A DNA stretch of 49,029 bases from Actinomycetota bacterium (lineage in GTDB: Bacteria > Actinomycetota > Actinomycetes > Mycobacteriales > Pseudonocardiaceae). The stretch covers positions 1 to 49,029 of the forward strand of contig JAJPIR010000176.1 in assembly GCA_021324675.1 (NCBI GenBank), read 5' to 3'. This document shows, one piece after another, positions 1 to 49,029 of this stretch. How positions within the stretch are numbered: position 1 is the first letter of the stretch; every line of letters begins with the position of its first letter. Below the pieces are notes generated by a model. It was not told the DNA's origin and made no database searches. It was given only the letters and a program-made list of their open reading frames with translations. The position numbers and the translations under genes are program-made.

Positions 1-1
1 C

Positions 2-79
2 TACTACAACTACCACCGACCCCACGGCGCCCTCGACGGACAAACACCCTATGAAAGACTCCGCCAGAAAACCCACCCA
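2..79 (+). pseudogene. IS481-family transposase, C-terminal end only
   Basis: Reading from base 2, the translation begins YYNYHRPHGALDGQTPYERL, the end of an IS481-type DDE transposase (the YHRPHxAL block followed by the TPYERL tail). The rest of the gene lies left of the window. No stop codon follows in this frame. The similarity ends near base 80, where tyrosine-recombinase sequence begins in another frame, so the transposase end appears cut off by a rearrangement. The assignment rests on this short but characteristic motif. Confidence 0.6.
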
Positions 80-92
80 GCTGTCGCCGATC

Positions 93-602
93 TACCACAG
101 CCGCACAGCCCAGGCGCTGCTGGACACCATCGACACCGGCACCTGGACCGGCACACGCGACCGAGCCATGTTCATCCTGGCGGCCCAAACCGGGTTGCGG
201 CTCAGCGAGATCACCACCCTGACCATCGCCAGCCTCCACCTCAGCACAGCTGCTCACGTGGCCTGCACCGGCAAAGGACGCAAAAACCGCACCACACCGC
301 TGACCTCAGCCACAGCATCGGTGCTGAAGACCTATCTCGAAGAACGGACTGCCCGCCCTGGCCAGGCGCTGTTCCCGAACCCACACGGACATGCACTGTC
401 CGCTGACGCGGTGCAGCGACGTCTCACCATCCACCTCGCCAAAGCCGCCACAATTTGCCCCCGACTCGCCGGCAAACATGTCACCGTGCACACGCTGCGC
501 CACACAGCCGCGATGCGCTTCCTCGACACCGGCATCGACGCCGCTGTCATCGCTCTCTGGCTGGGCCACGAATCAACAGCAACGACCAGCATCTACCCCA
601 TG
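93..602 (+). pseudogene. Tyrosine site-specific recombinase, truncated at both ends
   Basis: The fragment covers the catalytic domain of a XerC/D-like integrase of the kind carried by actinobacterial transposons. Visible catalytic motifs are TGLRLSE (first Arg), GKGRKNR (Lys region), HTLRHTAAM (His-x-x-Arg), LGHES (His) and TSIY (Tyr nucleophile). The N-terminal arm-binding domain is absent. After the Tyr, the family's usual tail is replaced by PMVFGSALARAP, which is antisense to another gene fragment, so the 3' end is cut near base 600. An ATG at 51 opens the frame, but that region belongs to the IS481 remnant and the start is probably accidental. An active enzyme is unlikely. Confidence 0.7.
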
Positions 603-851
603 GTATTCGGCTCCGCACTCGCACGGGCGCCGGTAGCAGCGGAGTGAGCGCGTCGTCCTCTTGTCTTTTACGTTCTTGTAGCAACGTCTGTAGTTCGACG
701 ACGCGTGATTTGGTGGCGTCAAGGCAGTCGGTCAGAGTTGTGTCGTCGGCAGCCTCGAACTGGTCAGGCGTGGTGAGGCCGCGTTCGAGCAGTGACAGGT
801 ATTGTGGCCGTGCTGTCGTCCGCGTCTTTACCTTCCTACACCCAGACATCG
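600..851 (-). pseudogene. Small coiled-coil-like protein of a mobile element, 3' end truncated
   Basis: I do not recognise the family. Starting at the ATG at 851 the protein reads MSGCRKVKTRT, then a helical, charged stretch (SLLERGLTTPDQFEAAD, VVELQTLLQERKRQED) that could form a coiled coil. The start overlaps the stop of the preceding minus-strand fragment by 14 bases, the usual arrangement of two coupled genes. At about 603 it runs into the antisense of the tyrosine recombinase, so its real C-terminus is lost. It may be an accessory gene of a transposon with overlapping recombinase genes; that is an inference from its position only. Confidence 0.4.
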
Positions 852-1055
852 GGGTCGGCGACACTGCTGAGCGGACGATGGCGCGCCTTGAATTGGGTCT
901 TCCCGTCGAACTTGTCGAGCTGGGCATAGATGAGATGACAGCTTACGAAGCCCTAACAGAATGATCTTGGAAGCCGGTGCTGTTGCTCGCCGGTTGAGTA
1001 CGACCTCGGGCTGTCGCCGCGGAACGCCGCCGAGCGTGCCGGCCTCTTCGAGCAT
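838..1055 (-). pseudogene. C-terminal remnant of an unidentified protein, frameshifted
   Basis: Two coding-like pieces lie in different frames. The upstream piece (about 960-1055) starts MLEEAGTLGGVPRRQPEVVL. The downstream piece (about 838-934) reads LIYAQLDKFDGKTQF and ends PLSSVADPDVWV with a TAG stop at 838-840. The frame change near 940-960 suggests one indel in a single gene. The product is not recognised. Coding character is inferred from plausible amino-acid composition and from the overlap with the next start codon. Confidence 0.3.
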
Positions 1056-1060
1056 GCCGA

Positions 1061-1652
1061 GTTGGCAGTGCAGCCCGGCGCCAGGCGCCTCCCCCCATGC
1101 TCGCGTTCATTGGCCTGCGGTAAGCGTCACGCGCGGACGGTGGGCGTGCCGGTGGACGTTTCGGGTGTGCCTCGAAGAGATCGGTCTGACTTTTCCTCTT
1201 TATGTCGGAGCGGCCTGCATGCTGGGCTAAACTGTGGAATGGTCAGCCGGATCCGGGTACTACCGAAGCGGTACCGCCCTACTACGGTATCGGCATCAGA
1301 GCAGGTCGCAGGCTACTACGGCCCGTTGACAGCAGAGCTGGGTGCGGCGTGGGGTGATCCAGGACCAAGCCAGGGACGTTTGTAGTCGCCAGCACTGATC
1401 AATGAAGAGCTGTGGTAGTTGTGTGGTGGTCGGATCGGTAGCGGTGTTGTCATGGTTTTAGCAAGTTTTTCGAACTGGTGTCCGAGCAGTGCCCGATACA
1501 GGTCAGCAGAAGCGCTCCCCACATCCCGTATCCCCTCGCCGTTGCCGACGAAATTCAGTGGTTGGGTTTGGTCACGTGGCCGAGCGGCGTTCTTAATTCA
1601 GGCCGGGTCGGTGACGCTAGCCTGGTCTGCGTGAGGGATTGATCTTGGCGAG
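1061..1652. other. Intergenic, no gene recognised
   Basis: Reading frames here are short and compositionally unconvincing. It separates the broken mobile-element genes on the left from the XRE regulator on the right. A short plausible ribosome-binding region (GAGGGATTGATCTTGGCGAG) lies just before the regulator's ATG. Confidence 0.4.
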
Positions 1653-2864
1653 ATGAGGGCTGTTGTGGACGTTGATCAAGGGTGGTCGATCGGCGCGCGC
1701 ATCAGGCGGCTGCGGAGTGACGCTTTGATGACGCAGGATGATCTGGCCGCGGCGGCTGGGGTGTCCACCGACTTGGTCCGCAAGCTGGAGCAGGGCCGTC
1801 GGCACACTGCCTCGATCGGGAGCCTGCACCGCATCGCCTCGGCGCTCGATGTTGACCTTGGTGAGTTACTAGGCCGGGACAACATACCCGAGGTTGCGCC
1901 GGATGCCGGTGTGGTGGCATTACGGCACGCCGTGGCCGATGTTGGGGATCTGCTCGGTGACGTGGACGGTGAGCCGCTATCGCTGCGGGATGCCGAGCGA
2001 TCAGTCACCTATTTGTGGGGCGCGTATTGGGGCGGCAAATACGAGGAGCTGACCGGGCTGATCCCGCAGGCCTTGATCGGGCTGCGCGCCCTGTTGCACA
2101 CCGCGAATACCACCACACGTGCGCAAGCCGCCGAGCAGCTGGCCTGGGGTTATTGGGTAGCGGGGAGCACCCTGATCCACCTGCTGCAGCCCGACGCCGC
2201 GTTCATGGCGATACGGCGTGCTATCGACCTGGCCGGCAGCGGCGATGACGCGTTGTTTGCCGCGGCGCTGAAGGGCTCGTTGAGCTGGCAGCTGATGGTC
2301 AGTGGGCGGTTCACCGATGCTGAGCGGGTGGCGATCGGGACTGCCGAAGCCATCGAACCGCACGGACAAGTCGATGCCCAGGGCTTGTCGGCGTATGGGT
2401 CGCTGCTGGTCACCGCGGCCACCGCTGCGGCCCGCGACCGCCGGCGTGCACAAGCGAAAGAGTTCCTGCAATCTGCCGGTGAGGTAGCGCAACGAGTGGG
2501 TTTCGACCGGGTCGACTACGAAACCCCCTTTGGTCCTTGCCAGGTCACCATGCAGACCGTGGATGTCCACGTGGTCACCGAGGACTACCCAGCAGCCCTC
2601 GATGTTGCGGCCCGAATGCCAACCAATCCGGGGTTGCCGCTGGCTGCCCGCTGCCGGCACCTGACCGACCGAGCGTGCGCCCACGCGAACCTGGGCCAGC
2701 AGGACCAAGCCTTGGCGTTGCTGCTGACCGCTGAGGGCATGGCACCGGACTGGATACGGCATCAAACCCTGGTGCGTTCGGTGGTCGCTGACCTGCTGGC
2801 CGCCGAACGACGCAAGTCCACACCCCTGCGCCAGCTCGCTAAACGGATCGGCGTGCACCGGTAG
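1653..2864 (+). CDS. XRE-family transcriptional regulator with TPR-like C-terminal domain
   Basis: A 403-residue DNA-binding regulator. Residues about 12-65 form an XRE/Cro helix-turn-helix (IRRLRSDALMTQDDLAAAAG, then VSTDLVRKLEQGRRH as the recognition helix, then LHRIASALDVDLGELLG). The remaining 330 residues are alpha-helical and resemble the tetratricopeptide-type region of many actinobacterial XRE regulators, which commonly sense a peptide or regulate a neighbouring mobile-element or secondary-metabolite gene. It is followed at once by a small cysteine-containing gene and by the recombinase remnant, so it was probably cargo or a control gene of the element at tRNA-Arg. The frame is intact. 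The ligand and target are unknown. Confidence 0.85.
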   Translation: MRAVVDVDQGWSIGARIRRLRSDALMTQDDLAAAAGVSTDLVRKLEQGRRHTASIGSLHRIASALDVDLGELLGRDNIPEVAPDAGVVALRHAVADVGDLLGDVDGEPLSLRDAERSVTYLWGAYWGGKYEELTGLIPQALIGLRALLHTANTTTRAQAAEQLAWGYWVAGSTLIHLLQPDAAFMAIRRAIDLAGSGDDALFAAALKGSLSWQLMVSGRFTDAERVAIGTAEAIEPHGQVDAQGLSAYGSLLVTAATAAARDRRRAQAKEFLQSAGEVAQRVGFDRVDYETPFGPCQVTMQTVDVHVVTEDYPAALDVAARMPTNPGLPLAARCRHLTDRACAHANLGQQDQALALLLTAEGMAPDWIRHQTLVRSVVADLLAAERRKSTPLRQLAKRIGVHR

Positions 2865-2889
2865 GACACGGCGTCCTATCGCGTACTCG

Positions 2890-3141
2890 GTGATCGCGTT
2901 CAGGCTGTCGATCGTGACCACCCGAGCCACTGACACAGCCCTGACTTGGTATTTACGCAGCTACCAGGATGAAGACACCCACCGGGCTGCAGCACTAGCC
3001 GCAGACGGCACGGTGCGTGCGATGTGCGGGCTGACCTTCCAACCAGTAGTGCACCCGCTCGACGGCGTCCCGGCCTGCCTGTCGTCGCCACCGGACGCGC
3101 TCCAGATGTGCCCGGCTTGCCAGCTCGGCGATGCGCGGTGA
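2890..3141 (+). CDS. Small cysteine-containing hypothetical protein
   Basis: About 83 residues from a GTG at 2890; a later GTG near 2914 is also possible. The central block DEDTHRAAALAADGTVRAMCG and the end ALQMCPACQLGDAR show one Cys followed by a CPAC pair, a plausible zinc-binding arrangement. Similar small genes commonly follow XRE/TPR regulators in actinobacteria, in my recollection; the function is not known. It begins 26 bases after the regulator and may be co-transcribed with it. Confidence 0.55.
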   Translation: MIAFRLSIVTTRATDTALTWYLRSYQDEDTHRAAALAADGTVRAMCGLTFQPVVHPLDGVPACLSSPPDALQMCPACQLGDAR

Positions 3142-3383
3142 GCGACCAACACCGGCGCTGCTTTGATCGTCTTGTCGCAACGGTGGTCTTGCTGCAGGTG
3201 ATCGTGGTGGCCGAGCAGTCGGTCGGGCTTACCGACGCTGCGGGCGCGGCTGGTGGCGCCGGCCGGGTTGGCGCGGTGACCGTCCGGGCGCAGCGCCTGC
3301 GCAACGTATCCGGCCCACGGAACATGTCGGCGGTTGGCGCGGCGGGTAATGGAACCGACTGGCTGGGCACGGCGTGCTGGTGA
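3138..3383 (+). CDS. Hypothetical protein, possibly coupled to the upstream gene
   Basis: An 81-codon frame starting GTG at 3138 overlaps the stop of the preceding gene by four bases (GTGA), the pattern of translational coupling. The N-terminus (FDRLVATVVLLQVIVVAE) is hydrophobic enough for one membrane segment. The rest is Gly/Ala-rich with no recognisable domain. The overlap is the main argument for a gene; it may be spurious. Confidence 0.3.
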   Translation: MSDQHRRCFDRLVATVVLLQVIVVAEQSVGLTDAAGAAGGAGRVGAVTVRAQRLRNVSGPRNMSAVGAAGNGTDWLGTACW

Positions 3384-3510
3384 AGCGCCACTCGGGATGG
3401 CGGCGTCCGTGCTGTCGCACGCGGGCCTGGGAAGGCAGCGGCGGCTGCTTACCCACCGCGGTGATCGGCACCAGCAACTACTACTCTGTCTTGCCCTGGG
3501 GATGGCGGGC

Positions 3511-3805
3511 ATGAGCACCGACAGCCCCGAGTTGCTGGCCGCGAAGCGGCTGCTGGACGCCGCTAAAGCCGCTGGGTTCGCCTTCTGCCGGATCGCGCCG
3601 GGCGAGGACGGGCCACTGGTTGGTCGGCGGGACACCATCGGCTACCAGGACGAAATCTACCTCGGCGGCTTCGGGGACTCGTGCAGCGCGGTCCGGCGGC
3701 ACCGCTGGTCGCTGGTGGTGCCCGGCGGCCTGCCCATCGAGCGCGCCTTGGAACGCGCTGGGGTCCCGTTGTTCGCCGCCAACGAGCCGATCACGCTCAC
3801 CGGGA
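3511..3805 (+). pseudogene. Conserved hypothetical protein fused to recombinase remnant
   Basis: From the ATG at 3511 the protein starts MSTDSPELLAAKRLLDAAKA and continues through GEDGPLVGRRDT and a VVPGGLPIERAL stretch. I recall small proteins of this kind as stand-alone genes of about 100 residues in Pseudonocardiaceae. Here the frame does not stop but runs straight into the central part of a serine recombinase near 3805 (SRAQRILQRRIN). The junction looks like a deletion that removed the end of this gene and the start of the recombinase. The frame stays open for another 177 bases upstream of the chosen start, without recognisable content. Confidence 0.5.
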
Positions 3806-5269
3806 GTCGTGCCCAGCGGATTCTTCAGCGGCGCATCAATCAGTCGGTGGCCGAATACGAGGTGCTCAACACCCTGGAACAATCCTGGGGTGGGTTGTGC
3901 ACCCACGTCCGCGAAGGCTGGAACATCGGCAAACCGCCCTACGGCTACCGGGCCAAGACCTACCGACACCCCAACCCAGCCAAAGCCGACAAAGGACAAA
4001 CCAAAAGCCGCCTGGAACCCGATGGCGCACTTGCGGAAACGGTGACCCAGATCGCGCTGTGGCGCTACCACGACCGGCTGGGATATGACACCATCGCCGA
4101 ACGCCTCAACGCTGACCCCGCCCGATACCCGCCGCCGATCCCGCCGGGAAAAACCCGCGCCCGGGGCGCCTGGGGCAAAACCTCGGTGTATGAGATTCTG
4201 CGGAATCCGAAATACACCGGATACCAGGTGTTCAATCGGCGCGCGTCTCGCTCGGGACGGCAAGGTCAACGACCCGATCAAATGGGTGTGGTCTGCCCAA
4301 CCAGCACACGAGCCGCTGATCCCCAAATGGCTGTACGATGAACTCAACGCACAACGTCAAGCCCGGCGCGGATCACGCGATGACAACCAACCCAACCGAC
4401 ATCCCCAAACCCGCCGGACCTACCTACTGCGGGGAATGCTGTTTTGCGCCTGCGGGCGACGCATGTACGGCAACCAACGCCACCACGCCGCCTACTACAC
4501 GTGCTGGCCCAAAAACAACAACCGAGGACGGCCCGACAAATACGCCGGACATCCCAAGGCCGTGTACCTGCGGGAAGACGCCGTCCTCGACGCCGTGTCC
4601 GGCTTCTTCGCCGACCGGGTGTTCGGTCGGCAACGCCGCCCCATTCTCGCTGCCGATTTGGCCACCGTGGATGACCGGGAAGCACAAGCGCGTGCCGCCG
4701 ACCGCCAACGACTGCACCGACGACTTGCCGACGTCGCCCGACGCCAAAACTCGATACTGCGCCAAGCCCAAGACGGTGACCCTGACGATCCGTTCACCCG
4801 CGCCCTACGGTCCACCTACAACGACCTAGACGCCGAACGTCTCGCCGCCCTGTCCGCCCTCGCCACCTTGGACGCCACCGACCCCACCATCCGCCCAGAC
4901 GCTGCTGAGGTGGACTTGCTCGACGCCCTGCCCTACCTGACCGCCAACCTATCCGCCGCGCCCGAGGCACTGCTGCGGCGACTGTTCGAGGCCACCAACC
5001 TCACCGTGCGCCTCTCCGACGACGGCAACCACGTGGCCATCAGCATCCGGCTACCCGCGGACACCATGCCCCAGATCGTCGGTACCGTCGAAGACATCAG
5101 CCAAACGATCAACGAACCGAGCACAGCAGCACCTAGTCAAGCCATGCCCAGCGCTTATGTGGATGCTGTACGTGCCCCCGGCAGGATTCGAACCTGCGGC
5201 CTAGCGATTAGAAGTCGCTTGCTCTATCCGGCTGAGCTACGGGGGCGTGGCACGAGTTGGCGCTCGTGA
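3806..5269 (+). pseudogene. Large serine recombinase (integrase), catalytic domain deleted and frameshifted
   Basis: Large serine recombinases integrate phages and conjugative elements; the catalytic Ser sits in an N-terminal resolvase domain. Here only the downstream recombinase and zinc-ribbon domains remain: the conserved stretch EYEVLNTLEQSWGGL, then GWNIGKPPYGYRA, LRNPKYTGYQVFNRRA, the zinc ribbon LFCACGRRMYGNQ with a later Cys, and a helical C-terminal part. The resolvase domain is missing. Between about 4245 and 4262 the reading frame changes (NRRASR continues as DGKVNDPIKWVWS in the +2 frame). The second half reads to 5269, across the 3' end of tRNA-Arg, consistent with an element inserted at that tRNA. 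It is almost certainly inactive. Confidence 0.8.
5174..5246 (-). tRNA. tRNA-Arg (anticodon UCU)
   Basis: The minus strand folds as a complete 73-nt cloverleaf: acceptor stem GCCCCCG with CGGGGGC, D-arm GCTC/GAGC, anticodon stem AGCGA/TCGCT around loop CTTCTAA (anticodon TCT), and T-arm GCAGG/CCTGC around TTCGAAT. CCA is not encoded. The serine recombinase remnant abuts and overlaps the 3' end, so this tRNA gene was probably the attachment site of the element to its left. It appears functional. Confidence 0.95.
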
Positions 5270-5366
5270 GCAGACTAGCGAGCACCTGCCGGCATATGGC
5301 AGCCAGCGCGGCATATAGCTGGTTACGAGCCTGGCCGATCAACCCCAGTTTCGAGCCCGCATCGCA

Positions 5367-6008
5367 TCAGTCACCGCGCAGCAACCGGCAGAAGGTAGCC
5401 GAGTCGGTGAACAAGGCGTCACCGGTGAACCGCAGGCTGTCGATGGATCGGCGGGCCGCATCCTCATTCCCAGCGCCGCAAGCATCCGTCACCACGACCG
5501 GGATGTAACCGAGGTCCGCGCCGTGGCGCACGGTCGGCTCGATACCCACCTCGGTGGCGACGCCCACGATGGCGAAGGCGTTGACGCCGCAGTCGCGCAG
5601 CACGATGTCGACAGGCGTGCCCTCGAAAGCAGACATCGTGATCTTGTCGAAGACCGCCTCGGTGGCGCGAGGTGCCAGCTCCGGAGTGAGATCAAAACCA
5701 GGCGAGTCGCGCAGGAACCATGGGTTGACCTCCGCCACCGAGTCGACGCATTGCCAAGTCATCGCCATGCGCAGCTGGAATACCCCCATCAGTTCCTTGG
5801 GCATCGACAGGTGCCGGACAAACACCACCCGGACGCCAGCTGAGCGAGCCGCGTCGAGCACCTCCACGACACGCTTGACCACTGCATCCGTGTCCTTGAT
5901 CTGGCGCAGTACGCCGATCTGCATGTCATAGACAATCAGAGCTAGACGGCGAGGATCACAGACTTCTTTTAGCGTGCGGGGAATTTCCAAGCCAAAAGCT
6001 CGCTCCAT
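5367..6008 (-). CDS. Isochorismatase-family protein lacking the usual catalytic cysteine
   Basis: About 213 residues with the isochorismatase/cysteine-hydrolase fold: the Asp motif IVYDMQ near residue 25, the Lys region FDKITMSAF, and the nucleophile-elbow block GVATEVGIEPTVRHGADLG. In active members the residue four after the GVAT-like turn is Cys; here it is Gly. Either the protein belongs to the non-cysteine branch of the fold or it is not a hydrolase. I chose the ATG at 6008, which gives MERAFGLEIP; the frame is open to 6044. It lies between tRNA-Arg and the divergently read ssb-like gene. Confidence 0.8.
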   Translation of the reverse strand: MERAFGLEIPRTLKEVCDPRRLALIVYDMQIGVLRQIKDTDAVVKRVVEVLDAARSAGVRVVFVRHLSMPKELMGVFQLRMAMTWQCVDSVAEVNPWFLRDSPGFDLTPELAPRATEAVFDKITMSAFEGTPVDIVLRDCGVNAFAIVGVATEVGIEPTVRHGADLGYIPVVVTDACGAGNEDAARRSIDSLRFTGDALFTDSATFCRLLRGD

Positions 6009-6270
6009 AGTGGCAATCCTAACGAAGCACCTCTGGTACTCCACCGTCGATCGTTACTACCCGACTGGGGCGCGTGAAATACCACCGCACCCTGACATTC
6101 CGGCAGTTCGCCTGGCCACGCCGATCCAGTTGTACACAGCCATCCAGCCATCCACATGCCGATCATGGCCAGCTAGCGGCGTCCATTCCGGCGGCGCAGC
6201 CTGGGTCCTACCGCCCGACAGGTCGGCTCCCCGCCAGCAGCGGGGACAGTGCGCAGAAGGGTCAAATGAG

Positions 6271-6780
6271 ATGAAAGAGACACCGGTAACCGTGGTGGGA
6301 ACGTTGGTCACCGACATGCGACCGCGCCGGGTCGGTCCAGACGGGACGCTCGTGCTCAATTTCAGGGTTGCTTGCAACGAGCGTCGGTTTGATGGCGCCT
6401 CGGAATCATGGGTGGACGGGGAAAGCCTGTACCTGTCGGCGAGCTGCTGGCGCAGGCTCGCCGAGAATGCTGCCTCCCTGGTCAAGGGCGACCCGGTGAT
6501 TGTCAGGGGCAAGCTGCGCACTCGCGAGTGGACCACCGAACAAGGTGAGCGCCGATCGGTCGTCGAATTAGAGGCGACCGCGATCGGACCCGACCTGGCT
6601 CGCTGCACGGCCACGGTCCACAAGCGCCGGGAGCAGCGACCCCGCGCTGGAGAGGACAACTCCCCACCATCTCCCGCAGGGTTCATGTCAGAACTGGGCG
6701 ACGATGCGGTGCCGCCAGGCGAGGTGACCCTCGCTGATCTAGCCGAGGCGGCCCGCCCGCTGGTTCCGGCATCCGCCTGA
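6271..6780 (+). CDS. Single-stranded DNA-binding protein, OB-fold (second SSB type)
   Basis: 169 residues from the ATG at 6271. Residues 1-110 form an SSB OB-fold: TPVTVVGTLVTDMRPRRVG, FRVACNERRFD, LYLSASCWRRLAENAA, LVKGDPVIVRGKLRTREW, then VELEATAIGPDL. The C-terminal region is acidic and low-complexity but lacks the canonical acidic DDDIPF tip of the housekeeping SSB, so this is probably an accessory paralogue. It lies 73 bases upstream of ettA in the same direction, the neighbourhood in which mycobacteria carry Rv2478c beside Rv2477c. That order supports orthology. Confidence 0.88.
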   Translation: MKETPVTVVGTLVTDMRPRRVGPDGTLVLNFRVACNERRFDGASESWVDGESLYLSASCWRRLAENAASLVKGDPVIVRGKLRTREWTTEQGERRSVVELEATAIGPDLARCTATVHKRREQRPRAGEDNSPPSPAGFMSELGDDAVPPGEVTLADLAEAARPLVPASA

Positions 6781-6853
6781 GCGGTCAGCGCCAGGGTGGA
6801 GCGGCGGTCGGCCGCGCTGCCCTGCCCCGGCGCTTCCCTCTACGATCGCGGCC

Positions 6854-8530
6854 GTGGCGGAGTTCATCTACACCATGAAGCAAGTGCGTAAAGCGCACGG
6901 CGACAAGGTCATCCTTGACGGCGTCACGCTTGCGTTCATCCCCGGCGCGAAGATCGGCGTGGTCGGCCCTAACGGAGCCGGCAAATCCAGCGTGCTCAGG
7001 ATCATGGCCGGGCTTGACCAACCGAACAATGGGGAAGCTTTCCTGGCGCCGGGGGCGACCGTGGGCATCCTCGAGCAAGAACCCGCGTTGAACGAGGACA
7101 AGTCTGTGCTGGGCAACGTGGAGGAAGGCTTGGGGGATACCAAGGCCAAGTTAGACCGGTTCAATGAGATCGCCGAGACGATGGCCACCGACTACTCCGA
7201 TGCGCTCATGGATGAGATGGGCCGGCTCCAGGAGGAACTCGACTACGCCGACGCATGGGATCTGGACTCCCAGCTGGAGCAGGCTATGGACGCCCTGCGC
7301 TGCCCGCCACCCGACGAGCCGGTGAGCCACTTGTCCGGTGGAGAGCGACGCCGGGTTGCACTGTGCCGGCTGCTGCTGTCCAAACCTGACCTTCTTCTAC
7401 TCGATGAGCCCACCAACCACCTCGACGCAGAGAGTGTGCTGTGGTTGGAGCAGTTCTTGGCCGGCTATCCGGGTGCGGTCCTGGCAGTCACCCACGACCG
7501 GTACTTCCTGGACAACGTCGCGCAATGGATCCTCGAGCTCGACCGTGGCCGGGCGTACCCCTACGAGGGTAACTACTCCACATACCTGGAGAAGAAGGCC
7601 GACCGCCTCGCCGTCCAGGGCCGGAAGGATCAGAAGCTGCAAAAGCGCCTGCGCGACGAGCTCGCCTGGGTTCGATCGGGGGCAAAAGCTCGGCAAGCCA
7701 AATCTCGAGCCCGACTGCAGCGTTATGAGGAGATGGCGGTCGAAGCCGAGCGCAGTCGGAAGCTGGACTTCGAAGAGATCCAGATCCCAGTCGGGCCCCG
7801 GCTGGGAAATGTCGTGGTGGAGGTGTCGCACCTGGACAAGGGGTACGACCATCGCCTGCTGATCAAAGACCTGTCGTTCACGCTGCCTCGGAACGGCATC
7901 GTCGGTGTCATCGGCCCCAACGGCGTCGGTAAGACAACCTTGTTCAAGACCATCGTCGGCTTGGAAAAGCCCGATTCGGGCATGGTCCGGATTGGCGACA
8001 CGGTGAAGCTGTCCTACGTCGATCAACAGCGCGCCGGCATCGATCCCAACAAGACCGTCTTCGAGGTGGTCTCGGACGGATTGGACCATATCCAGGTCGG
8101 TAACACCGAGATGCCCTCACGGGCGTATGTCAGCGCCTTCGGCTTCAAGGGGCCTGATCAGCAGAAGCCGGCTGGGGTACTGTCCGGCGGCGAACGCAAC
8201 CGACTTAACCTGGCGCTCACACTGAAGCAAGGTGGCAACCTGATCTTGCTCGATGAGCCTACCAATGACCTCGATGTGGAGACACTGAGCTCGCTGGAGA
8301 ACGCGCTGGAACAGTTCCCCGGTTGCGCCGTGGTGATCTCCCACGACCGGTGGTTCCTGGATCGGGTAGTGACCCACATTCTCAGTTGGGAGGGCACGGA
8401 GGAGAATCCCGCTTCCTGGTTCTGGTTCGAAGGCAACTTCGAGGCCTACGAGCAGCACAAGATCGAAAGACTCGGAGCGGAGGCGGCGCGACCACATCGC
8501 GTGACCTACCGCAGACTGACCCGCGACTGA
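6854..8530 (+). CDS. ettA: Energy-dependent translational throttle protein EttA (ABC-F)
   Basis: 558 residues with a GTG start. Two ABC ATPase domains are complete: Walker A GPNGAGKSS near residue 36 and GPNGVGKTT near 356, signatures LSGGERRR and LSGGERNR, Walker B LLLDEPTNHLD and ILLDEPTNDLD, and switch His in VTHDRYF and ISHDRWF. The linker between the domains (about 240-320) is long, basic and helical, as in ABC-F proteins, and there are no membrane segments. EttA binds the ribosomal E site and gates early elongation according to the ATP/ADP ratio. It matches the M. tuberculosis Rv2477c position between an ssb-like gene and the thioesterase block. Confidence 0.95.
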   Translation: MAEFIYTMKQVRKAHGDKVILDGVTLAFIPGAKIGVVGPNGAGKSSVLRIMAGLDQPNNGEAFLAPGATVGILEQEPALNEDKSVLGNVEEGLGDTKAKLDRFNEIAETMATDYSDALMDEMGRLQEELDYADAWDLDSQLEQAMDALRCPPPDEPVSHLSGGERRRVALCRLLLSKPDLLLLDEPTNHLDAESVLWLEQFLAGYPGAVLAVTHDRYFLDNVAQWILELDRGRAYPYEGNYSTYLEKKADRLAVQGRKDQKLQKRLRDELAWVRSGAKARQAKSRARLQRYEEMAVEAERSRKLDFEEIQIPVGPRLGNVVVEVSHLDKGYDHRLLIKDLSFTLPRNGIVGVIGPNGVGKTTLFKTIVGLEKPDSGMVRIGDTVKLSYVDQQRAGIDPNKTVFEVVSDGLDHIQVGNTEMPSRAYVSAFGFKGPDQQKPAGVLSGGERNRLNLALTLKQGGNLILLDEPTNDLDVETLSSLENALEQFPGCAVVISHDRWFLDRVVTHILSWEGTEENPASWFWFEGNFEAYEQHKIERLGAEAARPHRVTYRRLTRD

Positions 8531-8576
8531 CCCGGATGGGATGGTTGATGATCGGCGACTGCGATGGGGGTGGGAG

Positions 8577-10913
8577 GTGAGTAGCACGGCGCACGAGGTC
8601 CGCGCTGGCATGACGCCCACCGGAAGCCCCAACGGGGGTGAGGCCGCATCGCTAGTGGAATCGGCGATGTTGCTGCGTTGGCGGGCGCCCGAGCTAGCGC
8701 TCTTGCTGGCAGATCGGGCGGTGACTGCGGCGCAGGACGACACAATGGCTGTGCTCCGCGCAGATCACATCGCAGTATTCGCGCTCAACCGGCTTGGTCG
8801 GTACGGGGAAGCGGCGCACCGCCTCCTACCGGCGATCCGGGACAATGCCGCTCCTCAGGGGCTTTGGCATGAACTGCAGGTGGAACTAGCGCATTGCGCG
8901 ACCGCGCTGGGGGAGCCCGCTACCGCGCTCGACGCGGTGCATGCAGTGCTGGCGGCTGGTGATGACGTTGCTCCTGTGCTCAGAGGTGGGGCACTTGTGG
9001 CTGTTGCCGAGGCGGCTGGTGCGCTCGGCGATGGTGACCTCGTGGCACTGGCGCTTGAGGAAGCTGACGAGCTGTATCGCGAGGATCCGAATCTTGATCA
9101 CGACACCGCGCTGTTGCTGCGGGCAGCGGTTCGGGCGACTCACGCGGCCTATCACCGTGCCCAGGGCGATGTGGCAGCCGCCGAGGCGGAGGCTCGGGAG
9201 GGGCGCGAGCTGCTGGCTGGCCTAGCCGATCCTGATCACGATAGCGGCGAGGTGAGTGCCCGCTTGATGCTTGAGCTGACGCTCAGCTTGCTCGCTCGCG
9301 GCGAGGGTGAGACCGCGCTGCTGGAAGTGCGGCCGCTGCTGCGCCGTACGGTGCGGGCTGCCGCCGCTGCCGCGGTCGGCAGGCTGCGGTTAGCCCTGGC
9401 CACCCAGGTACATCTGGCCGAAGGCCGCCATGAACCAGCGCTGACGCTGCTTGCTGACGCGGTGGAAGGCGCGCAACGCTACGGACTCGACGCGGTCCTC
9501 GCTGAATGCCTCGAGGGCCTGTCTCACGTGCATGAAGCCCGTGATGAGTTCGCCGACGCCCTGCATTGCATGCGTGCAGCGCGAGCCGCCGAACTTCGCC
9601 ATCGGCAGGATGTGGACGACGCGCGCGCTACCCTGCGGAGTCATTTCGGAACCGCCCGCCGGGAGGAAACGCGCCTGCTCCGCGAGGTCGCCGAGCTGCT
9701 CGGCAATGCGGGAACGGGTAGCGGCGGACTTGATGCGGACACCGGACCGATACCCGTCGACATTATCGTCGAGTCCCTGGCACACCAGGTTGCCGGCGCC
9801 AAGGACGTGCAGGTGCAGCTCAGTGCGGCAGATGTCGTCGAGCCGGACGTTGCGCAGGAAGCGGTTCTTCCGGTCACGGTTGCCGGGACAGCCGTTGCCG
9901 ACAGCGTGGCTGAGGACCAGGACGCCGTCGGGCACACTGCTGAGCTACCGGTGTCCACCGCAGCGGACATCTCGCTGGTGGCTCCGGAGGTGACTGCGGT
10001 TGAGCCAGGGAGCAAAAAGACCAATGCAGTGCCGGATGAGTCACCAGCCAGGCTTGATTCCTGGCAATCCAGAGCCCGGCACCGCCGCGGTACTGCCGGG
10101 ACTGTGTTGTCGGTAAGTGACCTGCTTCCCCCATCAGCCTTGTCCGCGGGGCGCTCGGGGCGGCGACGCGCCGAGGAACCTGCAGGGGATCGTAGAGAGC
10201 AACGCGATACTGCCGAGACGCCCAAGCCACCAGACAGTGCTTCCGAGCAGGACAGCGCGACTTATCGCCACGCTACAGACAGCGACGATGCATCACCGCC
10301 GCCAACGCCAACTAACCGCATGCTGATCTCGCCGTCAGCGGGCTCGCCGCCAGCGGGCTCAGCGGAGGCCTCGCAGGATGACGCCCAGGATGACGCCACT
10401 GGCCGGTCCGCCAGGCGGGCCTTCGTTGAGGACACCGAAAGCCACCCGGTGACCCGCCGGGAATTCTCGGCGCTCGGACCGCCACCGGCCCCCACGCCAC
10501 GAGCACTGGAATGGGAGACGGTGGGCGATGCGTCGGCCGAGCCGCGCGAGAGCCGACAGATGGGCCTAGGTGATCTGCTCGCCGAGGCGCTCGCCGCCTA
10601 CCAGGAAAGCCGCGAAATTCAGGCTGACGCCTCTGCTACCGGAACTGGGCGTACTGACGGCTCCAACGTAGCTGAGGAAACCAGCCGAGACTTGCCTAGC
10701 TACGGCGCAGGAAGCACACGTTGGGCAACCGGGCTGGTATTGGCTCCGGATACGAGTCACGGGCAAGCAAACCAAACAGATTCATCCGAGGCGATCACCA
10801 ACCCGCTACTGCGGCTACCGGATCTCACCGCGGAACCGCGGTGGATCCCCCCTGAGAGAAATCCGCGATGGGCTCCCCCGGACAGGGGCCATCGATCCGC
10901 GGCCGGCGATTAG
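8577..10913 (+). CDS. TPR-like protein with long disordered C-terminal half
   Basis: About 778 residues. I chose the GTG at 8577 because it follows a purine-rich GATGGGGGTGGGA; the frame is open from 8541. Residues about 20-360 are Ala/Leu-rich helical pairs typical of tetratricopeptide-like arrays. Residues about 380-778 are low-complexity, rich in Ser, Pro, Thr, Asp and Glu, and look disordered, with a motif ETVGDASAEPRESRQMGLGD near the end. There are no catalytic motifs and no membrane segment. The product is unknown. In M. tuberculosis the position between ettA and the thioesterase is held by the large NAD-glutamate dehydrogenase gene; here this gene occupies it. Confidence 0.8.
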   Translation: MSSTAHEVRAGMTPTGSPNGGEAASLVESAMLLRWRAPELALLLADRAVTAAQDDTMAVLRADHIAVFALNRLGRYGEAAHRLLPAIRDNAAPQGLWHELQVELAHCATALGEPATALDAVHAVLAAGDDVAPVLRGGALVAVAEAAGALGDGDLVALALEEADELYREDPNLDHDTALLLRAAVRATHAAYHRAQGDVAAAEAEAREGRELLAGLADPDHDSGEVSARLMLELTLSLLARGEGETALLEVRPLLRRTVRAAAAAAVGRLRLALATQVHLAEGRHEPALTLLADAVEGAQRYGLDAVLAECLEGLSHVHEARDEFADALHCMRAARAAELRHRQDVDDARATLRSHFGTARREETRLLREVAELLGNAGTGSGGLDADTGPIPVDIIVESLAHQVAGAKDVQVQLSAADVVEPDVAQEAVLPVTVAGTAVADSVAEDQDAVGHTAELPVSTAADISLVAPEVTAVEPGSKKTNAVPDESPARLDSWQSRARHRRGTAGTVLSVSDLLPPSALSAGRSGRRRAEEPAGDRREQRDTAETPKPPDSASEQDSATYRHATDSDDASPPPTPTNRMLISPSAGSPPAGSAEASQDDAQDDATGRSARRAFVEDTESHPVTRREFSALGPPPAPTPRALEWETVGDASAEPRESRQMGLGDLLAEALAAYQESREIQADASATGTGRTDGSNVAEETSRDLPSYGAGSTRWATGLVLAPDTSHGQANQTDSSEAITNPLLRLPDLTAEPRWIPPERNPRWAPPDRGHRSAAGD

Positions 10914-10983
10914 TACTGGTCCAGTACGACCGAAGCGTTCATTCCCTGGGACACTGATACGCGGGCCGACTGGGGGCAGGCAG

Positions 10984-11394
10984 TTGGCGGTATTCACCAC
11001 CGACGTGGCAGTGCGTTGGTCGGACATGGATGTTTTCGGACACGTCAACAATGCCTGCGTGGTCACGCTCTTAGAGGAAGCGCGCACAGTGCTCCTCTTC
11101 GGTGAAGGCGCAGAACGAGGTGCCCAAACGTTGGCCACGGGGGTGGTTGTTGTCGAACTAGCGGTTCGTTACCGGCAGCCGTTGGTCTATGCGGCCAGCC
11201 CTGTGCGGGTACGGTTGTGGGTCAGTGAGCTGCGCGTTGCCTCGTTCTCCTTGGATTATGCCGTTGCGGGCACCGAAGGGTATGCGGTCACTGCGCGCAC
11301 TCAGCTGGCCCCTTACGACACCGCGGCGGCGCGGCCCCGCCGGCTGTTGCCTGCCGAACGAGAATTTCTGGCCGACTTTCGAGACGGCGTGTGA
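10984..11394 (+). CDS. Acyl-CoA thioesterase, 4HBT hotdog family
   Basis: 136 residues starting at TTG 10984 (next to a GGGGGCAGGCAG region). The hotdog-fold signature is clear: VRWSDMDVFGHVNNACVVTL, with the Asp and the following HVNN of the 4-hydroxybenzoyl-CoA thioesterase type. Such enzymes hydrolyse acyl- or aroyl-CoA thioesters in the cytoplasm. Its stop overlaps the start of the next gene (TGATG), so the two are translationally coupled; the pair corresponds to Rv2475c-Rv2474c in M. tuberculosis. The substrate is not predictable from sequence. Confidence 0.88.
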   Translation: MAVFTTDVAVRWSDMDVFGHVNNACVVTLLEEARTVLLFGEGAERGAQTLATGVVVVELAVRYRQPLVYAASPVRVRLWVSELRVASFSLDYAVAGTEGYAVTARTQLAPYDTAAARPRRLLPAEREFLADFRDGV

Positions 11395-12026
11395 TGATGG
11401 CGCAGCTGTACATTGCAGATCCTGCCGAGCGAGCTGATCTCGGCGTCTTCGTGGCCCGGGCGGTCCGTCTCGACAGCGAAGCACTCGTACGGTTGCGAAC
11501 TGCGGGCAGCCGGCTGCACGTCTGGGTGGCCACCCCATTCGATGCGCTGGTGACCCGTTCAGTGTGCGGCGGGATGCATCCCGGCGATCTCACCATCAAG
11601 GGAACAGATCTGCTTGCCGCAATGGCGGTAGCCGGTAAGACAGTGGTCGATCCGGGCCAGGCACAAGATGTGCTGTGGCGTTGCGCGCTCCCGCCCGAAC
11701 GGGGCTGGCGTGCAGTGGATCAGGTGCCTGCTGAAGTGCTCGCCGATCTCGCCGGCCAGGGCGCTGCGGTCGCAAGGGCCACCGCCAGTCGGCACGGTGG
11801 TCCGCCAGCAGACCTCCTAGACCAGAAAGTGATCACTGTCAGCGGTGCAGGGTTGCACGTGGGAGTGCCCCTACGCTGCCTGTTCGCGCTATCCGGTATG
11901 GGTTTCGTGGGCAGGACTGCAGCGGAAACCGTCCGAGTCTGGGCCACCGACTCCTGGCTGCGGCTGGATGCCCGCTACGGTGCCGTCTTGCGACGCCGGC
12001 GCGCTGCGTTGCCGTTGCTTGTCTGA
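11394..12026 (+). CDS. Conserved actinobacterial protein, Rv2474c-like
   Basis: 210 residues from the ATG at 11394, which shares its A with the stop of the thioesterase gene; a second ATG follows at 11397. The sequence begins MAQLYIADPAERADLGVFVARAV after the first Met and contains RVWATDSWLRLDARYG near the end. There are no membrane segments and no known catalytic motif. It sits where mycobacteria carry Rv2474c, downstream of the thioesterase. The function is unknown; the coupling suggests it works with the thioesterase. Confidence 0.82.
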   Translation: MMAQLYIADPAERADLGVFVARAVRLDSEALVRLRTAGSRLHVWVATPFDALVTRSVCGGMHPGDLTIKGTDLLAAMAVAGKTVVDPGQAQDVLWRCALPPERGWRAVDQVPAEVLADLAGQGAAVARATASRHGGPPADLLDQKVITVSGAGLHVGVPLRCLFALSGMGFVGRTAAETVRVWATDSWLRLDARYGAVLRRRRAALPLLV

Positions 12027-12069
12027 CCGGTTCGGATGAGACCTGCCCAAACCAGCACGTGCCAGCTCA

Positions 12070-12429
<360 letters not shown>

Positions 12430-12813
12430 TCAGACCAGCGAGTTCAGCAGGCTGTTTGCGGCCATCTCCAGGTAATTCCACAGCACCGTGCGGTACTCGT
12501 CATCGAGCCCGGCTTCATCCACTGCGATGCGCATGCAACGCAACCAGGCATCGCGCTCGGCCGGTCCTATCCGGAACGGAGCGTGCCGCATCCGCAGCCG
12601 CGGGTGCCCCCGCGACTCGGAGTAGGTGTGTGGGCCACCCCAGTACTGCATGAGGAACAGCCGCAGGCGTTCCTCAGCAGGGCCTAAATCCTCGCCCGGG
12701 TAGAGCGGGCGCAAAACCTCATCTCGCGCTACGAGCTCGTAGAAACGACCGACGATCCGGCGAAACGTCGGCTCACCGCCGACGGCTTGGTAAAAAGTGT
12801 CTGGTGCAGCCAC
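12430..12813 (-). CDS. glbO: Truncated haemoglobin group II (trHbO)
   Basis: 127 residues, the normal length for a 2-on-2 globin. Recognisable positions are [15 protein letters not shown] at the N-terminus, [16 protein letters not shown], the heme region [17 protein letters not shown], and [19 protein letters not shown] with the proximal His in MRHAPF; Trp in the later WLRCM segment is typical of group II. The protein binds oxygen and is implicated in oxygen delivery or detoxification in mycobacteria. It is read divergently from the HNH side and is followed by the aglA remnant. Confidence 0.93.
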
Positions 12814-12853
12814 CTGTTCATCCTGCCTTGTGCAACCAACTTACGGACCAGTA

Positions 12854-13873
12854 TCACGACGGCGGGACGGCCTGACCGGCGGGCGACGGCGTGTAACTAG
12901 CCGGCGAGGGCGGCGGAATCCCGGCCTCGGCGAAGGCCTCCTTGAGGCCGGCCAGCAGGGCCCGCTGCACCACCCACTGCCGTCCGGCTTGCACTTTGGC
13001 GGTGATCCGCAGCGTTATGCCGTCTGGGCTGATCGACTCGACGCCGAGCACTTCCGGTGGTTCTAGCACGTCATCGGCCAGCGGGCTGCCCTCCGCGGTG
13101 AGTTCCGTGGCAGTGCGGCTGGCCAGTTCAGTTGCTTCCGGGATGTCTGCATCGTGTCCAACGGGCAGGTCAACCACGGCGATGGAATAGTCTTGGCTGG
13201 AATTGCCCACTCTCAGTACCTCTCCATTGCGGACGTACCAGACGGTGCCTTTGGTATCTCGCAGAGTGGTCACTCGCAGGCCGACTGCTTCCACCTTGCC
13301 GGTGGCTGAGCCAAGGTCGACCACGTCGCCGACCCCGTACTGGTCCTCGACCAGCATGAACATTCCGGACAGGAAGTCCTTGACCAGGTTCTGGGCGCCG
13401 AATCCTAAAGCGATGCCCACGATGCCGGCCGAGGCAATGATCGGTCCGAGATTGATCCCCAACTCGCCCAGCACCAAGGTGCATGCCACGCCATAGACCA
13501 CGAACGTCGTACCGGAGCGCAGTACCGAGCCGATGGTGCGCGCCCGTTGCGATCGACGTTTTGACAGCTGGCCGGTGCTGCGCCAGGACTCCGGCGCCCG
13601 CTCGCGCAGGGGACGCAGCAATCCGGGTGGCGGTCCCTCCGCGGTCACCTCGCTCAACCGGTTGATCGTCCGGTGCGCCAACCAGCGCACCAGCACGGCG
13701 AGCGCGACGATGAGCAAGATGTGCAGTCCGGCGCCTACGACGGTGTCGGCGTAGCGCGATGCCAGGTCGTTGTGCGTGAGCTGGTAGATGCGCGCGCACC
13801 ACGAGCCCTCATCACGGGAGCAGTCTGGCTGCGCCATCAGTTGGCCAATCATCTGATAGGTACCTCCGGTCAT
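12854..13873 (-). CDS. MscS-family mechanosensitive ion channel
   Basis: 339 residues. Transmembrane segments appear at about 48-62 (GLHILLIVALAVLVRWLAH), 125-140 (FVVYGVACTLVLGELG) and 143-165 (LGPIIASAGIVGIALGFGAQ), the last being the pore-lining TM3 with its Gly/Ala pattern, followed by NLVKDFLSGMFMLVEDQYGVGD, the diagnostic MscS block. A cytoplasmic beta domain follows (VRNGEVLRVGNSS). The C-terminus is Pro/Ser-rich. Such channels release solutes on hypo-osmotic shock. Translation could also begin at Met8 or Met13. Confidence 0.92.
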   Translation of the reverse strand: MTGGTYQMIGQLMAQPDCSRDEGSWCARIYQLTHNDLASRYADTVVGAGLHILLIVALAVLVRWLAHRTINRLSEVTAEGPPPGLLRPLRERAPESWRSTGQLSKRRSQRARTIGSVLRSGTTFVVYGVACTLVLGELGINLGPIIASAGIVGIALGFGAQNLVKDFLSGMFMLVEDQYGVGDVVDLGSATGKVEAVGLRVTTLRDTKGTVWYVRNGEVLRVGNSSQDYSIAVVDLPVGHDADIPEATELASRTATELTAEGSPLADDVLEPPEVLGVESISPDGITLRITAKVQAGRQWVVQRALLAGLKEAFAEAGIPPPSPASYTPSPAGQAVPPS

Positions 13874-13973
13874 CCGCCCGGACTGTATCTCTGGTCAGGT
13901 TGCCGCTCGGCCGGCGGAAGCGCCCAGCCGGCGCTGTTATCACCGACACGCGGCGCTATCTGATAGGTGCGTC

Positions 13974-14666
13974 ATGACGGCCCTCTATGGTGGACTAGTC
14001 CCGCGAACTGGCGGAGGTGGTCGCGTGCACGACCGACAACCCAGCCCGGAGGGTCACCCAGCGGGGGCGGACCAGCAGATCGCCTCGCGCCCTGGAACCT
14101 CAACCGGGCTTCTCGACAGAACCACCACACCTCCGGCCACCGGCCCGCCTGCCTGGGGACGGCGCCGGGTGTTGCTGCTCAACGCCAGTTTTGAGCCCCT
14201 GACTGCGCTGCCGTTGCGCCGTGCCATCGTGCTGGTCGTCTGCGGCAAGGCCGATGTCGTGCACGACGACGCTGCGGGCCTGGTGCTGCACTCCGCGACA
14301 GCCAGTGTCCTGGCCCCCTCGGTGATCAAACTGGTCACGTTCGTGCGGGTCCCTTACCGGGCGCGGGTACCCATGACCCGGGCGGCATTGATGCACCGGG
14401 ATCGTTACCGCTGTGGCTATTGCGGAGCCCGCGCGGAGACCATCGACCATGTAGTGCCGCGCAGCCGCGGCGGTGAGCACTGCTGGGAAAACTGCGTGGC
14501 GTGCTGTTCGTTGTGCAATCACCGCAAGGCCGATCGGTTGCTCAGCGAGCTGGGCTGGAAACTGCGGATGGTGCCGCGCGCGCCGCGGGGGCAGCACTGG
14601 CGGTTGCTGGCCACGGTGCCCGATGCCGACCCGCTGTGGCTGCCCTACCTCGGCGAGGTCGCCTGA
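13974..14666 (+). CDS. HNH endonuclease family protein (Rv2469c-like)
   Basis: 230 residues. The first 60 are low-complexity. The core starts at RRVLLLNASFEPLTALPLRR, the conserved N-terminal block of this actinobacterial HNH family. The nuclease motif is complete: YRCGYCGARAETIDHVVPRS, then RGGEHCWENCVACCSLCN and HRKADRL, with two CxxC pairs for structural zinc. In vivo substrates of this group are not established. It is syntenic with M. tuberculosis Rv2469c, between glbO and pepN. The start at 13974 is the first ATG; a later start close to residue 60 would remove the disordered part. Confidence 0.88.
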   Translation: MTALYGGLVPRTGGGGRVHDRQPSPEGHPAGADQQIASRPGTSTGLLDRTTTPPATGPPAWGRRRVLLLNASFEPLTALPLRRAIVLVVCGKADVVHDDAAGLVLHSATASVLAPSVIKLVTFVRVPYRARVPMTRAALMHRDRYRCGYCGARAETIDHVVPRSRGGEHCWENCVACCSLCNHRKADRLLSELGWKLRMVPRAPRGQHWRLLATVPDADPLWLPYLGEVA

Positions 14667-14752
14667 GTTGGGTGCTCTTCAAGAGCCACCGACCCGGGCT
14701 GGACCTGCTTGTAACGGCTACCAACCCTCGCCGCGCCCGTAGGCTTGGTTCC

Positions 14753-16177
14753 GTGGCTGATCTGCACGAGTTGTCCGCCCTGGAGCAAGCCGCAGCGGTA
14801 CGCCGCCGCGAAGTCAGCCCGAGCGAGCTCGTTGAACATTGCCTGCAGCGGGTCGGGGACAAAAACGATCAGCTGGGCGCGTTCGTGACGGTTACCGCTG
14901 ACCGGGCGATGGATGCTGCGCGGGCCGCCGATGTGCTGGTGACCCGCACTGATCCGGATGCGCTGCCGGCGCTGCTGGGAGTGCCTACCGCGATCAAGGA
15001 CCTGACCGCCACCGCAGGCGTGCGCACCACTTTCGGATCGACCGTCTACGCCCAATACCTGCCCCCTGCCGACGATGACGTGGTGGGGTTTCTGGCCGCT
15101 GCCGGCACGATCAGCCTGGGCAAAACCAGCACCCCTGAGTTCGGGCTGACCTGCTACACCGAGCCGGCCAGCCTGCCGCCTGCGGTAACGCCCTGGGACA
15201 CCACGAGGTCGGCTGGAGGCTCCTCCGGCGGGGCGGCCGCCGCGGTGGCCGCTGGGTTGGTGCCTTTCGCGCAAGCTAGCGACGGTGGTGGCTCGATTCG
15301 TGGGCCCGCAGCGGCCTGCGGGTTGGTCGGGCTCAAACCGAGTCGAGGCCGCGTATCCCGTGGACCGGTGGCAGGTGATGTGAGTTTGCTCTCAGTGCTA
15401 GGTCCGTTAGGCCGCACCGTTGATGACGTCGCTGCGCTGCTTGATGCCATGGCGGTGCCGTGCCCGGCTGAACCGGTGGTTGCACCACCACTACCGCCGG
15501 GACAAAGTTTCCTTGAGTGCTCCCGCGCAGAGCCCGGACGGCTGCGCATCGGGCGCTACGCTGACTCCCCACTGCCAGGTGTTGAACTTGCGCCCGAATG
15601 CCGTCGGGCTTGGGAAGATACCGCTACCCTGCTGGCCGCCTTGGGTCATGAAGTGGTAGATACCACTTCGCCGTATAACGCTGAGGTATTGCTGCCGTCA
15701 TTCGAAAAATTGTGGGCAGTGGGCGCGACGTCGATGCCAGTGCCCGAAAATGCTCGGGGCGCGCTGCTGCCCTTCACAGAGTGGTTACGTGCGCAGGGAG
15801 CCGTGGTCAGCGGGCCGGAGTTGCTGCAGGCAATGGGGCAAGTCCAAAGCGCGGGTCGGGCCGCTATCAAAGCGCACGCGGAATTCGATGCGGTGGTCAC
15901 GCCCATTTTGGCCCAGCTTCCTCGGCCAATTGGATGGTTCACTTCGGTACCCCCGCCGGACAATTTTGAACGGCAAAAGCGTTTCATCCCTTACGCGGCG
16001 TTGTATAACGTGACGGGGCAGCCGGCCATCTGCCTGCCGATGCACTGGACCGACGAGGGGCTTCCGGTGGGTGTGCAGCTAGTGGGCCGGCCGGCCGGGG
16101 AGGCCACCCTGCTGGCGCTGGCCGGGCAGCTTGAGCGCGCCCGACCATGGGTGCACCGCAGACCGCCTACCTGGTGA
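14753..16177 (+). CDS. Amidase signature family hydrolase
   Basis: 474 residues from the GTG at 14753, which gives VADLHELSALEQAAAVRRRE, the normal amidase N-terminus. The Ser-cisSer-Lys triad is visible: Lys in VPTAIKDLTAT (about residue 83), the Gly/Ser-rich signature TRSAGGSSGGAAAAVAAGLV, and the nucleophile Ser in DGGGSIRGPAAACGLVGLKP. Enzymes of this family hydrolyse amides to acids and ammonia; related ones include GatA, but no gatCB partners are nearby, so the substrate is open. It follows the HNH gene by 86 bases. Confidence 0.92.
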   Translation: MADLHELSALEQAAAVRRREVSPSELVEHCLQRVGDKNDQLGAFVTVTADRAMDAARAADVLVTRTDPDALPALLGVPTAIKDLTATAGVRTTFGSTVYAQYLPPADDDVVGFLAAAGTISLGKTSTPEFGLTCYTEPASLPPAVTPWDTTRSAGGSSGGAAAAVAAGLVPFAQASDGGGSIRGPAAACGLVGLKPSRGRVSRGPVAGDVSLLSVLGPLGRTVDDVAALLDAMAVPCPAEPVVAPPLPPGQSFLECSRAEPGRLRIGRYADSPLPGVELAPECRRAWEDTATLLAALGHEVVDTTSPYNAEVLLPSFEKLWAVGATSMPVPENARGALLPFTEWLRAQGAVVSGPELLQAMGQVQSAGRAAIKAHAEFDAVVTPILAQLPRPIGWFTSVPPPDNFERQKRFIPYAALYNVTGQPAICLPMHWTDEGLPVGVQLVGRPAGEATLLALAGQLERARPWVHRRPPTW

Positions 16178-16212
16178 GGCGCCGGTTGGCGCCGGTCAGC
16201 TACCGTGATCTC

Positions 16213-16455
16213 GTGACATCGGTGGAGGTCGTCCTGATCCTGGCAGGTGTGCCGCTGGCCATCATGGTTGTGTTAGGGCTGCTGACGCTGCGGACAACGT
16301 TCGCGCGACCGCGCCGCTACCGTCCCGGCGATAAGTGGAGTTATCACCCGGTGTTGTGGACGGCGCATCCGGAGGCTTGGCGCAACGGCGTGGCAGGCCG
16401 GCACCACCCTGGCGGATCCGGTGGAGCCCGTGGAGGTGCCCATGGTAACTGGTAA
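16213..16455 (+). CDS. Small single-span membrane protein
   Basis: About 80 residues from GTG 16213. An N-terminal transmembrane helix (VEVVLILAGVPLAIMVVLGL) is followed by TLRTTFARPRRYRPGDKW and a short Gly/His-rich tail. Arg-rich sequence just after the helix suggests the C-terminus is cytoplasmic. It ends inside the following DUF5130 gene (overlap to 16455), so the two are probably coupled. The frame extends upstream into the amidase end, and a start at 16147 is less likely. Function unknown. Confidence 0.65.
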   Translation: MTSVEVVLILAGVPLAIMVVLGLLTLRTTFARPRRYRPGDKWSYHPVLWTAHPEAWRNGVAGRHHPGGSGGARGGAHGNW

Positions 16456-16945
16456 TGATCACCACGCGGATCCGGTGCGGCGTGGGCATCACCAAGACGA
16501 TGGATACCAGCCAGAGTTGGCCGCCGGTGAGGCAGTCGTCGGCACCGGACGGATTTCTGCCGCGCGGCAATTCCGGCCCGTCTTGCGCACGCTGCCTTTT
16601 ACCCGCTCGCAGCTGGCCACACTGGACGACATGTTGGTCTGGGCCAGCCGCAGCGCACGTTTGCACTTCGGGATCTATCTCGGGGATCTAGGTCCGGACA
16701 CCCGGACCCGCGCCGAGGAGCTGCACGATTCGCTGGGGGAGCGGGCAGATGATGCCGTGCTCGTGGCTGTCTCACCTGGTCAACGAGTCGTTGAGGTGGT
16801 CACCGGTTGCAATGCCGCCAATCGCCTCCCTGATCGCGGCTGCAAGCTGGCAGTGGAAAGCATGATCTCCTCGTTCAAAGGCGGAGACCTCGCGGGCGGC
16901 CTGAGTTCGGGCCTGCGCATGCTGGCCGATCACACCGAGTCATGA
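16421..16945 (+). CDS. DUF5130 / TPM-like domain protein (Rv2468c-like)
   Basis: 174 residues from GTG 16421; an ATG at 16442 is an alternative start. The N-terminal 45 residues are polar and His-rich. The domain begins about GRISAARQFRPVLRTLPFT and includes ASRSARLHFGIYLGDLG, ADDAVLVAVSPGQRVVEVVTG and a helical end. The fold is related to the TPM phosphatase-like domain. In mycobacteria the orthologue sits between the HNH gene and pepN, as here. Its biochemical role is unknown. Confidence 0.82.
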   Translation: MEPVEVPMVTGNDHHADPVRRGHHQDDGYQPELAAGEAVVGTGRISAARQFRPVLRTLPFTRSQLATLDDMLVWASRSARLHFGIYLGDLGPDTRTRAEELHDSLGERADDAVLVAVSPGQRVVEVVTGCNAANRLPDRGCKLAVESMISSFKGGDLAGGLSSGLRMLADHTES

Positions 16946-16947
16946 AC

Positions 16948-16975
16948 GGCGAGGCGAGCGTGAGCTCGCCTCGCC
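16948..16975. terminator. Bidirectional hairpin between convergent genes
   Basis: A perfect 12-bp inverted repeat (GGCGAGGCGAGC and GCTCGCCTCGCC) closes on a GTGA loop. It occupies the 32 bases between the stop codons of the DUF5130 gene and of convergently transcribed pepN, and would serve both. There is no long U-tract on either side, as usual in high-GC actinobacteria. Confidence 0.8.
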
Positions 16976-16977
16976 AG

Positions 16978-19551
16978 TTATGAGCTGCCCGCGTCACAGG
17001 CCCGGGCAGCCAATGCCCGAACGACTCCAGCCTGGCCCTCTGAAACTAGCCGGCGTAGGGCAGGCGGGTGCTCACCCGTCTCCAGCCAGGCGTTGGCAGC
17101 GTCTACACAGCGCTGCTCGATGACCCAGGACGGAAACAGACCGAGGACGCAGGATTGTGCGCGCTCGGAGGTCCGCCGGCTCCACACCTCGGCGATCTCA
17201 GCGAAATACCGTTCCAGGTATGGCGTCAGTAGCTGTTTTTGCGCGGGATGGTTGAACCCCCCGATAATCGCCTCGCTGATGGCATTGGGCAGCTCATCGT
17301 CACGCATTGCCCGCTCCCACGCGCGTTCCTTGTCCGCGGGAGTAGGCAGGAGAGCCCGAGCTCGCTCGGCTTGTCGGCGCCCGGTCGCGGTCGGATCGCG
17401 TTCCTGCTCGGCGCGGATCTCATTGTCCGTCACGATGCCGTGAGCAGCGAGAGCCTGCAGCAATCGCCAGCGCAGGTCGGTGTCGACCACTAGTCCGTCG
17501 GGTACGCCATCGCCGGTCAACCAACCGGCTAGCGCATCCAGCTCGGGCTTGCCCAGCAGTGCCACGGTCAGCGCATTGACCAGAGCCAGCTGCTGGTCGG
17601 AGCCGGGCGTTGCGGTGCCGATGAGGCTCATCAGCGTGCTGGTGAATCGAGGCCAGCCGTCTTCGCTCGCCCAGGTTGGGTCGGCGTAGGACGAGAGGGC
17701 GAGCTGCGCCTGTGCCAACAACCGCTGCACGACGCCCACCTCCGTCTCGGCGGGCAATCCGTTCAGTACCACCGCGACAAAGTCCCTGGCTTTAAATTCG
17801 GCGTCGCGGGTCATCTCCCAAGCTGCCGACCAGCACAGCGAGCGCGGTAGTGATTCAGTGATGTCGCCGATCCGGTTAACCAGCGTTGCCAGGGAGGTCT
17901 CGTCGAGTCGCATCGCGCAGTAAGTGAGGTCATCGTCGTTCACCAGCACCAGCTGGCCTGCGGGCACACCGACCAGCTCCGGAACGTCCGTACGTTCGCC
18001 ACTGACGTCGAGTTCCACACGATGGGTGCGCACCAGCGGTTCCCCGGCAGCGCCGTCGTAGACGCCGACTGCGAGGCGGTGGGTGCGTAGCTCCCCGGCC
18101 CCGGGGCGAGCGCCGCTTTGGAGCACGGCGAAGGACACGAAAGATCCGGCATCATCAACGGTGAATTCCGGCCGCAAAGTGTTGATTCCGGTGGTCTCCA
18201 ACCATTGCGCGCTCCAACCGGACAGATCGCGACTGGATGCCTCTTCCAGCGCGGCCAGCAGATCGGTAAGCGTGGCATTGCCCCACGCATGGCGGGTGAA
18301 ATAGATCCGCAGGCCGGCGAGGAACTCGTTGAGCCCGACATAGGCGACCAGCTGGCGCAGCACGCTGGCGCCCTTGGCATAGGTAATGCCGTCAAAATTC
18401 ACTTCGACAGCCTGCACGTCGGGGATCTCGCAGGCGATCGGGTGAGTCGAGGGCAGCTGGTCCTGCCGGTAGGCCCAGGCTTTCTCCACGGTGGCGAAGG
18501 TGGTCCAGGCGCCGGTGTACTCAGTGGCTTGGGCCTGGCACAGGACCGATGCCCAAGTCGCAAACGATTCGTTGAGCCACAGGTCATCCCACCACCGCAT
18601 GGTGACCAGGTCGCCGAACCACATGTGAGCCATCTCATGTAGCACCGTTTCGCAGCGCCGCTCGTAGAGGTAGCGGGTGACCCGGCTGCGAAAAACGTAG
18701 TCCTCAAGGAAGGTTACGCAGCCGGCGTTCTCCATGGCGCCAGCGTTGAACTCCGGCACGAAACACTGGTCGTATTTCTCAAATGGATATCGCAGCCCGA
18801 ATGCGTCGTGGTAGAAGCTGAAACCCTGCTTCGTTTCGGTGAACAAACGCTGGGCGTCCATGTGCTCGGCCAGCGAAGCGCGGCAATAGATACCCAGCGG
18901 GATTGTTCCCTGCGCGTCGGTGTACTCGTCGGTCCAGCGCGCGTAGGGCCCGGCAACCAGCGCCACGATGTACGGGCTGATCCGGGGGCTGGCGGCGAAC
19001 ACATGGCGAACCCCCCCGCTGCCGAGCTGTTCGGTGCGTTCGCAGGGCGTGTTGGAGATCACTACCCAGTCGGCGGGGGCCACCACTCGCAGCCGGTGTA
19101 CTGCCTTGAGATCTGGTTGGTCAAAGCAGGCGTACATCCGCTTTGCGTCAGCGGTTTCGAATTGGCTGTAGAGGTATACGCCGCCGTCGACGGGATCGGT
19201 GAAGCGGTGCAGTCCCTCGCCGGTGTTCATATACCGGCCGTCCGCCTCGATGACGGCCTCATTGCTGGCGGCCAAGGCCGGCAGCCCGATCCCGTCAGCC
19301 TCGTCGTAGCCGGAGATGTCCAGAGCGGCTCCATTGAGCGTCGCTGCGTCTACCCGGCCGGCCACCAGATCGATCCAGCTAGACGACCCCGGGGTGCGGC
19401 AGGAAAAGCGGACTGTGGTGGTCGTGCGGAAGGTAGCGTCGCTAGGACCGCCGGCGCCATCGGTGAGGTCGAGGTCGATGGTGTAGGAGTCGACGTCGAT
19501 CAGCGCGGCGCGCTCGACGGCCCGCCGCTGGGTGAGGTTGGGGACGGCCAC
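16978..19551 (-). CDS. pepN: Aminopeptidase N (M1 zinc metallopeptidase)
   Basis: 857 residues, full family length. The substrate-recognition motif GAMENAG is at about residue 262, and the zinc site HEMAHMWFGDLVTM with the downstream Glu in LWLNESFATWAS follows at about 299-330. The C-terminal ERAP1-like helical domain extends over the last 320 residues and includes LLTPYLERYFAEIAEVWSRR. The enzyme removes N-terminal residues from peptides in the cytoplasm; no signal peptide is seen. It is orthologous in position to Rv2467 and is read convergently with the DUF5130 gene. Confidence 0.96.
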   Translation of the reverse strand: MAVPNLTQRRAVERAALIDVDSYTIDLDLTDGAGGPSDATFRTTTTVRFSCRTPGSSSWIDLVAGRVDAATLNGAALDISGYDEADGIGLPALAASNEAVIEADGRYMNTGEGLHRFTDPVDGGVYLYSQFETADAKRMYACFDQPDLKAVHRLRVVAPADWVVISNTPCERTEQLGSGGVRHVFAASPRISPYIVALVAGPYARWTDEYTDAQGTIPLGIYCRASLAEHMDAQRLFTETKQGFSFYHDAFGLRYPFEKYDQCFVPEFNAGAMENAGCVTFLEDYVFRSRVTRYLYERRCETVLHEMAHMWFGDLVTMRWWDDLWLNESFATWASVLCQAQATEYTGAWTTFATVEKAWAYRQDQLPSTHPIACEIPDVQAVEVNFDGITYAKGASVLRQLVAYVGLNEFLAGLRIYFTRHAWGNATLTDLLAALEEASSRDLSGWSAQWLETTGINTLRPEFTVDDAGSFVSFAVLQSGARPGAGELRTHRLAVGVYDGAAGEPLVRTHRVELDVSGERTDVPELVGVPAGQLVLVNDDDLTYCAMRLDETSLATLVNRIGDITESLPRSLCWSAAWEMTRDAEFKARDFVAVVLNGLPAETEVGVVQRLLAQAQLALSSYADPTWASEDGWPRFTSTLMSLIGTATPGSDQQLALVNALTVALLGKPELDALAGWLTGDGVPDGLVVDTDLRWRLLQALAAHGIVTDNEIRAEQERDPTATGRRQAERARALLPTPADKERAWERAMRDDELPNAISEAIIGGFNHPAQKQLLTPYLERYFAEIAEVWSRRTSERAQSCVLGLFPSWVIEQRCVDAANAWLETGEHPPALRRLVSEGQAGVVRALAARACDAGSS

Positions 19552-19684
19552 AGATCACCTCGGGTGTCAGATCGGAAATCTTCGGGCATCCAATCATGGG
19601 TGCTGCCGAGCCTGCAGGTGAGTTAGCCCAAGGAAGAACTGGCCACCCACTTGGGTTGTACCACGATGACGAACGGAGAGTGCG

Positions 19685-20329
19685 ATGACGGTGACCAACG
19701 GCTACAGCACCACCCCCAACCAGACCAGGCCCGCACGGGTGGATTGCTACTTCGACCCCCGCTGCCCGTGGGCGTGGATCACCTCCCGGTGGATCCTTGA
19801 AGTAGCCAAGGTGCGGGACATCGACTTGCACTTCCGGGTAATGAGCCTGTCAGTGCTCAACGAGGGCCGCGAGGTCAGCGACAGCTACCGGAGCAGACTT
19901 GCGCAGGGCTGGGGACCGGTCCGGGTGTGCATCGCCGCAGCACGGGATCATGGCGAGAAGGTGCTCGAACCGCTCTACACCGCGATGGGCAGGCGAATCC
20001 ACAACGAGGGCAACAAAAATCTCGACGATGTGATTGAGGCCGCATTGGCTGAAGTGGGGCTACCGCCGGAGCTCGCTGACGCAGCGCAGAGTACCGAGTA
20101 CGACGAAGAGCTACGAGCCAGCCATGCGGCCGGTATGGAGCCGGTTGGGTTGGACGTCGGAACGCCGACAATCCACGTGGACGGGGTGGCCTTCTTCGGA
20201 CCAGTGCTGTCCCGGATTCCACGCGGCGAGGAAGCCGGAAAGATTTTCGATGGCGCTCTCTTGCTGGCCAGCTACCCCCACTTCTTCGAACTTAAGCGCA
20301 CCCGTCACGAAAAGCCCGACTTCTCGTAG
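19685..20329 (+). CDS. DsbA-family mycothiol-dependent oxidoreductase (Rv2466c-like)
   Basis: 214 residues with the thioredoxin/DsbA-like fold. The active-site segment reads [20 protein letters not shown]: the motif is CPWA, with only the first Cys of the CPWC pair known from M. tuberculosis Rv2466c, which argues for a monothiol mechanism. Later conserved parts are [13 protein letters not shown] and the cis-Pro loop [10 protein letters not shown]. In the mycobacterial orthologue a mycothiol-linked reduction is described. It is divergent from pepN, as in the Rv2466c-Rv2467 pair. Confidence 0.88.
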
Positions 20330-20396
20330 TCACCGGGAGCTGGGTTTCGGTGGTTCCGTGACCGAAAATGCAGGGCACCACCGAGCTGCTTTGCCT

Positions 20397-20819
20397 TCAT
20401 CTCGGAGTGGTTGCGCGATCGTGGGGCTTCGGGTGGACTATGACGTTGGCGGATATCACCGAGGCTACGGCTTGGATTCCCGGTTTGAGTTTGAGTTGGT
20501 CTACGACCTCGGTTGGTATCAGTGATACCACCCGGTGTGGTCCCGCCTGGATCTCTACCTGGGTCATGACCTGATCTCGGATGACCCTCGTGATAAGGCC
20601 CGGAAACTGATTGCGGGCTGAGACGAGCGCGGGTGCCAGCGCGTGGCTGGGTGCGGTCTTCAGCGATGCGGCGAACCGGGCCAGCTCCGCACCGTCGACG
20701 CCGCACTGTCCTGATTTCGTTGCCGTGGTCGCAAGCTGGCCTGTATCGGTCCAATGACGGACGGTGTCATTGCTGACCCCGAGCAGCCTCGCGGCCTCAT
20801 CGATCAAAAATACCGACAT
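20397..20819 (-). CDS. HTH (excisionase/MerR-like) plus TOBE molybdate-binding protein
   Basis: 140 residues. The N-terminus FLIDEAARLLGVSNDTVRHW is a helix-turn-helix of the excisionase/MerR type. Residues about 68-135 form a TOBE/MOP domain: SARNQFPGLITRVIRDQVMT, QVEIQAGPHRVVSLIPTE and KPGIQAVASVISANVIVHP. Such proteins bind molybdate and are often encoded beside a ModABC transporter, acting as sensor or store. No transporter gene is visible nearby, so its role here is uncertain. It interrupts the rpiB-side synteny and may be an addition. Confidence 0.85.
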   Translation of the reverse strand: MSVFLIDEAARLLGVSNDTVRHWTDTGQLATTATKSGQCGVDGAELARFAASLKTAPSHALAPALVSARNQFPGLITRVIRDQVMTQVEIQAGPHRVVSLIPTEVVDQLKLKPGIQAVASVISANVIVHPKPHDRATTPR

Positions 20820-21107
20820 ACCTCACAATAGCTGACAATTTTGCCAACAGGACAAGAGCGGAAGATGACACGAGAGTGTGCCGGGCTCCGCGCCATGGCG
20901 GTGTCCGAGTAGAGGGCCGCATACCGTAATACCGGTGCCACAGCGCGTGACAGGTAGCGGACGACCGGTCTCACCCGCACTTCCCGCATGACCTCACCCA
21001 CCTTCAGCCATTGATAATCAGCCGCAACTAACCTGGGAGCTTGAGAACCGATTTGTGCACCCGGCTAGCCGTTGGAAGGAACGGGTCTTCTTAGTTCCGC
21101 TATACGT

Positions 21108-21899
21108 CTATAGCGGTACTTGGAGCCGGGACAGGGCGGCACGAGTCGTGGACGGTGTGAACGGCGAGGCAGCGACAGCGCCTGGATGGTCCAGATCTCC
21201 GGCCACGATGGCTTCACACAGACCGGCCAGGGAGGCCAGATCATCGCGCTGTGCGGTGACAAATGTGGTGTCAACTGGATCCCCGTGCCCAGGCACCACG
21301 ATGCGGGGGTCCAGCCGTAGCAGTCCGGTCACCGCCGCCGGCCAGTCCAGTGGGTAGGCGTCGGTGAAGTCAGGGTCAGCACCTTGCTCGACAAGATCGC
21401 CGGCGAACAGCACACCAGCATCGGGAACCCACACCGCTAGATCGTGGTCCGTGTGTCCCCGCCCGGGATGGGTCAGCAGCACCCGCCGATCGCCGAGGTC
21501 CAGTTCCACACAGTCGATCACCGGATGGTCCGGCACTATCGGACGCACCGGTACCGGATCCGGCAGCTGCTGCGCGCGGGACCATGCCAGTGCCTCGGCG
21601 TGCTGCGCCGCGCCGCCCCGGGCCAGATCTTCTTGGCAGCGAACGTGCGCCCACACCGCTGCCGGAAGAAACGCCACTGTGCCGAGGCAATGGTCGAAGT
21701 GGGCGTGGGTGAGCACCACGGTGCATGGTCGCCTGGTGACCTTGCCCACCGCGACGTGCAGCTCAGTACCCTGATCCGGATCACTGCGCGTATCCACCAC
21801 AAGGCAGGCGTGGCTGCCGATCACCAGGCCGACGGACAGATCCAACTCCGCATACCGCCGCACCAGCACTCCATCCTCCAGCTCCACCCACCGCGCCAC
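21108..21899 (-). CDS. MBL-fold metallo-hydrolase
   Basis: 263 residues. I chose GTG 21899 because GGGGAAGGGGAAC lies just before it; the frame stays open to 22019. The metallo-beta-lactamase metal ligands are all visible: LTHAHFDHCLG (HxHxDH), THPGRGHTDHDLAVWV, LFAGDLVEQG and VVPGHGDPVD. This pattern is typical of hydrolases such as glyoxalase-II relatives or quinolone signal hydrolases; the substrate cannot be told. It is divergent from rpiB with a 131-base gap that can hold both promoters. Confidence 0.88.
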   Translation of the reverse strand: MARWVELEDGVLVRRYAELDLSVGLVIGSHACLVVDTRSDPDQGTELHVAVGKVTRRPCTVVLTHAHFDHCLGTVAFLPAAVWAHVRCQEDLARGGAAQHAEALAWSRAQQLPDPVPVRPIVPDHPVIDCVELDLGDRRVLLTHPGRGHTDHDLAVWVPDAGVLFAGDLVEQGADPDFTDAYPLDWPAAVTGLLRLDPRIVVPGHGDPVDTTFVTAQRDDLASLAGLCEAIVAGDLDHPGAVAASPFTPSTTRAALSRLQVPL

Positions 21900-22030
21900 A
21901 CTGTTCCCCTTCCCCGTTCTCCAGACACAAAGACATATCGGGGTCAACGTCTGCCCACTTGGCTCGGTAGGTCTCCATGGTGGGGAAGGCGGAGCCTGGC
22001 GCGAGGCGCAATGTGGCAATGTTGGTCACT

Positions 22031-22504
22031 ATGCGCGTCTATCTCGGTTCGGATCATGCTGGTTTCGAGCTCAAGGCTTTTCTGGTTCAGCACCTCACCA
22101 GTCTCGGGCACGAGGTGGTGGACGTCGGTCCCGCCGCCTTCGACCCCGACGACGACTACCCGCCGTTTTGCATTGAGACCGCACGACGGGTGGTTGCCGA
22201 CCCCGGGACTCTTGGTGTGGTGATCGGTGGATCCGGCAACGGCGAGCAGATCGCCGCTAACAAGGTCAGAGGTTGCCGGGCCGCGCTAGCGTGGAGTACC
22301 GAGACCGCCCGGCTCGCCCGGGAGCATAACGATGCTCAGGTAGTGGGAGTGGGCGCCCGGATGCATGCTTCCGCCGAGGCCGCGAAGATCGTTGAGACCT
22401 TCCTCACCACATCCTTCTCCGGCGGCGAGCGCCACATCCGCCGGATCGAACAGATTTCGGACTTCGAGTCCACGGGTGAGGCGCCCCCGCTTCCTGCGAG
22501 CTGA
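22031..22504 (+). CDS. rpiB: Ribose-5-phosphate isomerase B
   Basis: 157 residues from ATG 22031. The LacAB/RpiB fold shows MRVYLGSDHAGFELK with the substrate-binding Asp-His, GTLGVVIGGSGNGEQIAANK as the phosphate loop (Ser where E. coli RpiB has a catalytic Cys, as in the mycobacterial enzymes), and REHNDAQVVGVGARM. It interconverts ribose 5-phosphate and ribulose 5-phosphate in the pentose phosphate pathway. It is eight bases from the following nei gene, so an rpiB-nei operon is likely, as in M. tuberculosis (Rv2465c-Rv2464c). Confidence 0.95.
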   Translation: MRVYLGSDHAGFELKAFLVQHLTSLGHEVVDVGPAAFDPDDDYPPFCIETARRVVADPGTLGVVIGGSGNGEQIAANKVRGCRAALAWSTETARLAREHNDAQVVGVGARMHASAEAAKIVETFLTTSFSGGERHIRRIEQISDFESTGEAPPLPAS

Positions 22505-22512
22505 CAACTGCG

Positions 22513-23352
22513 ATGCCAGAGGGTCATACCACGCACCGGCTGGCAGCGGCCCACCAGCGGAACTACGCAGGCGCGCCTGTGGCGGTTTCCAGCCCGCAGG
22601 GCCGCTTTGCAGCGGCCGCCGCAAAGCTCGACGGACGCGTGCTCCAGCGTGCTGAAGCTCACGGCAAGCACTTGTTCCACATCTACGATCCCGATCTTGT
22701 GGTGCATGTGCATCTGGGCCTCTACGGCTCGTTCATTGAATCGATCTTGCCGGTGCGGCCCCCGCAGGGGCAGGTGCGCATGCGGCTGGTCGGTTCCACG
22801 CACTGGACCGATCTGCGTGGGCCAGCCGCCTGCGAGCTACTCACTGAGGCTGAAACAGATGTGATGAGGGCCAGGTTGGGCCCGGACCCGCTACGCGGTG
22901 ACGCCGACTCGGACCGGGCCTGGGCGCGCATCTCGCAGTCCCGCGCGCCCCTGGCCACGTTGCTCATGGATCAATCAGTGCTCGCTGGGGTTGGCAACGT
23001 CTATCGGGCTGAGGTGCTGTTCCGCCACCAGCTGGATCCGTTCCAAGCGGGCTACGAGCTGCGGCCTGATCAGTGGGCGGCGCTGTGGTCGGATCTTGTC
23101 GAGTTGATGCACGACGGGGTGCACCGCGGCCGGATCGACACCGTCCGGCCGGAGCATGACCCGATACACATGGGACGCATGCCACGCCAAGACCGGCATG
23201 GCGGCGAGGTTTACGTCTACCGCCGGGCTGGCGAGCCGTGCCTGGTGTGCGGTACCACAGTGGTCACTGCTCGCCACGCAGGGCGCAACCTGTACTGGTG
23301 CCCGCGATGCCAGCGCCGACCGCTACCTGAACAGCAGCGGTCGGCGGTCTAG
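22513..23352 (+). CDS. nei: Fpg/Nei-family DNA glycosylase/AP lyase
   Basis: 279 residues. The N-terminus MPEGHTTHRLA carries the invariant Pro-Glu catalytic pair. The helix-two-turn-helix LLMDQSVLAGVGNVYRAEVL is at about 155-175, and the C-terminal zinc finger is PCLVCGTTVVTARHAGRNL followed by YWCPRCQR. Such enzymes excise oxidised bases and cut the abasic site. The genomic position points to the Nei1 (Rv2464c) orthologue. The end overlaps the stop of the convergent gene by four bases. Confidence 0.94.
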   Translation: MPEGHTTHRLAAAHQRNYAGAPVAVSSPQGRFAAAAAKLDGRVLQRAEAHGKHLFHIYDPDLVVHVHLGLYGSFIESILPVRPPQGQVRMRLVGSTHWTDLRGPAACELLTEAETDVMRARLGPDPLRGDADSDRAWARISQSRAPLATLLMDQSVLAGVGNVYRAEVLFRHQLDPFQAGYELRPDQWAALWSDLVELMHDGVHRGRIDTVRPEHDPIHMGRMPRQDRHGGEVYVYRRAGEPCLVCGTTVVTARHAGRNLYWCPRCQRRPLPEQQRSAV

Positions 23353-24179
23353 AAGTCACCACCGCCGCCGAAGTCACCACCGCCGCCGAAGTCGCCGCCG
23401 CCCCAATCACCGCCGCCCCAGTCGCCACCGCTGTAATCGGCGCCGCTGTAATCGCCGCCGTAATCGGCGTTGTCGTAGTCGGCCGCATTGCCGTAGTCGC
23501 CGCCCCCGTCCCCGCTGAAGGCGTCGCTCTGCCCAGCGTCATAGCCCTGCTCCCACGCCTGCGCCGATGCGATCCCGCTCATTCCCGAGAACAACGAGCT
23601 GAACAGCAGCGCTGAGCCCAATCCCCAGGCACCGCCGATCAGCGCTGGCTTCCACCAAGGTTCGCTGTACCAGCCTTGAGGCACCGGCCGTCCAGCGACC
23701 CGACCCCCTGGGAAATAATGCGGTGTGCGCTCGCTGGGACGCGGTGAGGCTGCATATTCGTGGCCGTCGACAGTCACATCGCGGTCCTCGGTGACGGAGC
23801 CCGCGCCGCTCTGGCCGGATACCGTCGGCAGGTCGGGGCCCGGGTCCATCCCCATTGCCGAGCGAGCAGCCCGTACGTAATACAGCCCTTCTAAAGCCGT
23901 TTGGGTCGCTAGACGGCTCTGCGCGGCAGTTCGCGCAGAGCCCAGCTGAGAGCTGGCGGCCGTGTAGCGCTCTCCTGCGTCGGCCAGCGCCTGCTTGGCG
24001 GGTTCATTGGTACCGACCAGGTTGAGAACCTGCCCGCCGAGCCGTTCCACCCAGCGGCGGGCTTCAGCCTTGGCGTCTTCGAGAGCACGTTGCTCGGCGG
24101 CTTGCCGGGAGCGGAAGTAATAGGCGGCGCCACCACCGATCAGCAGCACTATGATCACCACCGAGAGCAGCGTGCCCAC
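23349..24179 (-). CDS. Membrane-anchored protein with Gly-Asp-rich repeat tail
   Basis: About 276 residues. A TTG at 24197 opens the frame, but that codon precedes GGAGGAGG, which itself looks like the ribosome-binding site for GTG 24179; I chose the latter. An N-terminal transmembrane helix (LLSVVIIVLLIGGGAAYYF) is followed by a helical region (about 30-100) and a second hydrophobic stretch (LIGGAWGLGSALLFSSLFSG). The last 70 residues are repeats of GGDF, GGGD and YSG units; the DNA shows tandem 12- to 15-bp repeats between 23352 and 23480. Similar proteins are common in actinobacteria, of unknown function. It may be a low-complexity surface or assembly protein. Confidence 0.75.
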   Translation of the reverse strand: MGTLLSVVIIVLLIGGGAAYYFRSRQAAEQRALEDAKAEARRWVERLGGQVLNLVGTNEPAKQALADAGERYTAASSQLGSARTAAQSRLATQTALEGLYYVRAARSAMGMDPGPDLPTVSGQSGAGSVTEDRDVTVDGHEYAASPRPSERTPHYFPGGRVAGRPVPQGWYSEPWWKPALIGGAWGLGSALLFSSLFSGMSGIASAQAWEQGYDAGQSDAFSGDGGGDYGNAADYDNADYGGDYSGADYSGGDWGGGDWGGGDFGGGGDFGGGGDF

Positions 24180-24396
24180 GGCGACCTCCTCCTCCAACCG
24201 GACTGGTCACTGCCGACATTACCCCCGGCTGCGCAGGCACTTCCGGCGCGCAAAAAGTCTCGCAAAAAGTGTCTCAGAGTGACCGTTGATCGCGCCCAGG
24301 CCGCCGCTCACCGTCTCGTCTGCCACGGGTGGATGATCAGGTGTTGACACCAAGCCAACTGGTCACGACCCTCGCCTGGACAAGGGAAGGACCGCA

Positions 24397-24609
24397 ATGA
24401 TGTCAGCCACACCAATCTTCGAGCAGTTGTGCCGGGAAATTCGTGATGCGAGTAATGCTGCCTGGCCGGCCGATGGCACACAGCCAGTGATCGCTAGTCA
24501 GCGAAAAGGCCCGGCGCATGCGCTTGAAGAGACCAGCCACGGCCTGGGGTATGAGCGAGGCAGTTACGAGCCACACGCACTCGCCGGGTGGGCCTGCCCC
24601 ACCAGTTAA
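24397..24609 (+). CDS. Small hypothetical protein
   Basis: A 70-codon frame beginning ATGATG at 24397. AAGGA lies six bases upstream, a good ribosome-binding site. The N-terminus SATPIFEQLCREIRDA looks like a helical start, but the rest is unremarkable. It is short enough to be chance. There is no recognised family. Confidence 0.4.
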   Translation: MMSATPIFEQLCREIRDASNAAWPADGTQPVIASQRKGPAHALEETSHGLGYERGSYEPHALAGWACPTS

Positions 24610-25213
24610 TTCCCCGGACATCCAAGTCGGGGGCCGTGCGGACGCTGTCGACACACGGCCCCCGCCCCCCTTGGAATGGCGCCTCATCGATGGATAGCTC
24701 ATCGATTAGATGGATGGCTCCCGGAGGCGCCGATATATTGGAGATTGGTCACGTGCACTGCGCGCTGTTGTGTCTCCTCTACAGTCGCTCCTGATGGGCC
24801 GGCGGCGCAACCCCTCGTCAAGATTTCTTGATGTGACACGCTTCTCGACGAGATGGTCGGCGTGCGATGGTTCGCGCGTCCCCTGGAACGCATGGCTACG
24901 GGCGTGCCCAAAAACCACTGCTCACAGTGCAGTCCGGCAAGGCTGCCGGGCGGACCATGTCGAAGAACGCCATGTCAAGACGTGTAAAATTACTCATCCG
25001 CAGATGTGAAATGCCCACTCTCGCGGAAACATGTTTGGGCTAGCCTAGAGGCCGGTCGGGGGACAGTCGCATCTACCGTGTCTTGGTTTCACTGTTCTCA
25101 CGTGCGCACGTGGCGGTGGCCAGCACGTGTTGCGGCTGGAGATTCAGGTCACCTGGCCCAACCGTGCGGAAGTGAACTCGGGGACGGCCCACAACGACAT
25201 GAAAGGGGCCCCG
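24610..25213. other. Intergenic, nothing recognised
   Basis: Only short, composition-driven frames occur here. The stretch lies between the small gene at 24.4 kb and the CHRD gene. GACATGAAAGGGGCCCCG immediately before 25214 probably holds the ribosome-binding site of the latter. Confidence 0.4.
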
Positions 25214-25714
25214 ATGCGGCACCGCTTAGGCATCCGGAAAATGGGGTGGGCGGGAACGTGCCTGGCCTTCGCCTCGTCGATCCTCGTTCTGGCCCCACCA
25301 ACCTCGGCCATGGCACAGGACTCCGAGCCAGTACACCAGGACAGTTACCGCCACTTTGCCGTTTTCTTGACCGGCGATGAGCTCCGTGATGGCGGAGACC
25401 ATCGCGGGTGGGGCATGGCTCGACTCGATCTCGATCCGGACAGAGAGACGGCCTGCTACTACCTTACTTGGGACAGCCTTGAGGGTGTTGTGACGGCGTT
25501 CCATCTGCATGCTGCCCCGCGCGGGCACGACGGCCCGCATTGGTTCGATTTCTTCAACAACCAGCACTTCGATGGAAAACACGAAAAGTCTTGGGGTTGC
25601 GTCCATAGTCCTCGGGGCAAGATATTGGACGTTATCAATGATCCGTCCGATTACTACTTCGCCGTCCATACGACCGCGCACAAAGACGGGGCGCTTCGGG
25701 GCCAGCTGTTCTAG
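25214..25714 (+). CDS. Secreted CHRD-domain protein
   Basis: 166 residues. A Sec signal peptide is visible: basic MRHRLGIRKMG, hydrophobic core WAGTCLAFASSILVLAP, and a likely cleavage after TSAMA. The mature part is a CHRD domain: YRHFAVFLTGDELRD, then GMARLDLDPDRETACYYLT, VTAFHLHAAPRGHDGP, and DYYFAVHTTAHKDGALRGQL. CHRD domains occur in chordin and in secreted bacterial proteins; their ligands are not known. The start at 25214 is preceded by GAAAGGGG. No obvious operon partner. Confidence 0.85.
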   Translation: MRHRLGIRKMGWAGTCLAFASSILVLAPPTSAMAQDSEPVHQDSYRHFAVFLTGDELRDGGDHRGWGMARLDLDPDRETACYYLTWDSLEGVVTAFHLHAAPRGHDGPHWFDFFNNQHFDGKHEKSWGCVHSPRGKILDVINDPSDYYFAVHTTAHKDGALRGQLF

Positions 25715-25767
25715 GCGCCTCAGTCCCGCACTACCTACCATCTTCAAAGTGATGTGCGATCGAACGG

Positions 25768-25821
25768 CTTCCCTGCCCGTGGTTTCCTACGGCCCAAATC
25801 CGGTGGTCACGGGCAGGGAAG
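25768..25821. repeat. Inverted repeat, 14-bp arms
   Basis: CTTCCCTGCCCGTG at 25768-25781 and its exact reverse complement at 25808-25821 enclose 26 bases. It lies 54 bases after the CHRD stop codon. It could act as a terminator or be a mobile-element trace; there is no U-tract. Confidence 0.6.
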
Positions 25822-26391
25822 TCACGTTTAAGCCGCGGTTATCAACAGTCAAATCTCGGAGGATGGAGCTGGGTGGCCGGCCCGGGCGTCGCTGCGTGGT
25901 TTAGCTATGCAGGTGGTCACGTCGCTGAGTGGTGCCCACTGTTGTCGTCACAAAATCGCCGGTGTGATGCGGCGCTGGGCGACCTGCGCCCTTGGCTGGC
26001 CGACGAGCACCACGTGTCAGCCGGTGAGTGTGCGTGGAGAGGCCGCCGAGCTGAATCTTGGCAGTGTCCGGCGATCCACACTCATGGGGAGGGCTGCGGC
26101 GGACGCCGACGCACGGCGTTTGCCGCATCAGACGCGGTGATCCAGGGAGCATCGACAGCTGCCACCGCCGGCCGGAAGGCCGCCTGACACCGTAGTGGCC
26201 TACTAAACATCGATCCAGTGGTGGTCAACTCTGGCGAATCGTCGCCGAATGGCAGATCGACTCGATCTGCGAACAGGCGAGAATCGAAGAACCAGAGCAC
26301 GGCCAACTCGGCACTGGCTGTCAACGGCGAAGCTGACGCCGGTGGCACGTGCCGCTGCCGGCCGGGCGACGGCGGACCACTGGAGGGAATG
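25822..26391. other. Intergenic, nothing convincing
   Basis: Several open frames cover this stretch on both strands, but none resembles a protein I know. The frame of the PI-PLC-like gene remains open upstream to 26218 but lacks domain character there. Confidence 0.4.
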
Positions 26392-27399
26392 ATGGACGAG
26401 CTTATTGATCACAGTTCGTGGATGCGTGACATCCCTGATCAAGCTCGACTGTTATCATTAAGTATTCCAGGTACGCATAATTCTTGTAGCGTCGGCGGTA
26501 TTCTAGGGTTTACCAAGACCCAGGATCTAGACCTGCCTGACCAGCTCAAGGCGGGGATACGATTTCTCGATATTCGGTTGTCACATTACCAGGATAATCT
26601 TTTCGTCCATCACGACGTCGTGCACATGGGGAAATGCTATGCGGATATTCTGACCGCTTGCTCCGGCTTCCTTGGGCGCCACCCATCCGAAACTATCTTG
26701 ATGTCAATCAAGGATGAAGGTCGCTGCGACAGCATCCTTGGCAGGTTTGCCCCCTCTAGAAGATTGGGAAAGTCTAGAGGTGACCCGATGAACTGGGTGA
26801 TCCGATCGGGCTCGTTCGAAGACGCGTTCAAAGCAAGAACGTGGGAATATGTGGACGATCCGACGCTGTTTTACAACCTTCCATCTCCTTTTCCTTGCGG
26901 CGGTTCGCCGCAGGGGAATCTAACGGCCGGCACCACGCTAGGGGATGTGCGCGGTAAGATCATTTTGTTGCGCAGGTTTGAAGCGGATCGAGATATCGGG
27001 TTCGACCTTACCTACTGGCCTGAAAACATGCGTTTTAGAAGCATGACAAAGCCGGCCTACGCCGTCGAAGACCACTGGTGGGACCCTGGGGAAAGTGACA
27101 AATATAACTTCATGATAACCCATATGGAAGAAGCGAAAAGGCGTGCCCCAAAGGATCTGTACATTACTTTTTCTAGTGCCGTCAACCTGCATGCTCGTAG
27201 CTATGCCAAAACGATAAATCCGCGCCTGAATGAGTATCTTACAAAATCTACACGGGGGCGTGTTGGTGTCGTTGCCATGGATTACTTTCAAGATCCTCCA
27301 GGGTTGGTCTCTAGCATTATAAAATTGAATTTCGCAAATGGAGCTACCGTAGGGTATGTTGACGGCTATGGTCACCATGGTGAAAGCGTTAATTGGTAA
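26392..27399 (+). CDS. PI-PLC-like phosphodiesterase (phosphatidylinositol-specific PLC X domain)
   Basis: 335 residues from ATG 26392, with TGGAGGG six bases upstream. The catalytic X domain is clear: LSLSIPGTHNSCS with the first catalytic His, GIRFLDIRLSHYQ, then LFVHHDVVHMG with the second His, and SGFLGRHPSETILMSIKDE. Bacterial members cleave phosphatidylinositol or GPI by acid-base catalysis. No signal peptide is seen from this start, which is unusual for an enzyme that normally acts outside. Its DNA is clearly less GC-rich and uses more A/T-ending codons than its neighbours, suggesting recent acquisition. Confidence 0.88.
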   Translation: MDELIDHSSWMRDIPDQARLLSLSIPGTHNSCSVGGILGFTKTQDLDLPDQLKAGIRFLDIRLSHYQDNLFVHHDVVHMGKCYADILTACSGFLGRHPSETILMSIKDEGRCDSILGRFAPSRRLGKSRGDPMNWVIRSGSFEDAFKARTWEYVDDPTLFYNLPSPFPCGGSPQGNLTAGTTLGDVRGKIILLRRFEADRDIGFDLTYWPENMRFRSMTKPAYAVEDHWWDPGESDKYNFMITHMEEAKRRAPKDLYITFSSAVNLHARSYAKTINPRLNEYLTKSTRGRVGVVAMDYFQDPPGLVSSIIKLNFANGATVGYVDGYGHHGESVNW

Positions 27400-27733
27400 T
27401 CGGCTAGTATAGGAATTGGTTTTCCTGGTCGCGATGCAAAGTTCGGTCGTAACGGTCTACCCAGACGGCACACTTTGTTTACCGGCCCGGATGGATCTGC
27501 CGTGTTCGTCACTAGCCTGCTAGGTGTCGTGCGGCACGCGACGCCAGGCCATAGGACTGTCGTAGTCGGAACTGTCACGACCACTTGACCTCCATCAGGC
27601 AATGGAGAGTTTACCGTGCGTTGAGATCGGGTAACTCACTGCAAGCAGTCCGTGGTTCGCCGAGCGGGCCCCGGATCAGGGCAGACCCGCGTCGCACCGT
27701 TGGACGCCACCGACGGTGAGAAAGGAGCTAACG
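27400..27733. other. Intergenic, nothing recognised
   Basis: No convincing gene. The right end, GTGAGAAAGGAGCTAACG, supplies the ribosome-binding site for the STAS gene. Confidence 0.4.
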
Positions 27734-28117
27734 GTGGTGCTGCTACCTGGCACGCTCAGCAGGGCAGGACTCCTATCATCCGACATCCTAGATCTACAGG
27801 TGGCCGACTACGGTTCTGGCACCCGAGTGGTGAGTGTGGTGGGAGAGGTCGACGCGCTCGTGGCGCCGGAGCTGGCGTCCTTTCTTACTGCGCAACTAAT
27901 CGTTGCCACGGTCGTGGTAGTAGACCTCGATGGTGTGCGGTTTCTGTCGTCTGCCGGTTTGCGCGCACTCTTTGAGGCGAATGAGTTCGCTATTCGAGAA
28001 TGCCGCGACCTACTGTTGGTGTGTCACTCCCAAACCGCGAACTGGGCGCTAGAGGCCACTGGGCTGCGGGAACGCTTCACGTTTATTGACGACGTGCCAT
28101 CCAGTGCCGCACCTTGA
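27734..28117 (+). CDS. STAS-domain anti-sigma factor antagonist
   Basis: About 127 residues from GTG 27734, chosen because AAAGGAG lies seven bases upstream; the frame is open from 27716. The STAS fold shows TRVVSVVGEVDALVAPELAS and the phosphorylation segment VVVDLDGVRFLSSAGLRALFE, with the Ser pair normally phosphorylated by an RsbW-type kinase. It would bind the anti-sigma kinase in partner switching. An RsbW-like ATPase gene follows at 28769 on the same strand, but 650 bases away. Confidence 0.87.
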   Translation: MVLLPGTLSRAGLLSSDILDLQVADYGSGTRVVSVVGEVDALVAPELASFLTAQLIVATVVVVDLDGVRFLSSAGLRALFEANEFAIRECRDLLLVCHSQTANWALEATGLRERFTFIDDVPSSAAP

Positions 28118-28768
28118 ACACAGCGCAAAGCTCCATCTCCACAGCACGCAACCAGTATGTGTAGGCATCAAATCGAGGTGCTGATGAGGCGCTGATGTCG
28201 TGAGCGAGCAAGACGACGCGGGCGACGCGGGATGAAATCGATCGCGAACTACTACGCTAAGTAACCAAAAGCCCTCTCTGTCGCAGGTTGGCGGTGCCGG
28301 CGGCAGTTCGGTACTGAGGATCGGGTTCAGATCAGCGGTCTCATCGAGTGCAATCTATGCACAGGCTGTACACACAAGGTCCACACCATGTTGATGCAGG
28401 TGCCGCAGGTTCCTGGTTTAGGGTGGGCGCCCGTGAGCCAGACACGGACCGGCAATCAACGTGATAGCGACCGAGTTCGGGCCAATATTGCGGCGGCTGC
28501 GATGGGTCTGCGTAGCTTCGACCAGCTGGACGCGGGGCTAGGGGTGCTGTTCGGTCCGGTAGGAGCGGGAGGTGATCTCGTGGCGTACCCACCTCCTACC
28601 GGGCGTGCCCACCGAGTGCGTCAGTCGGCGGATGACGGTACCCGGCACCGCACCGAGCCTGCCTCCGCGCATGCGCCCGAAGCCGGAGACGGGGCAACAG
28701 CGCCCGCCCTAGCGGCGCGCAGACGATATGCCGGATTAGCCACTTCAAATGCGGGGAATATCTTTGCC
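28118..28768. other. Gap between STAS and kinase genes
   Basis: The frame of the downstream kinase is open back to 28388 and would add 127 residues (including ANIAAAAMGLRSFDQLDAGL). I know no domain that fits. Either it is untranslated leader or an N-terminal extension. The first 270 bases hold no gene. Confidence 0.4.
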
Positions 28769-29209
28769 ATGGTTCGGTCCGATTCTGTGCCATCCCATGG
28801 CTTAACGGCGCAGCGGCTGGCTGCCCCGCAGCTTGACGTTACCGTTCCTGCGACCGCGCACAACGCCACTGTATTGCGCGGGGCCTTCCGCCGATGGGTC
28901 GACTGTCTCATTGATGACGACGTTGCCGACGATCTCACCCTCGCGGTATATGAAGCGCTCACAAACGCAACTGAGCATGCTTTCACCGCCCATCCCGCAC
29001 CGGGTTTGATCTGGCTGCATGCGCTCATCACGGATGGCCAGGTCGTCATCACCGTCATTGACAATGGCAGCTGGCGACCCCCTACCGATTCCAATGGCCA
29101 CCGCGGCCGTGGGTTACCACTTATCCATCAGCTCGCCACCGAGGCGCAGGTGACCCCAAGCCCTTGCGGAACGACAGTCCGCCTACGGCGCCAGCTTTGC
29201 ACCGGGTAA
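28769..29209 (+). CDS. RsbW-like serine kinase / anti-sigma factor (HATPase_c)
   Basis: 146 residues from ATG 28769; GCGGGGAATATC upstream is a weak ribosome-binding site. The GHKL ATPase motifs are present: N-box LAVYEALTNATEHAF, G1 box VITVIDNGSWRPP and G2 HRGRGLPLIHQLATE. Proteins of this group bind and inhibit a sigma factor, and phosphorylate an STAS antagonist. With the STAS protein upstream it forms a probable partner-switching pair. No SigB/SigF-type sigma gene is adjacent, so its target must be elsewhere. Confidence 0.87.
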   Translation: MVRSDSVPSHGLTAQRLAAPQLDVTVPATAHNATVLRGAFRRWVDCLIDDDVADDLTLAVYEALTNATEHAFTAHPAPGLIWLHALITDGQVVITVIDNGSWRPPTDSNGHRGRGLPLIHQLATEAQVTPSPCGTTVRLRRQLCTG

Positions 29210-29321
29210 GAGGGCAGGTCGCGTCAGCAGGCTGATCAGCCACGAAGGGTCACCACGTGGGAGTCGGTGACCAAACCAGCGAGCGCACCGAGCAAGTGCG
29301 GGCTCGTGCAGATCATGATGC

Positions 29322-30035
29322 TCACTTGTGATCTTTGTTGTTGCGGGCCGGCTCCCCTGTTGAGGATGCGGCGTGGGTGGTGGTCGGAGGGCCAGGTCTA
29401 GGAGTTGTTGCCTTCACATGGCAAACCGATTCGAGAGCTTGGCCAAGAGCGTTGTCGTGTAAGGAGTCAAGTGCACGCGCCAGCTTCACCTGCTGCCGAG
29501 CGGCCGCAAGTTGGGTGCCGCAGTCGCGGCCGGCCCGTACATGCTGGGTGGTTTTGAGCTGGGTTAGCAGCCTGTCGGTGATCTGGTCGAGGATCGGTCG
29601 GATGCGTCCCAGATCCGGCCGCCTGCTCGGCACCTGATCGGGGTGGGTGTTCCAGTACGAATACAGGGCGTATTGGACGGTTTTGTTGGCTTCGATCTGG
29701 TCGGTGAAGATCTGGATCGAGGTCGCCGGATCGATGGCGAGTCGGGCCGACTTCGTCGCCGCGCTGCGGAGCACCGCCTGCTCACGCACTGGATCGTCAA
29801 TAGGGGCGTCGGTGCCCCACTTCGCTGCGGCGACAGCGTCGGCAACCTGTACCCGTTGCGCGGCTAGATCGGCCAAAGCGAACAAGGATTCTCGACCCGC
29901 TCTGGTCTCCGCGGCTGGACCGCACGCGGTTACGGTCAGTAGTGCGCTGACGGCGACGGCCACCACGACCATGCCTCCAGACATTCGCAACGTCCGGCGC
30001 TCAGGCTTGGCTGTCCGGTTCCCGTGACGATTCAC
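29322..30035 (-). CDS. Secreted chorismate mutase, AroQ-gamma type (lipoprotein)
   Basis: 237 residues. The signal region VVVAVAVSALLTVTACGPA carries a lipobox (LTVTAC) with the lipidation Cys near residue 38. The AroQ-gamma helices follow: LADLAAQRVQVADAVAAAKW, then SIQIFTDQIEANKTVQYALY, LGRIRPILDQITDRLLTQL and LARALDSLHDNALGQAL, with conserved Cys positions as in exported M. tuberculosis Rv1885c. It converts chorismate to prephenate outside the cytoplasm; the purpose of the exported form is unclear. A Thr/Pro-rich tail ends the protein. Confidence 0.88.
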   Translation of the reverse strand: MNRHGNRTAKPERRTLRMSGGMVVVAVAVSALLTVTACGPAAETRAGRESLFALADLAAQRVQVADAVAAAKWGTDAPIDDPVREQAVLRSAATKSARLAIDPATSIQIFTDQIEANKTVQYALYSYWNTHPDQVPSRRPDLGRIRPILDQITDRLLTQLKTTQHVRAGRDCGTQLAAARQQVKLARALDSLHDNALGQALESVCHVKATTPRPGPPTTTHAASSTGEPARNNKDHK

Positions 30036-30762
30036 TGATGATCACAGGAGCAGTCACAGCTTGGAAGGATGGCAGAAGCGATCAAGGGGCTTCCAAGCGA
30101 TTGCCATCCGGCCAGCGGCGGTGACAGTCCATGGCTGAAGGCGAGGGTGCAAGCTCGATGTTGGCCCCGATCAGCCTGACAAGCGGCTAGCTGTTAGCTG
30201 TCCCTTCGCCTCTGGCTGGTGGCAAGGCAACTCGGCAAATCGCTCGACAAGCTCACCGGTGTGCTGTGGGCAGAGGTGTCCTAAAGCCGCTAACCCGCTT
30301 GCTAGTCGGCAGGGGGCATTCCCTACCAAAACTCGGAGGATTGCTCGGGCGAGCTAAGGGTCCACCCCAGCGAGGAGATCGATATGTTGCGCGATCCTTG
30401 GGCCGCCACATTGATGAATGCCTGAGTTCGTAAAGGGTGAACCTCTCTCAGGAACTGAATGAGTGCGCCGTGAACTACAAAGTACCTGCTACAATAACAA
30501 GACGGCATGGGGCAATCAAAGGGCTTCTGGGAGTTTTTCGACAAATCAATCGCGGTGAACCGGGACTGACATCCTCATGATTCTCCGCTGGGATGGGGTG
30601 GGGATCAGGTTTGGGCTTGAGAAGGGACCGTTGAACGGCCCGAAACGCCGACTGGCGCTTGACCACCCTTGGGTGCTCAATTGAGAAATAGTGCTGCAGG
30701 TCTGTTCGAAGATGCGAAAATGTCCTTCGGTCTTGGTCTAGTGCACCGGTAGGGTCTTCAAC
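30036..30762. other. Intergenic, no gene recognised
   Basis: No convincing coding sequence on either strand. The overlapping minus-strand frames mirror the hydrolase gene on the right and are not coding. Confidence 0.4.
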
Positions 30763-31833
30763 ATGTGTGATAGCGGCCACATAGCGGCACCGGTCACGGC
30801 GGTGCCAGCTGAGATCGGGGCGTTCACCGGTGAGCGCATCGTGTTGCAGCCGGTGGAGCGGGTGCATATCACCACGCTTGTCGACAACATGCTGGACGTT
30901 CTTGCGGCCGACGTCGGTCCGGCGAAGCGGCACCCACTCGGGGCGTGGCCGCGGCTGCCCGCCGCTGGGGACAAACGTCAGGCAGTCGTGGACGAGCTGG
31001 TTGACGGTCCGGTCGGCGAACATGGTTTCTCGGCCCTTGTCGATGTCGAACTAGCCGGCGGCGACTGGCACCGTGTGTTGTTCGATGCGGGCATCAGCCC
31101 GGACGGCATGGTCGGCAACATGGGCAGGCTCGGACTTGCTCCTGACTCCATCGAGGTCGTGGTGTGCTCGCACGGGCACTTCGACCACACCACGGGGCTT
31201 GACGGCCTCGCCCGGGCATTGGGCGGTCATGCGAATCTACCGGTCCTGATCCACCCGGAGTTTTGGTCCAAACGGCGCATTGTGCTGCCCGGACGCGAGC
31301 CCTTCGACATGCCGGTCACCAGCCGCGGGGCCCTGCAGGATATGGGCTTCGAGATTATTGAGCGGCCGGAGCCGTCGTTCCTGTTCGAAGGCGGCGTCCT
31401 GATCACCGGCGAGGTTGCCCGCGCCACGGATTTCGAGAAGGGCATGCCCGTCCACCAGGCGCTGCGCAACGGATCGTGGAAGCCGGACCCGCTGATCCTT
31501 GATGACCAGGCGCTGGTAGTACACCTCCGTGACCGTGGTCTGGTCGTGCTCACCGGCTGCGGACACGCCGGCATCATCAACACCGTGCGCTACGCCCGGG
31601 CGCTTACCGGTGTCGAACAGGTGCACGCCGTGCTCGGCGGGTTCCATCTGACCGGGAAGGTGTTCGAGCCGATCATCGGACCGACCGTCGACAAGCTCGC
31701 CGCACTGGCGCCTGAGGTCGTCCTACCGGCGCATTGCACGGGCTGGCGGGCCATGCACCAGCTCGCAAACCAACTACCCAATGCCTTTATCCCCAACAGC
31801 ATCGGCACCAGGCTTGAGCTCGCCGCGGCATAG
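30763..31833 (+). CDS. MBL-fold hydrolase, dihydropterin/RFAP-synthase-like
   Basis: 356 residues. The metal-binding pattern is VVCSHGHFDHTTGLDGLAR, later TGCGHAGIINTVRYAR and LPAHCTGWRAMHQ, and the end PNSIGTRLEL, which resembles enzymes annotated as 7,8-dihydropterin-6-methyl-4-(beta-D-ribofuranosyl)-aminobenzene-5'-phosphate synthase. The name is misleading in bacteria; the real substrate is unknown. The N-terminal 55 residues precede the fold start at about FSALVDVELAGGDWHRVLFD. Confidence 0.85.
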   Translation: MCDSGHIAAPVTAVPAEIGAFTGERIVLQPVERVHITTLVDNMLDVLAADVGPAKRHPLGAWPRLPAAGDKRQAVVDELVDGPVGEHGFSALVDVELAGGDWHRVLFDAGISPDGMVGNMGRLGLAPDSIEVVVCSHGHFDHTTGLDGLARALGGHANLPVLIHPEFWSKRRIVLPGREPFDMPVTSRGALQDMGFEIIERPEPSFLFEGGVLITGEVARATDFEKGMPVHQALRNGSWKPDPLILDDQALVVHLRDRGLVVLTGCGHAGIINTVRYARALTGVEQVHAVLGGFHLTGKVFEPIIGPTVDKLAALAPEVVLPAHCTGWRAMHQLANQLPNAFIPNSIGTRLELAAA

Positions 31834-32142
31834 GCTACGGAGAACGCGGAGGCCGTGAAATAAGCAGGCGTGGGCTTGCGGCTGCCGACGATCTTGCAGG
31901 GCGGAGCTTCTTGTGCGGCATTCCGGCACCGTGTTCCGCCGGAGGTTCGGGTTTACGCAGCTTGGACTTGCTCGCGGCGAGGGTAAAGATCCACCTCACG
32001 GTTAATGTATCTGGTGATGAAGTCGCCACTCTGGTTTGTCGTGACAATGCAGCATGTGGGTATGGCTGCGCGCGGTGGAGCAAACGGTGAGATTCACGGT
32101 CTAGGTGCAGAAATCTGCGGTGATCAGCATGAGGATAACGAC
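31834..32142. other. Intergenic region before the oxidoreductase
   Basis: No gene. GAGGATAACGAC just before 32143 is the likely ribosome-binding site of the flavoprotein gene. The frame is open upstream to 32005 without domain content. Confidence 0.4.
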
Positions 32143-33381
32143 ATGAGCGGATCAGTTGATGTGGTCGTCGTGGGAGGTGGGATTGCCGGGGCGTCGTTGG
32201 CTACTGTGATGGCTAGGGATGGTTACCAGGTTATCCTGCTGGAACGCCAAACCACATATCGGGACAAGGTGCGCGGCGAGTGGATGGCCTGCTGGGGTGT
32301 AGCCGAGCGGCGTCGGCTCAACCTGGAGCAGGCACTGCTGGACGCGGGCGGCTGCTACGTGACGCGAGTGGTGCCCTACGACGAGGTGATGGACTCGGCG
32401 CAGGCCGAGGTAGCTGTCCCGCCGCTGGATGGCATCCTGCCCGGGGTGCCGGGGGTGCTCCACGTCGGTCATCCCCAGGCTTGCGAGGCTTTGACTCAGG
32501 CCGCCGCAGCAGCTGGTGCCATCGTCATCCGCGGCGTCAGCGATGTTGAGCTCAACTCGGGTGACGCGCCGATGGTGCGATACCAACAGGACGATGTCGG
32601 CCACGAGCTGCGCTGCCGGCTGGTTGTCGGTGCTGATGGGCGGGTGTCTACGGTTCGTCGCCGACTGGGCATCGAGTTGCACCAGACCACACCGCGCACC
32701 ATGTGTGGTGGAATGCTCGTTGACGGCCTCTACGCTTGGCCGGTCAATCAGTTTTCGGTCGGTACCGAGGGTGACCTGCTGTATTTTGTCTTCCCGCGGG
32801 CGAATGGACGGGTCCGATTGTACCTATTGCACGATATCACCCAGAAGGGCCGTTTCACCGGCCCAGATCGAGAGACCGAATTTCTGGCCGCCTTTGGTTT
32901 CCGTTGCATCCCGGACAGCGAGATGTTCGGTGCTGCCCGCCCTGCCGGGCCGTGCGCCTTTTACCCGATGAATGACACCTGGACCGATCAGCCCTATAGG
33001 CCTGGGGTTGTGCTGATCGGAGATGCTGCGGGCTGGAACGACCCGATCATCGGTCAGGGCCTGTCCATCGCGATGCGCGACGTTCGGATTGTCACCGATA
33101 TCCTGCGCACGGAGTCAGACTGGTCTGCAGCAGCATTCGCCGGCTATGGCGAGGAACGCCGGGAGCGGATGCGCCGATTGCGGGTAACAGCTCAACTAAG
33201 GACCGATCTCGCGGCCACGTTCACCCCGGCCGGCGCCGCCCGACGGCGGGCTTATAACACCATGTGGCAGACCGACCCGGTGCTTGGCGGACCCCATCTC
33301 GCGATGCTGCTGGGCCCAGATCATGTACCCGCTGAGTCCTTTGCCCAGCCCACCATCGATCGGATCCTCGCCCTCGCGTAG
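32143..33381 (+). CDS. FAD-dependent monooxygenase/oxidoreductase
   Basis: 412 residues from ATG 32143, with GAGGA at a good distance. The Rossmann motif VDVVVVGGGIAGASLATVMA begins at residue 5, followed by VILLERQTTYRDKVRGEWM. The second FAD motif is LVVGADGRVSTVRRRLGI, and the third is GVVLIGDAAGWNDPIIGQGL. This is the p-hydroxybenzoate-hydroxylase-like fold used by hydroxylases, halogenases and geranylgeranyl reductases. The substrate cannot be predicted. It lies 95 bases upstream of a small membrane protein gene. Confidence 0.9.
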   Translation: MSGSVDVVVVGGGIAGASLATVMARDGYQVILLERQTTYRDKVRGEWMACWGVAERRRLNLEQALLDAGGCYVTRVVPYDEVMDSAQAEVAVPPLDGILPGVPGVLHVGHPQACEALTQAAAAAGAIVIRGVSDVELNSGDAPMVRYQQDDVGHELRCRLVVGADGRVSTVRRRLGIELHQTTPRTMCGGMLVDGLYAWPVNQFSVGTEGDLLYFVFPRANGRVRLYLLHDITQKGRFTGPDRETEFLAAFGFRCIPDSEMFGAARPAGPCAFYPMNDTWTDQPYRPGVVLIGDAAGWNDPIIGQGLSIAMRDVRIVTDILRTESDWSAAAFAGYGEERRERMRRLRVTAQLRTDLAATFTPAGAARRRAYNTMWQTDPVLGGPHLAMLLGPDHVPAESFAQPTIDRILALA

Positions 33382-33476
33382 TACTGATCACCCGTGGACG
33401 ATGTCCACATCGACAGGGCAAGACGTCACCAGGAAGAACGCACGGAGCCGGCGAGGCCTGCTGGAGGGGGCACGCG

Positions 33477-34040
33477 ATGGCGGCGAACAACCAAAGTGCC
33501 AACGGAGCTGTTTCCCCGTTGCGGATGCTGGCGCGGCGCATCCGCCGCGCTTACCGCGACGAGGTAGGACCGGTTGAGCAGGCGCTGCTGGTGGCCTGGT
33601 CGGCCTTCGGGGTTACCTTCGGTATCACCAGGGCCATTACCTACTGGCTGCATGTCGGTCATGGTCCCGTGGGCGGTGGCATCGTGATTGGCGGTCGGCA
33701 TGTCCACCACTACAACCTCGGCATCGCGCTTCTGGCAGCGGTCGGAGCGATAGCGCTACGTGGCAAAGAACTCCACCGACACCACCCGTTGACCGCTACC
33801 GCCTACGGCAGTGGGACTGCGCTCATCGTCGACGAGCTCGCCCTGCTCATCGACTTGCAGGACGTTTACTGGGCACAGGAAGGACGCCGCAGCGTCGACG
33901 CTGCGATCGGCTTGATCGCTGCCGGTGGGATATATCTGGCCGGTGCCCCGTTCTGGCACCGCGCCGCTGAGGAGTGCGTGCGCACCTCCGTCGAGGCCGC
34001 ATCGGGACGACTTTCGGACCTGGCCGGCACCGCCGCGTGA
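33477..34040 (+). CDS. Conserved integral membrane protein
   Basis: 187 residues with about four membrane segments: ALLVAWSAFGVTFGITRAI, LGIALLAAVGAIAL, a short one at GSGTALIVDELALLI, and AAIGLIAAGGIYLAGAPF. Several His residues (GGRHVHHYNLG, ELHRHH) and the DxQDVYW block could bind a metal. The function is unknown. Homologues are, in my recollection, scattered in actinobacteria. Confidence 0.75.
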   Translation: MAANNQSANGAVSPLRMLARRIRRAYRDEVGPVEQALLVAWSAFGVTFGITRAITYWLHVGHGPVGGGIVIGGRHVHHYNLGIALLAAVGAIALRGKELHRHHPLTATAYGSGTALIVDELALLIDLQDVYWAQEGRRSVDAAIGLIAAGGIYLAGAPFWHRAAEECVRTSVEAASGRLSDLAGTAA

Positions 34041-34176
34041 AGCGCGGCCACTGCGGGGCAGTGTGGCAATCACCAAGAGCCCGGCGACTTAGGGTGTCAA
34101 GCACGCGTTGTCTGCCGCCGAGGCGTGGGCCGCATCACCTGTGTAGGACTGCGGGCATCGGGCCGGCGTGCGGGCT

Positions 34177-34321
34177 TAAACGACGCCTGCAGGTGCCGTT
34201 GGATGATCGGTACAGTGCCCGGCGGGGCAGTTACCGGATCATTTACCGGATTGACGAGAACGCGCGGACGGTCACGGTCGTAGATGTTGACCATCGAAGC
34301 GGTGTCTACAAGCTCCACTGA
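34177..34321 (+). pseudogene. RelE-type toxin, C-terminal fragment
   Basis: The C-terminal half of a RelE/ParE-fold toxin is readable: LKRRLQVPLDDRYSARRGSY followed by RIIYRIDENARTVTVVDVDH and RSGVYK. The upstream part in this frame does not resemble the RelE N-terminus and no antitoxin gene precedes it. It lies at the left edge of the tRNA-Gly repeat island and is probably a remnant of a toxin-antitoxin module. Confidence 0.65.
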
Positions 34322-34594
34322 GTCGCGGTCAAATATAAAGGGAACTATCGAAATAAAGGGAAGCTATCGAAGGCGTAAATGCCATCACCACCCAGCAACG
34401 GTCTGCTGTCTGGGGAGCATGGCGCTGATCGAAGTGCGGAGGGCGTTCGGTCGGGCCCCGCGACGGGAGAGGAAAGATCGACAACACGAGCTGCGGTAGT
34501 CGCCTGCATAGCCCGTCAAGGACACTGCTGGCGCCTTGCCTGGCGGCTTCCGGAGGCCAGCAGCCGGTCCAAGGCCTGACCTGGCCCCGGGGGG

Positions 34595-34638
34595 TGGAGC
34601 GGGCGACGGGAATCGAACCCGCATAGCTTGCTTGGAAG
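34595..34638 (-). repeat. tRNA-Gly(UCC) 3'-half, attachment-site copy 1
   Basis: On the minus strand this is the anticodon loop (CTTCCAA), anticodon 3' stem, T-arm and 3' acceptor strand of a tRNA-Gly, including an encoded CCA. The 5' half of a tRNA is absent, so it is not a functional gene. It marks the left end of the island. Integrase-type arm repeats (TTGACCGTG, TAATGGC) follow to 34740. Confidence 0.85.
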
Positions 34639-35044
34639 GCTGCGCTCACTACGCCGTCAGAGGCTTCGATCGGTGGTCAGGCCCGGTCACAGTGCCCCCT
34701 GTTGACCGTGGGACCGGTGGTAATGGCTTGCTAATGGCAGACGAAGTGTGGCCTGGTGCAGGACGGGTGAGGGGCGGGCATCCCGTCACGTCGGGAGCTG
34801 GCACCGGGTGGGTAGGGTTGTGTTCTTATGTTGGGGTGATGACTTCCGCTGACATGTGGTTGTAGGCGGCGCGACAAACGGTGGCTTGCAGCCAGGCCTG
34901 GTTGCTTATCCAGCCACACGAGCATTTAGCTTGGTAATCTTGGTCTGGGGTTCTGTTCGAGTACGACGGTATTCTTTCTATTGTGATGGTGTGGTCGTTC
35001 ATGATGCTGTCTCCGTCCGTGGGTGTGCGGGTGTGGTTACCGTC
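34639..35044. other. Island flank with att-arm repeats, no gene
   Basis: The first 100 bases are closely similar to the sequence after att copy 2 (38455-38559), including GAGGCTTCGA, GGTGGTCAGGCCCGGTCAC and two TAATGGC repeats. Around 34778 there is a shorter relative of the palindrome arm found at 47680 (GGGCATCCCGTCACGTCGG). The remainder up to the sigma gene shows no coding sequence. Confidence 0.5.
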
Positions 35045-36094
35045 TTAGTCCAGGTAGTCGCGCAGGGCTTGGGAGCGGGAGGGAAGGCGTAGCTTGCCCA
35101 TCGTCTTGTCCTCGATTTGCCGGATGCGCTCTCGGGTGACTCCATGGACCTGGCCGACTTCATCGAGCGTGCGCGGTCGGCCGTCGATGAATCCGAATCG
35201 CAGCCGAATAATGCTGGCCTCTCGCTCAGAGAGGGTGGCCAGCACGGCGCCCAGGTGCTCCTGGAGCAGGGTGAACGAGACTGTGTCTGTCGCGAGCACG
35301 GCGTCGGAGTCGTGAATGAAATCACCGAGCTGGGAGTCGCCTTCCTTGCCGATGGTCTGGTCAAGCGAAAGGGGTTCCCGGGCATAGTGCTGGATTTCCA
35401 GCACCTTTGTCGGGGTGATGTCCATCTGCCTGGCCAGTTCCTCAGGTGTGGGCTCGCGGCCGAGGTCGCGGGGTAGCTCGCGTGTCAGGTGAGCCAGTGT
35501 GTTGATCACCTCGCTCAGGTGCACGGGGATCCGGATGGTGCGGGCCTGATCGGCCATCGCCCGGGTGATGGCTTGGTGGATCCACCAGGTGGCGTAGGTG
35601 GAGAACTTGGAGCCCTTGGTGTAGTTGAATTTCTCCATCGCGCGGATCAGGCCGAGGTTGCCTTCCTGGATTAGGTCCAAAAAAGGCATGCCGCGGCCGG
35701 TGCAGCGCTTGGCCATCGAGATGACCAGCCGGAGATTGGCCTCCAGCAGGTGGTTCTTGGCGTGTTGGCCGTCGCGGACGATCCAGTGCAGGTCGCAGTG
35801 CAGTTGCGGAGGGAGTGTTTCGGTCGCGTCCTGGGCGCGGCGCAGTCGCTCGGCGGCATAAAGCCCGGCCTCGACCCGCCGGGCGAGCTGGACTTCTTGC
35901 TCGGCGGTGAGCAGGGCGACGTCTCGTCGCGGTCGACCTCGACGGTCGGGGTCGCCCCTGCGGTTGCCTTCCGGGTCGGTGGTGGGGCCGATTCCGGTCG
36001 CGGGGTTGGTGCCCGTCGTGGTGGTGTCGCTGGCGGCGTGCCTGCGCACAACGTCGCTGCGGGCGCGGACGTCTGATGGTCTACGGACTGGCAC
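35045..36094 (-). CDS. Sigma-70 factor, principal-type without region 1.1 (group 2)
   Basis: 349 residues. An Arg-rich variable N-terminus is followed by region 1.2 ([20 protein letters not shown]), region 2 with [20 protein letters not shown], then [19 protein letters not shown] and [20 protein letters not shown], region 3 ([20 protein letters not shown]) and region 4.2 ([20 protein letters not shown]). This is the complete set for promoter recognition by a principal-like sigma. The housekeeping sigma is usually longer and lies in the core genome; this copy is inside the attachment-site island between att copies 1 and 2, so it is probably an acquired alternative sigma. It is intact. Confidence 0.92.
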
Positions 36095-36336
36095 GCGTTG
36101 CCCTCAGTGCGCCAGAGCTGCTGTCCTGGCGGCCAGCGGACCCGAGGCAGACTGGGACTCCAGCCCCGGTCCACGTGGGTTGCGCTCGGAGTGCGCGGGG
36201 TGCTCCCGTCAACGCTGCCTTTCGCTGATTGGGGTACGCACTGTTGTGCGGGCGTTTGTCGCCTGTTGCTCGCGTTGTCGCAGCGTCGGCTTGTTCGTCG
36301 AGCACTTGCTGTCGGTCTTGATCCTGTCGCCCATGG

Positions 36337-36990
36337 TCATCCCAAGGGTCCCTCCGATCGGCGATGTGGGAGGCCGATCTGTTCAACTGGACCGTGGGGC
36401 AGCAGAACAACCCGTCGGCGGCCGACGACGTCGCTGGGTGGGTCGCCCCATGCCCGGTCGGGGGCACGGTGGTCCGAGGCGCCACCTTCGTCGCCCGGGG
36501 ACGCCGGGGCTTTCACCGGACGGCGTTCGGGCGCAGAGTGATCGCTACCCGTAGCAGTGATGTCGGGATCTTGCCCGTCGGTAGCCATCCTCAGTGCCAG
36601 CTCAGCGATGGTTGGCGTGGTGTCGACAGGGATGACAAGGAGATCGATTCGCTGATAGTTGGTGTCAATGATGCGGATCATGCGCACCTCTCCGGTCCGG
36701 AGCCAGTCCACGGCGACCTTCCGGCCACTGGCCAGCCGGATTCGGCGAGGAGCGCTGTCCCATCCGGCTCTGGTCAGCGCGAGCCCCCGGACCGCGGTCC
36801 GCGAGGCTCCGAGTTCCTCGATCAGCGCGACGAGCTCGACGGCGGGATCTGTTGACCGTGGCCACCACGCACCGTCCAGAGCGCCCCTGGCGGAACTATC
36901 GGGTTTCAGGCTCAGACGTACCGAGCAGTCACCGTTAGCCACGTTGCGCGCACCGACGTGGTCTGGGTTGGTGGTGTGATCCGACGTCAT
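36337..36990 (-). CDS. DUF5994 family protein
   Basis: 217 residues. The DUF5994 block is readable at residues about 24-130: VRLSLKPDSSARGALDGAWW and PRSTDPAVELVALIEELGA, ending in RIDLLVIPVDTTPTIAELAL. The C-terminal 80 residues are polar and low-complexity. Function unknown. It shares the minus strand with the sigma factor gene, which begins 242 bases downstream, so the two may be co-transcribed. Confidence 0.75.
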   Translation of the reverse strand: MTSDHTTNPDHVGARNVANGDCSVRLSLKPDSSARGALDGAWWPRSTDPAVELVALIEELGASRTAVRGLALTRAGWDSAPRRIRLASGRKVAVDWLRTGEVRMIRIIDTNYQRIDLLVIPVDTTPTIAELALRMATDGQDPDITATGSDHSAPERRPVKAPASPGDEGGASDHRAPDRAWGDPPSDVVGRRRVVLLPHGPVEQIGLPHRRSEGPLG

Positions 36991-37439
36991 GTCGGCATTC
37001 CCGTCCCGGCATCAACGACAGCCGGTGTCATGGTGAGGCCGAAAACGACGCCGGCTCGGATACCGCGCGCACGAAAAGAAGTCGGTCTCCACCGACGCTA
37101 CCCTCCGCTAAGTGGCTATGCCAGCGAAGGGAGTCGGGCTGGTCGTCGCGGAGCAACCCGAGCACCTAGCAGCGACTTCAGGCCCTGATCAGCGGCGCAG
37201 AGATGCTCGCCCCCCAGCCGCCCCGTTCCGTACCGGTCTCTTCGACCCCGAAAAAGAACTAGCTGCACTCCCCGGAATGGCCCAACCAACATGGGATCTC
37301 CTCGCTGCGCGGGTCTATCCCTGGCACCCCGTGGGCGCGCTGCGCGCACATCACCACCCGCCGCTTCGCCACTGATCTCCGAAGCGGTGCCGGGTGCGGG
37401 CAGAGGCCGCTCGGTGTGGATATCCCCGTTGGACGAATT
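36991..37439. other. Intergenic, no gene recognised
   Basis: Short plus-strand frames here lack protein character. The stretch separates the divergently placed DUF5994 gene and the integrase remnant. Confidence 0.4.
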
Positions 37440-38035
37440 GGCTACCAGCCACTGACATGGACCGACCCCTTGTTGGGCCGAGTGTCGTCGGCCGAGTTTG
37501 GCGAGCGGTGGATCACTGATTGCCTTGCGACGTTGCGAGGTCGACCTCATGCAGCGGGTGCTGTCCGTGCGTCGGCACCTGGCGCAGCTTGGTCGCGGCG
37601 GAATGCTGGCTCACCTAAATCGGCGGCTGGCGTGCGCAACGTCGCCCTACCAACTGTGTTGGTCGATGAATTGCGTCGACACATCGAGCGGTATGCTGGC
37701 TCGCGTGCTGAGGGTCTGGTGTTCCTCGGCGAGAAGGGCGGCATGCTGCGCCGGGCAACTTCGGGCGGAGCACGAAATGGCCGAAGATCGTCGTAGCGGC
37801 CAGACTGCCTGCCGGTTTCCACGTTCATGATCTCCGGTATACCGGTAACCAGCTCGCGGCCAATTCGGGCGCCACAATCCGGGAACTCATGCACCGTATG
37901 GGCCACGGGTCGATGCGGGCAGCACTGATCTATCAGCACGCCACGACCGACTGCGACCGCAGCATCGCCGACGCACCCAGCGAGTTCGTCGACCTCGGCC
38001 GGACAGACGGCAAGGCAACCGAAGATAAGGAATAA
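37440..38035 (+). pseudogene. Tyrosine integrase, C-terminal half, at least two frameshifts
   Basis: Three pieces in three frames follow the order of an actinobacterial element integrase: about 37525-37600 (IALRRCEVDLMQRVLSVRRH), about 37617-37755 (VALPTVLVDELRRHIERYAG, LVFLGEKGGMLRR), and about 37780-38035 (FHVHDLRYTGNQLAANSGAT, LMHRMGHGSMRAALIYQHAT) ending at TAA 38033. The catalytic His-x-x-Arg, His and Tyr are present, but the frame is broken twice and the N-terminus is missing. Its stop is 376 bases before att copy 2, the usual place of an integrase beside its attachment site. Confidence 0.82.
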
Positions 38036-38410
38036 GACGGTGACGACGGTTCGGCCGGAGCGCTGGGCCCGGTGGCGTAATAGCACGTTAATCGCACGAA
38101 CGGTTAGGCGGCCCCGACAGCTGGCCAAGCCTGACTACCTGGCCCATCAGCTGCCTGACCGTGCTGGTCGGTGCCGGCGTCCCGCAGGCTAATGACGATC
38201 ACGCACTCTGCTGGTGGCGTTTTGACGGCAATCGCTGCTCCAGCTATCTTGGATGTATACCCGCCCGGCCCCTTGTGGGTCGGGTTTTTCACGTCCTGAG
38301 CCAGGGAGGTCGTGGCGGTGGCACGGGCATCGGCATCGGTCACCTAAATTGGCAAAGGCGTGGGGGAGTGACATCCCAGTTGTCAGAGTTTCTCGATTTG
38401 GGCCTAGTAG

Positions 38411-38454
38411 TGGAGCGGGCGACGGGAATCGAACCCGCATAGCCTGCTTGGATG
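38411..38454 (-). repeat. tRNA-Gly 3'-half, attachment-site copy 2
   Basis: Same structure as copy 1, with encoded CCA; the anticodon loop reads CATCCAA on the minus strand. Arm repeats GACCGTGATTGACCG and CTAATGGCAC follow (38519-38559). With copy 1 it brackets the segment containing the sigma factor, DUF5994 and the integrase remnant. Confidence 0.85.
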
Positions 38455-38887
38455 GCTGCGCTCACCACGCCCTCAGAGGCTTCGAATCGGTGGTCAGGCC
38501 CGGTCACGAGTATCCACTGTCGACCGTGATTGACCGCTGTAATGGCACGCTAATGGCACACGCGGGGTTTAGCCAATTGTAAGACTGAGGTGGAAGCGGG
38601 TATCCCGTGGCGTGGACAGACGAGCTTGTCTTGTGCCGCTACGCCTCCGGCGCCGACGCAACGGCTCTGGGCGATCATGACGGCGGTGGCCGCCTTCGAG
38701 CGCCCACGCTGGGATCCATAGAAGCCGGTCGGCCAAGCGATAACTCCAAGGTCTACGAGCGTTGGCCACTACGAGGCAGCGCGCAGGGTAAAGTGCCGTG
38801 CTGAGAGATCGCCTTCTGTACTTAGCACAGAACACCCGATTTCTTGATGGGCCTCCGAAAGCGCAACGCGGTCTTGAGGAGAACAAG
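38455..38887. other. Island flank, att-arm repeats and partial palindrome relic
   Basis: Contains the arm repeats of copy 2 and, at about 38595-38670, sequence resembling both arms of the palindrome at 47680-47817 (GGTATCCCGTGGCGTGG, then GCTACGCCTCCGGCG and CGACGCAACGG) without its centre. No gene is convincing; a 65-codon frame at 38607 crosses the relic. Confidence 0.4.
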
Positions 38888-39357
38888 ATGACTGATAGCG
38901 ACGAAGACCGGCGGGAGCTACTGCGGCGGATCGGGGCGCAACGGGCAAGTATCGATGCTTTTCTGCGACAGGTCCGACCGCGAAGCGTTCGATTGGCGAA
39001 TATTAGTATAGTCAGTAGTGCCGCGGCGGCAGTTTTTACCGCTGGGCCGCGTTAGGTGGCGTGTCGTTTGCAGAAGCCGTTCAACGGACATTGTCGTTAT
39101 CCAATAATTCCATTGTGTGGCAGGCTCTCTGCCTCGTGGCCATGCTTGTCTCTCTAGTAGCGACGATCTCTATGCAGCTGAGCAAATCGCAAGATGCGGC
39201 AGCGCAGCTCAGCGCAGCGGAGGCGTGTGATACCGAACTGGAAGGACTGCAAACACTTCTGGAGCTCGGACAGTTACAGGTCCGAGACGCTACCGACCTA
39301 TACATTAAATATATCGCGAAGATTCCTTTTGTCAGGAAAGCCCCAGTATCTCCGTAG
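38888..39357 (+). pseudogene. Two-span membrane protein split by a single-base frameshift
   Basis: From ATG 38888 (GAGGAGAACAAG upstream) the protein starts MTDSDEDRRELLRRIGAQRA and reaches IVSSAAAAVFTAGPR before a stop at 39055. The next frame, from about 39050, continues GVSFAEAVQRTLSLSN, then a membrane helix VWQALCLVAMLVSLVATISM and AEACDTELEGLQTLLELGQL. Adding one base near 39050 would give GPALGGVSF and one protein of about 156 residues with two hydrophobic segments. In my recollection related small membrane proteins exist in actinobacteria. The cause could be a real mutation or a sequencing error. Confidence 0.7.
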
Positions 39358-39603
39358 TTCCGGAAAGTCGGCGCGTCAAAGGGCATTGTGGACAGATTGC
39401 TGCGGTGGTCAAGGATGCTGAGAGGACTGCAATGAGGCTTACGTTGACGCCGCGTCGGGAGCCGAGACGAGTCCTTCGACTTCTGTAGCAGTCGTATTCC
39501 GATTGGGTCGCGGTGGGGCACGGCAGCAGCTGGCGGCTGAGCGTGGTGTCCGACCCGCCGCGCTGATCCGGCCGTGGTGCCGATGCGGCCCCGCAGGCGT
39601 TCG

Positions 39604-39840
39604 GATCGCCACACCGGTGCAGTCGACATTGAGCCCGAGCATGCGGTTGAGGCGGTGTTTGATCCCCGTCAGCTGGTAGCTCGGGATCCCAAGTCGCGCG
39701 CAGGTGAGGCGATCCGGGTTCTCGGCTACTCGGCGGGCATGGAACTGGTGCTGGTGCCCGATGGCCATCCACCGCGCGGGTTATGGCATGTCGCCACGGC
39801 ATGGCCGGCGGACAGCCGCTGCGTGATCTCTACGGCAGGA
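39604..39840 (+). pseudogene. Toxin-like fragment with a possible antitoxin start
   Basis: The frame reads HAVEAVFDPRQLVARDPKSR, then AGEAIRVLGYSAGMELVLVPD and LWHVATAWPAD, the pattern of small DUF4258/BrnT-like toxins of actinobacteria. The family's ends are only roughly kept. Just downstream GGAAGGAGAGCGAAG precedes ATGGCTGACAAAGAG (39853), which looks like an antitoxin start, but the frame soon runs into att copy 3. I read it as a toxin-antitoxin pair cut by the att site. Confidence 0.4.
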
Positions 39841-39963
39841 AGGAGAGCGAAGATGGCTGACAAAGAGCTGTTGGGCTCGACGAGCGACCCGGCGCCCCAC
39901 GGGCAACGGTGTCCTAAACCTGTTAACCGAGCCGCAGCCAACGGGAAAGGACGTGGTCCCTGG

Positions 39964-40007
39964 TGGAGCGGGCGACGGGAATCGAACCCGCATAGCCAGC
40001 TTGGGAG
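39964..40007 (-). repeat. tRNA-Gly 3'-half, attachment-site copy 3 (CCC anticodon)
   Basis: The minus-strand loop reads CTCCCAA, so the embedded anticodon is CCC and not TCC as in copies 1, 4, 5 and 6. The T-arm and acceptor strand are identical to copy 1. CCA is encoded. Arm-like TTGACCGTCG and GATAGCACGCC follow at 40069-40110. Confidence 0.82.
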
Positions 40008-40349
40008 GCTGTGCCCACTGCGCCGTCACGGGCCTCGACCTGTGCGAGGTCGGGTCACGAGTATCCGCTATTGACCGTCGTATACCGGGGTTGATAGCAC
40101 GCCGACTAGTCATGTTGGTCCCGCTGGCTGCGCGCTCATGATGATCAGGTAATGGTGGGCTGCGGGGTCTGTGCTGGCTGTCATACCGATGGGTGATTGA
40201 GTCATTGATCGGGTCTCAGCGCCGCGGCCGGCGGCTCCCCACAGGTGGATGCATGTGCTTGCCCACGCCTGGTTGACGGTATCGAGTCCTACCCAGGTGG
40301 GGCTGAACTGTGATCGGTGCAGTCGCGCTGTCAGGAGCCAGGAGGGATG
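40008..40349. other. Island flank, no gene
   Basis: Holds the arm repeats of att copy 3, then unremarkable sequence. CCAGGAGGG at the right end is the ribosome-binding site of the next gene. Confidence 0.45.
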
Positions 40350-40751
40350 ATGACGCAGAAGACGGGGTCGGAAGTCGTTCGGATCGAACGCCCAGACGAA
40401 GCTCCCAGGATATGCCAGGATGCCTTTAATGCGGGTGATCTTGACGGATTGGTCAACCTATTCGAGCCCGAAGCGGTAGTAGTTTTAGGTCCGTATCAGG
40501 TGATTACTGGTTCTGGCAGAATTCGCGAAGCGTTTGCTGGTTTTCTGGAGGCAGGATGGCGGTGGGAAATCAAGCTGGTCAGTCATCATCGCGTCGGGGA
40601 TATTGCCCTGAACACCGTTGAACACACCCTACGGAAGAACAGCTCTGACGGCGACACGGATACGTTGAGACTTCGTGCTGCGGTCGTTTTTCGCCAACAG
40701 GATGATGGATCCTGGCGTTTCCTCATCGACAACGGAGCTCCTTTCGAATAA
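40350..40751 (+). CDS. NTF2-like (SnoaL/DUF4440-type) protein
   Basis: 133 residues from the second ATG (40350), better spaced from GGAGG than the first at 40347. The cone-shaped NTF2 fold is recognisable: APRICQDAFNAGDLDGLVNL, then FEPEAVVVLGPYQVITGSGR, IREAFAGFL, and strands ending RAAVVFRQQDDGSWRFLID. Members serve as cyclases, isomerases or steroid/ketone-binding proteins; no partner gene indicates the role. It is the only intact gene between att copies 3 and 4. Confidence 0.8.
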   Translation: MTQKTGSEVVRIERPDEAPRICQDAFNAGDLDGLVNLFEPEAVVVLGPYQVITGSGRIREAFAGFLEAGWRWEIKLVSHHRVGDIALNTVEHTLRKNSSDGDTDTLRLRAAVVFRQQDDGSWRFLIDNGAPFE

Positions 40752-40816
40752 TTGGACTCGTGACGGTGATCCTTCTCAAGATCGGGAGGAGTCGCCGGGT
40801 CGGTTGGTAGATGCGG

Positions 40817-40860
40817 TGGAGCAGATGCGGGAGTCGAACCCGCATAGCCAGTTTGGAAGA
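40817..40860 (-). repeat. tRNA-Gly 3'-half variant, attachment-site copy 4
   Basis: The minus strand gives a UCC anticodon loop (TTCCAAA), the T-loop GGGTTCGACTCCC and acceptor CATCTGC followed by TCCA, so the acceptor stem differs from copies 1-3. Its right flank TCGGGCATGGATCATGG continues for 120 bases in near-identity with the sequence after the IS110 element (47501-47625). This is the uninterrupted version of the IS110 target site. Confidence 0.85.
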
Positions 40861-40985
40861 TCGGGCATGGATCATGGTCCTGACCAGTAAAATATTGGCC
40901 TGCGGGTACCCGGCGGTAGATGACAGGATTGACCGTGATTGACCGTTGGTGACCCTGAGAACGGGCACGCGGGGGCACGCCGGGC
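40861..40985. repeat. Direct repeat, att-arm region (partner at 47501-47625)
   Basis: Aligned by eye, 40861-40985 and 47501-47625 share TCATGGTCCTGACCAG, GACCGTGATTGACCG and GGTGACCCTG, with scattered substitutions. It contains three TGACC units spaced about 10-11 bp, as expected for integrase arm sites. It follows att copies 4 and 5. Confidence 0.75.
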
Positions 40986-41079
40986 CAAGTCGCAGCCGTA
41001 TCCGGCATTAAGGATCTTCGCCCATGTTAGTGACCGAAAGTGTCCAAACGACCATGGTGGCATTTGTCGGCTAGACGCT

Positions 41080-41651
41080 ATGTATCCGTCACCAGATGCC
41101 GTCACCGACGCGCTCCAGACGGTCGTGGCTGCTCTGGTCAACGACGACGCCACAACGGCCCGCGCTCATATGGATGTGATCGCCTTTCACCGGCAGGAAG
41201 CGACGCTGCGGAGAGCATCGTCGCCCCAGGCGCTTGCCGAGGCCTACGACCGGGACCGGTACCAGTGTCGCTACTGTGGCAGGAAGACTGTGTTGATCGA
41301 AGTCATGCGGCTCCTGTCCGAACTATTCCCGGAGCAGTTTCCGTATCACCGGAACTGGAAGGCCTCCCAGACGCATCAGGCCTATTGGTTGATTTCCGCA
41401 ACCCACGACCATGTTGTTCCGTTTCCACGGGTGGCGACTCTCTCGATCCCGGCAACATCGTCACGGCATGTTGGGCGTGCAACGCCCGCAAATCCGGACT
41501 GCGACTCGAAGATATTGGTTTTTCCTTACGCGGGCCGACCTGGCGAGGCTTGGCCGACCTTTATCCAGCATTATGGAAGCACTGCGGAGGTCCAGCACTG
41601 ACTGGAGGCAGGAGAGCCTGGCTGGCTGCAACCACGACGCTTTACGGGTGA
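41080..41651 (+). pseudogene. HNH endonuclease, single-base frameshift
   Basis: From ATG 41080 the frame encodes MYPSPDAVTDALQTVVAALV, YDRDRYQCRYCGRKTVLIEV and the HNH strand SATHDHVVPF. At about 41420 the frame changes; the second half continues GGDSLDPGNIVTACWACNAR and KSGLRLEDIGFSLRG in another frame. Inserting one T in CCGTTTCC restores HDHVVPFSTGGDSLDP and a CxxC/CxxC HNH of about 190 residues. The nuclease motif is otherwise complete, so the break is recent or is an assembly error. Confidence 0.75.
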
Positions 41652-42153
41652 TGATCTGCTCATGGGTACCGGATTAAGAGGGTATGAGAAGCTGGGTCGG
41701 CGCTGATGACATACAGCAACTTCGCGGACAACATTCACCATGCGTTGAGGGTATCCTCGCGGCACCGAATGACCGGAGCTGGTCTGAAATCATGTCCAGA
41801 CGGCGGGCGATAGATGAAAGGAAGCACCACGGCGTTTACGCTGGCCCAGGTGGTGCCCAGAGGCGGGCTCGGTCGCCGACCTGCCGATTTTCAGGAGTTG
41901 GGGTAACAGTTCGCCGAAGACCGTCAACGTTCACGACCTGCACTGCTACGTTGCTTTTGAATGCAGGCGAATGTAGACGGATAAGACCAAGGATGAGACC
42001 ACCAGCTACGACCTGGTAACCTGCGAGCCCTGCGATTGACGACCCAACCCGGTACGTTCGTTCGCCCACCGCGTGCCCGATCAACAGCATTCGCGACCTG
42101 GTGGCCCGCAAAACCGTTGGACAACACGCATACCCATGGTGATCGTGGGCGTC
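41652..42153. other. Intergenic, no gene recognised
   Basis: No convincing frame on either strand. It lies between the broken HNH gene and the methyltransferase. Confidence 0.4.
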
Positions 42154-42924
42154 ATGCAACAGCAGGACGTCTGGAATGTCGATGTCGCCCAGCGTTATGA
42201 CATGCCGGGCATTGGAATGTTCGCGCCCGAGGTCTTGGGGCCGACCGTCGACCGCCTCGCCGAACTCGCCGGCGATGGACCGGCGCTGGAGTTCGCTATC
42301 GGAACCGGTCGCGTGGCCGTCCCGCTTGCCGAGCGCGGCGTGTCTGTCACCGGCATCGAGCTATCATCTCCGATGATCGACCGACTGCGAACGAAGGCAG
42401 ACGAATCGATCATCCCCGTGATCGTCGGTGACATGGCAAGCGCCGTTGCCCCGGGGACATACACGCTCGTCTACCTCGTCTACAACACGATTTCCAACCT
42501 GCTCACCCAAGCCGAGCAGGTCGCGTGCTTCCGCAACGCTGCCCGCCACCTCAGACCAGGCGGCCGGTTCGTGATCGAGCTCTGGGTGCCCGAGCTGCGC
42601 AAGCTCCCACCAGGTCAGCAGGCCACGGTCTGGCACTGCGAATCCGGCTCCATCGGCTTGGACGTCTACGACGTTTCGCGCCAGCACGTCGTCTCGCACC
42701 ACTTCACATTCGACGAGAGCGGACAGGCTCGGCTGGCCTGCAGCCCGCACCGCTACATCTGGCCGGCTGAGCTCGACCTCATGGCACAGATGGCCCGATT
42801 CGAACTCGAGACCAGACACGCGGACTGGACCGGAGCCGAGTTCACCGCCGAGTCCCGCTCCCACGTGTCCGTCTACCGCATCCCGCCAAACTTGGAAGAC
42901 CACAGGCTGGGGTTCAGGCGGTGA
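42154..42924 (+). CDS. SAM-dependent class I methyltransferase
   Basis: 256 residues from ATG 42154. The Rossmann-like motif I is GPALEFAIGTGRVAVPLAER, followed by VSVTGIELSSPMIDRLR (acidic residue binding the ribose) and YTLVYLVYNTISNLLTQAEQ (motif IV region). Motif VI-like HLRPGGRFVIELWVPEL follows. The substrate is unknown. The second half, with HFTFDESGQARL, is a beta-rich extension seen in small-molecule methyltransferases. It is the main intact gene of the segment between att copies 4 and 5 besides the MerR fusion. Confidence 0.87.
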   Translation: MQQQDVWNVDVAQRYDMPGIGMFAPEVLGPTVDRLAELAGDGPALEFAIGTGRVAVPLAERGVSVTGIELSSPMIDRLRTKADESIIPVIVGDMASAVAPGTYTLVYLVYNTISNLLTQAEQVACFRNAARHLRPGGRFVIELWVPELRKLPPGQQATVWHCESGSIGLDVYDVSRQHVVSHHFTFDESGQARLACSPHRYIWPAELDLMAQMARFELETRHADWTGAEFTAESRSHVSVYRIPPNLEDHRLGFRR

Positions 42925-43086
42925 ACGCGGGGGGCTGACCAGCGGAAATGCCTGTCGTTGGTCAGCGTTGTTGATCGCTGCGCATTGTTGAGTCGGCTAA
43001 GACGGCAGACGGGCCGATCCGATTGTCGGCACTCGGCCCCACAGGGGCACAGGTAAGTAGCCCGTGCCCCGGGTCGGTGGTGCTGG

Positions 43087-44106
43087 TTAGAGTCGCATTG
43101 GCATCAGCAGCGAGACCGATCGTGGTGAGCGGACTACCAGCGGTGCGATCGGGCCGTCTAAGGACAGCATCAGCTGACCGTCGCCGCCTGCATCAATGGC
43201 CTGAAGGAGGAACTCGCGGTTGACGCCGATCCCGTCAGCTTGGTCGCAGACGACAATCTGGCCGTCGTTGCTGATACCGATCACCGTGACCGCATAGCTG
43301 ACCCCATCCTCTTGCTGTTGCGTGCGACAAGGAGCGGTGGCAATTGCTGCCCGCAGCTGGGCGCCGATGGGGATCGCATCGGTGTCGTTAGCGGGGAGGA
43401 GTCTGCGGTAATCGGGGAACGCTTCGGGGATCGCCTCACAGGTGAGGATCACTGGTCCGGCGTGGGCGGTGACCGTGTCGCCATCCAGGGTCAGATGCAC
43501 CTCGGTAGCGTCGGCGGCCGCGATTCGGTCGGCAAATGCGGTCGGGACGACTGCGGCCTGGGCGGGCCCATCGACGCGAGACACCAACGATGCGACCGCC
43601 AGGCGGTAGCGGTCGGTCGCGACCAGGGTCACTGAATCGTCGGCAATGTCGAACAACACGCCCCCCAGCGCTGAGAGCTCGGGATCCACGCTGACTGCGA
43701 AGCGCACGGCGGCCAGTGCGGAGGTGAAGTCTGGACCGGCGAAATTCAGAGTGGTTGAGGTCATGGAGCGCTCCTTGAGTACGGAATGGACTGCTGATAG
43801 TTCGCGGCGGGCCTCAGCGAGGCCGTGCTCTAGCCGCAGCAGGTGGGTGGTGAGCAGCGCGTCGATCCGATCAGGGTCGTGGCGGTGGTTTAGCACCTGA
43901 CGGATGTCGACCAGCGGCATCTGAACACGCCGCAACCTTGCGATCAGCCGCGCGAGGACAAGCTGGTCAGCGGTGTACCAGCGATAGCCCGTGCGCGGAT
44001 CGATAGCCGCCGGAGTGAGCACACCGGCGCTGTCGTAAAAACGCAATGCACTGACCGTCAGCCCGCTGGCCCGGGCCAGCCGACCGATCCCTAGCAAGCC
44101 CTCCAC
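43087..44106 (-). CDS. MerR-type regulator fused to DNA sliding-clamp (DnaN-like) domains
   Basis: 339 residues from GTG 44106. Residues about 1-75 are a MerR helix-turn-helix: LGIGRLARASGLTVSALRFY, YRWYTADQLVLARLIARLR. A helical linker (to about 110) is followed by two domains with the beta-clamp pattern: LNFAGPDFTSALAAVRFAVS, then VTLVATDRYRLAVASL, and a C-terminus ending in MPMRL, the same residues that end E. coli DnaN and line its protein-binding pocket. The usual three clamp domains are reduced to about two. Fusions of this sort are annotated in some actinobacteria as MerR regulators. It is not a replacement for DnaN; it may sense DNA damage or clamp partners, an inference. Confidence 0.85.
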   Translation of the reverse strand: MEGLLGIGRLARASGLTVSALRFYDSAGVLTPAAIDPRTGYRWYTADQLVLARLIARLRRVQMPLVDIRQVLNHRHDPDRIDALLTTHLLRLEHGLAEARRELSAVHSVLKERSMTSTTLNFAGPDFTSALAAVRFAVSVDPELSALGGVLFDIADDSVTLVATDRYRLAVASLVSRVDGPAQAAVVPTAFADRIAAADATEVHLTLDGDTVTAHAGPVILTCEAIPEAFPDYRRLLPANDTDAIPIGAQLRAAIATAPCRTQQQEDGVSYAVTVIGISNDGQIVVCDQADGIGVNREFLLQAIDAGGDGQLMLSLDGPIAPLVVRSPRSVSLLMPMRL

Positions 44107-44212
44107 AACGCTCAGCGTCGCGCCTCGACTTGGTCGAGGGTCAAGCCCGCGCCCACAAACACCGACGAGCGTGGTCGACCGGCTCATGTTTTCCACCGGC
44201 AAGACCTGAGCC

Positions 44213-44853
44213 ATGGGCGAGTCGACGGTTGAGCCGAGCCGGCTGAGCAGGTCGGGCTTGGACGAACGGGTGCTGGACGCGGGCACCACCCAGCGTTTCG
44301 CTTTGCTATTGGTGCTATTCGTCGCGGAGAGCATGGCGACCGCCTACGACTTCGTGTCACGTCTGGCGAAGGTGGCCGGCGGGGGTGCCGTTCCGACATG
44401 GGTGTCGTACGTCGCGCTGGCTGTGCTGGTCTACGCCGCGGTGTGGCTCTACGAGCTGTTACCGAGATGGAAAGGGCGCCGGTCTCGGGTAATCCCGGTG
44501 GCCGACATCGAGGACGGTGGCCGTCTGCGCGAGGAACTCGACCGCCTGGTCAAGCTGGCGACGTCCGGACCATTGCGCAGACCGCGCCACGCGCCTGTGC
44601 CACGTTCGCGGACACTGCACAGCACGCCGACAATGCCCGGCAGATCGATCCGGTATTGCCGGACTCTGGCGAGCAACTGTGGCTCGTCTACCTCGCGCAC
44701 GTGGGCACTACCGCAACCGACTGCGTCGCCCTAGAACACGCGACGACCGCGGACGAGATCCTCGCCGCCGTGAAGGCGCTCAGTACACCGGGCAGCGTTG
44801 CTGCGTACACCTTCACCTGGGCGTACGTGTCAAGCCGGACGGCCTGGTGCTAA
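44213..44853 (+). pseudogene. Two-span membrane protein, frameshifted
   Basis: From ATG 44213 the protein contains two hydrophobic segments (FALLLVLFVAESMATAYDFV and WVSYVALAVLVYAAVWLYEL), then IPVADIEDGGRLREELDRLV. At about 44565-44590 the coding signal moves to another frame, which continues RACATFADTAQHADNARQID and TTATDCVALEHATTADEILA to a stop at 44853. One indel joins them into about 213 residues. It is divergent from the MerR-clamp gene (gap 106 bases). The product is unknown. Confidence 0.55.
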
Positions 44854-44926
44854 AGGTTGTTGGAGAGTTTGTTTCCTCTGTGTTCCTTCAGTGGCCCACG
44901 CGATCAACCTTGTCTGGATCATCTGG

Positions 44927-44954
44927 AGTCTTCCAAGCTGGCTATGCGGGTTCG
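44927..44954 (+). repeat. Inverted fragment of the tRNA-Gly attachment site
   Basis: Twenty-eight bases, including CTTCCAAGCTGGCTATGCGG followed by GTTCG, match the att core in the opposite orientation to all other copies. It abuts the start of the PIG-L remnant. It may be an inverted attachment-site scar that cut that gene's 5' end. Confidence 0.65.
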
Positions 44955-44983
44955 GTCAAGCCTGGTGAGCATGGCCACGATGG

Positions 44984-45622
44984 TCATCCGGCTGGCGGAG
45001 CTCAAGAATGCCTGTAGGTGTCTCAAGGTCTGTGACCTTGAAGTGCTCGGCTACCACGACTCTGGCATGGCTGACTGGGGCTACCAACATCAATCCATGG
45101 TCTGTTGCAATGTTGCTGCCCCGGTCGTGGCCGCGCGTATCGGCGCCCTGTTCGAGCGTTACCGGCCCGCAGGTGATCATTACCCACAACGCGAACGACA
45201 AACTGCAGCATCCTGATCACGTCCATGCTGGCTAGGCGACCGCCTTGGCTGTCGAGATGACCGATATCCCCGCAAAGCTCTACTTCAAGGCGCACGGCAT
45301 CAGCCACTGGAATCGCATTTGCGAAGCACTAGCTCAGGTGGGAATTGCGCGTGCCGCTCCGGATTCGCACCAGTGGCAACAGTGGGAGTGGGTGGAACGT
45401 CAAATTACTACAACGATTGATGTAAAAGACGTCGTTGATCGGAAACGGGAAGCTCTATTGGCCCATAGCAGCCAGCTCAACAGCTCCTTGGCCGCCAGGA
45501 TCCCTGCCGAGCTATGGCCCTTAGTCTTCAGTGCAGAAACCTTCATACGCACGCACGACACCACGCACGCGCCGACGCCGGAAGATGACCTGTTCACTGG
45601 GCTGCGGCCTGACGGGTCATGA
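44984..45622 (+). pseudogene. PIG-L (LmbE-like) deacetylase remnant, two frameshifts
   Basis: Three pieces in different frames follow the order of a PIG-L family deacetylase: LEVLGYHDSGMADWGYQHQS with GRIGALFERYRP-like end (as VAARIGALFERYRP), then QVIITHNANDKLQHPDHVHA with the zinc-binding HPDH motif, then from 45245 MTDIPAKLYFKAHGISHW and TFIRTHDTTHAPTPEDDLF. The N-terminal AHPDDE-type motif is missing, cut near the inverted att fragment. Intact relatives act on N-acetylglucosaminyl compounds, including mycothiol precursors and conjugates. It is inactive here. Confidence 0.75.
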
Positions 45623-45680
45623 ACTACTGCCTGAGGATTGATCGCACCGTGATGGTGACAAGGCCTAGATCAGGCACTCT

Positions 45681-45723
45681 GGCACGGGCGACGGAAAACC
45701 ATCCGCATGGCCAGTTTGGAAGA
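45681..45723 (-). repeat. tRNA-Gly attachment-site copy 5, interrupted by IS110
   Basis: The left part is degraded (GGGCGACGGAAAACCATCC), but the anticodon half GCATGGCCAGTTTGGAAGA matches copy 4. The repeat stops at 45723 and resumes at 47500/47501 with TCGGGCAGGATCATGG, so the IS110 element lies exactly between. Confidence 0.8.
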
Positions 45724-45743
45724 CATCCCACGCGCTTAGCTTG

Positions 45744-46985
45744 TCAAGCTGCCGCGCTGGTTGAGTTGGAGCGGGTAGGGGGGAAGGCGATTTGTTCGTT
45801 GTAGTGCTGTCGGGTTTGCAGGCAGTGGTGTAGGCAGCCGAGGAGTCGGTTGAACAGGTGGCGTTGGGCGGCGGTGTGGCGGTCGCGGGTGGTTTTGCGG
45901 TGGTCGTAGTGGGTTCGGGCGCCGGGTGAGGCGGTCAGGGCGGAGAAGGCCCAGACGTAGCCGGCGGCGGCCAGGCGTTGGTTTTTGACTTTGCGGTGGG
46001 TCACGGTGAGGCTTTTGCCGCTGGCCCGGGTGACGGGTGCGGCACCGGCGTAGGCCTTCAGCGCCCTGGCGTTGGTGAAGCGGGATCGGTCGTCGCCGAT
46101 CTCGGCCAGTACCCGGGCGCCGGTGAGAGGTCCCAGTCCGGGCAGGCTGGTGATGATCTCGGCGTCGGGGTGGGTGTTGAAGTGCTCGATGGTGGCGGTG
46201 GCGAGGTCTTCGGCGTTGGTGGCGGCGGTGTCGAGAGCGCGCAGCAGGGCGAGGGCTTGGCGGCCGAAGGCGTCTTCGACTAGGGGCAGCTGGTAGAGGT
46301 ATTCGGTGCGCAGGATCGCTTGGATCCGTGCGGCTTCGGTGTTGATGCCGCGGTGGCGTCCGGCGCGGCCAGCAGGACCGTGAGCTGAGTGATGCTTAGT
46401 GTGGCGGCTGCGCGGGGGGTGGGGGCGGCGGCGAGCAGGGCCCGCGCCTCGGGGCGCAGCAGGCCGCCGGGTTTGGTGGTGAAGGCTGCCAGCAGGGCGG
46501 GGTAGTACTCGCGCAGCAGCGAGCGCAGCTTGTTGTGCGCGCAGGTGCGTTCCCACACGGCGTCTTGCTGGGCGCGGGCCAACACGGCGATGGCTTGGGC
46601 GAGTTCGGACTCGGCGGGCAGCAGTCGGTGGGGCGGCGATGTCGGTGCGCAGGATATTGGCTAGTACGAACGCGTCACCGGCGTCGGATTTCTTGCGCGC
46701 CACCGAATACCGATCCCGGTAGCGCGACACCGCCACCGGGTTGATCGCATAGACATCGCGTCCGGTGGCCCGCAGGCAGGCCACCAGCAGCCCGCTGCCG
46801 GTTTCGATGGCCACCGGGAGGGGATCCTCGGCGCTGTCGCCGGCGTCGGCCAGCAGCGTGATCAAGGCGGCGAAACCGGCCGCGTCGTCACTGATGCGTC
46901 GCTTGGCGATCAGTGTTCCCTCGCTGTCGACCAGGGCGACGTCATGGTGGGCTTCGGCCCAATCGATCCCACAAAACACCCTCAC
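45744..46985 (-). pseudogene. IS110-family DEDD transposase with two compensating frameshifts
   Basis: From GTG 46985 (GAGGAGG ten bases upstream) the protein starts VRVFCGIDWAEAHHDVALVD. The DEDD residues are Asp in GIDWAE, Glu in VAIETGSG, and two Asp in KKSDAGDAFVLANI. The C-terminal domain has TSLPGLGPLTGARVLAEIGD and PVTRASGKSLTV with the conserved Ser. An extra C in a CCCC run (plus 46629-46632) shifts the frame after LRTDIAA, and a missing base near 46361-46367 restores it before RHRGINTEAARIQ. Between them about 90 residues are out of frame; the true middle (HNKLRSLLREYYPALLAAF, TPRAAATLSITQLTVLLA) is readable in the other frame. The frame looks full-length but should not encode a working enzyme. 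Confidence 0.85.
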
Positions 46986-47055
46986 GATCGCGTTCCTCCT
47001 CATCGATCGTCGAGATCTGATACCCACGTCCAAGCCGGGTCCGGGACACGCGCGC

Positions 47056-47450
47056 TCCCTAATGGCAGGGCTCTGCGGCCCGACATCCCACCAGCGGTTC
47101 GTGGCCCCAGCACACCGCCAGGGCCCTCGGTCTACCGGCGGAGCTGTCCCGCTCCCCCTCATGATCAGAGATGATCCCTGCCAGCGGCTCGAACCACGAC
47201 ATGATCAGCATCCGGTCACGGCTGATCACGACGACACGCCCGGCGGCACCGACTAACTCAGTGCCACCCCCCTTGTGGCCCATGCCTGACGAACACCACG
47301 GCATCGGGCCGTGTCAGTCTCCTCGAAGGACTCGATGGACACGTCGTAGGAAAGACATCGGCCCGATACCCCACCACCGCTGTGAGCAACCCGAGATTCC
47401 CGGAAAGCGCCGGTCTTCCAAAAGCACTCCCAGGTGCTAATCGGGCAAAG
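47056..47450 (-). ncRNA. Candidate bridge RNA region of the IS110 element
   Basis: On the transposase strand two guide loops are visible. Target loop (47450-47412): UGCCCGAU, hairpin AGCAC-CUGGGA-GUGCU, then UUUGGAAGA. The first arm is identical to the left half of the target; the second is complementary to the right half with the CT core. Donor loop (47092-47059): GUGGGAUGUC, hairpin GGGC-CGCAGA-GCCC, then CCAUUAG. The first arm is identical to the right end of the element, the second complementary to its left end CTAATGG. This is the arrangement of the IS621-type bridge RNA. The spacing of the loops, about 320 nt, is much longer than in IS621. Promoter and ends are not defined. Confidence 0.65.
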
Positions 47451-47500
47451 GCGTCCCACCCGGAAAACCCATGTCTTCACAGCCTTACATGCCCATTAGA

Positions 47501-47625
47501 TCGGGCAGGATCATGGTCCTGACCAGCGAAATGTTGACCTGCGGATATCCAGTAGCAGAGGGCAGAAGTGACCGTGATTGACCGCTGGTGACCCTGGCTA
47601 CGGGTACGTGGGGGGCACGCGAGGC
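47501..47625. repeat. Direct repeat, att-arm region (partner at 40861-40985)
   Basis: Continuation of att copy 5 after the IS110 insertion. TGACCGTGATTGACCG and TGGTGACCCTGG carry three arm-like units (47568-47595), followed by ACGTGGGGGGCACGCG. Confidence 0.75.
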
Positions 47626-47679
47626 CCAGAGCGGTTGCGTGCGGGGTGTTGGCTTGCTGCAGGATGGCGGCCGGGTGTG

Positions 47680-47817
47680 GGTATCCCGTCGCGTCGGCGA
47701 GCTTGCTTCGAAGCGGGCCGGGGGCTAGTGGGCCAGGTGGAGCACCGCTCGCGATGAACGACCTGGCCCACTAGTTCCCGGTCTGCTATGCCTCTGGCGG
47801 CGACGCGACGGGATACC
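47680..47817. repeat. Nested palindrome, 17-bp outer and 14-bp inner arms
   Basis: Outer arms GGTATCCCGTCGCGTCG (47680-47696) and the exact reverse complement (47801-47817); inner arms CTAGTGGGCCAGGT (47725-47738) and exact reverse complement (47761-47774) around a 22-base loop. The sequence between inner and outer arms is also partly complementary, so the whole could fold into one long hairpin. Incomplete relatives occur near 38595-38670 and 34778. Confidence 0.85.
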
Positions 47818-47935
47818 TGTGCCCCTAAATGACTCACCACCGTCCGGGCCGCGCTGGCGGAATCCATCCCGGAGCGGAGGTCTGCCGGAGGCATTTTTGT
47901 TTAATCAGAGCTTGGGAATCTCGCTACCGTGCCAC

Positions 47936-47963
47936 AGGCTGTCCGCTTACCTGCGGACAGCCT
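47936..47963. terminator. Hairpin, 11-bp perfect stem
   Basis: AGGCTGTCCGC and GCGGACAGCCT enclose TTACCT. No gene ends close by, so a terminator is a guess based on structure alone. Confidence 0.45.
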
Positions 47964-48201
47964 ATGTCTCGACGCACCGCAGATGACCGCTGCTGACTCT
48001 TCCTTACAGCACGCGGACAGCACGACCGGTGCGCAATGACCCCGGCTAAACTTCATGTCATCACTGTTCGTGACCACTTATCTACCCTTAGTTGTAGTGT
48101 TGCACTCGATTCCCGTATGGCCTATCTTCGACGTTGCTTGATCACGGAGAGTAAGGGATCAGGCCAGAGTTGGACACCACGGCATTAACATGGGGGATGG
48201 C

Positions 48202-48384
48202 ATGAGGATCTCGGAGATTTTCACAGTGGGCTCTACTTCTGGGCGCTGCGGCGTATCTAACAGTGGTACGACAGAACCCGATTTAACGGCAGGCAACGCT
48301 GGCCCATCGTTCGTAGGGGGCTTTCCAGAGTGCTTGAGGGACGACCCGGTTTTGGGGAGGTACGCGCGAGACTCGCGCGGCTGA
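48202..48384 (+). CDS. Small hypothetical protein
   Basis: A 60-codon frame from ATG 48202 beginning MRISEIFTVGSTSGRCGVSN. GGGGGATGGC lies before the start; ATG 48190 is an alternative. Short and not recognised, so it may be chance. Confidence 0.3.
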   Translation: MRISEIFTVGSTSGRCGVSNSGTTEPDLTAGNAGPSFVGGFPECLRDDPVLGRYARDSRG

Positions 48385-48781
48385 TCGCGAAGCCAGCGCC
48401 GATCAGGAGATGACGAGCGGGTCCAGAGCTTCTCCACGCGACGGCCGACGACCACGCCTGGCGAGCTGCTTGGGAGCGGTAGCAGCCAACTGGGGTTCCT
48501 TGGGTCGTTTTCACAGCACCGCCGCCTTGGTCGCCTCCGGGCTTTGCGGGCCCGCATCATCTTCGCGGCCTGCGCCGCGGCCAACACCGCCCAGGTACAG
48601 AAATAATTGGGTCGGCCGGTGGCAGCGCATCGACGTGACAGGGGTCAGGCTCGTTCGACCGGGCCGCGACCGAGAGCACGGCCCGTAGGGGCCGCGCGCA
48701 GTGTCGTGGTTCCGGTCGAACGGCCGGGGCTGGACGGCCGGGCTCAAGTTTTGTGCGTGGGTGCCGCCGCTGCCAGCGGCG
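48385..48781. other. Segment with no firm gene
   Basis: One plus-strand frame ends FAACAAANTAQVQK with a TAA near 48606 and looks mildly coding over its last 45 codons, but no start or family is recognisable. Possibly a decayed gene. Confidence 0.3.
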
Positions 48782-48985
48782 GCCTTGATCTACCTCCATG
48801 CCCGCGACCAACGCGACCGCACCATCGCCGATGGCCTCGACACCCTCGTCGGAACAACCCACCTCGCCACCCGACAGACCGTGAGTGACCGCCATGACGG
48901 GCACGCGGGGGGCATGAAACGAGAACAACCCAGCGTCAAACGTCCACAATCGACGGACGACAAGTCTCCTGCCAGCGGAAACACG
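48782..48985 (+). pseudogene. Tyrosine integrase, C-terminal tail beside att copy 6
   Basis: The frame reads ALIYLHARDQRDRTIADGLD, the segment around the catalytic Tyr of element integrases, followed by the usual polar tail. Nothing of the rest of the enzyme remains upstream. The tail DNA includes GACCGTGAGTGACCG, like the arm repeats. It ends directly at att copy 6, the same order as the integrase remnant and att copy 2. Confidence 0.65.

Positions 48986-49029
<44 letters not shown>

Follow-up and report, generated by a model that had tools for sequence, protein, structure and literature searches.

A predicted bridge RNA in IS110-group elements that combines multiple target-binding loops with a single donor-binding loop

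The current picture of bridge RNAs is of one target loop and one donor loop, and the locus studied here raises the question of what occupies the DNA between the two when they lie far apart. The window, which is the whole 49,029-nt stretch of actinobacterial DNA that was analysed, carries an IS110-group element. The original prediction placed two guide loops about 320 nt apart upstream of the transposase of this element and considered that the RNA may be a long or bipartite variant of the IS621 type. The distance is as predicted (324 nt from the end of the right guide of the first target loop to the start of the donor loop). The interpretation was not borne out, since the gap holds additional target-binding-loop (TBL) modules, an array that had been missed, and we dropped a long linker or bipartite RNA as an explanation because the gap is filled with these modules.

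The element is 1777 bp long and runs on the minus strand from 47499 (CTAATGG...) to 45723 (...TGGGATGT, then CT). Its ends were set by comparing the interrupted att repeat with an uninterrupted one (empty site at 40852-40867). In the blind end scan of the window the CT core emerged without being imposed; it was imposed when the ends of relatives were searched for. The element and its site comprise the following features.

45723..47499, minus strand: IS110-group element (sequence, empty-site comparison, end scan, shuffles).
47499-47498 (inside the element) and 45722-45721 (outside), minus strand: CT core at both junctions.
47500..47507, minus strand: left target half, TGCCCGAT (sequence and empty-site comparison).
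45714..45722, minus strand: right target half including the core, CTTCCAAAC, in a tRNA-like repeat (sequence and repeat comparison).
40852..40867, minus strand: intact target copy, the sole exact one in this genome (genome search).
45744..46985, minus strand: transposase frame (DEDD_Tnp_IS110 and Transposase_20 matches at its two ends).
46280..46585, minus strand: middle of the transposase in a different frame (coding disturbed or sequencing error).

The uninterrupted target, TGCCCGATCTTCCAAA, occurs once in exact form in the window's genome (40867-40852) and the two runner-up sites have 2 mismatches each. The site had been predicted to derive from a tRNA-Gly gene. This holds for the right half only, which matches the tRNA-like repeats. 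From its anticodon loop we take the repeat to belong to tRNA-Gly, and ARAGORN found no tRNA-Gly gene in the window. Repeats resembling a tRNA 3' half lie at 38412-38454, 39965-40007, 40817-40859, 44930-44954, 45703-45723, and 48987-49029. The last of these ends on the final base of the contig, which was therefore probably broken at a repeat. A large inverted repeat was also seen at 47712-47787; its 37-nt arms agree at 78%, and a second pair of arms encloses it at 47680-47699/47798-47817.

The recombinase matched PF01548 (DEDD RuvC-like; 5.3e-25) and PF02371 (Tnp; 1.7e-16), which are the domains of the IS110 group, and the only PDB sequences that it matched were those of ISCro4 and IS621. Because the middle of the transposase sits in another frame, either this copy may be inactive or the assembly may be in error. 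The non-coding DNA of the element consists of 514 nt upstream of the transposase gene and 21 nt downstream, and its guide loops are upstream, which sets it apart from the IS1111 group with its RNA downstream of the gene. An Rfam search of 45600-47700 gave three matches at E <= 1, none of them to a bridge-RNA family. The best was to Ms_AS-4, an actinobacterial sRNA, at 46065-46146 on the plus strand opposite the transposase (48.9 bits with a cut-off of 50).

With the ends fixed, the donor loop agreed with the element's ends at 16/16 positions and the target loop with the insertion site at 16/17, so the predicted guide loops upstream of the transposase are real. The guide arms do match the element's own site and ends as claimed, except that the right target guide (RTG) pairs with the right half plus core at 8/9 positions and is not perfect. 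The short hairpin between each guide pair folds as described, with apical stems of 5 bp and 4 bp. The upstream region contains three TBL-like modules and one donor loop, with these features.

47391..47471, minus strand: TBL1 module with outer stem, guides and apical hairpin (covariance model, fold).
47440..47447, minus strand: left target guide (LTG) of TBL1, TGCCCGAT (end scan, shuffles).
47439-47424, minus strand: apical hairpin of TBL1, between LTG and RTG.
47415..47423, minus strand: RTG of TBL1, TTTTGGAAG (end scan, shuffles).
47296..47375, minus strand: TBL2 module (covariance model 28.4 bits, E 0.13 in 428 kb; outside the training set).
47132..47166, minus strand: proximal TBL-like module, TBL3 (synteny with the proximal module of relatives).
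47059..47091, minus strand: donor-binding loop, with LDG GTGGGATGTC at 47091-47082 and RDG CCATTAG at 47065-47059.

In dinucleotide shuffles of the window's non-coding region with fixed ends, 0/5000 reached 16 for either loop (maxima 14 and 15). In the blind scan over all possible ends the window's solution ranked first with 32/33. None of 500 shuffles reached 32 and the margin is small because 3 of them reached 31. TBL1 gave 28.4 bits (E 0.14) with a covariance model in whose training set it was included, and as a whole it folds slightly better than shuffles (z -1.34); the stretch with the donor loop folds worse than shuffles (z +1.02).

The guides of TBL2 are placed by inference at about 47353-47346 (TTTCCTAC) and 47326-47319 (TCGAGGAG). 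This module has a strong outer stem and a weak apical hairpin, with a fold z of -3.24 and 17 bits by profile HMM. The proximal module has guides at about 47166-47159 (GATCATGA) and 47139-47132 (GCCGGTAG), a good GGAGC/GCTCC hairpin, and a fold z of -2.26 for 47100-47215; it was not among the profile matches above 5 bits in the window. TBL1 alone is tied to a site. The predicted target of TBL2 had no exact match in the window's genome (the best had 2 mismatches), and neither had that of TBL3 (two sites with 1 mismatch). Sites at up to 3 mismatches numbered 54 for the forward pattern of TBL2 vs 25 for the reversed pattern, and 121 vs 59 for TBL3. Both modules are putative target loops.

Relatives were sought in a scan with an alignment of related sequences that gave at least 472 encoding places, of which the best 80 were taken, mostly from Streptomyces; further genomes added more. 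To be accepted, the ends of an element had to agree with its donor loop and be of the CTAAT or CTCAT type at the start and of the TGTCT type at the finish. This yielded 97 acceptable elements from 161 loci tried, and 96 without L067, which has an N in its flank. Once redundant elements, alike in array and inserted at one and the same target, had been removed, 78 were left, a set that still includes several members of one array type. Ten loci had been excluded earlier for want of a start motif (6 and 4 in two rounds). The second end search lost six elements with acceptable donor loops, including the distant single-loop type. Their target scores were 14 for L009 and L016 and 11-13 for L092, L010, L026, and L027.

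Some TBL matched the element's own flanks at 14/17 or better in 53 of the 78 elements, and in 52 of 78 when ends were picked by the donor loop alone (3 ties broken at random). With swapped flanks only 2.0% of 6006 pairs reached this level. The remaining 25 elements had no TBL at 14/17 or above. Agreement between donor loop and element ends averaged 14.3/15 for own and 11.2 for swapped ends, a difference that the choice of ends aided. At one locus beside a helicase-like gene, L060 and L159 have left target halves CGTTAACC and CGTCCACC and guides that differ likewise. Thus, copies at other targets carry correspondingly matching loops, which had been set as a test beforehand, and this agreement across relatives supports the predicted IS621-like logic. 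Five related elements (L201, L204, L206, L211, and L213) at five different sites had TC|CTTTC in common around the core and no loop above 12/17 to their flanks; we regard them as a relaxed-target branch.

It could be argued that such matches arise by chance in GC-rich DNA. The background of the blind search is indeed high (28-31/33 in 500 shuffles), and in that search many relatives did not exceed the scores of their own shuffles. The counter-evidence comes from the blind and fixed-end shuffles, none of which reached the window's score, and from the swapped flanks. At those levels chance is excluded for the window as well as for the complete set of elements, and we give this explanation almost no credence.

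The distance from the used TBL to the donor loop was 179-217 nt in 24 elements, 250-323 nt in 21, 357-414 nt in 7, and 521 nt in 1. A covariance model (R1) was built from 38 used loops and a profile HMM from the same alignment, with a threshold of at least 10 bits. R1 detected second to fourth loops in upstream regions, mostly outside its training set, at intervals of about 90-120 nt. The number of loops was four in L056, three each in L103, L106, L077, and L105, and two in the window. By profile HMM, at least two distal modules (two to four) were present in 42 of the 78 elements, one in 25, and none in 11, and five shuffled sets gave 0 matches. In 65 of the 78 the donor loop is immediately preceded on its 5' side by a proximal module that has a GAGC/GCTC hairpin. 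This module sits near the position of the used loop in the distant relatives L009 and L016, which have one R1 match each. Judged by loop-donor distances, the proximal module was used in 0 of the 53 matched elements. We filed the system as a variant, and not as IS621-type, because of these 42 elements with two to four distal modules and of three sets of elements, described next, that used two.

Elements with near-identical arrays at different sites bear most directly on the use of these modules. A single genome contains both L103 and L106, copies whose arrays differ by 1 mismatch in 623; the flank scores of TBL1 and TBL3 were 16 and 9 for L106 and 7 and 15 for L103. L144 and L145, from one other genome, have arrays identical over 622, and two loops of the shared array scored 14 and 9 for L144 and 11 and 15 for L145. 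L161 and L185 come from different genomes with arrays identical at 593/612, and two loops scored 15 and 9 for L161 and 8 and 16 for L185. In each of the three sets the guides of both loops are unchanged between the two copies. Our main result, as read from these guide-flank matches, is that different TBLs of near-identical arrays are used at different targets. The three sets are not fully independent because the arrays of L103/L106 and L144/L145 are related (87% in the shared part).

Several observations on individual arrays were made alongside. The guides of the middle TBL of L106 (L106:2050-2135) can pair together, and this loop may be closed or have a palindromic target. Elements of the 337-nt type (L007, L070, L104, L199, and L200) have inserted at sites that resemble one another (CTTGAAAC|CTGTGGAT or a variant of it), and in L007 and L070 the proximal module also matches the element's own site at 13/17, as if loops had been duplicated.

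These arrays weigh on two further explanations. The RNA could be a one-target bridge RNA with a long spacer, in which the extra modules are dead duplicates and one is active at a time. The disuse of the proximal module, the weak TBL2 hairpin of the window, and the elements with one distal module or none at threshold fit this idea; the three sets, in which two modules each were used with the guides of both unchanged, argue against it, and we judge it improbable. Alternatively, guides could be copied from the flanks after insertion and not direct it, as a sequence match by itself gives no direction. The identical arrays of L144 and L145 each hold guides for both sites, and IS621 guides were shown to direct insertion in the experiments consulted in PMC11208160. 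Copying is therefore very unlikely.

We consider it highly probable that these elements encode a bridge RNA system with several TBLs and one donor loop, by which one element enters several unrelated sites with its guides unchanged. The upstream non-coding region would encode the TBLs together with a single donor-binding loop that is predicted to pair with the element's own joined ends. Any distal TBL could pair with a CT-core site, at which the DEDD recombinase would join the ends by analogy with IS621. Entry into unrelated sites without a change of guides would then follow from the interchangeable distal TBLs. The window copy would have entered the tRNA-like att repeat by TBL1. In the relatives, mostly from Streptomyces, there appears to be a division of labour, with one TBL class probably directed to a -10-like box just before the start codons of conserved genes and other TBLs often to genes of other mobile elements. 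A sub-form of this multi-loop system, in which the TBLs are transcribed singly or processed into separate RNAs that work in trans with the donor loop, would suit modules that are self-contained stem-loops of about 80 nt, and the assays consulted in PMC11208158 show that separate IS621 TBL and DBL molecules work in vitro; we hold this sub-form tentatively, at somewhat less than even chances.

The evidence for a division of labour came from clustering the 53 used loops by scaffold with the guides omitted; the number of clusters (4) was our choice. A TAGNNT motif, resembling a -10 box and read toward the neighbouring gene, occurred at 13/18 sites of cluster 2 and at 1/35 of the others (p 1.3e-7). 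Within a group of cluster 2 picked by eye the motif was present in 13/14, and an ATG or GTG lay 6-9 nt past the box at 11 of these 14 sites, also by eye. No -35 box was found by eye at the outward element end. For the flanking genes we used at least one ORF piece for each of the 52 non-window elements and further pieces for some, chosen as first or second by GC3 (the second was substituted in L076, L089, L099, and L165). Open frames across the joined flanks were also tried and dropped as uninformative in GC-rich DNA.

Transposase-type Pfam matches were found in the flanks of 16/34 elements outside cluster 2, a count that is somewhat biased because pieces of L099, L147, and L185 were picked after transposase-like translations had been seen, and of 1/18 inside it (p 0.002). 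Restricted to matches above the Pfam cut-off, the counts were 13 outside vs 1 inside (p 0.02). Two pairs within these counts share a target (L161/L218 and L034/L043), and L165, at the same TnpB site as L185, is uncounted because its own pieces gave no match. Flank matches in cluster 2 were to ArsA (2), ADP-ribosylglycohydrolase (2), TetR, transglycosylase, RNase PH, YaaA, DEAD helicase, CoxG, ANTAR, and one Mutator transposase (L007), with none in six elements. Outside cluster 2, L050, L048, L100, L177, and L202 lie in or beside ordinary genes. Together, these data suggest a trend toward a split between TBL classes, with promoter boxes on one side and transposase genes on the other, among cases that are not all independent because scaffold class follows lineage.

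Two targets were followed into other genomes. An uninterrupted copy of the promoter target of L106 was present in 62 of 295 genomes of the genus, exactly one per genome; the genome of L106 itself has none, and the reversed pattern gave 0 matches in the 295. At each of the 12 sites fetched, the GTG of an ArsA-like gene follows after 10 nt. L106 and L068 have differing TBL1 guides and both lie just before an ArsA-like gene. Intact copies of the target of L185 numbered five in the genome that carries this element, and a single further copy was seen in 1 other of the 295. All six intact frames are TnpB by eye, and pieces of the gene interrupted by L185 match OrfB_IS605 and Cas12f1-like_TNB.

A further-reaching reading is that a natural multiplexed bridge RNA gives a one-gene transposon a double life like that of Tn7, in which one loop homes to a -10 box, others hunt genes of mobile elements, and modules duplicate and are retargeted. 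We put the chances of this reading at about even. The promoter targeted would be conserved, single-copy, and leaderless, and the element's CTAAT end would rebuild the TAG half of the -10 box. The mobile targets, putatively TnpB, IS110, and DDE transposases and att repeats, could carry the element to new hosts, and new loops would arise by duplication and retargeting of a module of about 100 nt. A natural array of target loops that share one donor loop would mean that target guides are modules interchangeable in evolution. Such an array could account for IS110 elements found at more than one kind of site, and bridge editing of several targets could take its design directly from it. The promoter/transposon split would be an answer, at the level of guides, to the conflict between harmless residence and spread.

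Among the PMC papers listed for bridge RNA, IS110, seekRNA, and target-binding loops, none was seen to describe an element with more than one target loop, and terms for a second or multiple target were absent from the texts of PMC11208160 and PMC11187229; an earlier description may exist elsewhere. As far as the consulted parts of PMC11208160 and PMC11208158 describe it, IS621 shares with these elements a DEDD/Tnp recombinase, an RNA upstream of the gene, a CT core, a target loop 5' of the donor loop, and two guides per loop on opposite strands. The whole IS621 RNA measures about 177 nt and has a single target loop, whereas here up to four distal target loops and a proximal one accompany one donor loop, and the used loop is separated from the donor loop by 179-521 nt. 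According to the same parts of PMC11208158, two RNA molecules supply the target and the donor loop of one IS621 complex, and the recombination reaction can be run in vitro with TBL and DBL as separate molecules. Because of this, a variable spacing is mechanistically allowed, and no chemistry beyond that of IS621 has to be assumed for an array that has one donor loop. The seekRNA of IS1111/IS110 elements is likewise a non-coding RNA that picks the target, and in the sections of PMC11187229 consulted every element or group is tied to a particular site, with one target per element as the rule, whereas here one array would serve several targets; those sections leave open the case of elements at many places without a clear consensus.

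Likenesses can also be drawn to elements outside these studies. The 1777-bp element of the window has space for little beyond its recombinase and non-coding region. Tn7-like transposons have two targeting routes, one to a conserved chromosomal site and one to mobile elements. A pairing of this kind is suggested by the targets of L106 and L185 and by the trend among TBL classes, both seen in relatives of the window's element. Unlike those transposons, an element of 1777 bp has no room for Tns proteins, and both routes would be guides of one RNA system. IS900 of Mycobacterium avium subsp. paratuberculosis, which we take to be an IS110 member, reportedly targets gene-start signals, as Doran is said to have described in 1997. 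The signals targeted by IS900 would be those of translation, whereas here one TBL class appears to be directed to -10-like boxes.
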